Below are positions 1 to 64,000 of a stretch of DNA of 64,000 nt, piece by piece. The translations under genes and the position numbers were made by a program. This stretch comes from Thiosocius teredinicola. GTDB lineage: Bacteria > Pseudomonadota > Gammaproteobacteria > Chromatiales > Chromatiaceae. The stretch is taken from the NCBI RefSeq assembly GCF_002009425.1, contig NZ_CP019936.1, positions 3,211,297 through 3,275,296 of the forward strand, given 5' to 3'. The notes below the pieces were generated by a model that did no database searches, was not told the DNA's origin, and saw nothing but the letters and a program-made list of their open reading frames with translations. How positions within the stretch are numbered: the first letter of the stretch is position 1; every line of letters starts with the position of its first letter.

Positions 1-1429
1 CGTCCTCGGTAAGGTGACACTTCTCGGTAAGGTAGGTCTTGCAGTTCAACAGCATCGAACCGAACGTTCTCAGCACGATCGCCGAACCCACCGGGCCGAG
101 ATTTTTTCCATGGCCGGCCACGCGCGCCTCGCGCATCAGATAGAAGAACAGCGGTGTATGCGCAGCCAACTTGGTCTTCATTGGGTCGGGTAGATGCTCC
201 CAACCCTCGATGCCATCAAAGCCGAGGTTCTGGGCCGGGTTGACCGGTATCCCGAGGTCCGCAAGTTTCTGGGCGGCACATTGCCCGCTCGGCAGGCCCA
301 TCACGTAACCGCGCAACAAATTGCGGAACGCCAGTGAGCGCTCGTTGGCCGAGGCGCGTTTGCCGACGATCGGATCCGGCATGCTGATCAGTTCATCGAT
401 CAGCAAGTGGTTGAACTCCTTGGTCATAACCGGCGCAACGTCGGCCTCCACCGGCAGCAGGTAGCGCCAATCAACGACCAAGTCCCTCGGCACCGCTGAG
501 AAACCCAACGTACTGAAGCGTTCATCGAACAATTCGACGACCGGCGTGTCTTTATTGACCGGGTAGTTGGAGCGCACCGTGACATGTCCGAAACGGTACG
601 CCGCCACCGAGAACTCGACCGGCATCAGGATTCTGTCGCAGTGATCGACGAGATTGAACAAGCCCTTCGGGTCGTACTTCGCATCCCCTTCGCATTTCTT
701 TTTCGACGCGTCGAGCAACGCGGTATTCATGTGATCGTAGACCTTCGGATCACAGATACGCTTGAGGAAATCGTTCCAGACGATGTATTGATAATGGAAA
801 CGCGCCTCGCGCTGCGCCGCTTCGAATGAGCGCCCGGCCATCAAACGATTGTGGAAACGGATGAACAACAACTGCATCTGCGAAACAAAGATGTTTTCAT
901 CGTTGCGTGGATCGCCGATCAGCGCGCGCCCCTCGGCATTGCGATACAGGTCGTCCGGATTGGCAGGGTTACCGGTAGACATCACGCCGGTGCCGTCTTC
1001 GCGATACAGGTAGGGCGATGCTTCCGGCCCGAGGCCGTAAACGCAGTCGAGATCGAGCGACGCCGAACGCAGGTTCGGAAGTTTCTCGATCTCGTGGTCG
1101 CCGCCACCGGCCCGCTTGTCGCTGTCGCTGAGAGAGGTCGTTACATCGAGCGTCACGTCGTGATCGACGAACTGGGCGAAAAAGGTATAGCCCGCCGGCA
1201 CGTTTGAGAAGCAGTCGTTGCCTTCGAGTTTACCGTCCATCAAGCCGCCTGCTGAGCCAAGCCGCGATGCGATGTCGGCAGCATCATGTGGCGAGATCGA
1301 TTGCCCCGGCGTTTCCGAGTAGTCGACACCCCAACTCGTACAGTTTTTGAACATTACACCGAACCTACCGAGTTCGGCGTGACCGCAGCCGCGCGCCTTG
1401 GTCGTACCATGCATACATGCGTTTTTCAT
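1..1429 (-). CDS. Animal-type haem peroxidase, C-terminus cut by window edge
   Basis: The 476 visible codons read as a member of the animal haem peroxidase (An_peroxidase) superfamily, which oxidises small molecules or lipids with peroxide. FVDHDVT near residues 87-93 matches the family's distal-haem motif (Asp that can esterify haem, distal His90, calcium-site Asp). It is followed by LFIRFHNRL and by YRFGHVTVRSNY, which carries the proximal His. The ATG at 1429 is preceded by AGAGGGA, a good ribosome binding site. There is no signal peptide or membrane segment at the N-terminus, although extra cysteines occur there. The stop codon lies beyond position 1. It sits about 140 bp downstream of a multihaem cytochrome c gene on the same strand, so the two are probably co-transcribed. 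The family is clear; the substrate is unknown. Confidence 0.85.
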   Translation of the reverse strand, partial: MKNACMHGTTKARGCGHAELGRFGVMFKNCTSWGVDYSETPGQSISPHDAADIASRLGSAGGLMDGKLEGNDCFSNVPAGYTFFAQFVDHDVTLDVTTSLSDSDKRAGGGDHEIEKLPNLRSASLDLDCVYGLGPEASPYLYREDGTGVMSTGNPANPDDLYRNAEGRALIGDPRNDENIFVSQMQLLFIRFHNRLMAGRSFEAAQREARFHYQYIVWNDFLKRICDPKVYDHMNTALLDASKKKCEGDAKYDPKGLFNLVDHCDRILMPVEFSVAAYRFGHVTVRSNYPVNKDTPVVELFDERFSTLGFSAVPRDLVVDWRYLLPVEADVAPVMTKEFNHLLIDELISMPDPIVGKRASANERSLAFRNLLRGYVMGLPSGQCAAQKLADLGIPVNPAQNLGFDGIEGWEHLPDPMKTKLAAHTPLFFYLMREARVAGHGKNLGPVGSAIVLRTFGSMLLNCKTYLTEKCHLTED

Positions 1430-1567
1430 TATTTCCCTCTTCCGGCAGTTGGGCATCGGTCTTCGCCGACGCGGTTAAAGATTCCATTCAAAACCTTGCG
1501 ACGCCGCTGCTCGATCACAGCCAATTCGTGCAATCAGCGCTCAAGGCCACCAAGCCGCGAGACCTCG

Positions 1568-3046
1568 CTAAGAGCAGCTCCCTTCGGCATTGCACACTTT
1601 TCCGACGTGGCTGGCGGCCTGCGGCGTGCCCGACGCATCGACGCGATCCGCCGTGCGTTCGACTGCCATCGGCACCGTGACCTGAGTACGCGTCATGTCG
1701 GTGATCTTCACGTCTACCTTTCCTTCGCCGACCAGTTCGTCAACCAAGCCTTGCGGGAAAGGCCAGTAGCGCAGCGTGGCCTTCGCTTTCAGCGGCCCGA
1801 CGGCACCTTCCGGCACGATGAATGCGAACACCGCAGACGCTTTACCGTTCGGCAGAATCCGGTTGTCGGAAATGATGTGGGTCACATCCCAGACCGCGTA
1901 CTCGACTTCGTTGCCGTCCTTGTCGCCGAGATGGACACGGAAGTTGCGCGTGCCGGGCTCGGTGCGGCCGTTACGTACCTGTCCGAGACGGTAGACCGAC
2001 TTGCCGGTGGCATCGCTTACTTCGAAGTCGATCCATACCTCGCGCCCTTCCGGAAAGCCGGTCGGCAGTTTGTGACCGGCGCCGGTGTTGTGAACCTCGA
2101 CAGTGAAGTTGGCGAGTTCACCCGGGGCCAACGATTGTGGTTGCTCGACAATCTCAATCTGCGCGGCGCTCTGCAGCATGCGGCTCCCCATCTGCGCTGC
2201 CTCGTCGTCACCGAAATGCGATAGCAACGTCGCGTTGGCGCCGGCAAACCAATGCGATGCGACGTCGTCGCGTTCCGGACCCATGATCGCTGCCTTGCCC
2301 TTGAAGCCAGCCATGTGACACGACTGGCAATCGATACCCTTCACGGCGTACTCGCTTTCCAGCCACTCGTCATAGGTGCGTTCGATGGCAACCCCGTTGA
2401 AGGGATGTGTCACGTTATGGCAGGTGCCGCAGAAATCGCTGCGGGTATGCAGTTCGGAGTAGACGGTTTCGTGATACGGCGACTCGGCATCCGATCGCGG
2501 CCCGTACTTGGTGGGCCGCCCGCCGCGCGAACGCGGCGCCAGCACGTAGGCGCCGTTGTCGATGCCGGTGCGCGCATTGATGTTGTGGCAGGCCTCGCAA
2601 TCCACACCTGGCATGGGATGCGACTCAGCGGTTTCTTCAACCGACGCGCGATTGACCGCCGAGGTGATCTTGCCGGTCGTCAGCCCTACCGGCGTGTGAC
2701 AACCGGTACAGAAGTTATCTACCGCGCCATCGGTTGCCTCGCTGGCTTTCTTCAGCAGCGCCCGGTAGATCGGATCGTCCCAGGACCTGGCCATGGCCGA
2801 GGTTCGCCACTGGGCGTAGATCTCCTGGTGGCAGGTGCCGCAGACCTCGGCGTCGTCGAACATGCCGCTGCTCAGTACGGCATTGTCACTGGTGTTGGCG
2901 CGGTGCGGAAAGAATGGCAGTCGCTCAGGCGTATCCAGCAATGCCTGTTTGTCAGGACCCAACCATTTGGAATTAGCGTCGGCGAATGCGACACCTTGCA
3001 GAAATACAACGAGTGCCCCTGCGAGGCACAAAGCTACCTTGCTCAT
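1568..3046 (-). CDS. Five-haem periplasmic cytochrome c
   Basis: A 492-residue exported cytochrome. The first ~24 residues form a signal peptide ending near FADA. Five CXXCH haem-binding motifs follow at residues 69-73, 113-117, 150-154, 206-210 and 240-244. Their spacing and the PGVDCEACH and GIDCQSCHMAG contexts resemble the cytochrome c554/multihaem family. The C-terminal half (about 285-465) has no haem motif and looks like a beta-sandwich domain (NFTVEVHNTGAGHKLPTGFP). Its role is presumably electron transfer in the periplasm. The start has AAGGA upstream. A sigma70-type promoter lies at 3081-3109, so it may be expressed apart from the kinase gene that ends at 3263. The adjacent peroxidase gene suggests a peroxide-linked redox pair, which is inference. 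Confidence 0.87.
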   Translation of the reverse strand: MSKVALCLAGALVVFLQGVAFADANSKWLGPDKQALLDTPERLPFFPHRANTSDNAVLSSGMFDDAEVCGTCHQEIYAQWRTSAMARSWDDPIYRALLKKASEATDGAVDNFCTGCHTPVGLTTGKITSAVNRASVEETAESHPMPGVDCEACHNINARTGIDNGAYVLAPRSRGGRPTKYGPRSDAESPYHETVYSELHTRSDFCGTCHNVTHPFNGVAIERTYDEWLESEYAVKGIDCQSCHMAGFKGKAAIMGPERDDVASHWFAGANATLLSHFGDDEAAQMGSRMLQSAAQIEIVEQPQSLAPGELANFTVEVHNTGAGHKLPTGFPEGREVWIDFEVSDATGKSVYRLGQVRNGRTEPGTRNFRVHLGDKDGNEVEYAVWDVTHIISDNRILPNGKASAVFAFIVPEGAVGPLKAKATLRYWPFPQGLVDELVGEGKVDVKITDMTRTQVTVPMAVERTADRVDASGTPQAASHVGKVCNAEGSCS

Positions 3047-3080
3047 TGTTCTTCATCCTTGAAGAAAACCTGTCTTGGGA

Positions 3081-3109
3081 AAAATAGTCCCAGCCTGTCG
3101 CTTCGTCAA
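3081..3109 (-). promoter_or_regulatory. Sigma70-type promoter of the cytochrome/peroxidase genes
   Basis: Read on the minus strand, TTGACG (3109-3104) and TATTTT (3086-3081) are separated by exactly 17 bp and lie about 35 bp upstream of the cytochrome start codon. This fits a housekeeping promoter with a short leader. Found by eye. Confidence 0.5.
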
Positions 3110-3216
3110 CCTGACTGCAGATAGAAATTTTTTGGGCGACGTCTGCCGCTATCCAATGCCACTTATATCGGCAACAGTCGTTGTTGACGTGATTCAGGCT
3201 TCAGCGAAGGCGCGAG

Positions 3217-3249
3217 CTGGTCTGCGATGAATCGGAATTCGCAGACCAG
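3217..3249 (-). terminator. Strong hairpin after the hydrogenase-kinase operon
   Basis: A perfect 11-bp inverted repeat, CTGGTCTGCGA / TCGCAGACCAG, with an 11-nt loop begins about 14 bp beyond the kinase stop codon. There is no U-tract, so it may act as a transcript-end stabiliser or a factor-assisted terminator. Confidence 0.5.
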
Positions 3250-3262
3250 AGGGTCAGCATCG

Positions 3263-5389
3263 TCAAAAGAGAAAGGCGTGTTTCTTCGGCGCCACCTTGC
3301 CTTCACCCGAGGTTGCTCGCGGCACCTCTACGATGAACGTGGCGCCACCTTCCTCGTTGTTGGACGCGTGAATCGTTCCCTTGTGGCGGGTAACGATCTC
3401 CCGACAGATGGCCAGTCCCAACCCGGTGCCACCGGCGCCGGTTTTGGTCTTGGAACTCTGCTCGAACTTGTCGAACACGCTCTCGAGTTCGTCCTCGGGT
3501 ATGCCCGGTCCCTGGTCGGCGATACTGAACCGCAGCGCAGCCGTATCGGCGGCATCGTCGAACCTGATCAAGATGCGACTGTCATGCGGCGTGAACTTGA
3601 TCGCGTTGGACAGCAAGTTGAGTATCACCTGCGAGAACTGGTCCGGGTCGACTTCCGCCATGCGGTTGTCGGTCGCCGTCTGCACGTCCACCTGTATCGA
3701 CTTGGAAGCAATCAGGCCGTCCAACTGGCGACGCAGACTTTCTTCCAGCTCCACGATATCGGTCGGCTTGGGATCCGGCGGTTGGTGACCGGCTTCGAGC
3801 TTTGCCAGATCGAGCAGATCATTGACCATGCGCGACAAGCGACTGCCACTTTCCTCGATACGTTGGAAATACGAGCCGAGCTTTTCCAACGGAGCCTCGT
3901 TGAGCCTCTTGTTGCCGAAACCCGCGAACGAAAGTATCGCGTGCAGCGGTGTTCGAAACTCGTGCGAGACGTTCGCAATGAACTCGCTCTTCATCCGGTT
4001 GGCACGCTCGGCCTCTTCCTTCGCCTTGAGCAGATCCAAGGTGCGCTCTTCGACCATCTCGCTCAAATGGTCGCGGTGCATCCGTAACTCGTCTTCCATC
4101 TGGCGGCGCTCAGTGATGTCTTTCGCGGTACCGCGATAACCTTGAAATACGCCTTGACGATCGTAAACCGGCTTGCCGCTTACGCTCATCCAGACCAGGT
4201 CCGACTCGGCATGAAAGCGGCACTCGAAATCGCGGAACGGACGTTGCGCCGCAATATCGTCGAGGTGTTCACGCCACGGTATCGCCTTGGAGTCGAGATC
4301 TTCGGGCGGCGCGAACTCTTTGGGATGGTGACCCGGGGACAAAGGTGAAGATGCCGAATTCGTCAACGACGTACCTTCGGCGGTGCCGAACAAGATGTGA
4401 GATTCGTCTGTCTGCCAGAAGAAATCGGATGACACCTGCGAGTAGTCGCGGAAGCGCTTTTCGCTTTCGATCAACGCCTGCTCGCGCTGACGCAAGGAAG
4501 TCACATCCGAACCGACAATCACGGCGCCTTCGAGCTTGCCCGCCCTGTCGTAGATCGGTGAGCCGCGCAACAGGAACCGGGGGTGCGGCATGGGATGCTT
4601 TTTCGGTTGGAGGTTGACCTCCAGTTGCATGCTGTCCTCGCCCACCGTCCGACGAAACAACACCAATCCTTCAGGGTAAGAGGAACCGTTGCCGGTAACG
4701 GAAAGCTCGGCGAGTTGCTGTGGCTCGATGAGCCTGTCGGCCGACTGGCCTTCGAGATCCTGCGCCGTATAACCCAGCGCCTTGCAGCCGGCTGCATTGA
4801 CCTGCATCACCATCCCGCGCGCATCCAGCACAACGAGCAAGCCATCCATGGTATCGACCACGCGGTTGACGAACGCCGACAGGCGGCGCTGCTCATCGCT
4901 TTGTCGTTGCAAGGCATTCGACTTCTGCGACAACTCGTCGAGCACGTGCTCGACCTGGTCGGAAACATTGAGCACCTGGCTTTGCAGAGCGGTATTGGCC
5001 TGGCGTAGTGAGATCACTTCCTGGCGCAGACGTACCAGCTCGTCATCTGACCGTCCTTCCACGAAGCTACCCGGAGGAATAATGAAGAACTCACCGGCAA
5101 TCTCGTTTACCCGGTAGTTCTCGTTGTTCTCGTCCATCGGAACCAATTGACCATGCGCCGGGCAGACCAACTTGCCGGTCTCATCCATTTCGCTGTTCGC
5201 GAGTGACACACCCTCATGCGGACAATTCGCGGGTACCGCAATCAGTTCGTCCTTGTGGTGCACGATGAGTACGTGGCGCGATGCTGAATCTCCCGGCAGC
5301 GTGACATGCCCGCACCATCGATCGTCCCGCCCTTCGACGGCGCGCACCTGTTGTACCGGTATGAGGCGGGTCGCCGGCGTATTAGTCAT
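3263..5389 (-). CDS. Soluble Rieske-PAS-PAS histidine kinase linked to hydrogenase
   Basis: A 708-residue sensor kinase with an unusual N-terminal Rieske [2Fe-2S] domain (about 10-105). Its cluster ligands are visible as C56-P-H58 and C76-PA-H79. A coiled coil (about 113-170) leads to a PAS domain (about 170-300) and a second PAS domain (about 305-430, ending DITERRQ). Then come a coiled coil, the HisKA domain with phospho-acceptor His476 in SHEFRTP, and the ATPase domain (N-box NLLSNAIKF near 591, DQGPGIP near 625, GGTGLGLA near 653). No membrane segment is present, so it acts in the cytoplasm. Its ATG overlaps the stop of the hydrogenase protease gene by 8 bp (ATGACTAA), showing translational coupling. 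The inferred role is to receive electrons from the neighbouring hydrogenase through the Rieske cluster and convert H2 availability into phosphorylation. No response regulator lies nearby. Confidence 0.88.
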   Translation of the reverse strand: MTNTPATRLIPVQQVRAVEGRDDRWCGHVTLPGDSASRHVLIVHHKDELIAVPANCPHEGVSLANSEMDETGKLVCPAHGQLVPMDENNENYRVNEIAGEFFIIPPGSFVEGRSDDELVRLRQEVISLRQANTALQSQVLNVSDQVEHVLDELSQKSNALQRQSDEQRRLSAFVNRVVDTMDGLLVVLDARGMVMQVNAAGCKALGYTAQDLEGQSADRLIEPQQLAELSVTGNGSSYPEGLVLFRRTVGEDSMQLEVNLQPKKHPMPHPRFLLRGSPIYDRAGKLEGAVIVGSDVTSLRQREQALIESEKRFRDYSQVSSDFFWQTDESHILFGTAEGTSLTNSASSPLSPGHHPKEFAPPEDLDSKAIPWREHLDDIAAQRPFRDFECRFHAESDLVWMSVSGKPVYDRQGVFQGYRGTAKDITERRQMEDELRMHRDHLSEMVEERTLDLLKAKEEAERANRMKSEFIANVSHEFRTPLHAILSFAGFGNKRLNEAPLEKLGSYFQRIEESGSRLSRMVNDLLDLAKLEAGHQPPDPKPTDIVELEESLRRQLDGLIASKSIQVDVQTATDNRMAEVDPDQFSQVILNLLSNAIKFTPHDSRILIRFDDAADTAALRFSIADQGPGIPEDELESVFDKFEQSSKTKTGAGGTGLGLAICREIVTRHKGTIHASNNEEGGATFIVEVPRATSGEGKVAPKKHAFLF

Positions 5390-5840
5390 TGTTCAGCCAC
5401 CGCACGACCTGCTCTACGACAAGCGGCACCGCCGCTGCCACACATGGCGTCAGGCCTGGTTCAAATGCGGCCACGCGTTCCACTTCGGCACCGATCACGT
5501 CGACGTCGGGCAACGACGGCAGTGCCGAAGGCAACAGCTCGAGTACCGCACCGACACCCGCGCCGTGACCGCTCAGGCTTTGCTCGACAAGCACGTCATC
5601 TCGGTTGAGCGCGTGCACCGAGCCGGCCGGCCCGTAGCCTTGCAGCGCGTCTATGACCAGCGCCCGTTCGCAATTGGCGAAGCAGTTGATCGCGCTCAGC
5701 CCCGAAACATCAGCACGGAAAAGCCGAACCGAATCGGGTAGCTGCCTGGCGTCGAGCGCGGCGAACACCGCCGGTCCGAATCCGTCGTCGCCATGAAGTT
5801 CATTGCCGAAACAGATCACGTGGCTGCGCTCAAACGCCAT
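5382..5840 (-). CDS. [NiFe]-hydrogenase maturation protease (HyaD/HycI family)
   Basis: A 152-residue endopeptidase of the HyaD/HupD/HycI family, which trims the C-terminal tail of the hydrogenase large subunit after nickel insertion. The nickel-sensing signature GNELHGDDGFG is near the N-terminus, and the conserved Asp (near DVSGLS) and His (SLSGHGAG) ligands follow. The start was placed at the ATG at 5840, which has AGAAGGTG upstream and overlaps the large-subunit stop by 11 bp. An upstream in-frame start at 5867 would add nine unlikely residues. The large subunit next door keeps a cleavable tail, so a cognate protease makes sense. It lies in one operon with both subunits and the Rieske kinase. 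Confidence 0.88.
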   Translation of the reverse strand: MAFERSHVICFGNELHGDDGFGPAVFAALDARQLPDSVRLFRADVSGLSAINCFANCERALVIDALQGYGPAGSVHALNRDDVLVEQSLSGHGAGVGAVLELLPSALPSLPDVDVIGAEVERVAAFEPGLTPCVAAAVPLVVEQVVRWLNND

Positions 5841-7365
5841 AACGCACCTTCTTGCCGGCGCCGACAAAGTGCACCGTGCATACCAGGCAGGGATCGTGTG
5901 AACGCACCACGTGACTGATCTCGATGGGGTTGTCTATGTCGGTCAGCGGCAACCCGATAACGCTTTGTTCCCAATGTCCGTGGCGACCGGCGCTGTCTTT
6001 CGGCGAGGCATTCCACGCAGTCGGCGTCACGATTTGATAGCGGGTAATTTCACCGTTTCGCACCTGCACCCAGTGCCCCAAGGTACCTCTTGCAGCCTGT
6101 ACGAAGCCGAACCCATCACCGTCGTCCAGACTCCCATCAGCGGGCGCGAGATAGTGCGGATTGTTCAGTTCCTGGCTCAAGGCTTTCAATTGCGCGCGCA
6201 TCAGGTCGAGCAACACACTCGCCCGGCGCAGACGGGCGAACTGGCGCAACCAGGTATTGGCACCTTCTTTCTTCAGCAGATCGACGATGAGTGCATCACC
6301 GCCGGTCAGCAATTCAGCCAAAGGCCCGGTTTCCACCACCCGGTCGTCATAGCGCGGCGCCTTGGCCCAGCTGTAGCGATCCGACTCCGGCTGATAGTCC
6401 GGCACCGTCTCCCCTTCGAACGGATGCCGCCCGTCCGGATACGGGCGATACCAGGAATGACGAACATGTTCGGTGATGAGCTCCGGGCGGAATGCCTCAA
6501 TCTTGTGTGTGGCGCCGTCGTAGACGCCGCCCGCTAGCAAGGTGCGCTGTTCGCCGTAAGGCGCCTGCCATTCGACAGGGTCGTAGTGCGCGCCGGCACT
6601 GAGAAACTGATCGGTGCCTGCGCCGTAGGTGTGCAGCCCCTGATCGCGTGCAAACCGGGTAAACAGGCCGAGCGCCGTATCGCGGTGTGCCGGTTCGTCG
6701 ACCCACTCGAGAAACCGCTCGGCCGTGTCGAGAGACAGCCAGTTGTCCAGCGAGTCGCCGACCACTTCTTTCTCGAACCATCGGACGGCTTTGTCGACGA
6801 TCTCGCGGCAATCGATGATGTCGCTGACCGTCGCCGGCCGCGTCACCCCACCCGGAATCATGTAGGTCGAATGTGGCCACTGGCCGCCGAAGATGGCAAC
6901 GATCTCGACCAGGGTGCGCGACACGTCCAGTGCAGACAGAACCACACTGCCCTGCAACGGCTTGAAGGCCTTTTCCAGGGCCGGGGCAAGCGCATGATCG
7001 GCATACCGCGGATTGAGCAGGTCCGGCGCGAAAAACAAGAACGTCTGCCGGATGTCGCTCTGTACGTTCTCCGCCATCAGGCAGAGGTTTCGAATAATGG
7101 TTGCATGCGCCGGCACCGGCACATCGTTCATTCTTTCCAAGGCGAGCGCCGTAGTGAACAAGTGGGCCGTACCGCAGATGCCGCAGACCCTGGGCGTGAT
7201 CACCAAGGCGTCCTTCGGTGCACGACCGATCAGCAACTGCTCGAAGCCGCGAAACAGCGTACCGATGCAGCGTGCATCGGCCACGCGGTCGCCTTCGAGG
7301 TCTACCTGGAACTCGAGGTCACCCTCGACACGATTGAGTTCGATGTTGACGGTCTTTCTGGCCAT
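5830..7365 (-). CDS. [NiFe]-hydrogenase large subunit
   Basis: The 511-residue catalytic subunit that binds the NiFe(CN)2CO centre. The N-terminal metal site is RVCGICGTAH (Cys61 and Cys64) and the C-terminal site is DPCLVCTVH (Cys493 and Cys496). Twelve residues (FVGAGKKVRYGV) follow the last His, so the protein has a tail to be cleaved, unlike many HoxC/HupV-type regulatory subunits, which end at that His. The ATG at 7365 was chosen; a GTG two codons upstream is possible. It starts 11 bp after the small-subunit stop. There is no export signal. Overall similarity to cyanobacterial/HupL-type enzymes suggests group 2, but whether it is an uptake enzyme or a sensor cannot be fixed without phylogeny. 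Confidence 0.93.
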   Translation of the reverse strand: MARKTVNIELNRVEGDLEFQVDLEGDRVADARCIGTLFRGFEQLLIGRAPKDALVITPRVCGICGTAHLFTTALALERMNDVPVPAHATIIRNLCLMAENVQSDIRQTFLFFAPDLLNPRYADHALAPALEKAFKPLQGSVVLSALDVSRTLVEIVAIFGGQWPHSTYMIPGGVTRPATVSDIIDCREIVDKAVRWFEKEVVGDSLDNWLSLDTAERFLEWVDEPAHRDTALGLFTRFARDQGLHTYGAGTDQFLSAGAHYDPVEWQAPYGEQRTLLAGGVYDGATHKIEAFRPELITEHVRHSWYRPYPDGRHPFEGETVPDYQPESDRYSWAKAPRYDDRVVETGPLAELLTGGDALIVDLLKKEGANTWLRQFARLRRASVLLDLMRAQLKALSQELNNPHYLAPADGSLDDGDGFGFVQAARGTLGHWVQVRNGEITRYQIVTPTAWNASPKDSAGRHGHWEQSVIGLPLTDIDNPIEISHVVRSHDPCLVCTVHFVGAGKKVRYGV

Positions 7366-7376
7366 ACCCACCCGGA

Positions 7377-8318
7377 TCAGGTGTCCATTTTCTTGTCGCG
7401 GACCCGCATAGGTGCAGCGGCCTGGGCGAGATTCTTGTAGGCCATGTAGTGGCCCCGAGAAACACCCAGTGGAAGCGTGACCGGCACTTCGCCCATCTTC
7501 TCGGTTCGGAACAGGTCACCGTTCTTCGGGAAATTCGGCGAGGTGCATCCAAAGCATGGCACACCGGCCCGCGTCTTGCTGCTGCGCTGGTTCCACAGCT
7601 CACTGTTGCAATTGGCCATCGTCGTCGGCCCCTGACAACCGAGGTTGAAGAACATGCAGGCGCGGCCACCCAATTCGGTGTCTTCCACGTCGTACTCGTG
7701 ATACTCGTTGCGCGTGCAACCCTGGTGCACCATCTGGTTGAAGAAGGCGGTCGGCCGGTTGTGCGCGTCGAGTTCGACCGGCAGCCCCTGCGCCAGCATC
7801 GCCAGGGTGCGGGTAATCGTCAGCGGGTGCGTCGGGCAGCCACCGAGGTTGATGACGGGCATCCCGGATTTGGATCGCCACGCGGTATCGAACATGCCGC
7901 CGGCCGTGTCGCGGGTGAACTGCATGCCGGTACAGTCCGTCGGGTTTGGCGGCGCCGCCGGGATCCCACCGAAGGCCGCGCAAGAACCGACGGCGAGAAC
8001 GGCCTGTGCCTGCCCGGCCAAAGCCCGCACGATGTCGATCTTGGCTCGGCCACGAAAGCTGTCGAACATGCCGGTGCCGTAGGGGCCGGTGATGAGGCTG
8101 CCTTCGACACACAGGATGTCGAGCTCGCGCTCGCCCTTTTCGATCTGCTCGATCAACTTCGCCAGGTGGCTGGTCGGTTCGGTACTGATCGACGGGTGCC
8201 AAAGCACCTGGATATCGCCGTTCGCGACCAGCGACTCCAGCGATGGTCCGTGCGCATTGAGTAGTGACATGGTGTCCCCACTACAGGCACCTGTTTGCAG
8301 CCACAACATAGTTGCCAT
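7377..8318 (-). CDS. [NiFe]-hydrogenase small subunit, cytoplasmic group 2-like
   Basis: The 313-residue iron-sulfur subunit that passes electrons from the active site outward. Cluster ligands are visible in LQTGACSGDT, GSCAAFGG, NLGGCPTHP, QGCTRNEYH, NLGCQGPT and VPCFGCTSP. The protein lacks the twin-arginine signal and C-terminal membrane anchor of membrane-bound uptake enzymes, so the complex is soluble. The LWLQTGACSG opening and the retained FGCTSP motif resemble cyanobacterial HupS and other group 2 subunits. The ATG at 8318 is preceded by GGAGG at ideal spacing; a GTG at 8360 is less likely. It is the first gene of the four-gene operon and lies about 265 bp downstream of the CDF exporter gene, leaving room for a promoter. 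Confidence 0.92.
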   Translation of the reverse strand: MATMLWLQTGACSGDTMSLLNAHGPSLESLVANGDIQVLWHPSISTEPTSHLAKLIEQIEKGERELDILCVEGSLITGPYGTGMFDSFRGRAKIDIVRALAGQAQAVLAVGSCAAFGGIPAAPPNPTDCTGMQFTRDTAGGMFDTAWRSKSGMPVINLGGCPTHPLTITRTLAMLAQGLPVELDAHNRPTAFFNQMVHQGCTRNEYHEYDVEDTELGGRACMFFNLGCQGPTTMANCNSELWNQRSSKTRAGVPCFGCTSPNFPKNGDLFRTEKMGEVPVTLPLGVSRGHYMAYKNLAQAAAPMRVRDKKMDT

Positions 8319-8583
8319 CACGGCCTCCGTAGGGACACGGGATAACCCGGTTTCGCACACATTGGAACGTTAGCGGCAGCGTACGGGGCCGGCTTTAGAC
8401 ACGGTTCAAGCAGGCATTAGGTTCGGCCGGCAACAAGCGGCATGTGCCGGATTGTCGGGTCAGCGGAGGCGCTGCTCGACCTGCTGATGATGGGCCAGGA
8501 CTACGGCTCGGCACGTCTCAATGGCTGTCGCCGATGTGTTGCTTCTTGCCGGGCATGCGCGGCGAAGCGAGCGCGCCGGCGGC

Positions 8584-9534
8584 TCAATCCGAGACGCCGC
8601 CCTGTCGACTCACGTTCAGCCGGTCCGCCGGATGCCAGGTCACGACTTGACCGTCCATTTCCGGCTGCAGGGTGACGTGATCGATATCGAAGGTATCCGC
8701 CAGCATCCGACGCATCTGGTCGAGCACATTGGGCCAATCGGCCATGTCGTGGATCACCAGGTGTGCCGAAAGCGCCGTTCGATTGGCCGACAGTGACCAG
8801 ACGTGCAGGTCGTGCACCGAGACCACCCCGTCAATACCTGCCATGGCGTAACCGATGCGCTCCAGGTTGAGATGCAAGGGAACGCCTTCCATCAAGGCAT
8901 GCAAGGCCTCACGCAGAATGCGCAGGGCAGAGACCAGGATAAGTACGACGATCAACAACGACAGCAGGGGGTCGATCGTCGTCCAGCCGGTGAGCATGAT
9001 CACAGCGCCGGACAACAAAGCGGCCACGGAGCCCAACAGATCACCGAGCACATGCAGCAGCGCGGCACGCACGTTCAGATCGTGCCCATGATGACCCGCA
9101 GACAACAACCAGGCGGCGCCGATGTTGATCAATAGTCCGACGAAGGCCACGCCCATCACGATGACGCCGTTGACCGCGGACGGTTGTCGAAACCGCTCCA
9201 CCGCTTCGGCAACGATGAACACCACGATCGCCACCATGGCGACGGCGTTGATCAGCGCTGCGAGAATCTCTGCCCTGCCGAGCCCATACGAATGGCGCAC
9301 CGAAGGTTTGCGTTTAGCCAGCATCGCAGCGCCCGCCGCCAGTCCCAGCGCCAGGGTATCGGTAAGCATGTGGCCTGCATCGCCGAGCAAGGCCAGCGAA
9401 CCCGACCACCAACCGGCAACGGCCTCGACGACCGCAAAACTCAGGGTCAAACCCAAGGCCCAGAGCAGACGCCGAGACGAGCCGTGAGCATGATGATGCT
9501 CGTGACCATGTGAGCCGTGTGTGTGCTGGTGCAT
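8584..9534 (-). CDS. Cation diffusion facilitator metal exporter (CzcD/ZitB type)
   Basis: A 316-residue CDF transporter exporting Zn2+ or related divalent cations in exchange for protons. A His-rich N-terminus (MHQHTHGSHGHEHHH) is followed by six predicted membrane helices. The metal-site motifs are ALLGDAGHMLTD (H and D on helix 2) and LHVLGDLLGS (H and D on helix 5), which are those of the Zn-CDF group. A cytoplasmic C-terminal domain follows from about residue 215 (SVHDLHVWSLS). The ATG at 9534 was chosen because the His-rich start is typical and GGAGA lies upstream; the reading frame extends 35 codons further 5-prime. It is divergent from the DedA-rhodanese gene, with about 250 bp between the two starts. 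Confidence 0.93.
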   Translation of the reverse strand: MHQHTHGSHGHEHHHAHGSSRRLLWALGLTLSFAVVEAVAGWWSGSLALLGDAGHMLTDTLALGLAAGAAMLAKRKPSVRHSYGLGRAEILAALINAVAMVAIVVFIVAEAVERFRQPSAVNGVIVMGVAFVGLLINIGAAWLLSAGHHGHDLNVRAALLHVLGDLLGSVAALLSGAVIMLTGWTTIDPLLSLLIVVLILVSALRILREALHALMEGVPLHLNLERIGYAMAGIDGVVSVHDLHVWSLSANRTALSAHLVIHDMADWPNVLDQMRRMLADTFDIDHVTLQPEMDGQVVTWHPADRLNVSRQGGVSD

Positions 9535-9783
9535 CGGCCGATCTTCTCCGCGGATAAACGGGCCGCCGGCATATCTCCGGCCGCCGCAACACTCAGAACG
9601 CGTCATTCCATTGAACGCCAACCGCGTTGGCCACTGCAAGCCTTATCCTTACCCGCAGAACGAAGACCGTGCGCGACCATTGCCAGCCGACGAAGGTAGT
9701 TACTGCATCCCTGCCCTTTGTGGCACCATGGTGTGAGCCGCGAATCAACGTGGCACGAGGTTCACCCGTCCGCCGTCTCCGCC

Positions 9784-10740
9784 ATGTACAAGCGTCTACT
9801 TCTGGCCGCACTGCTTACATTCGCTATCGCGATTGCATATGTCTACCGTGATCATTTGCATGTCGATGGTTTGCGCACCTGGGTAGACGCCGGCGGTGCT
9901 GCGGCAATCGCGGCATTTATCGTCCTGTACACCATCGCAACCGTGCTGATGATTCCCGGTTCGGTGTTGACCTTACTTGGGGGCGCACTGTTCGGGCCCG
10001 TTTTCGGTACGCTCTACAATCTCGCCGGCGCCACGCTGGGCGCAACTTTGGCGTTCGTCGTTTCGCGCTACATCGCGGGCGACTGGATTGCCCGACGAAC
10101 CGGCGGCATATCACGACGCCTGCTCGACGGCGTGGCCAGCGAAGGTTGGCGGTTTGTGGCCTTGACCCGTTTGGTGCCTCTGATCCCGTTCAACCTGCTG
10201 AATTACCTACTGGGGCTCACCCGGATCCCGCTCCGTCAATATGTGCTCACCTCTGCGATCTGCATGGTCCCTGGTGCCGCTGCCTATACCTATCTCGGCC
10301 ACCTCGGCAACGCGGCGGTAAGTGGCGACGCCAATATCGCGCAGAAGCTGCTGCTCGGCTTGGCGTTGGTGGGCGCGCTGCTGTTCGTGCCACGCCTGGT
10401 GATTCGCCTTCGCCGGAAACCGATGATGACCGTGCAGACGCTCAGCAACCGGCTGGCGGACGGCGACGAATTGCTCTTGCTGGATGTTCGCTCGGCCGAC
10501 GAGTTCTGCGGTGAGCAAGGCCACGTGTCAGGGTCACGCAACATCCCCATCGACCAGCTTGAAAGCCACCTGGATGAACTCAACGGCTACTTGGAACGCC
10601 CCATCGCCATAATCTGTAAGACCGATCGTCGATCCGCCAAGGCCGGCCGGCTGTTGTTGAAGAACGGGTTCAACGATGTGCATGTCGTCGAGAACGGTAT
10701 GACCGCATGGTGTGAGGCAGGGCTACCCGTTGAACGTTGA
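9784..10740 (+). CDS. DedA/TVP38-type membrane protein fused to a rhodanese domain
   Basis: A 318-residue protein with two parts. Residues 1-210 are a TVP38/TMEM64 (SNARE-associated, DedA-superfamily) membrane domain with the hallmark G-x-LFGPVFGTLYN region and a RLVPLIPFNLLNYLLGL segment. Residues about 215-315 are a rhodanese domain (LLLDVRSADEF, ending IAIICKTDRRSAKAG) whose loop Cys lies in the catalytic position. Rhodaneses carry sulfane sulfur; TVP38 proteins are linked to lipid or solute movement. The start at 9784 puts the first helix directly at the N-terminus; an in-frame ATG at 9718 is possible. The fusion suggests sulfur handling at the inner face of the membrane, which is inference. 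Confidence 0.85.
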   Translation: MYKRLLLAALLTFAIAIAYVYRDHLHVDGLRTWVDAGGAAAIAAFIVLYTIATVLMIPGSVLTLLGGALFGPVFGTLYNLAGATLGATLAFVVSRYIAGDWIARRTGGISRRLLDGVASEGWRFVALTRLVPLIPFNLLNYLLGLTRIPLRQYVLTSAICMVPGAAAYTYLGHLGNAAVSGDANIAQKLLLGLALVGALLFVPRLVIRLRRKPMMTVQTLSNRLADGDELLLLDVRSADEFCGEQGHVSGSRNIPIDQLESHLDELNGYLERPIAIICKTDRRSAKAGRLLLKNGFNDVHVVENGMTAWCEAGLPVER

Positions 10741-10800
10741 ATCGAAGTGAGCGTGCGCCGCCGCATGCATCGAACCATCAAAGCGTTCGCCGTCATGCTG

Positions 10801-10832
10801 CTATCCGGCAATCGCAACAGACTGCCGGATAG
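10801..10832. terminator. Bidirectional hairpin between convergent genes
   Basis: A perfect 10-bp inverted repeat CTATCCGGCA / TGCCGGATAG with a 12-nt loop sits between the rhodanese fusion gene (ends 10740) and the convergent membrane-protein gene (ends 10844). The position suggests transcript termination for both, although there is no clear U-tract. Confidence 0.5.
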
Positions 10833-10843
10833 ACTGTGCCGGT

Positions 10844-11374
10844 CTACAACGTCTCAGTGACGTTGCTCACCTCATCATTGAGCAGTTCTTTGGCGCGTTT
10901 GTGCTGACTGTCGTTGGCGGCATGCACAACGACAGTCCACTTTCCGTGCTCGGAAGCGTCGCGCACATCAGTGACGACCTTCTGATGATCGGGGCGAGCC
11001 GTGACCAGACCGCCAGCCAATAGGCCGAGCACCGTTCCGAGAATGCCAAGAGTAAAGAAGGTATACCCTGGGCTGGAGACGGCGAGGTCCACGCCGCCGA
11101 GAACCAACGCTCCGGCGATAAGAAGTCCGACGACCAGACCAACGCCACCGAGAATCACGTGGGCTCGAATTGCCGTTTCCACAATGCCGAGTGTTTCCGG
11201 CTCCAACTTTCTGCCGAGCGCAAAATCCATGGGCTGGACGACGTCGATCTGTCGTCGCGGAATATCTGCCTGGGTCACAAGTTTATGCACGGTATGGTCG
11301 GCTTCATACGGGGTGTTCAGAAACGCCGCGAGTTTGGCCGGGTACTGCTCTCCGAGTATTGCTGCGTTAGACAT
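10844..11374 (-). CDS. Two-helix membrane protein of unknown function
   Basis: A 176-residue protein with a soluble N-terminal part (1-65), two Gly-rich membrane helices forming a hairpin (about 69-92 and 102-123, with GGVGLVVGLLIAG and GILGTVLGLLAGG), and a soluble C-terminal part containing TVVVHAANDSQHKRAKELL. That last part looks like a small alpha/beta domain of the kind used to bind ligands or partners. I do not recognise a named family. AGGAGGACACT precedes the ATG, an excellent ribosome binding site. The next gene downstream is convergent, and a ChaB-family gene follows about 50 bp upstream on the same strand, so the two may be expressed together in a stress response. Confidence 0.75.
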   Translation of the reverse strand: MSNAAILGEQYPAKLAAFLNTPYEADHTVHKLVTQADIPRRQIDVVQPMDFALGRKLEPETLGIVETAIRAHVILGGVGLVVGLLIAGALVLGGVDLAVSSPGYTFFTLGILGTVLGLLAGGLVTARPDHQKVVTDVRDASEHGKWTVVVHAANDSQHKRAKELLNDEVSNVTETL

Positions 11375-11427
11375 AGTGTCCTCCTAACCTTCTGTTGTTT
11401 CGTCTCAGGCGCGCACCGACATAGCCG

Positions 11428-11682
11428 TTAGATCGGCGCCGATTGCTGACCGGAAGAACGCCTCGCCAGGTGTCCATCCTTACTCAGGAACTTACGGCGG
11501 ACTTCCAGCCAGGCCGCTTTGTGCGCCACATCCTGTCGTGAACGATTCGCGGGGCGTAAGCCGCCTCCCTCGACATAGCTGTCCCAGGCACCGTTGTAGG
11601 CGCGACGAAAGATCTCTTGCGCAGAAACCGGCAAGTGTGTTCGCAAAGCTTCCGGTAAGTCTTGAATCGTCTGATACGGCAT
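11428..11682 (-). CDS. ChaB family protein
   Basis: An 84-residue protein matching the ChaB family: MPYQTIQDLPEALR at the N-terminus, then SAQEIFRRAYNGAWDSY and VAHKAAWLEVRRKF. E. coli ChaB is annotated as a regulator of the cation antiporter ChaA, but its biochemistry is poorly known. The tail after residue 70 is basic and unconserved. The start at 11682 has AGGAGA upstream and gives the canonical MPY opening; a frame extension of seven codons is not needed. No chaA gene lies in the window. Confidence 0.85.
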   Translation of the reverse strand: MPYQTIQDLPEALRTHLPVSAQEIFRRAYNGAWDSYVEGGGLRPANRSRQDVAHKAAWLEVRRKFLSKDGHLARRSSGQQSAPI

Positions 11683-11931
11683 CGCTGTTCTCCTGCAAGT
11701 CACTTGCGTTGATCACCATCGGCGAATCGGCGTTCATCAATCGTCCGCCCGTTTCGCTGTTACAAAAGGCTTTTTGCAATCACTATGCCGATGCGGAAGA
11801 AAAGGCCGCTCAGCGCCGGTCTAGAGCTCAATGCCACGTGTGTACCTTGCCGCCGGGAACGCCGTCTTGGGTTGAGATGCACCGGGCGGGTGATGGATTT
11901 CATCCGATCGATGCCGCGCCTCTACCGGCTG

Positions 11932-12333
11932 TCAGACACCACCTTTGCCACCGCCGGCTGCGTATACCTCGTCAAGCGAACGCTTACCAAAGTCTTTGTC
12001 GCCAACATCGATGCAAAGGTATTTGCGGCCACTTTTGTCTGTGACGTTCGTGAACTTGATTTTCGGCTCGGTGAACTTGTCCGCCGAACCTACAATGAAG
12101 TGAAACCGGTTGTTCACTTCAACCTCATATTCACCGCCCAGACTTACGCCGTAGTCGCGCCAACGGGTCTTGGGATCACCGCCGGGGATATCGGGTGCAA
12201 ACTCGCCCCGCTCTTCGTCATACCAGCTCAGCACAACGGGCGACGCAACCTTGTCGGGAATGCAGCCGATGGCGTCGTCGCGGGCATCCTGCACCGTTGT
12301 CGCACTGCTGTTTTCGGCTTTGATGTATTCCAT
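11932..12333 (-). CDS. Conserved hypothetical acidic protein
   Basis: A 133-residue soluble, acidic protein without signal peptide or membrane helix. Recognisable stretches include SPVVLSWYDEERGEFAPD, TRWRDYGVSLGGEYEVEVN and KYLCIDVGDKDFGKRSLDEVY. I cannot assign a family securely. The ATG at 12333 follows AGGGAGAAAACC, which supports this start over an upstream in-frame one. Codon use matches the neighbours, so it is likely a real gene. It stands alone, with about 250 bp to the ChaB gene. Confidence 0.7.
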   Translation of the reverse strand: MEYIKAENSSATTVQDARDDAIGCIPDKVASPVVLSWYDEERGEFAPDIPGGDPKTRWRDYGVSLGGEYEVEVNNRFHFIVGSADKFTEPKIKFTNVTDKSGRKYLCIDVGDKDFGKRSLDEVYAAGGGKGGV

Positions 12334-12834
12334 GGTTTTCTCCCTTTCATGTATCTCGATTGCAAATTCAATCGGCAATGGTGGTGCAAGCGAAATGCCA
12401 GCTGTGTGCTGCTACGTGGATGGAGAAAAAGGATGTAAAGCAGGCGTCGCTCAAACCCGCCTGATCGCTGACCGAAACCCGCTATTCACACCGTGCTCGC
12501 AGGGTTCCGCGGCGAAACGTAAAGAAAGGTTGTTATCTGTTTTTGATAACAGGTACTGATAGAAACGAGTTCCGCTAACAAATAGATCACGGATTGGCTG
12601 CGCTTATGCGCCAGCGCGAAAGATATCCACCATCGCTCAATCGAGAACCACATCACATAGCCTGAGAAACAATTCGAATTTCTGCCGATATGGACCATTC
12701 TGCCTATTGCGTCACAAGTCATTTCGCAACTGGGGCTGTCGAACAAAGTGGCACAGTTGGTGCGAAGCCGAGCGTACTGCCATTGGCATAAACGGCTTGG
12801 ACAGCATCGTTAGAACCGACAGAGGAGATAAACC
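12334..12834. other. Non-coding stretch with a small hairpin
   Basis: No convincing gene is seen here. A 7-bp inverted repeat TGTTATC / GATAACA with a 7-nt loop occupies 12531-12551; it could be an operator or a weak terminator. The right part must hold the promoter of the PRC-barrel gene. Confidence 0.4.
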
Positions 12835-13635
12835 ATGAAGCGTACTTTGTTAGCTACCGCAGTCAGTGTTGCGTTGAGTGTTGCCGCCATTGCACCGGCA
12901 ATGGCTGCGTCCGATGAGATGACACCCGCGCCACCGATGAACGAACAGGCGGCCACCACCGGCACATCGATCAACGCCGGTGAACTGGTGGGTAAAAACA
13001 TCACCAATACGCACGGCGAGGCGATTGGCGAAGTGACGTCCATCGTTCGCGACAGCACCAGCAATGATCCTTACGCCGTCGTATCGGTCGGCGGTATTCT
13101 CGGCTTCGGCGACAAAAAGGTGACCATCCCGCTGCAAGAAATGCAGATGCAGCAGGACACGCTGAGCGCGCCGTTGGCAGCCACCGAAGATGAGCTGAAG
13201 ACGCGCCCCGCCTTTGACGAAGCGCGCTACACCGGTGTCGACGATGCCGAGCTGGTTCAAGTGGGCATCCAGGGAGATATGCCTGCCACCGGCACTGCGG
13301 CACCACTGGGTGGCGAGATGGCGGCCGAGCCGATGGCACCCCCGCCAGGCACGGCCGCAGAGACATCGGGCTTCGGCTCGCTTGACGCCAACCAGGACGG
13401 CTACGTCAGCAAAGACGAAGCGACCGTCGACCAAGGCATTAGCGAGAACTGGGAGCGCGTCGATACCAACGGCGACAACCGACTCGACCAATCGGAGTTC
13501 AGCGCCTTTGAACCGACCGGCATGTCGTCGCCCAGCGATTCAATGCGTCCGATGACCGAGCCCGGCGGCATGATGGAAGGCACCGGAGAGGGACTTGCTC
13601 CCGCCGCGCCGACTTCTGACCGCATGATGAAATAA
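12835..13635 (+). CDS. Exported PRC-barrel protein with EF-hand pair
   Basis: A 266-residue periplasmic or surface protein. A signal peptide (1-24, ending PAMAA) is followed by a PRC-barrel-like domain (about 43-120: GKNITNTHGEAIGEVTSIV, VSVGGILGFGDKKVTIPL). A Pro/Met/Ala-rich linker leads to two EF-hand calcium loops: DANQDGYVSKDE near residue 184 and DTNGDNRLDQSE near 210. The C-terminus is a Met/Gly/Pro-rich tail ending DRMMK. AGAGGAGATAAACC precedes the ATG. PRC barrels bind partners or RNA in other settings; the calcium loops suggest a calcium-responsive envelope role, which is inference. The gene is monocistronic, followed by a GC-rich hairpin at 13675-13705. Confidence 0.82.
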   Translation: MKRTLLATAVSVALSVAAIAPAMAASDEMTPAPPMNEQAATTGTSINAGELVGKNITNTHGEAIGEVTSIVRDSTSNDPYAVVSVGGILGFGDKKVTIPLQEMQMQQDTLSAPLAATEDELKTRPAFDEARYTGVDDAELVQVGIQGDMPATGTAAPLGGEMAAEPMAPPPGTAAETSGFGSLDANQDGYVSKDEATVDQGISENWERVDTNGDNRLDQSEFSAFEPTGMSSPSDSMRPMTEPGGMMEGTGEGLAPAAPTSDRMMK

Positions 13636-13674
13636 CGGCACGTCTGCCAGGCCACGTCGCTGTAGGCCTGCGCC

Positions 13675-13705
13675 CCGGCCGGGCAGCCGCGCGCTGCCCG
13701 ACCGG
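13675..13705 (+). terminator. GC-rich hairpin after the PRC-barrel gene
   Basis: CGGGCAG / CTGCCCG (7 bp) is extended by CCGG / CCGG after one mismatch. It starts about 40 bp beyond the stop codon. The lack of a U-tract makes intrinsic termination uncertain. Confidence 0.4.
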
Positions 13706-13883
13706 ACCAATACGTCTCCCCCAACGCTGCCGGCGCTTCAGATAGCGCCCGCAGCGCCGATACCCGTTTGCATAACGGACGCTCTCCAGGATAGGCTTTA
13801 TGGCGTATGACCATGGTCATATGCAGGATCCGGGAGCGGTTCCACGGCCCAACTGAATCGGACGTCTCAGCTGGAATCAGACT

Positions 13884-14417
13884 ATGCAACGCGTTTTTCG
13901 GACCCTGTCGCTGTGCCTGCTGACCACGATCGCAGCCAGCTTCCCTGCCCTCGCTCTCGACGATTTCGCTACTCATGTCGCCATGCAGGAACGCTCGGCC
14001 GCGACCTTTTACGTGCGCAGCCAGATCGATGGCCTGGGTGATGTCGACCTGATGGTCGATACCGGCTCGGGTTTCATGACCATCAACGAGCAGACGCTGG
14101 CGACGCTCAAGGCCAAAAACCGGGTTCAATTCGTCCGCAACATCGAAGGGATTTTGGCCGACGGCAGTACCTTGGTGGTCCCCGTCTACCTGATCGAGCG
14201 CATGAGTATCGGCAACAGTTGTTGGCTGGATAATGTCGAAGCGGCCGTGTTCCCCGGCACAGGCCGCCAGATTCTGGGGCTCAGCGCCCTGCGCAAGGCA
14301 TCACCCTTTGTCTTTTCGGTCGATCCGCCCAAACTGATGTTGAGCCAGTGCGGCGAGGTCACCACCCCGCCCAGCGATATCTCGCCGATCGAAGCGGCTG
14401 CGTTCGTCAGCGAATAG
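13884..14417 (+). CDS. Exported retropepsin-like aspartic protease
   Basis: A 177-residue protein with a signal peptide (1-25, ending PALA) and a single retropepsin-type domain. The catalytic motif is LMVDTGSGFMTI near residue 57, the flap region follows (LADGSTLVVPVYLIERMSIG), and the second conserved block is ILGLSALRKASPF near 130. One domain of this kind must dimerise to be active, as in other bacterial clan AA proteases. The substrate is unknown. The gene is convergent with the CBS-domain gene. No clear ribosome binding site other than a purine-rich stretch was seen, so the start rests on the signal peptide. Confidence 0.82.
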   Translation: MQRVFRTLSLCLLTTIAASFPALALDDFATHVAMQERSAATFYVRSQIDGLGDVDLMVDTGSGFMTINEQTLATLKAKNRVQFVRNIEGILADGSTLVVPVYLIERMSIGNSCWLDNVEAAVFPGTGRQILGLSALRKASPFVFSVDPPKLMLSQCGEVTTPPSDISPIEAAAFVSE

Positions 14418-14489
14418 CGACACGTTCAGCAAGCGGCGGATATCAGCCTATCGACGGCGACAGGCTGGGCAAGCTGGATCAAGAGGTGA

Positions 14490-14906
14490 TCAGGCGCGTC
14501 CCGGATCGGGCTTGGAGCGTTGTTCGAGCAGCCACAGCACGTCGCGCCGGCTGACGACACCCACCACCCGGCCGCTTTCCAACACCGGCAGGCGCCGAAA
14601 ATGCTTGGTGGCGAAGTGTTCGGCAATCTCGATCACCGGCGTATCGGCATCGACCGTCATCACCTCGGTGCTCATATAGTCTCGGACCTTGCCGCCCGAT
14701 TCGCCGTGATACCCGGCGCTGAGCGCGATCGCCATGCAGTCCTTTTCCGTGAGTATGCCGAGCAGGTTACCGATATTGTCGATCACCGGCGCACCGGAGA
14801 TCCTGTTTTCAACCAACACCCGAACCGCCGCCAGAACATCATCGTCGGGTCTGAGCGAGTTGACTTTACGCGACATGCAATCGCGTGCCGTCATCGTAGG
14901 CAGCAT
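14490..14906 (-). CDS. CBS-domain pair protein
   Basis: A 138-residue protein made almost entirely of two CBS domains (about 1-60 and 72-130), which together bind adenine nucleotides in many regulators. Typical elements are TARDCMSRKV, ENRISGAPVIDNIGNLLGILTEKDC, DYMSTEVMTV and FRRLPVLESGRVVGVVSRRDVL. The ATG at 14906 follows GGAGGGATAGGC, which decides it over the in-frame start at 14957. It lies 47 bp downstream of nqrM on the same strand, so it could be read through from the nqr operon and sense energy charge there, but this is only positional. Confidence 0.85.
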   Translation of the reverse strand: MLPTMTARDCMSRKVNSLRPDDDVLAAVRVLVENRISGAPVIDNIGNLLGILTEKDCMAIALSAGYHGESGGKVRDYMSTEVMTVDADTPVIEIAEHFATKHFRRLPVLESGRVVGVVSRRDVLWLLEQRSKPDPGRA

Positions 14907-14953
14907 GCCTATCCCTCCGCGAGCGCCTTTTTTCAAGGCTGATTGTTGTCCAC

Positions 14954-15151
14954 TCATGGTTCAGACGGTGCCGATTTTCGGCGGCGTTCACAGCTTGCGC
15001 GGCAGGTGCCGCCACAATCCGATTCCACGCCCGGGATCTGGTTCAGGCCGCCGCAGCTACCGGTGATAGCCGCGCGCCCCTTGATGACACCGATCGCCAT
15101 CCCCGCCACAACGAGCAGGAACACGATCATCGTGAGAAGCCATTCAATCAT
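14954..15151 (-). CDS. nqrM: Na+-NQR maturation protein NqrM
   Basis: A 65-residue protein with one N-terminal membrane helix (4-22) followed by a short Cys-rich domain containing KGRAAITGSCGGLNQIPG and DCGGTCRASC. This matches NqrM (formerly DUF539), which is needed to insert the iron centre shared by NqrD and NqrE. It lies about 120 bp after nqrF in the usual genomic position. AGGTAGCGAT precedes the ATG. The flavin transferase gene apbE, often found between nqrF and nqrM, is absent here and must be elsewhere. Confidence 0.9.
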   Translation of the reverse strand: MIEWLLTMIVFLLVVAGMAIGVIKGRAAITGSCGGLNQIPGVESDCGGTCRASCERRRKSAPSEP

Positions 15152-15269
15152 ATCGCTACCTGATCAATAACCGCTGGCAGCACAACCCATCGGCGACTCG
15201 CATCCGACGATCCCCGGTCTGCCATGGCCCAACCCACGACCGACCCCCGTCGCATCTTCCCTTTTAGCG

Positions 15270-16490
15270 CTAACCACCGAAATCGTCCAGCAGGATGTTG
15301 TCTTTTTCGACGCCCAGGTCGCCGAGCATCGTGATCACCGCCGAGCTCATCACCGGCGGGCCACACATGTAGTACTCGCAATCCTCCGGTGCCGGATGTT
15401 CCTTGAGATGGTTTTCCTTCAGTACATTGTGAATGAAGCCGGTATAGCCTTCCCAGTTGTCGTCGGGCAACGGGTCGGATAGGGCCACATGCCATTCGAA
15501 GTTATCGCACTCGGCGGCCAGCTTGTCGAAGTCCTCCTGATAGAAGATCTCGCGCTTGCTGCGCGCACCGTACCAATAGGTGATCTTGCGCTGACTGGCC
15601 AGGCGCTTGAGCTGGTCGAAGATGTGCGAGCGCATCGGCGCCATGCCGGCACCACCGCCGACGAACACCATCTCCGCCTGCGTGTCCTTGGCGAAGAACT
15701 CGCCGAACGGCCCCGAGATGGTCACCTTGTCGCCCGGCTTCAGGTTGAAGATGTACGACGACATGATGCCCGGCGGCGCATCCGGTTGGTCGGGTGGCGG
15801 CGTGGCGATGCGCACGTTGAGCATGATGATACCCTTCTCGTCCGGGTAGTTCGCCATCGAGTAGGCACGCAGCGTCTCTTCCTCGCACACCGATTCGAAT
15901 CGCCACAGGTCGAAACGATCCCAGTCGTCACGGAAGCGCTCGGGGATATCGAAATCCTTGTAGCTGACGCGATGCGGCGGACATTCGATCTGAATAAAGC
16001 CGCCGGCGCGGAACTGCACGTCTTCGCCCTCGGGCAGCTCGAGCACCAATTCCTTGATGAAGGTCGACACACTGTCGTTGGAACGCACGGTGCATTGCCA
16101 TTTCTTGACGCCGAACACCTCGCGCGGCACCTCGACCTTCATCGGCTGCTTGACGCCCACCTGGCAGGCCAAGCGATAACCGGCCTCGGCGTCGCGCCGA
16201 TTGATGTGCGAGGCCTCGGTCGGCAACAGCTCGCCGCCGCCTTCGAGTACCTTCACCCGGCACTGGCCGCAGGTACCGCCACCGCCGCAGGCCGACGAGA
16301 TGTACAGATGGTCGGTGGCCAGCGCGCCGAGCAGCTTCGGCCCGACCGGAGAGGCAATGTCGCGCTCGCCGTTGACGTTGATCGTAACGTTGCCGCTCGG
16401 CACCAGCTTGCTGCGCGCGAACAGGATCAACGCAACCAGTGACAACACAACCAGCGTGAAGGCGACGACGCCAAGACTGATCTCAAACAT
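15270..16490 (-). CDS. nqrF: Na+-NQR subunit F, NADH-oxidising
   Basis: A 406-residue subunit that accepts electrons from NADH. An N-terminal membrane helix (6-25) is followed by a plant-type [2Fe-2S] ferredoxin domain with [10 protein letters not shown] near residue 70 and the fourth Cys at LACQVG near 111. The FAD domain has RAYSMANYP near 210 and the NADH-binding domain has [16 protein letters not shown] near 275 and YYMCGPP near 378. The length equals the family norm. It is the last structural gene of the nqr operon, starting 10 bp after nqrE. Confidence 0.96.
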
Positions 16491-16499
16491 AGCGCCCCC

Positions 16500-17107
<608 letters not shown>

Positions 17108-17108
<1 letters not shown>

Positions 17109-17767
17109 CAGCTGTGCTCCGTCTGTCCATCGGCGATGCGGAAGTCCGGCGCCTCTTTCTGCTTCGGCCGCCACACACGGATGCCCCAGATCATCAGGCC
17201 GATGATGAAGAACGCGCCGGGCGCCAGCAGCATCAGACCGTTGGGCTTGTACCAGCCGCCGTTGCTGACCAGCGGCAGGATCTCGTAGCCAAGCAGGGTG
17301 CCGGCACCGAACAACTCACGTACGGCGGCAACGCTGATCAGGATTGCGCTGTAACCGGCGCCATGACCGAGTGCGTCGAGCAGGCTCGGCCACGGCGGGT
17401 TCTGCGTGGCGAATGCCTCGGCGCGGCCGAGCACGATACAGTTGGTGATGATCAGGCCGACGAATACCGACAGCTGTTTGCTCAGCTCATAGGCATAGGC
17501 CTTGAGTATCTGATCGACCACGATAACCAGCGAGGCGATGATCGTCATCTGGATGATGATGCGGATGCTGCTCGGCATGTGGTTGCGGATCAGGCTGATG
17601 ATCACGTTCGATCCCATCAGCACCACCGTCAGGCCGATCGACATGATGATCGCCGGCGCCAGCTGCGTGGTGACCGCCAGCGCCGAACAGATGCCGAGAA
17701 TCTGCAGCGTGATCGGGTTGTTGTCGACGATCGGCGTAACAACGAGCTTTTTGAACTGTGATGCCAT
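17108..17767 (-). CDS. nqrD: Na+-NQR subunit D
   Basis: A 219-residue integral membrane subunit, six helices, with [17 protein letters not shown] carrying the Cys of the iron site shared with NqrE. The N-terminal part ([23 protein letters not shown]) is diagnostic for NqrD as opposed to RnfE. It starts 3 bp after the nqrC stop in the nqrABCDEF operon. Confidence 0.96.
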
Positions 17768-17770
17768 CGA

Positions 17771-18598
17771 TCAGTCCTCCGTGCCTTTGCGCACCCGGTC
17801 GAGGTAGGGGCCGTAGCCCATGTCACCCATCCAGAAACGCACGAGATTGGTCACACCGTTGCTGGTCAGGGTCGCACCCGACAGGCTGTCGACCTGGTAT
17901 TCGATGTTTGCCGAACTCGGGTTGACGCCACCCTTGACCAGTTCGAAGCGCGGTTTGCCGCTTTCGTCGGCGACCTGCTTGCCGGTCCAGGTCGCCTGCC
18001 ACTTGGGATTGGCCACCTCGCCGCCCAGGCCGGCGGTTTCCTGCTGGTCGTAGAAGCTCACGTCGCGCACCGTGCGACCGTCCGGCTCAAGTGCGAGCAG
18101 GCCATACATCGTCGACCACAAACCGTAGCCATAGATCGGCAGGATCATGCCATCGAGCTTGTCGCCGTCGCGCAGCAGGTAGACCGGCATGATCTTCGAA
18201 CGCGTACGGATGCGCGCCAGGTCCTGCTCGCCGGTCAGGCTCAACGCCAGTTCCGGATCATTGGCTGCCTTGCGCATGTCGAAGTCACCGAACGCGATCT
18301 GGTCCGTATAGTTGCCGGATTCGAGATCGACCAGGCGTGCATCGAGATTGGCAAACTTGGCCTCGATGTCGTCACCCGCCTGAAACAGCCCGGCGACCTT
18401 GAGGATCTCGCGCTTGAGCGCCAGCGATTCGTTGCGCTCCTGCATCGGGCGCAGGCCGACAGCTGCAGCGCTGACGATCAAGGAGCAGACCAGGCACATC
18501 ACGACCGCAACGGCGACCACCTTGCGTGGATCGGAATTGGGCAATGCAAACACGGCAAACGGACCGCCGGCCGCATTGTTGGTGTCGGAATCAGACAT
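17771..18598 (-). CDS. nqrC: Na+-NQR subunit C, covalent flavin
   Basis: A 275-residue subunit with one N-terminal membrane helix (about 27-48) and a periplasmic flavin-binding domain. The FMN is joined by phosphoester to Thr in the [10 protein letters not shown] motif near residue 245. The ATG at 18598 overlaps the nqrB stop by 8 bp and gives the usual N-terminus; an in-frame start 13 codons upstream lies well inside nqrB. It belongs to the nqr operon. Confidence 0.95.
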
Positions 18599-19802
18599 TG
18601 CGCTGCGCCCTCCTGCGAATGTTCGATTGCACGACAAACCAATCGATAACCGGGGCGAACAGGTTGCCGAACAGCACCGCGAGCATCATGCCCTCCGGGA
18701 ACGCCGGATTGATCACGCGGATCATCACGACCATCAGGCCGATCAACGCACCGTAGATCCATTTTCCGGTGTTGGTCATCGCTGCCGACACCGGGTCGGT
18801 CGCCATGTACACCAGCGCGAACATGTAACCGCCGAGCACCAGGTGCCAGTACCAGGGCATGGCGAACAGCGGATTGGTATCGCTGCCGATCAGGTTGAAC
18901 AACCAGGTCATGCCGACCATGCCGACCAGCACGCCGGCCATGATCCGCCACGAGGCGATCTTGGTGTACAACAGCATCGCCGCACCGAACAGACAGGCCA
19001 GCGCCGAGGTCTCGCCGATCGAACCGGGGATAAAGCCGAAGAATGCCTGACTCCATTCAAAACCGGCCGCCTGCACCGCATCGATGCCGCCTTCGGCAGC
19101 CAGCGTCAGCGGGGTTGCACCGGTGTAGCCGTCGACCGCCGTCCACACCGCGTTGCCGGAGATTTCGGCCGGATAGGCGAAGAACAGAAAGGCGCGGCCG
19201 GTCAGTGCCGGGTTGAGGAAGTTCTTGCCGGTGCCACCGAATACCTCTTTGCCGATCACCACGCCGAACGAGATACCGAGTGCGACCTGCCACAAGGGGA
19301 TGGTCGGCGGCAACGTCAGCGAAAACAGGATCGAGGTCACGAAGAAACCTTCGTTGACCTCGTGACCGCGCACGATGGCGAAGATCACCTCCCAGATACC
19401 GCCGACGATAAAGGTGACCAAGTAGATCGGTAGCCAGTACGACGCGCCGAGCAGCAGGTTGTCCCACCAGCTATCCGGGTTGTTGCCGGCGCCGAACAAC
19501 GCCAGCAGGCTGCCGCGGAAGCCCTCGATCTGCTCGATGCCCATCGTCGCCATCGCCGAGTTGGCCTGGAAACCGACGTTGAACATACCGATGAAAGCGC
19601 ACGGCATCACGGCGATCCACACCGCGATCATCACGCGCTTCAGGTCGATCGCGTCGCGCACATGCGGTGCGGTACGGGTAACGGCCGAAGGCGAATACAG
19701 GAAGGTATCCACCATTTCATACAGCGCGCCAAACTTTTCGAGTTTGCCGCCACGCAGAAAATGGCGTTCGTTGCGGTCAAGAAACTTGCGTAGACCTTTC
19801 AT
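18591..19802 (-). CDS. nqrB: Na+-NQR subunit B, covalent flavin and Na+ pathway
   Basis: A 403-residue membrane subunit with about ten helices. It carries riboflavin and a covalently bound FMN; the attachment motif GYTGATPLT lies near residue 235. The N-terminal part ([16 protein letters not shown]) and [19 protein letters not shown] are characteristic. ATGA overlap joins its start to the nqrA stop. It is the main Na+-conducting subunit in the known enzyme. Confidence 0.96.
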
Positions 19803-21157
19803 TGGTTTTCCTTCCAGATCTCATGCAGATTGCGCTGCAGGATCGGTCCGAAATCGTGTTTGCCGGTATCGACGAAACTGCACAGCGCCAGATCTTCTTC
19901 ATCCAGTTCGAGGCAACCGAGCGCTTCGGCGGTCTCGGTATCGTCGACCACCAGGGCGCGCAGCAGCTGGGTCGGCAGGATGTCGAGCGGCATCACGTTT
20001 TCGTAAAGGCCCAACGGCACCATCGCGCGCGGGCTGCCGTTCTGCGAGGTATGCAGCGGAAAGCCGACACGTTTGACCAGGCTCGACAGGAAGGCGCGGG
20101 TCGCTGAGAACTTGTTCTTGCCGGGCGACACCCAGCCAAGAAACTCGCGCTGCCTGCCCTCTTCGATGACCGTGATCTGGTTGTGGAATCGCCCGAGAAA
20201 CGCGGTATTGCCCACGGCATGCTTGCCGTTGAGGATCGAACCGGAGATCACGCGCAGCTCGGGCTTGGTATCGATGTTGCCGAGCACCACGTCATTGGTG
20301 CTCACGCCCATCAGGGTGCGAACCAGGCGTGGCTCGTGCACGCCGGTACCGGCCAGCGCGACGACGCGCTCGGGATTCAACCGGCCCGTGGTGAATAGGC
20401 GACCGACGGCAATCACGTCCTGGTAGCCGATGTGCCACACCAGCCGGTTGATGTTGACCGGGTGCAGAAAGTGAATGTGCGTACCGACCAGGCCCGCCGG
20501 ATGCGGGCCGGCAAACTCCGCGACCTCGACGCGTTCGAGTGTCGGCACATCGATCTGTGCACCGGCGGCGCGGCATACATAGGTCTTGCCTTCGGTCAGC
20601 TTGCGCAACACCCGCAGGCCGTTGGCGAAGGCATCACCGGCCGCTGCGATGACGACCGCAGGGTCGGGGGCCAGCGGATTGGTATCGATCGCCGTAACGA
20701 ACAGCGCCTCGGGTTTCTGGTCGGGCAGCGCGACCATCGTGAACGGTCGGGTGCGCAGGCCTAGCCACAGGCCCGAAGCCAGCAGGTTGGCGTGAACCTG
20801 TTCGATGCTCAGGTCATCCAAGGCAGACGCATCGTACTGCTCGAAGGTTTCTTCTTCATCGCCCTCCACCCTGATCACTATCGTCTCGATGACGCGCTTG
20901 TGACCGCGGTGGATAGCCTCGACGACACCGGCTGCCGGTGCGGTACCGACGACCTCCGGATAGGCCTTGCCGCGGTACAACACCTGGCCGCGTTTAACCC
21001 GGTCGCCGACGGCGACTTCCAGGCTTGGCAGCTTCTTGACGCCCACATAGTCGTAGCCGAGCAAAGCCACCCGGCTCGGCGCAGGCGCGTCTTCAATTGT
21101 CTGGCGAGGTTCGCCGGACAAAGGGATCTGCAGGCCTTTTTTCAGCGTAATCAGCAT
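19799..21157 (-). CDS. nqrA: Na+-NQR subunit A
   Basis: A 452-residue peripheral subunit on the cytoplasmic side, implicated in quinone reduction. The opening [17 protein letters not shown] matches the family start, so the ATG at 21157 was chosen over a frame extension of 25 codons. Other typical stretches are [26 protein letters not shown] and [30 protein letters not shown]. It is the first gene of the operon. The ribosome binding site is weak. A 10-bp palindrome lies 70 bp upstream (21227-21236). Confidence 0.96.
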
Positions 21158-21593
21158 GATGGATTGATGCAGTGCAAAAACAGATGCAATCCTATCGTCA
21201 TGCCCAAGCCAATTAAAAGGCGTCATAGGCATGCCTTATTCCTAATTCGATTAAGGCTAGACTATTGGTGGAATTCGAGTGTGACGCGCTTGAGTGCGAA
21301 AGTTTTTTGGGGTTTAGGCACGCGCAACAGCGGCCGGAGTTCGCAGGTTGTCGGCAATTGCGTCGCGCAATCAGTGACATACCGGATGGGCAATCGCTCT
21401 ACCGCGGAGCTCTCCTCGCCTGCCGCCTACGCTGGCGCCGCTGCGACAGAACCATTGTCCGTCGAATGTCATTACGACATAACGGCATGATTTCCGTGTA
21501 CAGAGCGCGTGTTAGATCGCGACGACGACCGACGCGAACGCCGGTCTGAAGCGCAAGACAGCAGATTCCCAAGACGAGCGCCGTCGACAAAAA
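21158..21593. other. nqr operon upstream region
   Basis: No gene is seen. The part next to nqrA is AT-rich and must hold the operon promoter. The perfect palindrome AGGCATGCCT at 21227-21236 could be an operator. Nothing recognisable was found in 21300-21590. Confidence 0.4.
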
Positions 21594-21630
21594 CGCCGGC
21601 GCGACCTCATTAGACGGAGGCGCGCCGGCG
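21594..21630 (-). terminator. Intrinsic terminator of the DsrC-like gene
   Basis: A perfect 10-bp stem, CGCCGGCGCG / CGCGCCGGCG, with a 17-nt loop is followed on the minus strand by GTTTTTG. It begins 25 bp beyond the stop codon of the DsrC-like gene. Confidence 0.75.
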
Positions 21631-21654
21631 CTCGCTGGACCGTTACGCATGCCG

Positions 21655-22035
21655 TCAGATGACGGTACCGAAACCCTCGTCTTCGTTATGCGTGAGCGAA
21701 GGCAGTCCCGCCAGCTGGTGGATCAAGGTCAGTACGCCGAGTTCATCGGCACTCTCCGCCTGGTCGAACAACTGGTAGAGGTACTTGCTGCCGCCGCGAT
21801 CGCTATATTCGTCGATCAGGTAACGCATATGCGGAGACGCGGCGCGACAATCCTGCTGCTGACAATCCTGGCGGTAGTGATCGACCAGCGTGTTGATCAC
21901 CGCGAGATGTTCATCGTTCACGGCAAGACCGAGTTCGCCGGCGTTTTCCTGAACGCGATAAGCGATATCGGCATAGCTCAACTCATTGACGGCGCTGAAA
22001 AGTGGACGTTCGCCGTCCAGCGTTTGGCTTTGCAT
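21655..22035 (-). CDS. DsrC/TusE-fold protein lacking the C-terminal cysteines
   Basis: A 126-residue protein with the helical DsrC/TusE family layout: SYADIAYRVQENAGELGLAVNDEHLAVINTLVDHY corresponds to the conserved helix before the DNA-like arm, and GGSKYLYQLF matches the family's GSKYLYELF block. Active TusE/DsrC proteins end in a Cys-containing arm (GLPKPTGCV type). Here the arm reads GLPSLTHNEDEGFGTVI with no Cys, so sulfur transfer by that arm is not possible. The only Cys are two in DCQQQDC near residue 58. AGGAGG lies upstream and a terminator follows, so it is a functional transcription unit. A regulatory or partner-binding role is inferred. Confidence 0.75.
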   Translation of the reverse strand: MQSQTLDGERPLFSAVNELSYADIAYRVQENAGELGLAVNDEHLAVINTLVDHYRQDCQQQDCRAASPHMRYLIDEYSDRGGSKYLYQLFDQAESADELGVLTLIHQLAGLPSLTHNEDEGFGTVI

Positions 22036-22160
22036 CGGTGTTTCCTCCTGGATGTAATGCGTCAGGCACTCAGCCGGCAGCGATGCCGACCGAGCACTTC
22101 GAACCTGTAGGGTTCGGGTGCGATGTGCACCTGGGTTTGGCCTGGCCTGTCGGCTCGCTA

Positions 22161-22472
22161 TCAGCGGCGACGGGTCAGGATAGAGAACAGCACGCCTGCA
22201 CCGAATGCCATGGCCAGCGAGGCCAGAGGGCGATCGCGTACGTAGTCCGTCGTGGCAACTTTTGCGTCCTCGCCCATGAACCGAGCGTGATCGCGCATTT
22301 CACCCGAGCGTCGGCGCACGTCTTCGGCTGTGGCGCGCAAATGCTCCTCCGCTTTGGAGGCCTGCGCCCCGACACGGTCGACGGCGTCGTGCGCAGCCGA
22401 TGTCGCGCGCTCCGAATAATTGCGCTTGCTCTTCATATCGTTGATGTCGTTGATTTCGTTTGGCTCGTTCAT
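22161..22472 (-). CDS. DUF883/YqjD-ElaB type membrane-anchored protein
   Basis: A 103-residue protein with an amphipathic, Ala/Glu/Arg-rich N-terminal helix (about 15-75) and a single C-terminal membrane anchor (about 82-100) ending in SILTRRR. This is the layout of YqjD, ElaB and YgaM, stationary-phase proteins that tether ribosomes to the membrane in E. coli. AGGAGTGGGCC precedes the ATG. It neighbours other small membrane and stress-type genes on the same strand. Confidence 0.8.
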   Translation of the reverse strand: MNEPNEINDINDMKSKRNYSERATSAAHDAVDRVGAQASKAEEHLRATAEDVRRRSGEMRDHARFMGEDAKVATTDYVRDRPLASLAMAFGAGVLFSILTRRR

Positions 22473-22652
22473 GGCCCACTCCTATACGTCTGTGTGACAT
22501 TGATACTCATCACTGAAGGAGCAATCGCTATGCCAGGCCAAGCAACGCACAACGAGACGTACAACAGGCGCTTTCTCGGCAATCGAACGGAACCAGATCG
22601 CAATGCAACGGTGTATTTGCACCGCCCTTGCCGCATATCCGCAACCGTTCTC

Positions 22653-23111
22653 TCAGTTCAGCGCAGCGATCAACGCAGCAAGCAACGCAATCAACAACCA
22701 TACAATCAGCACCAGCATGGCAACGATTGCCAACACGGTGATCACCAGCACCGTCGTACTGCGTCGATTGGTCGGCACCGGCTGCTCGAAGTAATCGAGC
22801 ATTAATTGCACATTGCGTTGGTTGGCCTTGAAAGCGAAGTCGAACAGATCGCCGAACACCGGTATCACCCCGACCAGGCTCTCCAGCACAATGTTGAGTG
22901 CCATGCGCAAAGAGACCGCCCAGGGTACGCCGAGACGCACCGCCTGCAGGAGGATGTAACTGGATGCGGCCCCAGCCAACAGATCCCCCACCCCCGGTAT
23001 CAGACCGACCAGGCCGTCCAAGCCGATCCGCCAGCGCGTACCGGGCACACGAATCGAGCTGTCGAGCAACCATGCAAGACGTTCGAGTTTCTTGATCTCT
23101 GTGGCGCTCAT
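22653..23111 (-). CDS. DUF4112 membrane protein
   Basis: A 152-residue protein with the DUF4112 signature: LAWLLDSSIRVPGTRWRIG, then GLVGLIPGVGDLLAG and ESLVGVIPVFGDLFDFAFKAN, followed by a hydrophobic C-terminal helix (about 120-150). Function unknown in all organisms I know of. The ATG at 23111 has GGAG upstream and is preferred to the in-frame start at 23165. It may share a transcript with the YqjD-like gene about 180 bp downstream. Confidence 0.82.
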   Translation of the reverse strand: MSATEIKKLERLAWLLDSSIRVPGTRWRIGLDGLVGLIPGVGDLLAGAASSYILLQAVRLGVPWAVSLRMALNIVLESLVGVIPVFGDLFDFAFKANQRNVQLMLDYFEQPVPTNRRSTTVLVITVLAIVAMLVLIVWLLIALLAALIAALN

Positions 23112-23519
23112 ATCAGCTCCGCATGTGAGGGGGCCTTTACTATTGGCAACCGATCGCTTGAACACGATCGCCGCTCTCTACGTCGTCGGCAACGCCGATG
23201 AAGGTCGACTGCAATGACAAGAGACTTCGTAGATAACGCATCGGCCGCGTGCGGGCGCAATGCTCGGAGAACGGACTGCAGGCTGGCCAACCCATCGTGA
23301 TGGCCGGAAACGGAACGCGGAAGATCGTCGTGACGACGAACTGCCGCGGCAATTTCGACACAAAGAAAAGAATCACCTGTCGCGGCAGCGTTCGACTGCC
23401 GACATCCACGGCGCCGCGCGCACCCAGTCTGCCGCACATACCCTGCGGGAATGGTCCGCAAACTTCACGCCGAATAATGGTCAGGCGATGCCGCGCAAAG
23501 CAGAAGCTTCAGCGCGCGG

Positions 23520-23720
23520 TTATGCAGGGTCACCCAAGTAAGCCGAGGCAAGCTCGTCTGCCTCGTCGGCTGTGACGCCATAGACCTCGATCAGGCACTC
23601 AGCCAACTCGTGACATTCAGCGGCCGTCGACACCGCATGCGGCTCGACCACTTGCAGCAGATAGGGGGCGTGCAATTCGACCTGGGTACGGGGGATAACA
23701 AGATGTGGTGCTGTGCTCAT
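23520..23720 (-). CDS. Small hypothetical protein
   Basis: A 66-residue acidic protein (VIPRTQVELHAPYLLQVVEPHAV, then a helix-rich C-terminal half with ECHELAECLIEVYG and TADEADELASAYL). I recognise no family. It is kept because GGAGAGAACGA precedes the ATG at 23720 and the C-terminal half looks like a compact helical domain rather than random translation. Confidence 0.5.
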   Translation of the reverse strand: MSTAPHLVIPRTQVELHAPYLLQVVEPHAVSTAAECHELAECLIEVYGVTADEADELASAYLGDPA

Positions 23721-24125
23721 TCGTTCTCTCCAAGACCTCAACGGGCTCTCTAGGTAGGGACCGGCCAGACGGCCCCACCCTTTCAGTCACTCGTGTAACC
23801 GGCGGCGCTGCAGTGTGCTTACCGCTTGGGAAGATCGGCAGTCGATACAGGATCAAGCAGCTCCCTCACGACCCGGTCTCGCCATTTGGCGGCCAATACC
23901 AACGGAGAGAGCAATTGGTGTGCCTAAAAGCTGAAAAGCCGGGCCATCGACGCAGAACACACGCTGTGAGGGCGATTGGCGGAAGGATGGGCAGACGGAC
24001 CGCCTATGCAGATCAACCAACAAGGCGCAAATAGACCCTCAATTGCCGCACAACTGTTTGTCTGCAGCCAACATAATCAGGACAAGAGGACCGGGCGACG
24101 CTACTCGCGACCGAGAGGTAGAGGA
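23721..24125. other. Non-coding stretch
   Basis: No gene, RNA or strong hairpin is seen. The left end should hold the promoter of the small gene ending at 23520; nothing else can be said. Confidence 0.35.
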
Positions 24126-24575
24126 TCAGCTACGCCGGCGCGCGCCGGCCTGGTCGAGATCGGAGATCGCAAAATGGTGGCTGTTGATATCGAACCCTTC
24201 GCGCAGGTAAAAGCGATGCGCGCCGAATCGCTGTACGCCCGAATCTAGATGAATTTGCCCGCACCCCTGCTCTGCCGCATAGCGTTTGAACCAATCGATC
24301 AGCAGACCGCCGGCGCCGCTCGAGCGATGCGCCTCGGCAGTCACCAGATCGTCGATATAGATATGCTTTCCCCATGCCAATTTGTGGCCGATAACAAAGC
24401 CCGCGACGCAGATCACGGCATCGCCCAGCTCGACGAAAGCAAGCTGATAACCGAAGGCCTGCTGCTTTTCGATCTGCGCCACGAGGTCTTCATGCGAATA
24501 GGCTGGGCGTAGTTCGCGCATCACCGGGCTGATGCGGTCGATGTCCCGCTCGGTTTGGGCCAGTTTGACTTTCAT
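24126..24575 (-). CDS. GNAT family N-acetyltransferase
   Basis: A 149-residue GNAT acetyltransferase that moves an acetyl group from acetyl-CoA to an unknown amine. Strands 4-5 and the CoA-binding region are visible: YIDDLVTAEAHRSSGAGGLLIDWFKRYA, where RSSGAG is the pyrophosphate loop, and the C-terminal HRFYLREGFDI is the usual final beta-bulge region. The ATG at 24575 has GGAGAG upstream. The gene lies 57 bp after the HAD gene on the same strand, probably in one transcript. Confidence 0.85.
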   Translation of the reverse strand: MKVKLAQTERDIDRISPVMRELRPAYSHEDLVAQIEKQQAFGYQLAFVELGDAVICVAGFVIGHKLAWGKHIYIDDLVTAEAHRSSGAGGLLIDWFKRYAAEQGCGQIHLDSGVQRFGAHRFYLREGFDINSHHFAISDLDQAGARRRS

Positions 24576-24631
24576 TGCGGGGCTCTCCGGGAATAGAGTG
24601 CGAGGTCGCCCGCGATTGCAGAACCAGTCTG

Positions 24632-25402
24632 CTAGGCCGGGGCCTCGACAAAGTCGCACAACTGCAGCAGGTTGGCAAAGCTCGCCACGGCATCAGCATG
24701 CTCTGCCCTGCCTACGAGAACGCAATCGATCCCCGCGGCCTTCGCGCCCCCCAGGTCGCGACGCGCCGAATCGCCGACCACCAACGCCTGATCGGGCTGC
24801 GTGCCGAGTTCGCGCAAGAGGTGTAGAAAGGGCTGCGGTGAAGGTTTGACCACGCCGTGATCCGAAGAGAAAGAACACGCCGCGAACAGATCGACGACCC
24901 CGGCACGCTCGAACTCGCGCAGCCACAGAGGTTTGGGCGCCCAGATATCGACGATGGCCGCCAATGTGAAGCGTCGATTCAGACTGTGCAGCGCCTGCGC
25001 ATAGGCAGCCGGAATATAACCCAGCTCGTGAAAGGCAAATGTGTTGACGATTCGGTGCACCTCGTCGGCAACGAGCTGCTGCCCGAACAGATCGCGAATC
25101 GCGGTCTCGACCGACGGAAAGCAGTGGCGGTACTGCTCGTCCGGATACCGCACGTCCAGGTAGGCATAGATCGCCCGTATTGCGGCGTTCACCTGGCGCG
25201 CAGGGAGTTCGCCACCCAGCGCCGCATAATGCGCGGCATAGTCTTCGTCAGGACCGAAGCGATCCTCACCGAACATAAAGGTGCCGTTCATATCGAGCAG
25301 CAATACCTTCTTTTCTTCGATCAGCGCCCGCGTGTTGGCACGAGCCGAGATCACATCGGTATCACCCTGATCGGATACCGCAACCGACGCTACACCAGAC
25401 AT
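24632..25402 (-). CDS. HAD-superfamily hydrolase
   Basis: A 256-residue phosphatase-like protein of the haloacid dehalogenase superfamily. Motif I is LLLDMNGTFMF (nucleophile Asp near residue 37, with MN in place of the usual xD so that the general acid is atypical). Motif III lies in SDHGVVKPSPQPFLH and motif IV is VVGDSARRDLGGAKAAGI. A helical cap lies between about 45 and 140. The ATG at 25402 has GAGG upstream. The second motif I Asp replaced by Asn means phosphatase activity may be reduced or the reaction different. Substrate unknown. Confidence 0.83.
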   Translation of the reverse strand: MSGVASVAVSDQGDTDVISARANTRALIEEKKVLLLDMNGTFMFGEDRFGPDEDYAAHYAALGGELPARQVNAAIRAIYAYLDVRYPDEQYRHCFPSVETAIRDLFGQQLVADEVHRIVNTFAFHELGYIPAAYAQALHSLNRRFTLAAIVDIWAPKPLWLREFERAGVVDLFAACSFSSDHGVVKPSPQPFLHLLRELGTQPDQALVVGDSARRDLGGAKAAGIDCVLVGRAEHADAVASFANLLQLCDFVEAPA

Positions 25403-25610
25403 CACTACCTCATCAGACTACGGATAACACGCCCCCGCGCCACTGCTGAGAACAACGAAGCCGGAGATGACAATGACAGTGTAGGCAGTCGACACGATAG
25501 ATAATTCACCTTGCGTCACAGCTTTGGTGCGGTTGGGTGCGCGTTTCGACGATGCAAGCGAGGCCACGGCCAGCCCGCGCCTTTATGGCGCTGTCGTTGG
25601 CGAGCCCGCG

Positions 25611-25925
25611 TCAGTTCTTGTCCCACATCACGTTGACCTCGTCGCGCGCCGCCGACTTCAACAACTCGATCAATGGCATGGCACGGTGGCGCAGCGTGAC
25701 AGCGGCCTCACCGTCGTCTTCGTCGTCTTCGTGCTTGGATGGCGCCGGCTCATCGGGATTGGCGTCGACAGCCGCCTGCAGGCGCTGCAGCGCAGCCGGC
25801 ACGTCTTCGGCGAGCAACGCACTTGGAATCGTGCCGCTGTGCCCCATCAGCTTCAGCAAATGCGCGGCGACATCGCCGAACATGGTGATGTCTGCATAAG
25901 CGGGGGTCGAAAATGTCACCAACAT
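25611..25925 (-). CDS. DUF1840 family protein
   Basis: A 104-residue soluble protein with the DUF1840 pattern: MLVTFSTPAYADITMFGDVAAHLLKLMGHSG at the start and LRHRAMPLIELLKSAARDEVNVMWDK at the end, separated by an acidic linker (HEDDEDDGE). Function unknown. Widespread in beta- and gammaproteobacteria. It stands alone, with about 200 bp to the HAD gene. Confidence 0.82.
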   Translation of the reverse strand: MLVTFSTPAYADITMFGDVAAHLLKLMGHSGTIPSALLAEDVPAALQRLQAAVDANPDEPAPSKHEDDEDDGEAAVTLRHRAMPLIELLKSAARDEVNVMWDKN

Positions 25926-26550
25926 GGATTCAATACCTCGAATGTTGAGAAGCTGCTTAAAGCGGCCTCGCGTTCACGCTACTCCAAAAATACAAGCCCA
26001 GCCACGAGCGCCGGCGCCTGTTATAGGCTGGCAACCAGCGGCGGGAACCTGTTGTGGTTCGGTGAACATCAAGCTGATGTCATCCTAGCTCAAGTCGTTG
26101 GCCTGCCTGCAACAGCAGGTGCGGCACGATGAGTTGCGAGCAAGGCCACTGCTGAAGACCGTTGAGACACACGCGCCGCGCGCCGCTCTTGCACACTGAA
26201 TACCGCACCTGCGGTCGATGTTGACGGTCAAGTTGCAAGGCACGTGCCCTCGCAAGCCGAGCCTGTTGGCAATCCGGAATGCCGCACGGCAGAGCCAAAG
26301 TAACGTTGGCGACAGACCGGCCGCCGTCTACGCTTTGTTCATATCGACCGCATCCGGCTGATTTACGACAACGGCCTTTGCGAGGTTTCGTGCCGATACG
26401 GTCCATTCGACCGCGTAAACGTCGGCGCACGCTCGGAATCTCACGCGCGATGCGGCCTTCGAAAAGACCCGGCAGCGAATCCTGCAGTGGCACAGATGCT
26501 GCGTTCATCGTCGCAACAAACCCCGGGTAAGCAACCAAGAGGCCAGCACA
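25926..26550. other. Long non-coding stretch
   Basis: Reading frames exist on both strands (the longest on the minus strand at 26080-26538), but their translations are low-complexity Arg/Gln/Leu-rich and resemble no protein. There is no supporting ribosome binding site. It could be a decayed gene; nothing recognisable remains. Confidence 0.4.
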
Positions 26551-27207
26551 ATGAGCAGCGACGAGATCACCAAGTACGAAGGCAAAGAGGTCACCGTGTC
26601 ATGGGACGAACGCCTGTGCATCGGTATTGCCGAATGCGGCAAATCGGAAGGCGAGCTGTTTGTCGGCGGCCGCGATCCTTGGTGCATCCCCGACAAATCG
26701 CAACCCGACGAGGTCGTCGACATCTGCACACGCTGTCCGAGCGGCGCCCTGAGCGTACACGATGCCTCAGGCGGTCTGGTCGAACAATTACCGACCGAGA
26801 ATAGTGTTTTCGTCGTCTACAACGGCCCTCTGTATGTCAGTGGTGATCTGGCGATCGACGGTGCACCCGACGATATGCCCGGCATACGCTACCGTGCCGC
26901 CCTATGCCGTTGCGGAAAGTCGACCAACAAACCGTTCTGCGACAACAGCCACCAAAAGGCGGGCTTTGAAGACACCGCCGCGGTCGGCGAAAAAGGCCCG
27001 GGTACACACGAGCCGAACGGTGAACTGCACATCGAACCACTCAAAGACGGGCCACTCATGCTCAAGGGCGGTGTCGTGATCTTTGCAGGTAGCGGTCGCG
27101 CTGCCTGGCGCGGCGAGAAAGTGGCATTGTGTCGCTGCGGACACTCGAGCAACAAACCCTTCTGCGATGGTTCACATGCCAAGGAAGGGTTCAAAAGCGA
27201 AGAATAA
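26551..27207 (+). CDS. Ferredoxin-like plus double CDGSH iron-sulfur protein
   Basis: A 218-residue cytoplasmic iron-sulfur protein. Residues about 8-72 match a divergent 4Fe-4S mono-cluster ferredoxin domain (ERLCIGIAECGK, DPWCIPD, ICTRCPSGAL). Two CDGSH-type [2Fe-2S] domains follow: CRCGKSTNKPFCDNSH near residue 115 (with Asn for Gly) and CRCGHSSNKPFCDGSH near 193, each with the three Cys and one His ligands. This domain order is known in bacteria, but its role is unsettled; redox or cluster transfer is likely. No operon partner is evident: it stands just left of the retron-like island. Confidence 0.9.
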   Translation: MSSDEITKYEGKEVTVSWDERLCIGIAECGKSEGELFVGGRDPWCIPDKSQPDEVVDICTRCPSGALSVHDASGGLVEQLPTENSVFVVYNGPLYVSGDLAIDGAPDDMPGIRYRAALCRCGKSTNKPFCDNSHQKAGFEDTAAVGEKGPGTHEPNGELHIEPLKDGPLMLKGGVVIFAGSGRAAWRGEKVALCRCGHSSNKPFCDGSHAKEGFKSEE

Positions 27208-27303
27208 ACAGCGATGTTCACCAACCCAACTACGCTACGCAAGCATCGGGTCGGCCGGCGACTAGTGGCAAGTCAGCAGTAACACGAGAGATTGATGCAA
27301 ATT

Positions 27304-27329
27304 CTGTCGTCAGAACTGACTTGCGACAG
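27304..27329. terminator. Hairpin at the left end of the retron-like island
   Basis: CTGTCG / CGACAG (6 bp) encloses TCAG / CTGA, giving an interrupted stem. It lies 125 bp beyond the ATPase stop and about 100 bp beyond the convergent CDGSH gene. It may end transcripts of either. Confidence 0.35.
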
Positions 27330-27453
27330 TCGGAGTCTGATCTGACAATCGCTTTCAGGTGGATTCAAAACCTACGCCTGCTCTCGGCCAATAGCAGACA
27401 TTCACCGAGTGGACAAAAATGAAAAGATAAGCGAATTTAATCTATTGGGGGTT

Positions 27454-28803
27454 CTATTGCCCAACAAATCTCTGAATATTCTTCTTTAACGGCTCCACAT
27501 CGACACCGTCTGATTCTACAATGATCTGGTAAAGGCGTTCTACACTAACGTGTTTTATTTGAGTCAACCATTTCCAATACGTTTTTGAGGCCTTTTTTTC
27601 CTTGTTCGACTCTGGATAGTCCGGCAATAAATCATTGCCGATTAACATCTCTCGATTCAGATACAAATATTTCTCTAGATCATCTATATGCGTACAAAGC
27701 ACCTTTGTGGGCCCTTTATATTCAGCTTCTAAGTCTGGATAAACATCACCATCAACGATGCATAGCGCCTTGTCCGAATTCGCGAAGATCTGTTGGTCGT
27801 CGTTCTTTTCAACGATCATTTTCAGCTGATGAACCCCTCCCACGCCAATAGTGATATGTCGGTAGTGACAATCTATTGAAAAGTGCCTTATTAGGAATTC
27901 AATGAACCCCTCAAGTACCGCGTCTTCCGTTAGAATATATCGGTCATACCCACGGAACCCAAATAAATCCGACTTCACATACCCGAACGATCGCGCCTCA
28001 AGCGAGACCTCCTCTCCTATTTTTTCCAGGTAATACAAGCCACCCTCATCTACCGTAGAAAAAAACGCCAACGAGTGTGAGACAACAATCAACCTGGAAT
28101 TGTTCGCTTGCAGAATTGGCTTGATTGCCGCATAAAGATTAACTTGCGCGACCGCATCTAGAGCCACGTCGAGCTCATCAACAAGAATCAGATCCGCCCC
28201 AGAGTTAATTAGCCTGTAAAGCTGGATAAGAAAAAACTCTCCTGAACTAAAATGATCTTCCCTTATGTAGTAGTCGTCATCCTTTAAGATGAAGTAAAAC
28301 TCATCAGTTCCTATCTTAGTTGCTAATAAATCTTCAAACTTTCCTGAGGAATACACCTCTGACAAGAAACCAATCAAATCAGTCGCAGGTTCGTAATCGC
28401 TCGATGCAATGTTAACCTTTAAGTCATTGTCAAATTTAGCAACTTTCGCGAACTGCTGAAACCTGGACCCATAAGGTATTGGTAACTCAGCAACAACCTC
28501 TTTGGCATCAGGAATCGAATCCTTGGAGTCGAATGCTCTAAGGTTTGGGTTGAAGTTGAAGGAAAATGGTTTCATCTCGCTAAGTTCAAACGCTGCCTGG
28601 CTTGCGCCACTAAGCGCGTCCTCACCCGAGGTCTTTGCGAAAATATTTGGTTCTGATGGCAACCCAAAAGACTTGATGACAGTAGTCTTTCCGACCCCAT
28701 TTCTACCTGTAACGACAATTATTCTTGAGTCAGGGTATTCGAACTCGATATCTAGACTTTTAACATTGTTTACGCTGCGTAAGGAGACTTTATCCCTTGT
28801 CAC
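27454..28803 (-). CDS. AAA ATPase with TOPRIM-like domain, retron-type effector
   Basis: A 449-residue protein with an ABC/AAA15-type ATPase (1-290) and a C-terminal TOPRIM-like nuclease domain. The Walker A motif is GRNGVGKT at 33-40, the signature region is HFSSGEFFLIQLY, the Walker B motif is LILVDELD, and the switch His lies in VVSHSLAFF. The TOPRIM elements are the Glu in LTEDAVLEGF, then GVGGV, then CIVDGD near 358. This architecture resembles OLD-family and type I-B retron effectors, which act on phage infection. The GTG start (GGAGG-rich leader) overlaps the reverse transcriptase stop by 14 bp, so the two proteins are translationally coupled. The codon use is AT-richer than the flanking genes, a sign of horizontal transfer. 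Confidence 0.82.
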   Translation of the reverse strand: MTRDKVSLRSVNNVKSLDIEFEYPDSRIIVVTGRNGVGKTTVIKSFGLPSEPNIFAKTSGEDALSGASQAAFELSEMKPFSFNFNPNLRAFDSKDSIPDAKEVVAELPIPYGSRFQQFAKVAKFDNDLKVNIASSDYEPATDLIGFLSEVYSSGKFEDLLATKIGTDEFYFILKDDDYYIREDHFSSGEFFLIQLYRLINSGADLILVDELDVALDAVAQVNLYAAIKPILQANNSRLIVVSHSLAFFSTVDEGGLYYLEKIGEEVSLEARSFGYVKSDLFGFRGYDRYILTEDAVLEGFIEFLIRHFSIDCHYRHITIGVGGVHQLKMIVEKNDDQQIFANSDKALCIVDGDVYPDLEAEYKGPTKVLCTHIDDLEKYLYLNREMLIGNDLLPDYPESNKEKKASKTYWKWLTQIKHVSVERLYQIIVESDGVDVEPLKKNIQRFVGQ

Positions 28804-29749
28804 TCCACCTCTCCTCCATGAGCATTTTCAAAGCCAGGACTCCGTACTTTTTCTGAAGCTTTTCAAGGTATGCAGAATCAGTAGCTTTAACGTAGTGAAG
28901 TAGCCCGAATAAGGAATGCTCCTTGCCATCGAAGCGCTTGCTCAATAGATCGTCATACCGACTCCTATCAGTCGTGTAGAAATGTAAAATGCTCTCAAGC
29001 GTCTTCTTGTATTTTGAATCTATGGTCACATGACCATCTGGAGTGATAATCAGGCCAAGTATTTTGACTTTGTTCCCAATGTGGGTTATTCGGGTTTTTT
29101 CAGCGTTAATGAGCAGCTTGGGGGATGCATGGGTATGAAGAAGCTCTTGGACCGAGTCCCTAAGAGACAACAATGCCTCTTTGTCATCACTAGAAATAAC
29201 TATGTCATCGGAATAACGCGTATACGTCAGGCCTCTTGATTCACAAAATTTCAGCAACGCATTATCGAACTCAAAGAGAAAGGCATTGCTTAGCTGCGGG
29301 GAAGTCGGGAAGCCCACTGGAATTGAATCATTCCAAGTCATGAGTTGGGCACAATACGGAATGTGGGTATCAAAATCCGATATCGGAATCAACTCTTTGC
29401 CCCTCGAAAGGACTCTTTCTACGTCTGCTGTCGTCACATTAGGGAAAAATGATTTTATATCAGTCAAAAAGAACGCGCTGTTTCCAGCGTGAGCGGTGAC
29501 AGCGGTTAACACGCTTCGCTGTTTAATGTATGAGTGAACGACTTCGCTATTTTTTGCCAAGTGTCGCAACACTACCTTATCTAAGAACCTTAAGTAGCTT
29601 TTGTACTTCTTAGATGTTCTATAGATCTTTCGATCCTTAAAATGGAACTCTTCTATATGGTCTTCCCGAGCAAGCGTGAGGAAACCCTCAAAGCTATCCT
29701 TTTTATGGAAAACCGCATTGAAGGCCTGTTCTAGAGTCCGATTGCCCAC
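28790..29749 (-). CDS. Retron-like reverse transcriptase
   Basis: A 319-residue reverse transcriptase. The catalytic Asp residues lie in FLTDIKSFFPN (Asp97) and YSDDIVIS (YSDD at 179-182; most retrons have YADD). GFPTSPQLSNAFLFEFD is the template/primer-gripping block, and AVTAH before the first Asp recalls the retron NAXXH motif. The thumb region has KTRITHIGNKVKILGLII, where retrons usually read VTG. The length suits retron enzymes and is too short for group II intron maturases. The GTG start at 29749 has AGGA six bases upstream. A structured non-coding stretch with a near-consensus promoter lies just upstream, the place of msr-msd in retrons. The partner ATPase follows directly. Confidence 0.83.
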   Translation of the reverse strand: MGNRTLEQAFNAVFHKKDSFEGFLTLAREDHIEEFHFKDRKIYRTSKKYKSYLRFLDKVVLRHLAKNSEVVHSYIKQRSVLTAVTAHAGNSAFFLTDIKSFFPNVTTADVERVLSRGKELIPISDFDTHIPYCAQLMTWNDSIPVGFPTSPQLSNAFLFEFDNALLKFCESRGLTYTRYSDDIVISSDDKEALLSLRDSVQELLHTHASPKLLINAEKTRITHIGNKVKILGLIITPDGHVTIDSKYKKTLESILHFYTTDRSRYDDLLSKRFDGKEHSLFGLLHYVKATDSAYLEKLQKKYGVLALKMLMEERWSDKG

Positions 29750-29789
29750 GTTTAATCCTAGTTTGAGGGTCTATCTCTGCCATTATAAA

Positions 29790-30004
29790 AAGCTCAACTA
29801 CTCCAGCTATAAGGATTGTCGCAGCGAAGCTAACGACGAGCAAACACTGAGCGATCTACAGGGGAAAAGTGAATGCGGGAGAGAGGGCGAAGTAAGAAGT
29901 GCCGAATTTTCAACCACCTGCCCCGCTAGGGGGCAGCCAGAAGAAACTACCTTAATGGCACTTAGGGACCAGATGAACGACTGGAGATGCTCCTAGTCAC
30001 TGGT
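29790..30004 (-). ncRNA. Candidate retron msr-msd RNA
   Basis: About 215 nt between the promoter at 30011-30039 and the reverse transcriptase leader, with three hairpins on the minus-strand transcript. One at 29998-29979 pairs GACT-GGAG with CTCC-AGTC (8 bp, one bulge, CAT loop). One at 29936-29918 pairs CTGCCCC with GGGGCAG (7 bp). One at 29837-29818 pairs GTCG-TAGC with GCTG-CGAC (8 bp, one bulge, TTC loop). The 5-prime CTACCAG near 30006-30000 can pair, with a 2-nt bulge, with CTGGAGTAG at 29804-29796, a weak candidate for the a1/a2 stem. Ends and the branching G are not determined. Confidence 0.55.
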
Positions 30005-30010
30005 AGAGTC

Positions 30011-30039
30011 ATTATAGTCACGCGAAAAACAGTGGTCAA
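30011..30039 (-). promoter_or_regulatory. Near-consensus sigma70 promoter of the retron-like locus
   Basis: On the minus strand TTGACC (30039-30034) and a perfect TATAAT (30016-30011) are separated by exactly 17 bp. Transcription would begin near 30004, immediately before the first hairpin of the candidate RNA and 255 nt upstream of the reverse transcriptase start. Confidence 0.75.
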
Positions 30040-30195
30040 AGCCAGGCCGATCCGCAAAATTTCAAGGTCGCCAAAAAATCCCCATACCCGAGAGCAATCC
30101 CTAAGGAGCCTCTGAAATAGTCCTGGAGAGCAAGGGGAGCAAACCACATTTTAGTCGAGAGTCATGTCTGCTCTGGTCGCGGAGCGGACCCAGCA

Positions 30196-30216
30196 ATCTG
30201 ACACCGACTGTCAGAT
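30196..30216. repeat. Perfect 8-bp hairpin at the right end of the island
   Basis: ATCTGACA / TGTCAGAT with loop CCGAC. Ten bases of its right arm region, TGTCAGATCA (30209-30218), recur inverted as TGATCTGACA at 27338-27347 on the other side of the retron-like island. It could mark the island boundary or be a terminator. Confidence 0.45.
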
Positions 30217-30699
30217 CAAACCCGGCTTTTCACAACGTGATGCCCGAATGCGCAAAGCCCGACGCTTTATACGGGGCACCGGATGTAACTGTTCACAGAT
30301 GCGGATGCTCTTTGCCTGTCGGCGATGGCGGCACCAAAACTGCCTTCGTCCAAATGTCTCGATAGACGATCGTCGGAATCAACACCCGACCTTTCGAGTG
30401 TCTGTACCTGACTAAGCCGTCCCATGTCATCACCCGCACCCTCACCTTCGCCCACCGGCCACAAACAGGCGTCGAAATTGCCCCACTCACTCCGCTTCGA
30501 CCGATCAGAGGACTCGCAGTTTGTGGCGAAACCGGAAAGGTACATCGCGGTCCGAAACCATACCTCCGATGTATGCGCCACGTGCTACGGCCTGCCGACC
30601 AGGATTTCGTTGAACAAGGCCGACCGGCAACGAACTGGCACACCGACTGCATAGCGAATCCGTCTATTGTCCGACAGCGATTTCTCAACAGGTTCATCG
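30217..30699. other. Non-coding stretch before ndh
   Basis: Open frames on both strands translate to unrecognisable Arg/Ser-rich sequence, so no gene is called. The right end must contain the ndh promoter; none stands out by eye. Confidence 0.35.
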
Positions 30700-32019
30700 A
30701 TGACTGAAGTCAGCCCCAATCCCCACCGTATCGTCATCGTCGGCGGCGGCGCCGGCGGGCTCGCGCTCGCGACCTATCTGGGGCGAAAACTCGGCAAACG
30801 AGGCAAGGCCGAAGTCACGCTGATCGACTGCAGTCGCACCCATATATGGAAGCCGCTATTGCACGAGGTGGCAGCCGGAACGCTCGATACCCATGAGAAC
30901 GAGGTTGAGTATCTGGCGCAGGCGACGCATAACCATTTTCGGTTTCGTTTGGGCGAAATGACCGGCCTGGATCGCGACAAACGCGAAATCGAGGTTGCAC
31001 CGACAATCAACGACGAAGGCGAGGAGATCATCCCGCAGCGGCATTTCGGCTACGACACCCTGGCCATCGCCGTGGGTAGCGTCAGCAACCATTTCGGCTT
31101 GCCCGGCGTGAAAGAGCACTGCCTGTTTCTCGATACCACGCAGCAGGCCGAGCACTTTCAACGCCGTCTGCTCGAAAACTACATCAAGGCGCAGACCCAG
31201 GGGCATCCGCTCGAACCGGGTCAGCTCGACGTCGCCATCGTGGGCGCCGGCGCGACCGGTGTTGAACTGGCTGCACAGCTGCACGCTGTGTCTCATCTGT
31301 TGAACACCTACGGCCTCGACAACGTGCACCCGGAGGCGATCAAGCTGAAACTGATCGAGGCTGCAGACCGTGTCTTACCCGGGGTAGCACCGAGATTGTC
31401 GGCCGCCACCCGCACCGAACTTGAGCGGCTCGGCATCGAGGTCATCACCGGTGCGCGAGTCGCCGAGGTTCGCGAAGACGGCATCGCGACCGAAGACGGC
31501 ACACTGATCCCGAGCCGGCTCAAGGTGTGGGCAGCCGGCATCAAGGCTCCGAATTTCCTCAAAGACCTGGCCGGACTCGAAACCAACAGGATGAATCAGC
31601 TGGTCGTCAGGCAGACACTGCAAACCACGCACGACGACAACATCTTCGCCTTCGGTGACTGCGCGGCCTGCCCTTGGCCGGGCCACGACAACAACGTGCC
31701 ACCGCGTGCCCAGGCTGCCCATCAACAGGCGACACTGCTCGGCAAATCAATACGTGCCAAGCTCGCCGGCAAGGCACTGCCCGACTACAAGTACAAAGAC
31801 TACGGCTCCCTGGTGTCGCTCGGCGAGTACAGCACGGTCGGCAACCTGATGGGCAACCTGCTCGGCCAGGTCATGATCGAAGGCTTTGTCGCACGCCTGG
31901 TCTATCTGTCACTGTACAAGATGCACCAGGTCGCGTTGTTCGGCATCTTTCGCACCGCATTGGTAACCGCCGGACACATGTTCCGCCGCAGTGTGCATCC
32001 TTCGATCAAGCTACATTGA
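30700..32019 (+). CDS. ndh: Type II NADH:quinone oxidoreductase (NDH-2)
   Basis: A 439-residue single-subunit flavoenzyme that oxidises NADH and reduces quinone without pumping ions. The FAD-binding motif is VIVGGGAGGLALAT near residue 15 and the NADH-binding motif is VAIVGAGATGVELAA near 175. VWAAGIKAP and NIFAFGDCAACPWPG are conserved, the latter binding FAD. The C-terminal RTALVTAGHMFRRSVHPSIKLH region is the likely membrane-contacting helix. The ATG at 30700 has AGG upstream; an upstream in-frame start at 30667 is less likely. It is monocistronic. Confidence 0.93.
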   Translation: MTEVSPNPHRIVIVGGGAGGLALATYLGRKLGKRGKAEVTLIDCSRTHIWKPLLHEVAAGTLDTHENEVEYLAQATHNHFRFRLGEMTGLDRDKREIEVAPTINDEGEEIIPQRHFGYDTLAIAVGSVSNHFGLPGVKEHCLFLDTTQQAEHFQRRLLENYIKAQTQGHPLEPGQLDVAIVGAGATGVELAAQLHAVSHLLNTYGLDNVHPEAIKLKLIEAADRVLPGVAPRLSAATRTELERLGIEVITGARVAEVREDGIATEDGTLIPSRLKVWAAGIKAPNFLKDLAGLETNRMNQLVVRQTLQTTHDDNIFAFGDCAACPWPGHDNNVPPRAQAAHQQATLLGKSIRAKLAGKALPDYKYKDYGSLVSLGEYSTVGNLMGNLLGQVMIEGFVARLVYLSLYKMHQVALFGIFRTALVTAGHMFRRSVHPSIKLH

Positions 32020-32092
32020 GCACGCGATAACGAGCTATTGCGTTATGCGCACCGCAGGGGGAGAACCGCGCTACGCAGTCGGGACGTAGCCA

Positions 32093-32695
32093 CTAGCATA
32101 GGTAGACCGCCATCCCCAGCTTGTGCGTCGCGCAATGTGCTACAAAAGATTTCAGCGTCTGAAAATACTCTGCGATGTAGTCGAATCCTTCATCGCCGTC
32201 TCTCGCCCAGATGTTCGGGTAGATATCCAACGCATCCATCTCGCGTGGATCGTAGTTATCACGCAGTTGCTCGATCGTAATCCGGGAAAGCTGCTCGTCA
32301 ATCGCTGTCACGGTCTCACTGTCGAGTAGCCTTGCAGGGCCGTATCCCACTTCGACGTCTCCGGCCGTCTGCCCGCCAAGGGTAATGAAATCCATCGGCG
32401 GCTCGGCTTCGAATGCCGTTTTGTTGAGACAGTAATGAATCCCCTGCCAGGATTTGTCGAGATCGTCTTCCACGTCCTCACCTGTACCAAGTTCCAGGCT
32501 GGGCAAAGGCGGTGGGGGCTCGGCGGGCTTATTACCGAACAACCTGGCAAAAAAGCCTTTTCTCGCATTCGGCATGCTTTGCAGATACATCTCGGGATCG
32601 TCCGGCGCGATGAGCCGCCAGATCAACGGCGGCGAAGCGAGGATCCTCTCGATATTCTTGTCGGACACGCTGTGAAGCGCCAGACACATTCCCAT
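32093..32695 (-). CDS. DUF1877 (YfbM-like) protein
   Basis: A 200-residue soluble protein of the YfbM/DUF1877 family. The MGM start, SVSDKNIERILASP, SWQGIHYCLNKTAFEAEPPMDFITLGG and the C-terminal YIAEYFQTLKSFVAHCATHKLGMAVYL stretch match the family. Function unknown. The start is the usual MGM; no strong ribosome binding site is visible. It is convergent with ndh, with about 70 bp between stops. Confidence 0.87.
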   Translation of the reverse strand: MGMCLALHSVSDKNIERILASPPLIWRLIAPDDPEMYLQSMPNARKGFFARLFGNKPAEPPPPLPSLELGTGEDVEDDLDKSWQGIHYCLNKTAFEAEPPMDFITLGGQTAGDVEVGYGPARLLDSETVTAIDEQLSRITIEQLRDNYDPREMDALDIYPNIWARDGDEGFDYIAEYFQTLKSFVAHCATHKLGMAVYLC

Positions 32696-32900
32696 AGCAG
32701 ATGCTCCGTTTCATAGACAATGCGCAATTCACTCGCACGTCGAGCCTAGCAAATCTTGATGGCCCCGGATTCGCTCGGACCCGCTTCGCGCGGCAGTCGA
32801 TGCTTTTCGCTTTGCGCAGAATCCGTACAGATCAATGCGTAATATTGACGCTGCCTGTGGCATTTCAGGAACAGGCGTGCCTCAAGTGCCGCCTACCCTA

Positions 32901-33470
32901 TCACTGAGGCGCCATCGGTAGCGGCTGCGCCAACTCTAGAGGCAGCCCTGCTTCTTCCCAGCCGTCCGTACCCTCGGCGTACCAATACAGGCGTCGGTAG
33001 CCGAGCGCATCGGCGCGCTTGACGGCATTCCAAGACATCCAGCAATCGACAATGCAATAGAAAACGATCGGCCTGTTCTTATCGCCGCCGGTCAGGCGAT
33101 CGAGATGACGATTGAGATAATCCGCCATCTCGACGCTCAGTTCGCCGTAGCCGACATTCGGCAGCCAGACACTGTTCGGCAAGTGATAACGGGGCGAAGA
33201 CGGCAGCCAGGTCTGCCCAAACTCGACGGACTCGCCGCGCACGGTCACCGCCTGCACGTCGACCAACACCGGCGCATCGCGTTCGATCAACTCAAGCAAC
33301 GCCTGCGTTCCGATACGCTGACCCGCCGGTGGTTGCTCGACCAAGGCGGCGCGATAGCGGGAGATGCGATAACCGTCGGGCGAGAACAACCCGCCATCGG
33401 ATGCTATTGCCGGCACATCGGTGATGACAAGCGATGACAGGGCGACGAACAACACTGCCCCGCGCTTCAC
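32901..33470 (-). CDS. PQQ-dependent catabolism-associated CXXCW-type protein
   Basis: A 189-residue exported protein with a signal peptide (1-23, ending PAIA) and a rhodanese-like fold. The hallmark is YCIVDCWMSWNAVKRADALGY near residue 140, the Cys/Trp motif of proteins found only beside PQQ-dependent alcohol dehydrogenases. WLPNVGYGE and the terminal YWYAEGTDGWEEAGLPL are also typical. Its chemistry is unknown; sulfane or thiol handling in the periplasm is inferred. Its ATG overlaps the metallohydrolase stop (ATGA). It is the last gene of the quinoprotein operon. Confidence 0.85.
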   Translation of the reverse strand: MKRGAVLFVALSSLVITDVPAIASDGGLFSPDGYRISRYRAALVEQPPAGQRIGTQALLELIERDAPVLVDVQAVTVRGESVEFGQTWLPSSPRYHLPNSVWLPNVGYGELSVEMADYLNRHLDRLTGGDKNRPIVFYCIVDCWMSWNAVKRADALGYRRLYWYAEGTDGWEEAGLPLELAQPLPMAPQ

Positions 33471-34432
33471 TCGAGAACCTGTTCGACTTGTCCTTTGCGC
33501 AAGGCCGCAGACTCGTAGGCCGGATAAAGATGGGCAACCGAGCGCTCAAACTCAGACGCGAATACGTCCAGCGACGCCAAATCGGCCGGCGGCACCACTA
33601 CGGACAACACCTCGGCCATATCCAGACCTTTCTCTGCGCTTTCGGCAAGTGTCGCCTCGAGCCAGACCAGGTAGCGGCGGGTTAGATCGATCGGCGAGCG
33701 GTCGCTTGCCACAGCGCCGTGGCCCGAAACCAGCACCTTGAACGGCAGCGTATCGAGCGCGTCCAGCGATGCAAGCCATTGCACAATCTCGGCATGCGGC
33801 GTGGTCGGTGTGCGTCCGTTGAAGACGAGGTCGCCGGCGAACAGCACACCGGTAGTTTCGTCGAACACCACCAAATCACCATCGCTGTGGCCCGTCATCG
33901 CCAGCAGACGCAAGCGGTGGCCGCCGATGCGTTCAACGCCGTCTGCGGTCGCTATTGCTGGTGCGACCACGTGTGTTCCCGCCTCCCACGGACCGCACAG
34001 GCGGTACATATTCTCGTTGAAACCATCGCCATCGCGCCGGATGCCGTCGATCGTCGCCGGCAGAGCAGCCAACACGCTTGCATCGAATGCCTGGTTGCCG
34101 AGAAAGTGATCGGGATGAAGGTGGGTGTTGTAGACGCGTACAACTGGTTTTTCGGTGATCGCGCGAATCGCTGCGATCATCTGTTCGCCGTACAACCGCG
34201 ACGGCCCGGTGTCGATCACCACAACACCGTCATCGGTAACAATGAAACCCGTATTGGCAATGTTGCCGCCGTTGGCGAAACTGAAATGCTCATTGGCCCC
34301 GATGAGCACATAGGTGTTCGGCGCGACCTGCTGCGGTTCAAGCGCATAGTCGCGGGCAGCAAATACGCTTTGGGTGGCGCACAGCAACATCGCCCAAGCC
34401 AACCAACATACAGCGCGTCGCGATACCAACAC
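33467..34432 (-). CDS. Quinoprotein relay system zinc metallohydrolase
   Basis: A 321-residue exported metallo-beta-lactamase-fold hydrolase. The signal peptide spans about 1-25. The metal-binding motif NTHLHPDHFLGN is near residue 103, with the further His/Asp ligands in LAMTGHSDGDLVV, VLFAGDLVF and VLVSGHGAV. It belongs to the set of proteins that accompany PQQ dehydrogenases together with SoxYZ-like carriers, recalling SoxH. The GTG start at 34432 touches the preceding TAG and has GGGAGG upstream. The substrate is unknown, possibly a thioester or persulfide on the carrier. Confidence 0.85.
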   Translation of the reverse strand: MLVSRRAVCWLAWAMLLCATQSVFAARDYALEPQQVAPNTYVLIGANEHFSFANGGNIANTGFIVTDDGVVVIDTGPSRLYGEQMIAAIRAITEKPVVRVYNTHLHPDHFLGNQAFDASVLAALPATIDGIRRDGDGFNENMYRLCGPWEAGTHVVAPAIATADGVERIGGHRLRLLAMTGHSDGDLVVFDETTGVLFAGDLVFNGRTPTTPHAEIVQWLASLDALDTLPFKVLVSGHGAVASDRSPIDLTRRYLVWLEATLAESAEKGLDMAEVLSVVVPPADLASLDVFASEFERSVAHLYPAYESAALRKGQVEQVLE

Positions 34433-35217
34433 TACCGGCCTCCCTGCCCGGTCGAGATCCTGGCCGACACCGGGTTGCCGTTGTTGTCGCGTGCTTCGAT
34501 TGTCACCCTGTCGAGTTTTGGCAGATCGAACGTCAGCATCGGGTTCTCGGCAACCGGCTCGAACAGTTTCAAACGACTCAGGACATCACCTTGCGCATCG
34601 CGCAGCGCGAGTCGCTCGAGGTAAAAGGCCGGTATGCCATCGACCAGGCCGGTATCCATCGGGTGCATCACGCGCAGTCGCAGCCGAGTTGCCTGTGGTT
34701 TCTGCCAAAGCCTTGCGCTGACTTCGCCCAGGCGGCTCGACCAATCCGGATTTGCACTACCCAGACTCGGCGCCGTACAGCCACCACCGGCCGCGCCGAC
34801 GATGCGCCCACCGAGATGCCAGACGCCGTCGCCGGTCAACACCGCTGCCCGCACCGGCGTAGTCTGCTGTACCTTCAGGCGAAAGCCGATACGCGCCAGG
34901 GCCTGCAACGGCTCGAACTCGAGCACCTTGGGGATCGGGTTGAGCTCGGCGAACACGACGATACGCACCACGTCGTCGAGTTGTGATGCATCGACCAACA
35001 CCGGCACGTTCATCGAGTCCTCGGCCTCGTCGGGCAGCAACACCTTGACACGCTCGTCGAACGTGACGGGCGCGTTATCGAGCAACCGCGCGTGCATCTC
35101 GTGCCACACGAACGACTGCAATGGGTCTTCAGCCGTCGATCCGGCGTGCAGTTCCGTCGTGCTGACGGCGATCAAAAGCAGACAGGTCAGCGCGCAGACA
35201 TGGCGCGCAGCAGGCAT
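34432..35217 (-). CDS. Quinoprotein-associated SoxYZ-like carrier protein
   Basis: A 261-residue exported protein in which a SoxY-like domain (about 35-155) and a SoxZ-like domain (about 170-260) are fused. In SoxY the substrate is carried on a Cys in a flexible C-terminal arm. Here the equivalent is GGGCTAPS near residue 156, between the domains. The signal peptide is MPAARHVCALTCLLLIAVSTTELHA. The start at 35217 rests on this signal; the frame runs upstream to a TTG at 35322 that overlaps the preceding stop. Inferred role: periplasmic carrier for a sulfur or acyl group linked to quinoprotein metabolism. Confidence 0.82.
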   Translation of the reverse strand: MPAARHVCALTCLLLIAVSTTELHAGSTAEDPLQSFVWHEMHARLLDNAPVTFDERVKVLLPDEAEDSMNVPVLVDASQLDDVVRIVVFAELNPIPKVLEFEPLQALARIGFRLKVQQTTPVRAAVLTGDGVWHLGGRIVGAAGGGCTAPSLGSANPDWSSRLGEVSARLWQKPQATRLRLRVMHPMDTGLVDGIPAFYLERLALRDAQGDVLSRLKLFEPVAENPMLTFDLPKLDRVTIEARDNNGNPVSARISTGQGGR

Positions 35218-35318
35218 ATGTATCGCGCAGGGCGATGTCCTGCTACCGCCAAGGTTTTCGCAGCCAATTCTCATGCGGTCGGAGTGGCAACTGTCATCGA
35301 CGTAACGCACGACCTGGC

Positions 35319-36245
35319 TCAAGGCCGGCGCTTGGAGCCTTCGGGGGCATCCGTCATGGCCAGGTCCGTATCACCTGCGATGGCTGCCGGCTTGTCCTGA
35401 TCCGGCGCCTGGTAGGTCGCATGGTGTTGACTGAAGATGCGTTCGATCACCCCACCGTCGCGCAAGCGCTGCATGCCCGCTGCGATCTCCGAAGCCAACT
35501 CGTCATTGCCCTGCTTGACCGCCGCACCGAGGTCCCAGCCGCCGCGGCCCAGCCCGGGCAGCGCCTGCACGACATAGTCTTTTCGCTGTTCGCCAAGCGC
35601 AAACTCCACCTCGGCCCGCGGACCGGCCACACCGGCGAGTTCACCGCGCTTGAGGGCCTCGACCGCTTCTCCCATATTGCGGTAGTGAACCACCTGGTTG
35701 CGCATCGCCCCGCCTCGGGCACTCAGCAAAAAGAAGTCAGCCATGGTGTCGAGCTCCACCCCGACACGCTGTTCATCGAACGCCTCCAACGGAGCGCCGG
35801 CCAATACCTGCGTGGTAGCGACAACGATCTGCTCGCGAAAATAAGGTGCCAGAATGACCACGCGATCATTCTCTTGTGCAAACGCCTTGTCGACGGGGAC
35901 GTGCAACATGATGTCGGCGACACCGCCACCGAGATAATGACCCTTCCACACATTGTTGCGCAGATCGTCTTCCATCGACTCGTCGGCACCGACGGCGCGA
36001 ATGACTGCGCCTACGCCCAGTCGCTCCGCCAATGCCTTGGCCACCGATACGTCGATGCCGACCATTCTCCCCTTGGCGTCGCGATACGAGTAAGGCGGAA
36101 AATCGTCGTATACCGCGACTGTGAGCGCGCCGCTCGACAACACACGCTGCAATGCGTTCGGCTCGTCATCGGATGCTACCGCCTGGCCAACGACACAGAG
36201 CGCCACCCAGCACACCAGCACCACGGAATATCTGATCGTCTTCAT
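35319..36245 (-). CDS. Quinoprotein-associated periplasmic binding protein (MxaJ/XoxJ-like)
   Basis: A 308-residue protein of the bacterial solute-binding family 3, with a signal peptide (1-24). DDFPPYSYRDAKGRMVGIDVSVAKALAERLG is the typical start of the mature domain, and GGVADIMLHVPV the middle. XoxJ and MxaJ proteins of this family lie beside methanol and alcohol dehydrogenases and are thought to help activate the apo-enzyme rather than feed a transporter; no permease is present here. The C-terminal 30 residues are an unconserved tail. The ATG at 36245 has GAGGGA upstream. Confidence 0.85.
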   Translation of the reverse strand: MKTIRYSVVLVCWVALCVVGQAVASDDEPNALQRVLSSGALTVAVYDDFPPYSYRDAKGRMVGIDVSVAKALAERLGVGAVIRAVGADESMEDDLRNNVWKGHYLGGGVADIMLHVPVDKAFAQENDRVVILAPYFREQIVVATTQVLAGAPLEAFDEQRVGVELDTMADFFLLSARGGAMRNQVVHYRNMGEAVEALKRGELAGVAGPRAEVEFALGEQRKDYVVQALPGLGRGGWDLGAAVKQGNDELASEIAAGMQRLRDGGVIERIFSQHHATYQAPDQDKPAAIAGDTDLAMTDAPEGSKRRP

Positions 36246-36272
36246 CACACTGTCCCTCATTGTCTCTTGTAA

Positions 36273-36701
36273 TTATTCGTCGGCCGGCAGGGTCGCGAGC
36301 CAGGCACGGATCGACCACAGCGCCTCTTGCGTCAATGTGCCCTCGAACGATGGCATGTAGGTCACGCCGTTGCGCACCGAGCCGTTGCGCACGCGGTAGA
36401 TAAACCACTCGTCGCCTTCATCTTCCGGCGGCAACAATCTGAGGTCGGGCGCGATGCCGCCCGAGACTGCACCCAGACCGTGGCAACGCGCACAGTTCTG
36501 GTTGTATGCCGATGCACCGGTCGTGATGGCATCGGCGTTGTCACGATAAGGGTTGACCTCTCGCCACTCGTCACCCAGCTGCGGCAGGTTCGAGGTATCA
36601 ATCGGTTGCGGCGATACATTGCCGTGCCCAATCGCGGCACCGCACATGATGCTGCTGAACAGCACAGCGCCGACGAATCGTCGATGCACCTTGTTAAACA
36701 T
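36273..36701 (-). CDS. Cytochrome c-550, PedF-like
   Basis: A 142-residue exported monohaem cytochrome. After a signal peptide (about 1-25) come NCARCHGLGAVSG (haem CXXCH near residue 71) and YMPSFEGTLTQEALWSIRAWL, whose Met is the probable sixth haem ligand. Cytochromes of this type accept electrons from PQQ alcohol dehydrogenases such as PedE/PedH and ExaA. It lies about 95 bp after the dehydrogenase gene, behind a strong hairpin (36759-36784), so its level may be set separately. Confidence 0.88.
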   Translation of the reverse strand: MFNKVHRRFVGAVLFSSIMCGAAIGHGNVSPQPIDTSNLPQLGDEWREVNPYRDNADAITTGASAYNQNCARCHGLGAVSGGIAPDLRLLPPEDEGDEWFIYRVRNGSVRNGVTYMPSFEGTLTQEALWSIRAWLATLPADE

Positions 36702-36758
36702 GTCGGGAACACTCCATTAAACAAAAAATTTTCGTTACGTCGCTTTCGACTGCGTATT

Positions 36759-36784
36759 GGCCGGCCCTTCAGACAGGGCCGGCC
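36759..36784 (-). terminator. Hairpin between dehydrogenase and cytochrome genes
   Basis: A perfect 9-bp stem GGCCGGCCC / GGGCCGGCC with an 8-nt loop sits 10 bp after the dehydrogenase stop. With no U-tract it is more likely a transcript stabiliser or partial attenuator, allowing higher expression of the first gene. Confidence 0.5.
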
Positions 36785-36794
36785 TGTCGCGTGA

Positions 36795-38561
36795 TCAGGC
36801 GTCAGTGAGCTTGAACACCCACAGCGAACCACCCTGGTTCAGGTACTTGACCTTCTTGGCCACATCCCCGCCCCACAGCGGCACGGCGCCACCCCAGCCA
36901 GACGGCACGGCAACAAACTGTTCGCCGTCCTGCTCCCAGGTGATCGGGCAACCGACAACACCGGAACCGGTCTGGAAGCTCCACAGCTCTTCACCGGTCT
37001 GATCGTCGAACGCCTTCAGATAGCCTTCGGGCGTTCCGGTGAACACCAGGCCACCGGCGGTCGTCATAACGCCGCCCCACAGCGGGGCATTGTTCTTGTA
37101 TTCCCACTTGATCTTGCCGGTACGCGGGTCAACAGCGCGCAGTGCACCGATATAGTCATCGTTGAGCGGTTTGATGGTGAACCCGGCACCCAGGTAGGCA
37201 GCGCCCTTCTTATAGGTGATCGGCTCGTTCCACAGGTCCATGCCCCACTCGTTCGACGGCACATAGAACAGTTCAGTCTTCGGGCTGTACGCCATCGGCA
37301 TCCAGTTCTTTGCACCGAGGAACGAAGGCGCAACAAAGATGGTTTCGCCCTTCTTGCCATCGGCACTCTTCGAAGGGTCACCGGGACGGGCACCGTTCTC
37401 GATCGGTCGGCCGGTCTTCAGGTCGATGCCCTTCGCCCAATCGATCTGGTTGACGAACGGGAAAGCGTTCTCCAACTTACCGTTGGTACGATCGAGGACA
37501 TAGAAAAAGCCGTTGCGGTCGGCGTGACCGGCGAGCTGCTTGCCGTCGACGTTGAACGAAACGACTTCGTTGACACCGTCGTAGTCCCAGCCGTCGTTCG
37601 GCGTGTACTGGAAATGCCAGGCGATCTTGCCCGTCTTCGGATCAATCGCGAGCGTAGAAGTCGAGTACAGGTTGTCGCCCGGGCGAAGATGCGCATTCCA
37701 CGGTGCCGGGTTGCCGGTGCCATAGAAGATCAGCCCGGTCTCGTGATCGTAGGTGCCGCCCTGCCAGGTCGCCGCACCGCCGGTCTTCCACATATCGCCC
37801 GGCCAAGTGGCGTTGGTCTTTCCCGTCAGGCCGTTCTCGACCTTCTCGCCGTCCTTCCACATATACCCCATGTGGCCTTCGACGGACGGGCGCACCCACC
37901 GCATCTCGCCGGTCTTCGCGTCGCGCGCCTCTACCCGACCGATAACGCCGAACTCCCCACCCGACACGCCGGTGATGACCATGTCATGCACGATCAGTGG
38001 CGCCGCGGTGTTCGAGTAGCCCGCCTTGTAGTCGTCGATCTTGGCCCGCCATACGACTTTGCCGGTTTCCTGGCTGAGCGCGATCACGCGTGCATCCAGC
38101 GTGGTGAAGATCACCAGGTCGTCATACAGGGCTGCGCCACGGTTGATGACATCGCAGCACGGAAGGATGCCGTCGGGCAGTCGATGATCGTATTGCCAGA
38201 GTTCCTCGCCGGTCTTGGCGTCGATCGCGAACAGTCGCGAGTACGACCCGGTGACGAACATCTTGCCGTTGGCGACGACCGGTTGTGCCTCCTGACCACG
38301 TTGCTTCTCGCCGCCGAAAGAGAAACTCCATGCGGGCACCAACTTCTTGACGTTGCCCTTGTTGATCTTTGTCAGCGGACTGAAGCGCTGACCTTGTTGT
38401 CCCATCCCCCAACTGAGCACGTTCGACACACTGTTGGCGTCGTCGTCGATCGCCGATTGAGTCACGCTCTTCGCCTGTACGGCGTTGGTGGATACGAAGC
38501 CGACGCTGAGTGCGACGGCTATGGCACCGCTCAGTGCCGTTTGACGAAATGTACGATTCAT
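36795..38561 (-). CDS. PQQ-dependent alcohol dehydrogenase, lanthanide-type (XoxF/PedH-like)
   Basis: A 588-residue exported quinoprotein (signal 1-30) with the eight-bladed propeller layout. The vicinal disulfide is Cys135-Cys136 ([10 protein letters not shown]). Metal ligands are Glu203 (SGGEFG) and Asn284 (GTGNPAPWN), and the catalytic base is Asp326. Asp328, two residues on (WDYDG), is the extra metal ligand that marks lanthanide-dependent enzymes; calcium enzymes have a neutral residue there. It oxidises methanol, ethanol or similar alcohols in the periplasm and passes electrons to the cytochrome c-550 encoded next. It has no fused cytochrome domain. A sigma54-type promoter lies at 38662-38677. 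No pqq biosynthesis gene is in the window. Confidence 0.93.
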
Positions 38562-38661
38562 TCAGTTTCTCCTCCCAAAAATTTGGTCTTATGTCGTCTC
38601 ACCCGACGCAACCGTTGCGCTTCGTTGATAGGCTTGTAGCCGCAGCTGCCGTACTGGCGAG

Positions 38662-38677
38662 AGCAACAAGCAAGCCA
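38662..38677 (-). promoter_or_regulatory. Sigma54-type promoter before the alcohol dehydrogenase
   Basis: On the minus strand the sequence TGGCTTGCTTGTTGCT matches the -24/-12 consensus TGGCACG-N4-TTGCW at all positions but two, with correct spacing. It lies about 100 bp upstream of the dehydrogenase ATG. A sigma54-dependent activator is encoded nearby at 42300-44300. Confidence 0.6.
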
Positions 38678-38812
38678 ACCGCAACTTTGCGGTAGCGTTT
38701 GTAAATCGTTAAAAACGTTTCTGTTTTCCACCCGCCCTTGGCGTCGTTGCGCGATACCCCAGCGGGCGATGAAATTTCTGAACGCATTGCTGTCACGAAA
38801 CCGCGACACCCG

Positions 38813-39628
38813 TTACAGCGCCACGTCGTCGAGCAAGGCACGACGTTGCGATTGATACTCGTCGTCGCTGATGAGGCCCTTTTGCTGCAAACGTTTCAGA
38901 GTCTCGAGCCCTTCCTCGAGGTCTTTCCATCGATTGGCTGTAGGGGCTTTGACTGATGAATGCTGTTTCGGCGACGTGCGCGCCGGCTCGGCCGATGCCT
39001 TGCTCGACATTTCGCCTGACTGCAGGCGCAGCAGGCGTCGCGGGCTCTGTGTCAGGTCGATGGGAAACAGCACCCAGTCTTTGCGCCCGGGTTTGAACGT
39101 GAACCAGTCCGCCGGTTGAATGGTTGCGCCGCTCAAAGCAGCAAGCTGGCGGGCACCGGGACGTGCACGTTTCTGGTAAGGCTCACGAAATTCGTCGAGA
39201 AACTCGTCGACCTGTCCGAAGATCAGGTTCAGTTGCCCATCTTCAACGAATATCCGCGCACCCGTAGCCAGACGACGACTGACCGGAAACGAACCCACTT
39301 GGCGGAACGTCACCAGGTGCACGTCGCGCTTGTCATCGATGCGCGAAAGGGCCGATGCCAACTCTGCACCCGCCTCGATCGCCTGGTTTTCGCTCATCAG
39401 GTAAATCGCATTGCCGGCTTCGGATGAATCGACCTGCAACGATGCCAGCAGCTGCGCCAACGAATCAGGATCGACAAAGTTCACCGGATGCGCATTGTGA
39501 ACTTCGCCCTCTGCATCGAGCGTGTACAGCTCGAGCGAACTTGAACGGTGCAGAGTTATCGCCGATGCGGAACCGGCGAACAGAGACAACAAGCCGAGCA
39601 AACCAAGTGCTCTCATATGCCGTTGCAT
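38813..39628 (-). CDS. Exported protein with C-terminal SHOCT-like helix pair
   Basis: A 271-residue protein with a signal peptide (1-23, ending GSASA). The central part (about 25-190) resembles nothing I can name; it contains HNAHPVNFVDPDSLAQLLASL and SGATIQPADWFTFKPG. A variable linker (200-230) leads to a SHOCT-like domain, WKDLEEGLETLKRLQQKGLISDDEYQSQRRALLDD, a short helical hairpin used for oligomerisation or protease recruitment. AAGGAGAG precedes the ATG. It lies between the porin terminator and the dehydrogenase promoter, so it is a separate unit. Confidence 0.78.
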   Translation of the reverse strand: MQRHMRALGLLGLLSLFAGSASAITLHRSSSLELYTLDAEGEVHNAHPVNFVDPDSLAQLLASLQVDSSEAGNAIYLMSENQAIEAGAELASALSRIDDKRDVHLVTFRQVGSFPVSRRLATGARIFVEDGQLNLIFGQVDEFLDEFREPYQKRARPGARQLAALSGATIQPADWFTFKPGRKDWVLFPIDLTQSPRRLLRLQSGEMSSKASAEPARTSPKQHSSVKAPTANRWKDLEEGLETLKRLQQKGLISDDEYQSQRRALLDDVAL

Positions 39629-39692
39629 GGAACTCTCCTTGGGTCACGACAGACGGCAATCCGGCGCCGCGTCGTGCAACCTCAGTGATCGG

Positions 39693-39719
39693 AAAAAAAA
39701 GGCCGGTGGAGGTCCGGCC
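39693..39719 (-). terminator. Intrinsic terminator of the porin gene
   Basis: Minus strand: GGCCGG, 7-nt loop, CCGGCC, then eight T. A textbook Rho-independent terminator about 35 bp after the porin stop. Confidence 0.9.
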
Positions 39720-39755
39720 AATGCGCGAGGGACAGAAAGCACAGCTTCGCGCCAC

Positions 39756-40979
39756 TCAGAAGAACAGGATTGCGCCGACGTTGAAGCTCGATGTCTTATC
39801 GGTGCCGCCACCGGACAAGGAGCTTTCCTGCATGCTGTATTCGCCCAGCAAGGTCAGCGCCGGTGTAAGGTTGTGGTACACGCCGAGGGTCAGGCGTTCG
39901 TTCTCGACTTTGGTGAGTTCTTCCTGCTCACTCTCGGCCCAGTGGATACCGAACTTGGTGTTGTTCCAGGTATACGTACCCTGCACGTAGTAGCCGCTCG
40001 ACTCTTCTGCATCGGCGGTATCCGAAAACCCGGGAAATACCAGACCACCCAGCGCCAGCGACGTCATGCCTTCGCCATCGTAGTAGTAGCCGGCGAAACC
40101 GAAGTCACCGATGCTGACCTTGCCGAAGATGTCCCAGCCCTGGATATCGCTGCTGCCGACATCGGCACCCGCAGCCGTCTGGATGTCGATGTCCTGCTTG
40201 AGGAAGGTCGTCGACACATAACCGGGATATGCGCCATCCCACTCGTAGCTGGCCTTGCCGTGGAATCCGAGGCTGGACTCCCCGATCGCCTTGGTCGCAG
40301 CGCTCGATGTCTGACCGTCGAACGGGTTGAACACACCCACGGTGCCCTGAAAACCGCCCCACTTCGGCGAGGTCCAGTTGATCTGTGCCAAGCGGTCGGT
40401 ATAGACATAGCCATAGCCGAGACCGCCCAGCGTCGTGTGCCCCGGGTTTGCCGTAGTGAATGCAGAACCGGCACCGAGCAGGCTCATGTCGTTGATGATG
40501 GCATCGAATGCGAACAGACCGAAATCGCGGCCCATCTTCACCGTGCCCATGTCGGCGTTGCCGAAGGTCAGATAGACCTGACGTGCATCGACCGAGCTGA
40601 ACTTCAGCGCGTCCGGTGTGTTGTCGGCGTTTGAATCGCCGTCCGCGCCCGAGCTGGTGATGCCGTAGTAGACGTTGATGTGTGCCGAGATATCGAAACC
40701 GTTCTGGGTCGTCTCGGCACTGAAGTTCAATGACGCAGGAAGCAAGCCGTTATTGACGCTGTTCTTGTCGCCATCCGTCGGACAAGCCAGGCTCGCCAGC
40801 GTTGTGCCGCCCGAATCAAGGTCGGACGCATCGCAGTTGGTACGGGTATAGAACGCGTTGACGTTACCGCCCAGCCCGAGCGTCCAATCCCCGGCATCCC
40901 AGGTGACGGCGTGCGCCGTGCCGGTCACGCCCAAGCTCGATGACAGCGCCAGCGCTCGCAGCAGTGTATTTTTTCTCAT
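39756..40979 (-). CDS. Outer-membrane porin
   Basis: A 407-residue beta-barrel protein. A signal peptide (1-24, ending GTAHA) is followed by alternating hydrophobic strands rich in Gly and aromatic residues, among them LGLGGNVNAFYTRT, QVYLTFGNADMGTVKMGRDFGLF and LTLLGEYSMQESSL. It ends in Phe (GAILFF), the outer-membrane assembly signal. The VKMGRDFG and SPKWGGFQGTVGVFNP stretches are typical of trimeric porins of the OmpC/general porin type. The start at 40979 has GAGGAG upstream. Its near-consensus sigma54-type promoter suggests it is induced with the alcohol dehydrogenase, perhaps for uptake of the substrate or metal. Confidence 0.88.
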   Translation of the reverse strand: MRKNTLLRALALSSSLGVTGTAHAVTWDAGDWTLGLGGNVNAFYTRTNCDASDLDSGGTTLASLACPTDGDKNSVNNGLLPASLNFSAETTQNGFDISAHINVYYGITSSGADGDSNADNTPDALKFSSVDARQVYLTFGNADMGTVKMGRDFGLFAFDAIINDMSLLGAGSAFTTANPGHTTLGGLGYGYVYTDRLAQINWTSPKWGGFQGTVGVFNPFDGQTSSAATKAIGESSLGFHGKASYEWDGAYPGYVSTTFLKQDIDIQTAAGADVGSSDIQGWDIFGKVSIGDFGFAGYYYDGEGMTSLALGGLVFPGFSDTADAEESSGYYVQGTYTWNNTKFGIHWAESEQEELTKVENERLTLGVYHNLTPALTLLGEYSMQESSLSGGGTDKTSSFNVGAILFF

Positions 40980-41017
40980 AGTCGACAACTCCTCGATGGC
41001 AGATCAATTCTGTTTCC

Positions 41018-41059
41018 AGTGGCTTCGAGGCCACTTCTGTCACGATCATGGCGATCGTG
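41018..41059. promoter_or_regulatory. Two hairpins in the porin leader
   Basis: AGTGGC / GCCACT (41018-41035, 6-nt loop) and CACGATC / GATCGTG (41041-41059, 5-nt spacer) lie between the predicted transcription start near 41060 and the porin ribosome binding site. They could stabilise the leader or be protein-binding palindromes. Confidence 0.4.
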
Positions 41060-41071
41060 GTGGCTTGCGAT

Positions 41072-41087
41072 TTCAAGGTTCGTGCCA
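41072..41087 (-). promoter_or_regulatory. Sigma54-type promoter before the porin
   Basis: On the minus strand TGGCACGAACCTTGAA has a perfect -24 box (TGGCACG), the right spacing, and TTGAA in place of TTGCW at -12 (one mismatch). It lies about 95 bp upstream of the porin start codon. Confidence 0.6.
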
Positions 41088-42299
41088 TGCAAGGAAGCGT
41101 CTTTTTATTGATTTTTTTCAATAGGTTATCGATTCTTGGAGAGTCACCGGAAAAGCATGGAAAACGGCCGGATCAGCGATGGCGCACGATTGTGCTCAAT
41201 CGGCACAGCGCCTGTGACACATGGTTGTCACATCTCATCGGGCGGGCGCCGGCGTGTTGGCGGGAACTGATAGAAACGACGCTCAGACACGCCGTTGGAT
41301 ACGCGAAAGTTGACGAAGCGGGTCTTTGTCATGGCGCGCGCAACAGACACGACGACGCTGCCATCTAATGATCATGCAATGCCTGACAGGCATCGACGAA
41401 GTGACTTGAGACGGTGTGAAGCACGCGCTTGCAGTCGCGCCTTGCACCGGATCAAACCAACCGGTTACCCGCGAACCGCAGTTTTAAGCAACTGAAGCAT
41501 TCTGCGTCACATCGCTCAGAACTGTCGCCATCAGCGACACCCATCCGCGGTCCGGACGATGACGCCGCGAGACTACGCGTGCTCAGAACCTCTGCGTTCA
41601 CGCTGTCGAGGCAGACGAGAGCAAGGTCGGACGTCGTCTCGGCAGCGATCCGCGCCTGCGCAAAGCCGCACGGCTACGCGATGGTTCAAACATTGCAATC
41701 AGACGAGGACGCTCGTCGAGCAGCTTGATCCCGGTGGCCGTGTCCAGAGGTGATCGCTGCGGACGCGCAGGCGAACATGCACCAAGCGTCGACGCATGGC
41801 TGGCAGACATGCGGCGTGAATACTGCTTGTGCATACAGAACGAACACCATGACGTACGGCCGCTTCGCTTGGGGCAGACCGGTATGCCGCGCCTAACAGG
41901 CGAGTTCGCATCGCAGGGTTGAATCTGTAGCGCAAGCGGCGGTGCCACCTTCGCCTCGACCGTTTTCAACCAAAGACACAGGAGCAACTTGCATACCACA
42001 CAATCGAAAAACTGAAACTCGTTTAGCCGTTGATACCGTCTGATCGCGAAATGACAGATCCGGATATAGCCGCAACTGCTGATGACTAGGGGACTTTTAG
42101 CGCAAGCGCCAATCTTTGGGCAGCACTGAGGCGCGCGCTAATGCTCCCGCATCGGCCAGTCACCGAAGCCGCCGTTTCAAATGCTCGGTGTGCTGTCTAT
42201 GTGTTTCGGATGCGTCAATCCCGATACAACGACACATATAACAACACCTCAAACCAATAACCTTCGACCCAAAGTAGGTTGATGGAGGAGACAGAGACG
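41088..42299. other. 1.2-kb non-coding region before the sigma54 activator
   Basis: No frame on either strand gives recognisable protein, and no RNA gene is seen. The region lies between the divergent porin promoter and the activator gene. It is long enough for distal activator-binding sites and for one or more small RNAs, but I identified none. Confidence 0.4.
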
Positions 42300-44300
<2,001 letters not shown>

Positions 44301-44333
44301 CCAAACAGTAGCGGCCTTCACTGCCCTAGACGG

Positions 44334-44362
44334 AAAGCCCGGGCTTCAAAGCTCGGGCTTTT
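44334..44362 (+). terminator. Intrinsic terminator after the activator gene
   Basis: AAAGCCCGGGC / GCTCGGGCTTT forms an 11-bp stem with one G-U pair and a 6-nt loop, ending in TTTT. It lies 34 bp after the stop codon and separates the activator from the guanidine operon. Confidence 0.85.
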
Positions 44363-44793
44363 CAATATCCGGCATCGGCAAATAGACGCAAAAGCCGGTT
44401 TCACCACTTCTCTCACATTCCACGGCACACGTTGATCCCGTTTCGCGATCAGCCTAATCAACGCAAGCATCCCGCTCATGCGCAAACCGCGGCAATGAGC
44501 CATTTCGTGATCCTTCACCGTCGCGTGCGCCGCGAAGAGGCCAGCCTTCAGCACCCTACGAATCATCCGCAACATTGATCAGGCCTGCCCCGCCATGCCA
44601 TTCGCGCCACGCACCAACATCGCGCCGGACGAACGCCCGACGCACCGAATCGATGCATCGCCATGCGGATGCGGAACACCGGCTTTTGCACAAGTCTCGG
44701 ATTATCAAAGATGTTTTGGAAATGGCACCTAACATGCAAAGACTAGGGCTCCAGGCGCTCGCGAACTCAGAAAAACATCGTCAAACCTGGATA
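44363..44793. other. Region upstream of the guanidine riboswitch
   Basis: No gene is seen. The right part must contain the promoter of the riboswitch-controlled operon; no near-consensus site was identified by eye. Confidence 0.35.
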
Positions 44794-44812
44794 CGGTCAG
44801 CTAAGCTGACCG
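44794..44812. promoter_or_regulatory. Perfect palindrome just before the riboswitch
   Basis: CGGTCAGC / GCTGACCG, an 8-bp inverted repeat with a TAA centre, ends about 14 bp before the conserved aptamer. It may be an operator for an additional regulator or a leader hairpin. Confidence 0.5.
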
Positions 44813-44820
44813 CAAGTAAT

Positions 44821-44971
44821 AGAGCGCTAGGGTTCCGGTCGCTGCTGCAAGCGATGTCTGGTCCGAGAGCGGTCGACCTTTCCCATGAAAGGTTACACGG
44901 CGGGACAAAAGCCCGGGAGGTATCAGGCTCGATAGACGAGTCTCGAGTGCCCCTACGTGTAACTTCGGAGG
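44821..44971 (+). promoter_or_regulatory. Guanidine-I (ykkC) riboswitch with expression platform
   Basis: The conserved aptamer parts are all present: CTAGGGTTCCGG at 44827, TGGTCCGAGAGCGG at 44859, and ACACGGCGGGACAAAAGCC followed by CGGGAGG to 44920. Guanidine-I riboswitches bind guanidinium and turn on export or degradation genes. Downstream, CGTGTAAC (44956-44963), three bases before the GGAGG ribosome binding site, is exactly complementary to GTTACACG (44892-44899) in the aptamer, so formation of the ligand-bound fold would compete with this pairing. The operon that follows encodes guanidine import and breakdown. Confidence 0.93.
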
Positions 44972-44978
44972 TCCAACC

Positions 44979-46019
44979 GTGAAGTCGCTTGCTCTAGCCC
45001 TGTCTCTCTTTCTCCTCGTTCCCTCTGCTTTCGCCCGAGACTCGTTCAAGGTCGCGTGGTCCATCTACGTGGGCTGGATGCCATGGGGCTATGCGGCCGA
45101 CCACGGCATCGTCAAGAAGTGGGCGGACAAGTACGACATCGATATCGAAGTCGTGCAGATCAACGACTATGTCGAGTCGATCAACCAGTACACCGCCGGC
45201 GGATTCGATGCCTGCGTCATGACCAATATGGACGCGCTGACGATACCCGCAGCCGGTGGCGTCGACAGCACCGCCTTGATCGTGGGCGATTTCTCCAACG
45301 GCAACGATGGTGTCGTACTCAAAGGCAAGGACTCGCTGAAAGACATCGCCGGCCAGAAGGTCAACCTGGTCGAGCTGAGCGTATCGCACTACCTGCTGGC
45401 GCGTGGCTTGGAAAGTGTCGGCCTGAGCGAATCCGACCTGACCGTCGTCAACACCTCAGACGCCGACATGGTAGCCGCCTATGCAACCGACGACGTGACG
45501 GCGGTGGTTACCTGGAACCCGCTGCTCAGCGAGATCCTGGCGATGCCCAACAGTCACAAAGTATTCGATTCCTCACAGATTCCCGGTGAGATCATCGACC
45601 TGCTGGTCATCAACACCAAGACGATGGAAGCCAATCCGAAGCTCGCCAAGGCCCTGGTCGGCGCCTGGTACGAGACCATGGCGCTGATGAGCAGCGACAG
45701 CGACGCAGGCATCGCTGCGCGCACCGCGATGGGTACGGCATCCGGTACCGATCTGGCCGGTTACGATGCCCAGCTCGCCAGCACCAAGATGTTCTACACG
45801 CCCACCGATGCCGTGGCTTTCACCAACAGCCCTGCACTGAAAGACACCATGCAGGCCGTCGCCGAGTTCTCATTTGACCACGGCCTGCTGGGTGAAGGCG
45901 CCCCGGATGCCGGATTCATCGGCATCGAAACACCGGCCGGCACCTACGGCAGCACCAGCAACGTGAAGCTGCGCTTTACGCCGGAGTACATGCAGATGGC
46001 GGCCGACGGCAAACTCTAA
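44979..46019 (+). CDS. ABC transporter substrate-binding protein, guanidine operon
   Basis: A 346-residue periplasmic binding protein of the NMT1/TauA-like group, signal peptide 1-19. FKVAWSIYVGWMPWGYAADHGIVKKWA is characteristic of binding proteins encoded with urea/guanidine carboxylase. GGFDACVMTNMDAL and TAVVTWNPLLSEIL line the ligand cleft in the family. The start is GTG with GGAGG upstream, directly after the riboswitch. It should deliver guanidine or a related cation to the permease encoded next; the ligand is inferred from context. Confidence 0.9.
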   Translation: MKSLALALSLFLLVPSAFARDSFKVAWSIYVGWMPWGYAADHGIVKKWADKYDIDIEVVQINDYVESINQYTAGGFDACVMTNMDALTIPAAGGVDSTALIVGDFSNGNDGVVLKGKDSLKDIAGQKVNLVELSVSHYLLARGLESVGLSESDLTVVNTSDADMVAAYATDDVTAVVTWNPLLSEILAMPNSHKVFDSSQIPGEIIDLLVINTKTMEANPKLAKALVGAWYETMALMSSDSDAGIAARTAMGTASGTDLAGYDAQLASTKMFYTPTDAVAFTNSPALKDTMQAVAEFSFDHGLLGEGAPDAGFIGIETPAGTYGSTSNVKLRFTPEYMQMAADGKL

Positions 46020-46046
46020 ACACCCCTTCCAGTCAGGCTCATCGGC

Positions 46047-46868
46047 ATGAAGAAACTCGTCAATTTCACTCCGAGTCGCCCGTGGGCCTGGCTGTTGGGG
46101 GTCATTCCGCTGGTCTTGGTAATCGGTCTCTACATCTGGGGATCGAATGCCAGGCTGGCGGAAAATCCCAACGACAAACTGTTGCCGTCGTTTTCGCAGA
46201 TGGGCAATGCCATGGAACGCATGGCCCTGCAGCCCAGCAAGCGCAGCGGCGAGTATCTATTCTGGACCGATACCGCGGCCAGCCTGCGCCGTCTCGGACT
46301 GGGTATCGCCATCGCTGCGGTCGTCGGCCTGGCATTCGGCCTGCTGACCGGTGCCTTTCCGGTCGTCAATGCGTCAGTCTCTCCGCTGTTGACGGTGATA
46401 TCGCTGATACCGCCGTTGGCGTTGCTGCCGATTCTTTTCATTGTGCTCGGCCTGGATGAGCTATCGAAGGTCGTGCTGATCGTGATCGGTGTGGCACCGT
46501 TCATCGCACGCGATTTGCAGAAACACACCCTCGAACTGCCACGCGAGATGTTGGTCAAGGCACAAACGCTGGGTGCCAACAGCCTGCAGATTCTGTTGCG
46601 GGTGCTGCTGCCGCAGATCATGCCGCGCCTGATCGATGCAGTACGTCTGTCGCTCGGCACGGGCTGGTTGTTTCTGATCGCCGCCGAGGCGATCGCGGCG
46701 ACCGACGGCCTGGGTTATCGCATCTTCCTGGTTCGGCGTTATCTCGCCATGGATGTGATCATTCCCTATGTCTTCTGGATAACCTTGCTGGCCTTCTTGC
46801 TCGACGTCGCGCTGGCATGGTTCAGTCGTGTGCTGTACCCATGGCACCACCGGAGCGACAAGTCATGA
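46047..46868 (+). CDS. ABC transporter permease, guanidine operon
   Basis: A 273-residue inner-membrane permease of the SsuC/TauC type with about six helices. The binding-protein-dependent transport motif appears as VKAQTLGANSLQILLRVLLPQIMPRLIDAVRLSLGTGW (EAA loop) near residue 170. It starts 27 bp after the binding-protein gene, and its stop overlaps the ATPase start (ATGA). It forms the channel of the importer whose substrate is inferred to be guanidine. Confidence 0.92.
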   Translation: MKKLVNFTPSRPWAWLLGVIPLVLVIGLYIWGSNARLAENPNDKLLPSFSQMGNAMERMALQPSKRSGEYLFWTDTAASLRRLGLGIAIAAVVGLAFGLLTGAFPVVNASVSPLLTVISLIPPLALLPILFIVLGLDELSKVVLIVIGVAPFIARDLQKHTLELPREMLVKAQTLGANSLQILLRVLLPQIMPRLIDAVRLSLGTGWLFLIAAEAIAATDGLGYRIFLVRRYLAMDVIIPYVFWITLLAFLLDVALAWFSRVLYPWHHRSDKS

Positions 46869-47641
46869 TCGAAGCAAACAACGTCTGGAAACGCTACGGT
46901 GACCAAGTCGTGCTGGAACGCGTCAACGTCAAGGTCGACGAAGGCGAGTTCATCACGCTGGTCGGCACCTCGGGATGCGGCAAGAGCACCTTTCTCAAAA
47001 TGCTGCTGGGTATCGAAAGCGCCAGCCAAGGCAGTCTGACGCTCGACGGCAAACCGATACCCGATGAACCGGGGCTCGATCGCGGCATCGTGTTTCAACA
47101 GTACTCGGTCTTTCCACATCTCACCGTGCTCGAGAATCTCACCATCGCACGCGCCTTCGAACATCACCCGATACTCGGCCACCTATTCGGCAAGAAGAAG
47201 CGTGAAGCCATCGAAGAGGCGAAAGCGATGCTCGAGGCCGTCGGCCTGAGTGCGGCAATGGATCGCTATCCGCATCAATTGTCAGGCGGTATGCGCCAGC
47301 GTCTCGCGATTGCCCAGGCACTGATTCGCAAGCCGCGTATTCTGTTGCTCGATGAACCCTTCGGTGCGCTGGACCCCGGCATACGCGCCGACATGCACGC
47401 CCTGGTCTTGTCGCTGAGGCGTGAGTTCAAGCTGACCATCTTCATGGTCACGCACGACATCAAAGAGGGTTTTTATCTCGGCACCCGCCTGTGGGTGTTC
47501 GACAAGACACGCTACGACCCACAGGCACCGCATGCCTACGGCGCGACCATCACCTACGACCTGCCGGTAGGCACCGTCGACCGCGCGACCTTCGAACAGA
47601 TCGACGACCAATTGAACCCGGTCACCGCACCAATTAACTGA
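46865..47641 (+). CDS. ABC transporter ATPase, guanidine operon
   Basis: A 258-residue ATPase of the nitrate/sulfonate/taurine class. Walker A is GTSGCGKST near residue 38, the Q-loop is IVFQQYSVFP, the signature is LSGGMRQRLAIAQAL, Walker B is ILLLDEPFGALD and the switch His is in MVTHDIKEG. The ATG at 46865 overlaps the permease stop by four bases; the frame extends upstream, but without reason to use it. Confidence 0.94.
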   Translation: MIEANNVWKRYGDQVVLERVNVKVDEGEFITLVGTSGCGKSTFLKMLLGIESASQGSLTLDGKPIPDEPGLDRGIVFQQYSVFPHLTVLENLTIARAFEHHPILGHLFGKKKREAIEEAKAMLEAVGLSAAMDRYPHQLSGGMRQRLAIAQALIRKPRILLLDEPFGALDPGIRADMHALVLSLRREFKLTIFMVTHDIKEGFYLGTRLWVFDKTRYDPQAPHAYGATITYDLPVGTVDRATFEQIDDQLNPVTAPIN

Positions 47642-47687
47642 TCATGCACCACTGATCACGCACCCTTGATTACGCAAAGGAGCAATC

Positions 47688-48404
47688 ATGCAAACCTGTT
47701 CCTACACCACGGAATTGCCGGGCGCAGCGCACTGGTCGCTGACCATGCGACGCGGCACCGAAATGCGTCTGACCGACCTGCACGGCGGCGCCAACGTCGG
47801 CATGTTGTTCTACAACCCGCACAACCTGCTGGAACGTTACAACGCACCAGATACGCTGAAGTGCCAACACACCTTCAAGCTCACCCGCGGCAACTGCCTG
47901 TATTCCGACATGGGGCGCATCTTCTGCTCGATCGTCGCCGACGACCTCGGTTGGCACGAGAGCGTGTGCGGCAACATGAATGCCGAACAGGTCGCAAGCC
48001 GCTGGGGTGAGCGCAACTATCAGCAGGATCGCAACGAGTGGCACCAGAATGGCCATGACGCATTCCTGGTCGAACTCGCCAAGTACGGCCTCGGCAAGGC
48101 AGACCTTGCCGCCAACGTGAACTGGTTCAGCAAGGTGGGCGCCGATGCCGACGGCAACCTTTCTCTGCATGCCGGCCATAGCCAGGCGGGTAACAGTGTC
48201 AGTCTGCGCTTCGAGATGGAAACACTGGTGCTGTTGCACACCTGTCCCCATCCATTGAGTCAGGCAGAAACCTATCCGGCCAAGCCGATCAAGATCGAAC
48301 TCGGACTGGCCGAACCGGTGGCCGACGACGACTACTGCAAGAACTTCCGCCCGGAAAACCAGCGCGGCTTTCAAAACAACGCCCTTTACCATCTTGGCCT
48401 GTGA
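47688..48404 (+). CDS. Carboxyguanidine deiminase subunit (urea carboxylase-associated protein 1)
   Basis: A 238-residue protein of the urea carboxylase-associated family (DUF1989-type). Typical stretches are HWSLTMRRGTEMRLTDLHGGANVGMLFYN and CQHTFKLTRGNCLYSDMGRIFCSIV, and the conserved Cys/His residues in SLRFEMETLVLLHTCPHPL. In guanidine operons this protein and the next form a heteromeric carboxyguanidine deiminase that turns carboxyguanidine into allophanate and ammonia. AAGGAG precedes the ATG. Confidence 0.88.
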   Translation: MQTCSYTTELPGAAHWSLTMRRGTEMRLTDLHGGANVGMLFYNPHNLLERYNAPDTLKCQHTFKLTRGNCLYSDMGRIFCSIVADDLGWHESVCGNMNAEQVASRWGERNYQQDRNEWHQNGHDAFLVELAKYGLGKADLAANVNWFSKVGADADGNLSLHAGHSQAGNSVSLRFEMETLVLLHTCPHPLSQAETYPAKPIKIELGLAEPVADDDYCKNFRPENQRGFQNNALYHLGL

Positions 48405-48415
48405 GGTAAACCGAT

Positions 48416-49054
48416 ATGCTCAAGACCAGTGAACTGCAAGCCAGGGATGCGCTCAGCCGCAGTACCGTCGGCGCCGGCGACTACTACATAGCGCGCCTGA
48501 AGGCCGGTCGCACTGTGCGCATACTCGACCTCGAAGGCAACCAGGCGGCCGACACCCTGTTTTTCGATGCCAACGATCCGAGCGAGCGCTATAGCGCCAT
48601 CGACACGATCCGCGAACAGGGCAACCTGTATCTGACGACCGGCAGTACCCTGCTCTCGCAGACGGGCAACGCGCTGCTCGAGATCGTCGCCGACACCTGC
48701 GGCCGCCACGACACCATTGGCGGCGCCTGTGCGACAGAGAGCAACACCGTGCGCTACGACCTCGAAAAGCGCCACATGCATGCCTGTCGCGACAGTTGGA
48801 TGCTCGCGGTCGCCGAGAACCCGGAGTACGGCATTGCCAAGCGCGATATCGGGCACAACATCAACTTCTTCATGAACGTGCCGGTAACCGAAGAAGGCGG
48901 ACTGACCTTTGAAGACGGCATTTCAGCACCGGGCAAGTATGTCGAACTGCGCGCCTGTACCGATGTCCTGGTGTTGGTGTCGAACTGCCCGCAGTTGAAC
49001 AACCCATGCAATGGCTACAACCCGACACCGATCGAGATCCTGACCTGGAAGTGA
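48416..49054 (+). CDS. Carboxyguanidine deiminase subunit (urea carboxylase-associated protein 2)
   Basis: A 212-residue paralogue of the preceding protein. [59 protein letters not shown] and [33 protein letters not shown] match the DUF1989/UAAP2 family, the last block holding the conserved metal-site Cys. It starts 12 bp after its partner, as expected for subunits made in equal amounts. Earlier databases name it urea amidolyase-associated. Confidence 0.88.
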
Positions 49055-49135
49055 TCTCGTACTGAATCTCCCGATCCTGCGTGGACGACCACGACAGCAG
49101 CCTTGATATGCGGGACGACCCGCAGCGGATGAACC

Positions 49136-52100
49136 ATGTTCGATAAAGTGCTTATCGCCAACCGCGGTGCAATCGCGGTGCGCATCCAACGCACCTTGAA
49201 GCACCTGGGCATTGCATCGGTTGCGGTATACGCCGAGGCCGATGCCGACAGCCTGCATGTTCGCAACGCCGACGAGGCCTATTGCCTGGGCGACGGCCCG
49301 GCCAGCGATACCTATCTGAATGCCCGACAACTATTGGCGATTGCCACAGAAACCGGTGCACAGGCAATCCACCCCGGTTACGGCTTTCTCAGTGAGAATC
49401 CCGGTTTTGTCGAGGCCTGCGAGTCTGGGGGTATCCGCTTCGTCGGTCCGACTGCGCAGCAGATGCGCGACTTCGGCCTGAAACATCGTGCCCGTGCGCT
49501 CGCTGAAGCGGCTGGTGTGCCGCTGTTACCGGGATCGGAACTGCTCACCGACGAAGCCGAGGCGCGACAGGTCGCCGACCGGATCGGCTACCCGGTGATG
49601 CTCAAGGCGACCGCCGGCGGTGGCGGCATTGGTATGCAGTTGTGTCACGACAACGAAGAACTCGGCGCGGCATTCGCCAAGGTCAAGCGACTCGGCGAAA
49701 GCCACTTCGCCGACGGCGGCGTGTTTCTCGAAAAGTTCATCGCGTCGGCACGGCACATCGAGGTCCAGGTGATCGGCGACGGCAACGGGACTGCGGTAGC
49801 CATCGGTGAACGCGATTGTTCCAGCCAACGACGCAACCAGAAGGTCATCGAGGAATGCCCGGCACCCAACCTGTCGGAGACTACACGCCAACAACTGCAT
49901 GCGACCGCCGAGCGTCTGCTGGCCTCGGTCGACTATCGCAATGCCGGTACGATCGAGTTCATCGTCGACCAGGCGACAGAGGCGTTCTATTTTCTTGAGG
50001 TCAACACGCGGCTGCAGGTCGAGCACGGTGTGACCGAGATGGTCTATGGCGTCGACCTGGTCGAATGGATGCTGACGATTGCGTCCGAACAGGCGTTCGA
50101 TCTGGCCGCCGCACGCGCCGCGCTTGCGCCGAATGGTCATGCCGTTCAGGCGCGCGTGTATGCCGAAGATCCCTACCGCGATTTCCAACCGAGTGCGGGC
50201 CTGCTATCGCTGGTGCAATGGCCGCAGGCAAGCACTGAATTGCGTATCGATCACTGGATCGAATCCGGCATCGAGATCCCTGCCTGGTTCGATCCCATGC
50301 TGGCCAAGGTCATCGTCCATGCCGACGATCGCACCACCGCGTTACAACGTCTGCAACAGGCGCTGAATGCCACGACCCTGTACGGCTGTGAAACCAACCT
50401 GTCGTACCTGCAAGCCTTGTTGAGCGATCCGAAGGTACTCGCGGGTGAGGTGACCACACGCTACCTCAACAGCTTCGCCTTCACCCCAGCACGCATCGAC
50501 GTGCTGCAGGGCGGTACCCAGTCGACCTTGCAAGAGGCAGTCGGGCGACGCGGTTACTGGCATGTGGGTGTGCCGCCGTCCGGGCCGTTTGATGGCTATT
50601 CGTTGCGCCTGGGTAACCGGCTGCTGGGCAGCCCGGATGATGCCGCCGGCATCGAGATCACGCTGCAAGGCCCGCAGCTGCAGTTCAGTCGCGATACCCG
50701 GATCGTGCTGTGCGGCGCCGATATCGAGGCCAGCACCTCGGACGGTTCGGTACCGATGTGGACCAGTGTGACGATCAACGCCGGCGACACACTGCGCATC
50801 GGCCGCGTAACGGGCGCCGGTGTGCGCAGTTATCTGTGCGTCGCCGGTGGCATTCAATGCCCCGAGTATTTGGGTTCACGCTCGACCTTCACCCTCGGTC
50901 AATTCGGTGGGCACAACGGCCGCGCATTGCGTAGCGGCGATGTATTGCACCTCGTCTCATCAAACGACGCACCTGCCGGCGAAGTGCCTACCGGTGAAGT
51001 GCCCACAGCCTTGCGACCGACGATCGGCAGTGATTGGGTGTTGCGCGTGGTGTACGGCCCGCATGGCGCGCCGGACTTCTTCACCGAACGGGATATCCGA
51101 ACCTTTTTCGACACCGACTGGGAGGTGCACTACAACTCCAGCCGTACAGGTGTTCGCCTGATCGGGCCCAAGCCGGAATGGGCGCGCCCCGATGGTGGCG
51201 AGGCCGGTATGCACCCGTCCAATATCCACGACAATGCCTATGCGTTCGGCACGGTCGACTTCACCGGCGACATGCCGGTGATACTCGGCCCAGACGGGCC
51301 GTCGCTGGGTGGCTTCGTCTGTCCGGCCACGGTCATACACGCCGACCTGTGGAAGCTCGGCCAGCTCAAAGCCGGCGACAGGATCCGTTTCGAGGCGGTC
51401 GATCTGCACACCGCCGTTCAACTTGAATACCATCAACTCCAATCGATCGAACGACTGCAACCGCTCGACGCGGCGCCTGCGATCAACCCGGTCGATGCCC
51501 CGCAGTCGACGCCGGTGTTGAAGACCCTGGATGCCGCCCAATACGGCGAGCGGATCGTGTATCGCGCCGCCGGTGATCACTTCCTGTTGTTGGAGTATGG
51601 CGAGCCGGAACTGGCTATCCGCCTGCGTTTTCGTGTGCATGCGCTGATGCGCTGGTTGGAGGCCCATCGACTCGATGGCATGTACGAGTTCACCCCGGGG
51701 ATCCGCACACTGCAGATCCATTTCGATCCCAAGGTGCTGTCGCACGATGCGCTGCTCGCGCACCTGGAAGATGCCGAGGTGCAGCTTGCGCAGAATCTCG
51801 ACGAATTGACGGTGCCCTCGCGGATCGTCCATCTACCGTTGTCGTGGGACGATCCTGCCTGCCAGCAGGCGATCGACAAGTACATACAATCGGTGCGCAA
51901 AGATGCCCCATGGTGTCCCAGCAACCTGGAGTTTATTCGCCGCATCAATGGGCTCGACTCGATCGATGCAGTCAAGTCGGTATTGTTCGACGCCAGCTAT
52001 CTGGTGATGGGCCTGGGTGACGTCTATCTCGGCGCACCGGTCGCAACACCGATCGACCCGCGTCACCGCTTGGTCACGACCAAGTACAACCCCGCACGTA

Positions 52101-52765
52101 CCTGGACGGCGGAGAACTCGGTCGGTATCGGCGGCTCTTATCTGTGCGTCTATGGCATGGAAGGTCCGGGCGGTTATCAATTCGTCGGTCGCACACTGCA
52201 GATGTGGAACCGCTATCGCCAGACGGACACGTTCACCCAGCCCTGGCTGCTGCGTTTCTTCGACCAGATCCGCTTCTTCGAGGTATCGGCCGACGAGCTG
52301 CAGCAGATCCGTCGCGACTTCCCACAAGGACGTTACCCGTTGCAGATCGAACCCACCGAGTTCAGCCTGGCCGATTACGAAGCCTTTCTTGAACAACACC
52401 GATCAGGTATCGATGCCTTCAACCAACGCCGCCAATTGACATTCGATGAAGAACTCGCGCGCTGGCATGCCAACGGTCAGTTCAACTTTGCGTCGGATGA
52501 CGCGATCGTCGAGCAAGACGACGCACCGGCTTGGCCCGAAGACAGCCACGTGGTCGACGGCCCGGTGTCCGGCAGCGTCTGGCAGATCAATGTCGCCGTC
52601 GGCGACGAGGTACATGTCGGCGACACGCTGTTGGTGCTGGAGTCGATGAAGACCGAGATTACGGTGACCGCCGGTGTCGATGGCACCGTTACGCATATTT
52701 TGAAAGCACAGGGTGCGCAGCTGCGCGCCGGCGACCCCCTCGTTGTTCTGGAGGAACGCACATGA
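49136..52765 (+). CDS. Guanidine carboxylase (urea carboxylase family), biotin-dependent
   Basis: A 1209-residue single-chain carboxylase. Residues 1-450 are biotin carboxylase (IANRGAIAVRIQRT, HPGYGFLSENP, KATAGGGGIGMQ, EVNTRLQVEHGVTEM). Residues about 465-790 are the KipA-like and about 800-1010 the KipI-like carboxyltransferase parts (GVPPSGPFDGYSLRLGN, NNPAR-type motif as YNPARTW). The C-terminus is a biotinyl domain with VLESMKTEI near 1170, whose Lys carries biotin. Family members were long called urea carboxylase. The guanidine-I riboswitch and the deiminase genes in the same operon indicate guanidine as substrate, giving carboxyguanidine. Length matches the family. Confidence 0.93.
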   Translation: MFDKVLIANRGAIAVRIQRTLKHLGIASVAVYAEADADSLHVRNADEAYCLGDGPASDTYLNARQLLAIATETGAQAIHPGYGFLSENPGFVEACESGGIRFVGPTAQQMRDFGLKHRARALAEAAGVPLLPGSELLTDEAEARQVADRIGYPVMLKATAGGGGIGMQLCHDNEELGAAFAKVKRLGESHFADGGVFLEKFIASARHIEVQVIGDGNGTAVAIGERDCSSQRRNQKVIEECPAPNLSETTRQQLHATAERLLASVDYRNAGTIEFIVDQATEAFYFLEVNTRLQVEHGVTEMVYGVDLVEWMLTIASEQAFDLAAARAALAPNGHAVQARVYAEDPYRDFQPSAGLLSLVQWPQASTELRIDHWIESGIEIPAWFDPMLAKVIVHADDRTTALQRLQQALNATTLYGCETNLSYLQALLSDPKVLAGEVTTRYLNSFAFTPARIDVLQGGTQSTLQEAVGRRGYWHVGVPPSGPFDGYSLRLGNRLLGSPDDAAGIEITLQGPQLQFSRDTRIVLCGADIEASTSDGSVPMWTSVTINAGDTLRIGRVTGAGVRSYLCVAGGIQCPEYLGSRSTFTLGQFGGHNGRALRSGDVLHLVSSNDAPAGEVPTGEVPTALRPTIGSDWVLRVVYGPHGAPDFFTERDIRTFFDTDWEVHYNSSRTGVRLIGPKPEWARPDGGEAGMHPSNIHDNAYAFGTVDFTGDMPVILGPDGPSLGGFVCPATVIHADLWKLGQLKAGDRIRFEAVDLHTAVQLEYHQLQSIERLQPLDAAPAINPVDAPQSTPVLKTLDAAQYGERIVYRAAGDHFLLLEYGEPELAIRLRFRVHALMRWLEAHRLDGMYEFTPGIRTLQIHFDPKVLSHDALLAHLEDAEVQLAQNLDELTVPSRIVHLPLSWDDPACQQAIDKYIQSVRKDAPWCPSNLEFIRRINGLDSIDAVKSVLFDASYLVMGLGDVYLGAPVATPIDPRHRLVTTKYNPARTWTAENSVGIGGSYLCVYGMEGPGGYQFVGRTLQMWNRYRQTDTFTQPWLLRFFDQIRFFEVSADELQQIRRDFPQGRYPLQIEPTEFSLADYEAFLEQHRSGIDAFNQRRQLTFDEELARWHANGQFNFASDDAIVEQDDAPAWPEDSHVVDGPVSGSVWQINVAVGDEVHVGDTLLVLESMKTEITVTAGVDGTVTHILKAQGAQLRAGDPLVVLEERT

Positions 52766-54561
52766 TTCCCAACCTGTCTCTCACCGCGCTGCGCGATGCC
52801 TACCGCAACGGCGACACGACACCGGCGCAGGTCGTCGCCGACATCGCGCGTCGTACCGCTGACTACGAGCAGCACAACATCTGGATTCATCGTTTGAGCG
52901 ATGCCGAGTTGGCCCCCTATCTGGCGCGACTCGACGACATGGACCCAGCGACACATCCCTTATGGGGCGTTCCGTTCGCGATCAAGGACAACATCGATCT
53001 GGCCGGCATCCCGACCACAGCGGCCTGCCCGGCGTTCGCTTATACGCCCGACAAATCGGCACAGGTCGTCGAGCAGTTGTTGGCCGCCGGTGCGATTCCG
53101 ATCGGCAAGACCAACCTCGATCAGTTCGCGACCGGTCTGGTCGGCAGCCGTTCACCTTACGGCGCCTGTGCCAACGCGTTCAATCCGGACTACATCAGCG
53201 GCGGATCGAGCGCCGGCTCAGCCGTTGCCGTTGCACTCGGCCTTGCAAGTTTCAGCCTGGGTACGGACACCGCAGGCTCAGGCCGCGTGCCGGCCGCTTT
53301 CAACAACCTGGTCGGCGTGAAACCGACACGCGGCCTGCTCTCGGCCAGCGGCATGCTGCCGGCCTGCCAGAGCCTCGATTGCATGACGATATTCGCGCTG
53401 AACTGTGACGATGCAGCCGAGCTGTTGGCCTCGGCCGAAGGCGAAGATGCAGGCGATCCCTATAGTCGGAGGAACCCCTTCTCGAACCGCGCACGACACT
53501 ACGGACCCTGGCAAGGACCACTGCGCGTTGGCGTGATCGATGAGCAGCAACTGAAGTTCTTTGGCGACGGACACTATGCTGAGGCCTACGCACTCGCACT
53601 ACAGCGATTGAGCGATGCCGGTATAGAGATGGTCACCATTGACTACACGGCATTCGATGAAACGGCGCGCTTGCTGTACGAAGGGCCTTGGGTGGCCGAG
53701 CGCTACATCGCGACCTATCCCTTGATCGTCGAACAGCCCGATGCATTCTTACCGGTGACATACGGCATCATCGAGCCTGGCGGTCGTGCCAATGCGGTCG
53801 ATCTGTTCAAGGCACAATACCGCCTTGAAGCCCTGAAGAAACAGGCCTACGCAATAATGGATACGGTCGACTGCCTGCTCACGCCTACCGCCGGCCGTCT
53901 GTTCACCCTGGCCGAGGTCGCCGAAGAGCCGGTCAAGCGCAACAGCGAGTTGGGCTATTACACCAACTACATGAATCTGCTCGACCTCAGTGCGCTGGCG
54001 ATACCGGCCGGCTTCACCGGCACTGATCTACCCTTCGGCATCACGCTCGTCGGCAAGACCTTCGAAGACCGCAAGTTGTTGGGCATAGGCGCCTACCTGC
54101 AGCAGGTGCTGCCATCATTGCAGGGTGCAAGTCACGACCCATGCCCGCCATCGACCATGGCGCCGCAACGACAGACATCGACGATACCCGTGGTGGTCTG
54201 CGGCGCGCATCTGGAGGGATTGCCGCTCAACTGGCAATTGCGCGAGCGCGGCGCACAGTTGTTGGAACGCACAACCACCAGCGATGGCTATCGCCTGTAT
54301 GCCCTTGCCGGCGGCCCACCCTATCGGCCGGGACTCGTGCGCGACGAGGCAGGTTCCGCGATCGAGGTCGAGGTGTGGTCAGTACCCGCAGAAAACTTCG
54401 GCAGTTTCGTCGCCGGCATACCCAGCCCGCTGGGTATCGGCAAAGTACGGTTGGCCGATGGTCGGGAGCTGCCGGGGTTCATCTGTGAACCCGCGGGTAT
54501 CGAGGGTGCGGTAGAGATCACCCAGCTGGGTGGGTGGCGCGCCTATTTGGACCAAGGGTGA
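52762..54561 (+). CDS. atzF: Allophanate hydrolase
   Basis: A 599-residue amidase-signature enzyme that splits allophanate into CO2 and two NH3, the last step of guanidine breakdown. The catalytic triad is visible: Lys in GVPFAIKDNIDLAG near residue 75 and the two Ser in GGSSAGSAVAVALG and GTDTAGSGRVPAAF. NLVGVKPTRGL completes the signature. A C-terminal domain (about 475-599, ending FICEPAGIEGAVEITQLGGW) is the AH_C domain of longer family members. Its ATG overlaps the carboxylase stop (ATGA). It is the last gene of the operon; terminators follow within the repeats at 54748 and 54894. Confidence 0.93.
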   Translation: MIPNLSLTALRDAYRNGDTTPAQVVADIARRTADYEQHNIWIHRLSDAELAPYLARLDDMDPATHPLWGVPFAIKDNIDLAGIPTTAACPAFAYTPDKSAQVVEQLLAAGAIPIGKTNLDQFATGLVGSRSPYGACANAFNPDYISGGSSAGSAVAVALGLASFSLGTDTAGSGRVPAAFNNLVGVKPTRGLLSASGMLPACQSLDCMTIFALNCDDAAELLASAEGEDAGDPYSRRNPFSNRARHYGPWQGPLRVGVIDEQQLKFFGDGHYAEAYALALQRLSDAGIEMVTIDYTAFDETARLLYEGPWVAERYIATYPLIVEQPDAFLPVTYGIIEPGGRANAVDLFKAQYRLEALKKQAYAIMDTVDCLLTPTAGRLFTLAEVAEEPVKRNSELGYYTNYMNLLDLSALAIPAGFTGTDLPFGITLVGKTFEDRKLLGIGAYLQQVLPSLQGASHDPCPPSTMAPQRQTSTIPVVVCGAHLEGLPLNWQLRERGAQLLERTTTSDGYRLYALAGGPPYRPGLVRDEAGSAIEVEVWSVPAENFGSFVAGIPSPLGIGKVRLADGRELPGFICEPAGIEGAVEITQLGGWRAYLDQG

Positions 54562-54647
54562 CGGCGCAATTGCTAAGCTTGCTTTCGCCGTCTCTCACGG
54601 CATTGCAGCCACTTACCCTTAAGTTTGATATCTGGTGGGCATCGAGA

Positions 54648-54793
54648 CAGGAGTGACTCGCTCCGCTCGTGCTGCGCGCCTGCCGGCGCTTGTGAGCCTG
54701 ACCTTTTTGAGACGTCGTAGGTTCAAATCCGGGCTGGTTCAGGCAATAAAAAAGGCCGCAGATTTGCGGCCTTTTTAGATTTGGTAGCGGGGG
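54648..54793. repeat. 146-bp tandem repeat, copy A
   Basis: Copy A of a head-to-tail duplication, differing from copy B at about seven positions with no gaps. It contains 17 bases of the tRNA-fMet T-arm in inverted orientation (54714-54730), a terminator hairpin and, at its end, 12 bases of the tRNA 3-prime end. Confidence 0.9.
54748..54776. terminator. Bidirectional terminator, copy A
   Basis: AAAAAA-GGCCGCA-GATT-TGCGGCC-TTTTT: a 7-bp stem flanked by A and T tracts, able to end transcripts from both sides, including the guanidine operon. Confidence 0.85.
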
Positions 54794-55004
<211 letters not shown>

Positions 55005-55084
55005 ACTGACGAGTGCATACTATACGGATGAAGCCGCCTCGCTTCAAGCCCAGATGACAATTATTGTTCAGTACAGGGTCAGTG

Positions 55085-56524
55085 TCAGGAGGCGAACGCC
55101 GCTTGACACACGGCGAGCAGACCGGCCGGGAACAGGCCGAAGCCGAGTACAGCCAAACCATTGATCGACATCATGACGCGGGTGTCCATAGACGAGGCCA
55201 GCGGCGCGGTATCGATTGGCTTGTCGAAATACATGACCTTGACGGCGCGTAGGTAGTAGAAGGCACCGATGATCGAGAAGAACACCGCCACGCCGGCCAA
55301 CCACACCAGGTCGATGGAAATGACGGCGTCGAGCACGAACAGCTTGGCGAAGAAGCCGACCGTCGGCGGCACACCGGCCATCGAGAACAGGATCAGCATC
55401 ATCATGAACGCCAGCCAGGGGCTACGTTCGTTCAGGCCCTTGAGATCGTGGATGTTTTCGGCATCGAAGCCCTTGCGGCTGAGCATCGCGACGACACCGA
55501 AACCGCCGGCGGCGGTCAGCGCGTAGACGATCGCGTAGAACATTGCGGCCGAAAAGCCCTTGTCGTTGCCGGCCAGCAGCCCGAGGAAGATGAAGCCGAC
55601 GTGCGAAATCGTCGAGTAGGCCAGCATACGCTTGATATTGGTCTGCGCGATGGCGACCAGGTTGCCGAGCGCCAGCGACAGAATTGACAGGATGATCAGC
55701 ATGTCTTGCCACTGCACCAGCAGGCCGCCCAAGCCGTCGACCAGCAGGCGCATCGCCAGGGCGAACGCAGCGATCTTGGGGGCGCTGCCCAGGAACAGGG
55801 TCACCGCGGTCGGGGCACCGTGGTACACGTCCGGCACCCACATATGAAACGGCACGGCGCCGAACTTGAACGACACACCGATCACGACGAACACCAGCCC
55901 GAAGACAAGCACCGTGGTGTCGGCGCCGCCGGCGGCGATCACTGCGGCCACCTCGGGGAACTGCAGTTTGCCGGTCGCGCCGTACAGCATCGAGATGCCG
56001 TACAACAGCATGCCCGAGGCCAGCGCGCCGAGTACGAAATACTTCATGGCCGCCTCTGCCCCGCCGGTCGATTCGCGGTTGAACGCGACCAGCGCGTACA
56101 GGCACAGCGCCAGCAATTCGAGGCCGAGGTACACAGTAAGGAAGCTGTTGGCCGAGATCATGACCATCATGCCGAGCACGGCAAACAGGCCCAGAACATA
56201 GTATTCGCCGCGCAGCATGCCGAGCGCGCGCAGATAATCCTTGGCATAGACGAACGCAAATAGCGAGATCAGCAGCAGACCGGTCTTGAGCACATCGGAC
56301 ATCGGGTCGCGCACGAAGCTGCCGTCAAACAGATAGGCAGTATCCGCGCTGGCACCGAACTGCACCAGGGCGATGGTGCCGATCAGCGTGGCGATCGCCA
56401 GGCCATAAGTCAGCAACCGGGTGCGCTCGGACAGGAACAGGTCGATCACGAGTAGCGCGCAGGTGGCGCTGAGCAGAAAGATCTCTGGTAGCGCGGGTTG
56501 CATTGCAGCGAAGTTGTATTCCAT
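55085..56524 (-). CDS. nuoN: NADH-quinone oxidoreductase subunit N
   Basis: A 479-residue antiporter-like membrane subunit of complex I with about 14 helices, one of the three proton-pumping units. Conserved segments: YFVLGALASGMLLYGISMLYGATG, FKFGAVPFHMWVPDVYHGAPTAVT (with the key Lys and His) and KRMLAYSTISHVGFIFLG. It starts 37 bp after the nuoM stop and is the last gene of the operon. Confidence 0.96.
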   Translation of the reverse strand: MEYNFAAMQPALPEIFLLSATCALLVIDLFLSERTRLLTYGLAIATLIGTIALVQFGASADTAYLFDGSFVRDPMSDVLKTGLLLISLFAFVYAKDYLRALGMLRGEYYVLGLFAVLGMMVMISANSFLTVYLGLELLALCLYALVAFNRESTGGAEAAMKYFVLGALASGMLLYGISMLYGATGKLQFPEVAAVIAAGGADTTVLVFGLVFVVIGVSFKFGAVPFHMWVPDVYHGAPTAVTLFLGSAPKIAAFALAMRLLVDGLGGLLVQWQDMLIILSILSLALGNLVAIAQTNIKRMLAYSTISHVGFIFLGLLAGNDKGFSAAMFYAIVYALTAAGGFGVVAMLSRKGFDAENIHDLKGLNERSPWLAFMMMLILFSMAGVPPTVGFFAKLFVLDAVISIDLVWLAGVAVFFSIIGAFYYLRAVKVMYFDKPIDTAPLASSMDTRVMMSINGLAVLGFGLFPAGLLAVCQAAFAS

Positions 56525-56561
56525 GCGGTTTTACCGAATCAGGACCGTTCCGACAGAAGGT

Positions 56562-58076
56562 TCAAAGTTTGGTCACAGCGATGTGCTTGACGAGGTTGAC
56601 GATCGACTCGTCCATCACCTCGATCAGCGGCGCCGGCCAGATACCGAGCACCAGCACCGCGGCGGCAAGCGACGTCAGCACCAGGGCCTCGCGCTTGTTG
56701 ATGTCCTGCAGTGCGGCGACCTTGTCGGATCCGACCTCGCCATACACCACGCGCTTGACCATCCACAGGGTGTAGGCCGCGCCGACGATCAGCGTGGTCG
56801 CGGCCAGCAAGGCGAACCAGAAATCGGCGCGGAAGCTGGCGATGATCACCATGAATTCGCCGACGAAGCCGGACGTGCCCGGCAGACCCGCGTTGGCCAT
56901 CGCGAAGAACACCATGAACGCCGCAAACCACGGCATCACGTTGACGACGCCGCCGTAGTCGTTGATCTCGCGACTGTGCAGGCGGTCGTACAACACGCCG
57001 ACACACAGGAACATCGCCGCCGAGATGAAGCCATGCGACACCATCTGCACCATGCCGCCCTGCATGCCGAGCACCGCGCCGCTGTCGACATCGCTGCGCG
57101 ACATGATGATGAAGGCGATGAAGAAACCGAGGGTGACGAAACCCATGTGCGCAATCGACGAGTACGCGATGAGCTTTTTCATATCTTGCTGCACCAGCGC
57201 GACAAAGCCGATATAGACGACGGCGACCAGCGACATCGTGATGATCAGCCAATCGAGTTCGTTGCTGGCATCGGGTGTGATCGGCAGGCTGAAGCGTAAG
57301 AAGCCGTAACCGCCGATCTTCAGCATGATCGCCGCCAGGATCACCGAGCCGCCGGTGGGCGCCTCGACGTGGGCATCGGGCAACCAGGTATGCACCGGCC
57401 ACATCGGCACCTTCACGGCGAACGCCAACAGGAAGGCGACGAAAATCAGCACCTGCTCGGTCAGACCCAGCTTCAGATCGTGGAACGCCAGGATCTCCAT
57501 CGAGCCACTCTTGAAGTACATGTAGATCAAGGCGACCAACATGAACACCGAGCCGAGGAAGGTGTACAGGAAGAACTTGATCGTGGCGTACACCCGGTTC
57601 GGCCCGCCCCACACGCCGATGATGATGAACATCGGGATCAGCATGGCTTCCCAGAATACATAGAACAACATCGCATCGAGCGCGGCGAACACGCCCACCA
57701 TCACGCCTTCCATGATCAGGAAGGCCGCCATGTACTGCGACGGCTTGTACTGGATCACTTCCCAACCGGCGATCACCACGAGAATCGAGATGAAGGTGGT
57801 CAGCAGGATCAACGGCATCGAGATGCCGTCCACGCCGAGGTAGTAATAGACATCGAACGTCGGAATCCATGGCGTGTGCTCGACGAACTGCATCTGCGCC
57901 GTGCCGGCGTCGAAACCGGTGTACAGCGGGATGCTGAGCAGGAAGGTGGCGACGGCGAAGATCAACGCCAGCCAACGCGACACTTTGGGCGCCTTGTCGC
58001 CGCTGGCGAGCACAAAGGCCCCACCTATGATCGGGAGCCAAATCACCGTGCTGAGAATCGGCCAATCTGCAGTCAT
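56562..58076 (-). CDS. nuoM: NADH-quinone oxidoreductase subunit M
   Basis: A 504-residue antiporter-like subunit. PLILLTTFISILVVIAGWE, the conserved Glu in FYVFWEAMLIPMFIIIGVWGG, FAVKVPMWPVHTWLPDAHVEAPT and KKLIAYSSIAHMGFVTLG are family hallmarks. It is followed at close distance by nuoN. A frame on the same strand shifted by one base is a shadow only. Confidence 0.96.
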   Translation of the reverse strand: MTADWPILSTVIWLPIIGGAFVLASGDKAPKVSRWLALIFAVATFLLSIPLYTGFDAGTAQMQFVEHTPWIPTFDVYYYLGVDGISMPLILLTTFISILVVIAGWEVIQYKPSQYMAAFLIMEGVMVGVFAALDAMLFYVFWEAMLIPMFIIIGVWGGPNRVYATIKFFLYTFLGSVFMLVALIYMYFKSGSMEILAFHDLKLGLTEQVLIFVAFLLAFAVKVPMWPVHTWLPDAHVEAPTGGSVILAAIMLKIGGYGFLRFSLPITPDASNELDWLIITMSLVAVVYIGFVALVQQDMKKLIAYSSIAHMGFVTLGFFIAFIIMSRSDVDSGAVLGMQGGMVQMVSHGFISAAMFLCVGVLYDRLHSREINDYGGVVNVMPWFAAFMVFFAMANAGLPGTSGFVGEFMVIIASFRADFWFALLAATTLIVGAAYTLWMVKRVVYGEVGSDKVAALQDINKREALVLTSLAAAVLVLGIWPAPLIEVMDESIVNLVKHIAVTKL

Positions 58077-58160
58077 GTTTCTCTGTTCTCTCGTCCCGTC
58101 GATCGTCGGCGCTTAGCCGCCCTGCCCGATCACTCTGCCCTTTTCAGTCACCACGGCCCA

Positions 58161-60110
58161 TCAGGCGCGCAACACGAACCAGCCCAGCAGCAACAACAAC
58201 CCGACGATGATCGCCATCGCGTAGTGGTACAGCATGCCGGTCTGCAGGTAGCGCACCACCATGGCCAGCTTGCCGACCGAGTGGGCCGAACCGTTCACCG
58301 CCAGACCGTCGATCACCGCACGATCGCCGACCAGCCACAGGAACTTGCCGAGCAGCTTGCTGCCGCCGGCGAATACCGCCTGGTTGAATTCGTCGAATCC
58401 GTACTTGCGATCGAGAATGAAATGCGCCCAATCGAACTTGATCGCCAGGTTGCGTGCAATCTCAGGTTTGACCGTATAGATGAACCAAGCCAGTGCGAGA
58501 CCGCCCAGCGCCAAGTACAGCGGCAAGGTGAAGAAGGCATGCGTCATGAAACCGAAGGCGCCATGGAAATCGATCTGTCCGAGCGTGTCATGCACCGCCG
58601 CCACGGTCAGCACGCCGTCGAAATAGTCGCCGAACACCATCGGGCCGACCGTGAAATAACCGATCACCACCGACGGAATGGCCAGCAGGATCAGCGGCAC
58701 GGTCACCACGCCGGGAGATTCGCGCAGGTGTTCCTTGGCGTGCTCGTCACGCGGGCCTTCGCCGTGGAAAACGAGGAAGTACATGCGGAAGCTGTACAAG
58801 GCAGTCACGAAGACGCCGGCGACCAGCAGCGCATAGGCATAGCCGGCACCCGCGATTTGCGAATGGTGGACCGCTTCGATGATGGCATCTTTCGAGAAGA
58901 AGCCGGAGAAGCCGGGGAAGCCGATCAACGCCAGCGAACCGAGCAGTGCTGTCCAGTGGGTGATCGGCATGTACTTGCGCACGCCGCCCATGTTGCGGAT
59001 GTCCTGATCGTGATGCATGCCGATAATCACCGAACCCGCCGCAAGGAACAGCAGCGCCTTGAAGAAGGCATGCGTCATCAGATGGAACAGGCCGGCCGCA
59101 TAGGCCGAGGCACCCAACGCAGCAACCATGTAGCCGAGCTGCGACAGCGTCGAGTACGCGACGACGCGCTTGATGTCGTTCTGCACGATGCCAATCAGGC
59201 CCATGAAGAAGGCCGTGGTCGCACCGATCACCAAAACGAAGGTCAGCGCGGTCTCCGACAGTTCGTACAGCGGCGACATGCGGGCGACCATGAAGATACC
59301 GGCGGTAACCATGGTCGCGGCATGGATCAGCGCCGAGATCGGTGTCGGGCCTTCCATCGAGTCCGGCAGCCACACGTGCAATGGCACCTGCGCCGATTTA
59401 CCCATGGCGCCGATGAACAGCAGGATGCATGTCACGGTCATCAGCGACCAACCGCTGTCACCCCAGATGTTGATCGTGGCATCGGCCAGCTGCGGGGCCT
59501 TGTTGAACACCGTGGCGTAGTCGAGGCTGTTGAAATACATCGCCACAGCGGCAATGCCGAGGATGAAGCCGAAGTCACCGACGCGGTTAACCAGGAAGGC
59601 CTTCATGTTGGCGAAGATCGCCGTCTCTTTCTTGAAGTAGAAACCGATCAGCAGGTACGACACCAGACCGACCGCCTCCCAGCCGAAGAACAACTGCAGG
59701 AAGTTGTTCGACATGACCAGCATCAGCATCGAGAAGGTGAACAGCGCGATGTAGCTGAAGAAACGCTGGTAACCCTCTTCGTGCGCCATGTAGCCGATCG
59801 TGTAGATGTGCACCATCAACGACACGAAGGTGACGACCGCCATCATCATCGCGGTGAGCGAATCGATCAGAAAGCCGATCTCCATGCGCAGGCCGTCGGT
59901 GACCAGCCAGGTGTAGACCGTTTCGTTGTACACCGGCGCATCGTTAAAGGCATGCTGCCACAGCACGTACATCGACAACGCACAGGCAATGCCGACACCG
60001 AGGATGGTGACGCTGTGCGCGCCGGCCTTGCCGATCTGGTTGCGGAACAGGCCGGCGATGAGTGCGCCAACCAGGGGCGCGAGAACGATGGTGAGTAGGA
60101 TCGCTTCCAT
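58161..60110 (-). CDS. nuoL: NADH-quinone oxidoreductase subunit L
   Basis: A 649-residue antiporter-like subunit, the most distal, with 14 core helices plus the lateral helix and its anchor at the C-terminus. FFGWEAVGLVSYLLIGFYF (Glu), SAQVPLHVWLPDSMEGPTPISALIHAATMVTAG (Lys and His) and KRVVAYSTLSQLGYMVAALG are diagnostic. It starts 3 bp after the nuoK stop. Confidence 0.96.
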   Translation of the reverse strand: MEAILLTIVLAPLVGALIAGLFRNQIGKAGAHSVTILGVGIACALSMYVLWQHAFNDAPVYNETVYTWLVTDGLRMEIGFLIDSLTAMMMAVVTFVSLMVHIYTIGYMAHEEGYQRFFSYIALFTFSMLMLVMSNNFLQLFFGWEAVGLVSYLLIGFYFKKETAIFANMKAFLVNRVGDFGFILGIAAVAMYFNSLDYATVFNKAPQLADATINIWGDSGWSLMTVTCILLFIGAMGKSAQVPLHVWLPDSMEGPTPISALIHAATMVTAGIFMVARMSPLYELSETALTFVLVIGATTAFFMGLIGIVQNDIKRVVAYSTLSQLGYMVAALGASAYAAGLFHLMTHAFFKALLFLAAGSVIIGMHHDQDIRNMGGVRKYMPITHWTALLGSLALIGFPGFSGFFSKDAIIEAVHHSQIAGAGYAYALLVAGVFVTALYSFRMYFLVFHGEGPRDEHAKEHLRESPGVVTVPLILLAIPSVVIGYFTVGPMVFGDYFDGVLTVAAVHDTLGQIDFHGAFGFMTHAFFTLPLYLALGGLALAWFIYTVKPEIARNLAIKFDWAHFILDRKYGFDEFNQAVFAGGSKLLGKFLWLVGDRAVIDGLAVNGSAHSVGKLAMVVRYLQTGMLYHYAMAIIVGLLLLLGWFVLRA

Positions 60111-60112
60111 CT

Positions 60113-60418
60113 CTAGCCCTTCAAGGTATCCAGATCGGCGACGTTGATGGTCTGTCTGCTACGGAACAGCACCACCAGGATCGCCAGACCGATGGCCGCC
60201 TCGGCCGCCGCCACGGTCAGAATGAAGAAGACGAACACCTGCCCTGCCGCGTCACCGAGGAAATGCGAGAAGGCGATGAAGTTGATATTGACCGCGAGCA
60301 GCATCAGTTCGATGCACATCAGCAGCAGGATCACGTTTTTGCGGTTCAGGAAGATACCGGCCACGCTCAACGAGAACAGGATCGCACCGACGATCAGGTA
60401 GTCGGATAGAGCAATCAT
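60113..60418 (-). CDS. nuoK: NADH-quinone oxidoreductase subunit K
   Basis: A 101-residue, three-helix membrane subunit. The helix 2 Glu lies in [17 protein letters not shown] and the second Glu in [17 protein letters not shown]. Its ribosome binding site (GGAGGCGCCCCT) lies within the right flank of the inverted-repeat element that separates it from nuoJ, so its translation signal borders a mobile-type repeat. Confidence 0.96.
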
Positions 60419-60432
60419 AGGGGCGCCTCCAA

Positions 60433-60556
60433 TGAATGGAGATTTTGTCCGAGTGCAAGGCGCATGGCGCGCAGTGACGCAGACAACTCATTGAGATAGG
60501 CGAAGGAGCGAGCACCGCGTAACGCCGAAATCGGACAAAAGATCCGTTGAATGGAG
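60433..60556. mobile_element. MITE-like inverted-repeat element between nuoK and nuoJ
   Basis: Inverted repeats TTTTGTCCGA (60443-60452) and TCGGACAAAA (60531-60540) enclose about 78 bp without coding potential. The 9-bp direct repeat TGAATGGAG flanks the element (60433-60441 and 60548-60556), resembling a target-site duplication. The insert fills most of the 145-bp gap, while the other junctions in this operon are 3 to 85 bp. No transposase is present. Confidence 0.55.
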
Positions 60557-60563
60557 GTGCGCA

Positions 60564-61169
60564 TCACGCTTTTTCCTCCGCATCCATTTTGATGATCCGC
60601 AAGCGATCTTTGGCCTTGACCACGACCTGCTTCGACACATCCTGGTACTTGGTCTCGGGCCGCTTGCGCATCGTCAAGCCAATTGCGGCGATGATGCCGA
60701 CCAGCAGGATCACCGCAGCGATCTCGAAGGCGTACAGGTGTTCGGTGAACAGTGCCATACCAAGCTCTTCGGTGTTGCTGTATCCAGCCGGCTTGGCCGC
60801 AGGCGACGGCATCGACTCGAGGCCGAAACGGGTCGGACCGACCACCATGATCAGTTCCACGACCATCGCCAGCGCAACCAGGATCGCGACCGGCGCATTG
60901 CGCACGAACCCTGCACGCAACTCGGCGATGTTGATGTCGAGCATCATGACGACGAACAGGAACAGCACCATGACCGCGCCGACGTACACCAGCACCAGGG
61001 CAATCGCGAGGAACTCGGCCTCAGCCAGCATCCACAGGCCGGCGCTGTTAAAGAACGCCAGCACCAGAAACAAGGCGGAGTGCACCGGGTTCTTGCGGGT
61101 GATCACCATAAAGGCGGCGAACACCAGGAACGCGGCAAACACATAAAACAGAAATTTCTCGAAAGTCAT
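60564..61169 (-). CDS. nuoJ: NADH-quinone oxidoreductase subunit J
   Basis: A 201-residue membrane subunit with five helices. The conserved helix 3 with the pi-bulge is seen in LVYVGAVMVLFLFVVMMLDIN. NPVHSALFLVLAFFNSAGLWMLAEAEFLAIALVL is typical of the N-terminal part. It lies 18 bp after nuoI and 145 bp before nuoK because of the inserted element. Confidence 0.95.
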   Translation of the reverse strand: MTFEKFLFYVFAAFLVFAAFMVITRKNPVHSALFLVLAFFNSAGLWMLAEAEFLAIALVLVYVGAVMVLFLFVVMMLDINIAELRAGFVRNAPVAILVALAMVVELIMVVGPTRFGLESMPSPAAKPAGYSNTEELGMALFTEHLYAFEIAAVILLVGIIAAIGLTMRKRPETKYQDVSKQVVVKAKDRLRIIKMDAEEKA

Positions 61170-61187
61170 ATCGATCTGCTCTCCGGG

Positions 61188-61676
61188 TCAGCGCACGTTG
61201 GCCTGCGCAGCCCGGTCGGCCGCCAGTTGTTGTTCGTACTGATCACCGATCTCGAGCAGCTTCTGCTTGGTCATGATCTGCTCGCCGCGGTTCTCAAAAT
61301 GGTATTCGTAGACCCGTGTCTCAACGATCGAATCCACCGGGCACGACTCTTCGCAGAATCCACAGTAGATGCACTTGAACAGGTCGATGTCGTAACGCGT
61401 GGTACGACGTGAACCGTCGTCACGCGGCTCGGCCTCGATCGTGATCGCCAGCGCCGGGCAGACTGCCTCGCACAGTTTGCAGGCGATGCAGCGCTCTTCA
61501 CCGTTCGGATAGCGACGCAAGGCGTGCAGGCCGCGGAAGCGCGGCGAGACCGGGGCCTTCTGTTCCGGATACTGCAGGGTGAACTTGTGGGCAAAGAAGT
61601 AACGCCCGGTCAGACTCAAACCCTTGAGCAGTTCAAACAGAAACAGGCTGCGGATGTAGTTGGAAATGGCTTTCAT
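61188..61676 (-). CDS. nuoI: NADH-quinone oxidoreductase subunit I
   Basis: A 162-residue subunit with two [4Fe-4S] clusters (N6a and N6b) that carry electrons toward quinone. The ligand sets are [12 protein letters not shown] near residue 63 and [14 protein letters not shown] near 102. The N-terminal helix (about 5-20) anchors it at the membrane. It starts 10 bp after nuoH. Confidence 0.96.
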
Positions 61677-61686
61677 CGCAGGGGCC

Positions 61687-62742
61687 TCAGCTAAACCACC
61701 AGGGCATCTTGCCGACCTTCATCGCTGCGACCACGACGATCCAGACGATCGTGATCGGGATGAAGACCTTCCAACCCAACCGCATGATCTGGTCGTAGCG
61801 ATAGCGCGGGAAGGTGGCACGGAACCACAGGAACAGGAACATGAAGAAGAAGGTCTTGATCAGCAGCCAATGGAAGCCGTCGTCGAGCAGGAAGACACCG
61901 TCCGACCAGGCATCCGGCAGCGGCGACAGCCAGCCACCGAGGAACATCAGCGCACTCAGCGCCGAGATCAGGATCATGTTGGCGTATTCGGCGAGGAAGA
62001 ACACCGCGAAGGTCATGCCCGAATATTCGACGTGGAAACCAGCGACGATCTCGGACTCGCCTTCGGCGACGTCGAACGGTGCCCGGTTGGTTTCGGCAAC
62101 ACCCGAGATGAAGTAGACCAGGAACAGCGGCAACAACGGCAGCCAGAACCAGTGCAGCGCACTGCCGTCCTGCGCCATCACGATGTCACCGAGGTTCAGG
62201 CTGCCGGCGGCGACCAATACGCCGACCAGCGCGAATCCCATCGCGATTTCATACGACACGATCTGCGCCGCCGAACGGATCGAACCCAGAAACGCGTACT
62301 TCGAGTTGGATGCCCAGCCGGCGATGATCACGCCGTAGACACCCAACGAGGTCATCGCCAGGATGTACAACAGGCCGGCATTGATGTCTGCCAGCACGAT
62401 GCCGGCATCGAACGGGAACACCGCCCACGCAGCGAGCGCCGGACCGATCGACAACATCGGTGCGATCAGGAACAGCAGCTTGTTGGCGCCGGTCGGGATG
62501 ATGATCTCTTTGAACATCAGCTTGACCGCATCGGCGATCGGCTGACCCAGGCCCAGCAGGCGGAAACCGAAGAATCCGACCCGGTTGGGGCCGTTGCGCA
62601 CCTGCATGGCGCCGATGATCTTACGTTCGGCGTAGGTGTAGTAGGCGACCAGCAGCATCAACGGCAGCATGATCGCGACGATCTTCAGCATGATCTGCAC
62701 GACGATCGGCAGGCTTGTCCAGATATCTATGACCATATTCAT
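61687..62742 (-). CDS. nuoH: NADH-quinone oxidoreductase subunit H
   Basis: A 351-residue membrane subunit with eight helices that forms the quinone chamber. [24 protein letters not shown] and [32 protein letters not shown] are diagnostic, and [22 protein letters not shown] ends the protein. Starts 3 bp after the nuoG stop. Confidence 0.96.
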
Positions 62743-62745
62743 CTG

Positions 62746-64000
62746 TTACGCCTTCTCCACCGAAACCACGCCGAAACCCAGGCCGAGCAACTCGGTGCCG
62801 GGCACGGCCGTCGGTAGCCAGACGCAACCGTCCGGCACCGTGTCGTCGATGCACACGCCGAAGTCGGCACTGTGTTCCGCCTGGCGCACACGCAGCTTCG
62901 ACGCGCTATCCACATTCAGGGTTTGTGCCGCGGCCGTGTTGAGATGCACGGTGCTGCCCCATGCATCCGGCGTGGTCTGCAGCGCATGTGCACGTCGCGT
63001 GACGGCATCGGCCGCGTACATCGGCACACCGCCGATGCGCTCCCAGTCGCCGCTGTGCAGTTGCGGCGAGGCATTGGTTTTACCCAATCCATTCGAAGGT
63101 TCGAGCTCGCGGCAACACGCCATGATCTCGTCACACACCTGCTGCGAATCGGCATGATCGAAACCGTCGACATCGGCGAGGTTGCCCAGCACGCGCAACA
63201 CCTTCCACGCCGGGCGCGCCTCACCCTGCGGCGGCGCGACGCCCTGGAAGCTCTGCAGCTTCCCTTCAATGTTCATGAACGTGCCGGATGTTTCGGCGAA
63301 CGCGGCAGTCGGCAGCACGATATCCGCATGCGCTTCGAGCCACGGCGTGAGATAGCTGCTCAAGGCGACCACCTTGGCATTACCGAATGCATTGGCCATC
63401 AGCGAGGGATCGGCGGCGTCCATCTCCGGCTCGAAACCGACGGTCAGATAGGTGGAGCGCGGCTGTTGCAGCATCGCCTGTACGTTGAGGCCGGGACTTT
63501 CGACTGCCGCACCGCCTGCGCCGCGGTGAGGGACGGCACCGGCCATCCAGGCACCGCAATCATTGGCGCCCAGGCCGACAATGCCATAGCTCACGCCGGC
63601 AGCCTCGGCGATGCCGGCTGCGAGCGCGCGTAGAACGGCGAAGTCCGGATGCATCATCGCGGCCGTGCCGAGCAGCACGCTGCCCTTCTCGGCCTTCTTC
63701 AGTGACTCCGCAATAGCCGTGTGCGCCTGATCCGGTTCAACGCTGATACCCAGGGTATTAGCCCCCAGCGCGGCCGCGACGCCGGCCAGCTCGCTCACCA
63801 TGGCCGATGGCGCGCAGACCACGTCGACGCTCAGGTCGTAGTTGAAGTCGTAGGCCACCGGGTTGATCGCCATGACCTCGCCGCCCTCGATGAACGACTG
63901 ACGCACGCGATGGTTCAGCATCGGCTGATCCTTGCGCAGCCACGAGCCGACCAGCAGGGTGGCATCGTTGTCGGCCAGAGCGGCGATCGGCTGGCCCAAC
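62746..64000 (-). CDS. nuoG: NADH-quinone oxidoreductase subunit G, C-terminal part
   Basis: The last 417 or so residues of the large iron-sulfur subunit; the N-terminal ferredoxin-type clusters and start lie beyond the right edge. The visible part belongs to the molybdopterin-oxidoreductase-like domain, without catalytic role in complex I. Recognisable stretches are LGANDCGAWMAGAVPHRG, VLPTAAFAETSGTFMNIEGKLQSF and PAWKVLRVLGNLADV. It is the first visible gene of the nuo operon in this window. Confidence 0.93.
   Translation of the reverse strand, partial: LGQPIAALADNDATLLVGSWLRKDQPMLNHRVRQSFIEGGEVMAINPVAYDFNYDLSVDVVCAPSAMVSELAGVAAALGANTLGISVEPDQAHTAIAESLKKAEKGSVLLGTAAMMHPDFAVLRALAAGIAEAAGVSYGIVGLGANDCGAWMAGAVPHRGAGGAAVESPGLNVQAMLQQPRSTYLTVGFEPEMDAADPSLMANAFGNAKVVALSSYLTPWLEAHADIVLPTAAFAETSGTFMNIEGKLQSFQGVAPPQGEARPAWKVLRVLGNLADVDGFDHADSQQVCDEIMACCRELEPSNGLGKTNASPQLHSGDWERIGGVPMYAADAVTRRAHALQTTPDAWGSTVHLNTAAAQTLNVDSASKLRVRQAEHSADFGVCIDDTVPDGCVWLPTAVPGTELLGLGFGVVSVEKA

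Follow-up and report, generated by a model that had tools for sequence, protein, structure and literature searches.

Soluble [NiFe] hydrogenases tied to a PAS histidine kinase are known from the group 2b sensors, HoxBC with HoxJ and HupUV with HupT. The cytoplasmic electron acceptor of the classical sensor has been called "yet unknown" (PMC5665086). HydDB lists another group-2 class, 2c, as "Diguanylate cyclase-linked (putative)", which "may sense H2" (PMC5037454). In group 2a, the Huc hydrogenase has a Rieske-type partner in HucE, a separate NifU-Rieske protein that serves respiration; HucE carries a Rieske motif and is required for H2 uptake, and Rieske centres above about -150 mV have been proposed as suitable acceptors for 2a enzymes (PMC6883350). 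A first-pass annotation of the DNA studied here had stated that Rieske-type proteins accompany some group 1h and 2a hydrogenases, which is correct for HucE but not for the group 1h protein HhyE, which has CxxC pairs (PMC6883350). Coupling of a hydrogenase to a kinase is also the idea behind the sensory [FeFe] hydrogenases of HydDB class C1 (histidine kinase-linked, putative), although that enzyme family is unrelated.

The window, meaning the whole stretch of 64,000 nucleotides analyzed here, contains a tightly spaced operon on the minus strand (8318-3263) that runs from a hydrogenase small subunit through the large subunit and a maturation protease to a cytoplasmic kinase. An 11-bp gap is followed by overlaps of 11 and 8 bp, and both the open reading frames and the homologue-supported starts agree with the arrangement of four genes in one direction given in the first-pass annotation. 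All domains of the four proteins score above the Pfam cut-offs. The features are as follows.

7377..8318, minus strand: [NiFe]-hydrogenase small subunit, 313 aa, no Tat signal (Pfam Oxidored_q6 and NiFe_hyd_SSU_C)
8274..8276, minus strand: codon of Asp15 of the small subunit, at the proximal-cluster position (alignment)
5830..7365, minus strand: [NiFe]-hydrogenase large subunit (Pfam NiFeSe_Hases, 288 bits; tree)
5833..5868, minus strand: C-terminal tail FVGAGKKVRYGV of the large subunit, after DPCLVCTVH (sequence comparison)
5382..5840, minus strand: hydrogenase maturation protease, HycI family (Pfam, 38.7 bits; NCBIfam TIGR00072, 96 bits)
3263..5389, minus strand: cytoplasmic sensor histidine kinase, 708 aa (Pfam HATPase_c, HisKA, PAS and Rieske)
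5075..5359, minus strand: Rieske domain of the kinase, aa 11-105, with ligands C56, H58, C76 and H79 (profile, alignment, model)
4850..5047, minus strand: single long helix (coil) of the kinase, aa 115-180 (AlphaFold model; alignment with Rieske-less relatives)
4499..4849, minus strand: first PAS domain of the kinase, aa 181-297 (Pfam; model; fold search)
3788..3994, minus strand: HisKA domain of the kinase, H-box SHEFRTP (Pfam, 68 bits)
3314..3649, minus strand: HATPase_c domain of the kinase (Pfam, 106 bits)

The kinase thus reads Rieske-coil-PAS-PAS-HisKA-HATPase and has both the HisKA phospho-acceptor and the HATPase_c domain of a sensor histidine kinase. The group 2b systems have no Rieske domain, and they also differ in having an adjacent response regulator. 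We found no response regulator among the window ORFs scanned with profiles, nor among the downstream translated ORFs, which were read without a profile; a GAF-sigma54 regulator at 42279-44300 was considered for this role and shows no receiver domain. About 217 bp downstream of the operon and on the kinase strand lies a multihaem cytochrome c gene (c554/ExtKL-like, 1568-3046), and genes of a Na+-translocating NADH:quinone reductase (NqrA, NqrB and NqrF-like) occupy 15270-21232.

The small subunit lacks a signal-peptide extension, and its nearest solved chain is HucS (E 2.7e-84), which makes Huc the nearest solved hydrogenase. Past its ligand motif the large subunit retains 12 residues, a cleavable tail that the operon's own protease is predicted to remove. 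All six group 2b large subunits compared end at the His of this motif with no tail, in line with the earlier remark that a tail and a dedicated protease distinguish this enzyme from the classical sensors. Large-subunit matches with "stops inside" were considered as split or selenocysteine genes and proved to be HupV ending at DPCMVCTVH.

A search of 142, 210 and 398 genomes and a plasmid collection yielded 14 further relatives of the large subunit with 43-59% identity. In the maximum-likelihood tree, which the first-pass annotation had suggested as a check, these relatives and the window sequence form one clade of 15 group-2 [NiFe] hydrogenases (98/96). This clade is sister to group 2a (93/95) and not inside it, group 2a itself being held together at 100/100; the HupV/HoxC sequences of group 2b fall outside the clade on a branch of their own (100/99). 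Membership in group 2b is ruled out by this separate branch and by the retained tail, and membership in group 2a by the sister position and by the motifs, which are DPC rather than DSC at the ligand motif and Asp/His/Lys rather than Asn/Gln/Lys at the cluster positions. The clade fits the putative, cyclic-di-GMP-linked group 2c of HydDB, a match made by class description only. Several members do stand beside PAS-GGDEF(-EAL) proteins, the cyclic-di-GMP enzymes being linked to the hydrogenase in G488, G585, G651 (our genome labels) and the cultured Ideonella dechloratans, whereas the partner of the window hydrogenase is a histidine kinase with a Rieske domain.

Alignment of the small subunits shows Asp at the proximal-cluster position in 15 of 15 clade members, as against Cys in groups 2b and 1d and Asn in group 2a. 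The medial-cluster position has Lys, as in group 2a, and the distal-cluster position keeps the His that is Gln in group 2a. In Huc, each of the three clusters is a high-potential [3Fe-4S] cluster, a property associated with its fourth residue (PMC10017518), and since the clade shares the Lys of Huc, its medial cluster at least is probably [3Fe-4S]. One likeness to group 2b concerns the positions of HoxC Ile62 and Phe110, the residues that narrow the gas channel in the regulatory hydrogenase: these are Ile and Phe in the window and likewise in most of its subclade, with Met in G585.

Of the 15 loci, 14 carry a coil-PAS signalling protein, either as the product of the next gene or in one chain with the protease, and these proteins show at least four kinds of output. 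The output is HK in the window, HK-REC in five relatives (G010, G620, G695, G600b and G661), a protease-PAS-HK-REC fusion in three (G056, G459 and G562), GGDEF in G651, and GGDEF-EAL in G488, G585 and the Ideonella dechloratans plasmid NZ_CP088082; at locus L061 the signalling protein breaks off within PAS. At the fifteenth locus (L086), a PAS-GAF hybrid kinase is encoded two genes upstream of the small-subunit gene. At L087, the stretch from large subunit to kinase showed no protease. The three relatives with the unusual in-frame protease-kinase fusion, whose kinase part is PAS-HisKA-HATPase-receiver, have it at L043 5683-7971, L060 430-2994 and L062 7039-9306 (minus strand). On the plasmid of Ideonella dechloratans CCUG 30977, a cultured strain, the clade hydrogenase is followed by the protease and the PAS-GGDEF-EAL protein (L095 11035-16736); the small subunit carries no annotation there beyond NADH:ubiquinone oxidoreductase. 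Given the fit to group 2c and the signalling protein that follows in 14 of 15 loci, H2 sensing is very likely, and we are confident that the window operon is a cytoplasmic H2-sensing signalling module. In this respect it belongs to a known kind of system, a sensory [NiFe] hydrogenase with its signalling protein. Elsewhere the genome encodes a classical HupUV-HupT-HupR system (L045), along with further [NiFe] enzymes, so the window system probably controls something else.

The distinguishing part of this operon is the Rieske domain. Its ligands are intact (CPH at residues 56-58, CPAH at 76-79), and the domain reaches 27.7 bits in the whole kinase and 31.7 bits on its own, above the Pfam cut-off of 20.3; the earlier description of a kinase with both intact Rieske ligands and an intact phospho-acceptor is borne out. 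Since a fold search with a Rieske-coil-PAS model gave PAS proteins only among the matches listed, the Rieske domain was modelled alone (pLDDT 82.7), and essentially all top PDB matches were then Rieske proteins. The Foldseek E-values were weak (best 0.027), while the top VIA matches were Rieske proteins with Z of 5-8 (maximum 8.4); the model resembles Rieske ferredoxins and Rieske oxygenases. A profile built from three Rieske sequences retrieves Rieske proteins from the PDB with a best E of 7e-5. In the larger AlphaFold model, the Rieske domain passes directly into one continuous helix (115-180) that enters PAS. Because the ligands are intact, the fold is that of a Rieske protein and a distant genome holds a second such fusion, we consider the Rieske domain of the kinase to be real, and it likely binds a [2Fe-2S] cluster.

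That second fusion is in G585, where a Rieske-coil-PAS-GGDEF-EAL protein keeps all four ligands (CPH...CQHH). A third Rieske, in G493, is a separate small ORF that has lost one ligand, the last His having become Tyr (CTH...CPRY). This ORF lies between the protease and PAS genes (L061 3696-4007); in G488 (L063), a member of the same genus, a Rieske is missing from this position. These three copies all belong to one eight-member subclade, the other five members of which have none, and they share one site, between protease and coil. Only the window and G585 copies are intact and fused. Since the same Rieske-coil-PAS part has a different output in G585, the Rieske domain travels with the hydrogenase-facing end of the protein and not with the kinase. 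The first-pass annotation had named absence of the Rieske-kinase/hydrogenase link from related genomes as grounds for refutation. Outside the window, the link recurs once intact, with GGDEF-EAL in place of a kinase, and once degenerate, as a separate gene; it is absent from the other 12 members.

In a tree of Rieske sequences, a short domain for which deep nodes are weak, the three clade copies form one group (89/90) that excludes HucE and every other Rieske protein included. Descent from HucE is not supported by this grouping. In alignment, none of the three has the proline-loop part that usually follows the second ligand pair. We favour a single origin of the clade Rieske with later loss, repeated gain being the less favoured reading. 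Beyond the clade, the nearest relative found is a stand-alone Rieske protein of 110 aa and the same short type (CPH...CPSH; L112 386-718, G720). Two further ORFs on its 4-kb contig look, by eye, receiver-like (2731-3333) and Hpt-like (3401-3850). A search for Rieske-sensor fusions covered 369 and 398 broadly drawn genomes and 210 of the own order or family. The matches looked at, most of the small ones in one scan being judged by ORF length only, were small Rieske proteins and unrelated enzymes, and the survey of Rieske-HisKA architectures proposed in the first-pass annotation gave no further Rieske-sensor fusion among them. The Rieske-sensor fusions found in the genomes scanned all lie beside a hydrogenase of this clade.

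Our preferred reading of how the Rieske domain takes part in sensing is a relay. After maturation by its own protease, the hydrogenase would dock on the kinase at the latter's N-terminal helix/PAS part and oxidize H2; electrons would most likely leave the small subunit through the distal cluster and reduce the Rieske [2Fe-2S] centre, which would sit atop the 66-residue signalling helix, and its reduction or reoxidation would alter kinase activity towards an unlinked response regulator. We judge the chances to be evenly balanced that the Rieske domain lies on the electron path from H2. A bolder reading, to which we give somewhat less than even odds, goes further: the acceptor of this sensory [NiFe] hydrogenase may be a built-in Rieske domain, in a histidine kinase in one lineage and in a cyclic-di-GMP enzyme in another, whose one-electron reduction directly switches the output. 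The relay is favoured by the ligands kept in both fused copies despite two different outputs, by the position at the hydrogenase-facing end, by the similarity of the small subunit to HucS and by the medial Lys shared with Huc. The separate clade with its recurrent signalling partners, the common grouping and site of the three Rieske copies, and the predicted fold running straight into the helix point the same way, as do Rieske potentials that could in principle suit such an enzyme (PMC6883350) and the acceptor still missing for the classical sensor (PMC5665086). Against the relay stand the small number of intact cases, the decaying copy in G493 and the response regulator not found nearby. Moreover, 12 of the 15 clade members have no Rieske beside hydrogenase and coil-PAS, and signalling therefore presumably works without one. 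With most relatives combining the hydrogenase with a Rieske-less coil-PAS module, the domain is not essential to the clade and cannot be its universal acceptor. The H2-sensing Rieske relay put forward in the first-pass annotation is plausible. What has held up of it is a soluble hydrogenase genetically tied to signalling, separate from the HupUV/HoxBC branch and with tail and protease retained, but not a general role of the Rieske domain.

The main rival, which we regard as somewhat unlikely, is direct protein-protein contact, as proposed for HoxBC-HoxJ. Here the coil-PAS part would read the hydrogenase through its redox state or its conformation, and the Rieske domain would be a second, independent input (O2, superoxide or cellular redox) in an AND or NOT gate. 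The wide occurrence of coil-PAS (14 of 15) beside only three Rieske copies, one degenerate, suits this account, as does the likeness, Rieske domain aside, between clade proteins that carry one and those that do not; the coil and PAS of G488 and Ideonella align directly with those of the window. It explains less well why the Rieske domain lies at the end adjoining the hydrogenase gene and why, among the genomes scanned, such fusions were met only next to this hydrogenase.

Another possibility, which we find improbable, is that the Rieske domain is a mere electron sink or docking part that passes electrons to a soluble acceptor, the kinase sensing turnover and not the Rieske redox state. Sensing of H2 is currently held to depend on its being oxidized continuously (PMC10073562); this and the precedent of HucE in group 2a (PMC6883350) speak for such a sink, for which direct fusion to the signalling helix would nevertheless be unnecessary. 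Least credible is a catabolic hydrogenase merely regulated by the kinase, with the Rieske domain as a decaying relic, since this would agree with the lost ligand in G493 and the many Rieske-less relatives but not with the four ligands retained in both fused copies, the recurring signalling genes and the failure to recognise any respiratory partner subunit beside the structural genes in the loci examined.

In the open-licence papers searched, we found no description of the Rieske-kinase/hydrogenase architecture, of a Rieske domain built into a signalling protein, of the proximal-cluster Asp together with a tail and own protease, or of protease-kinase fusions. The window system offers a spectroscopically visible candidate acceptor that is covalently attached to the kinase, and its Rieske-less relatives are natural controls, so that the question of the acceptor becomes directly testable. 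The relative on the plasmid of the cultured Ideonella dechloratans provides a laboratory entry to the Rieske-less version. Such a system may show how H2 sensors hand on the electron.
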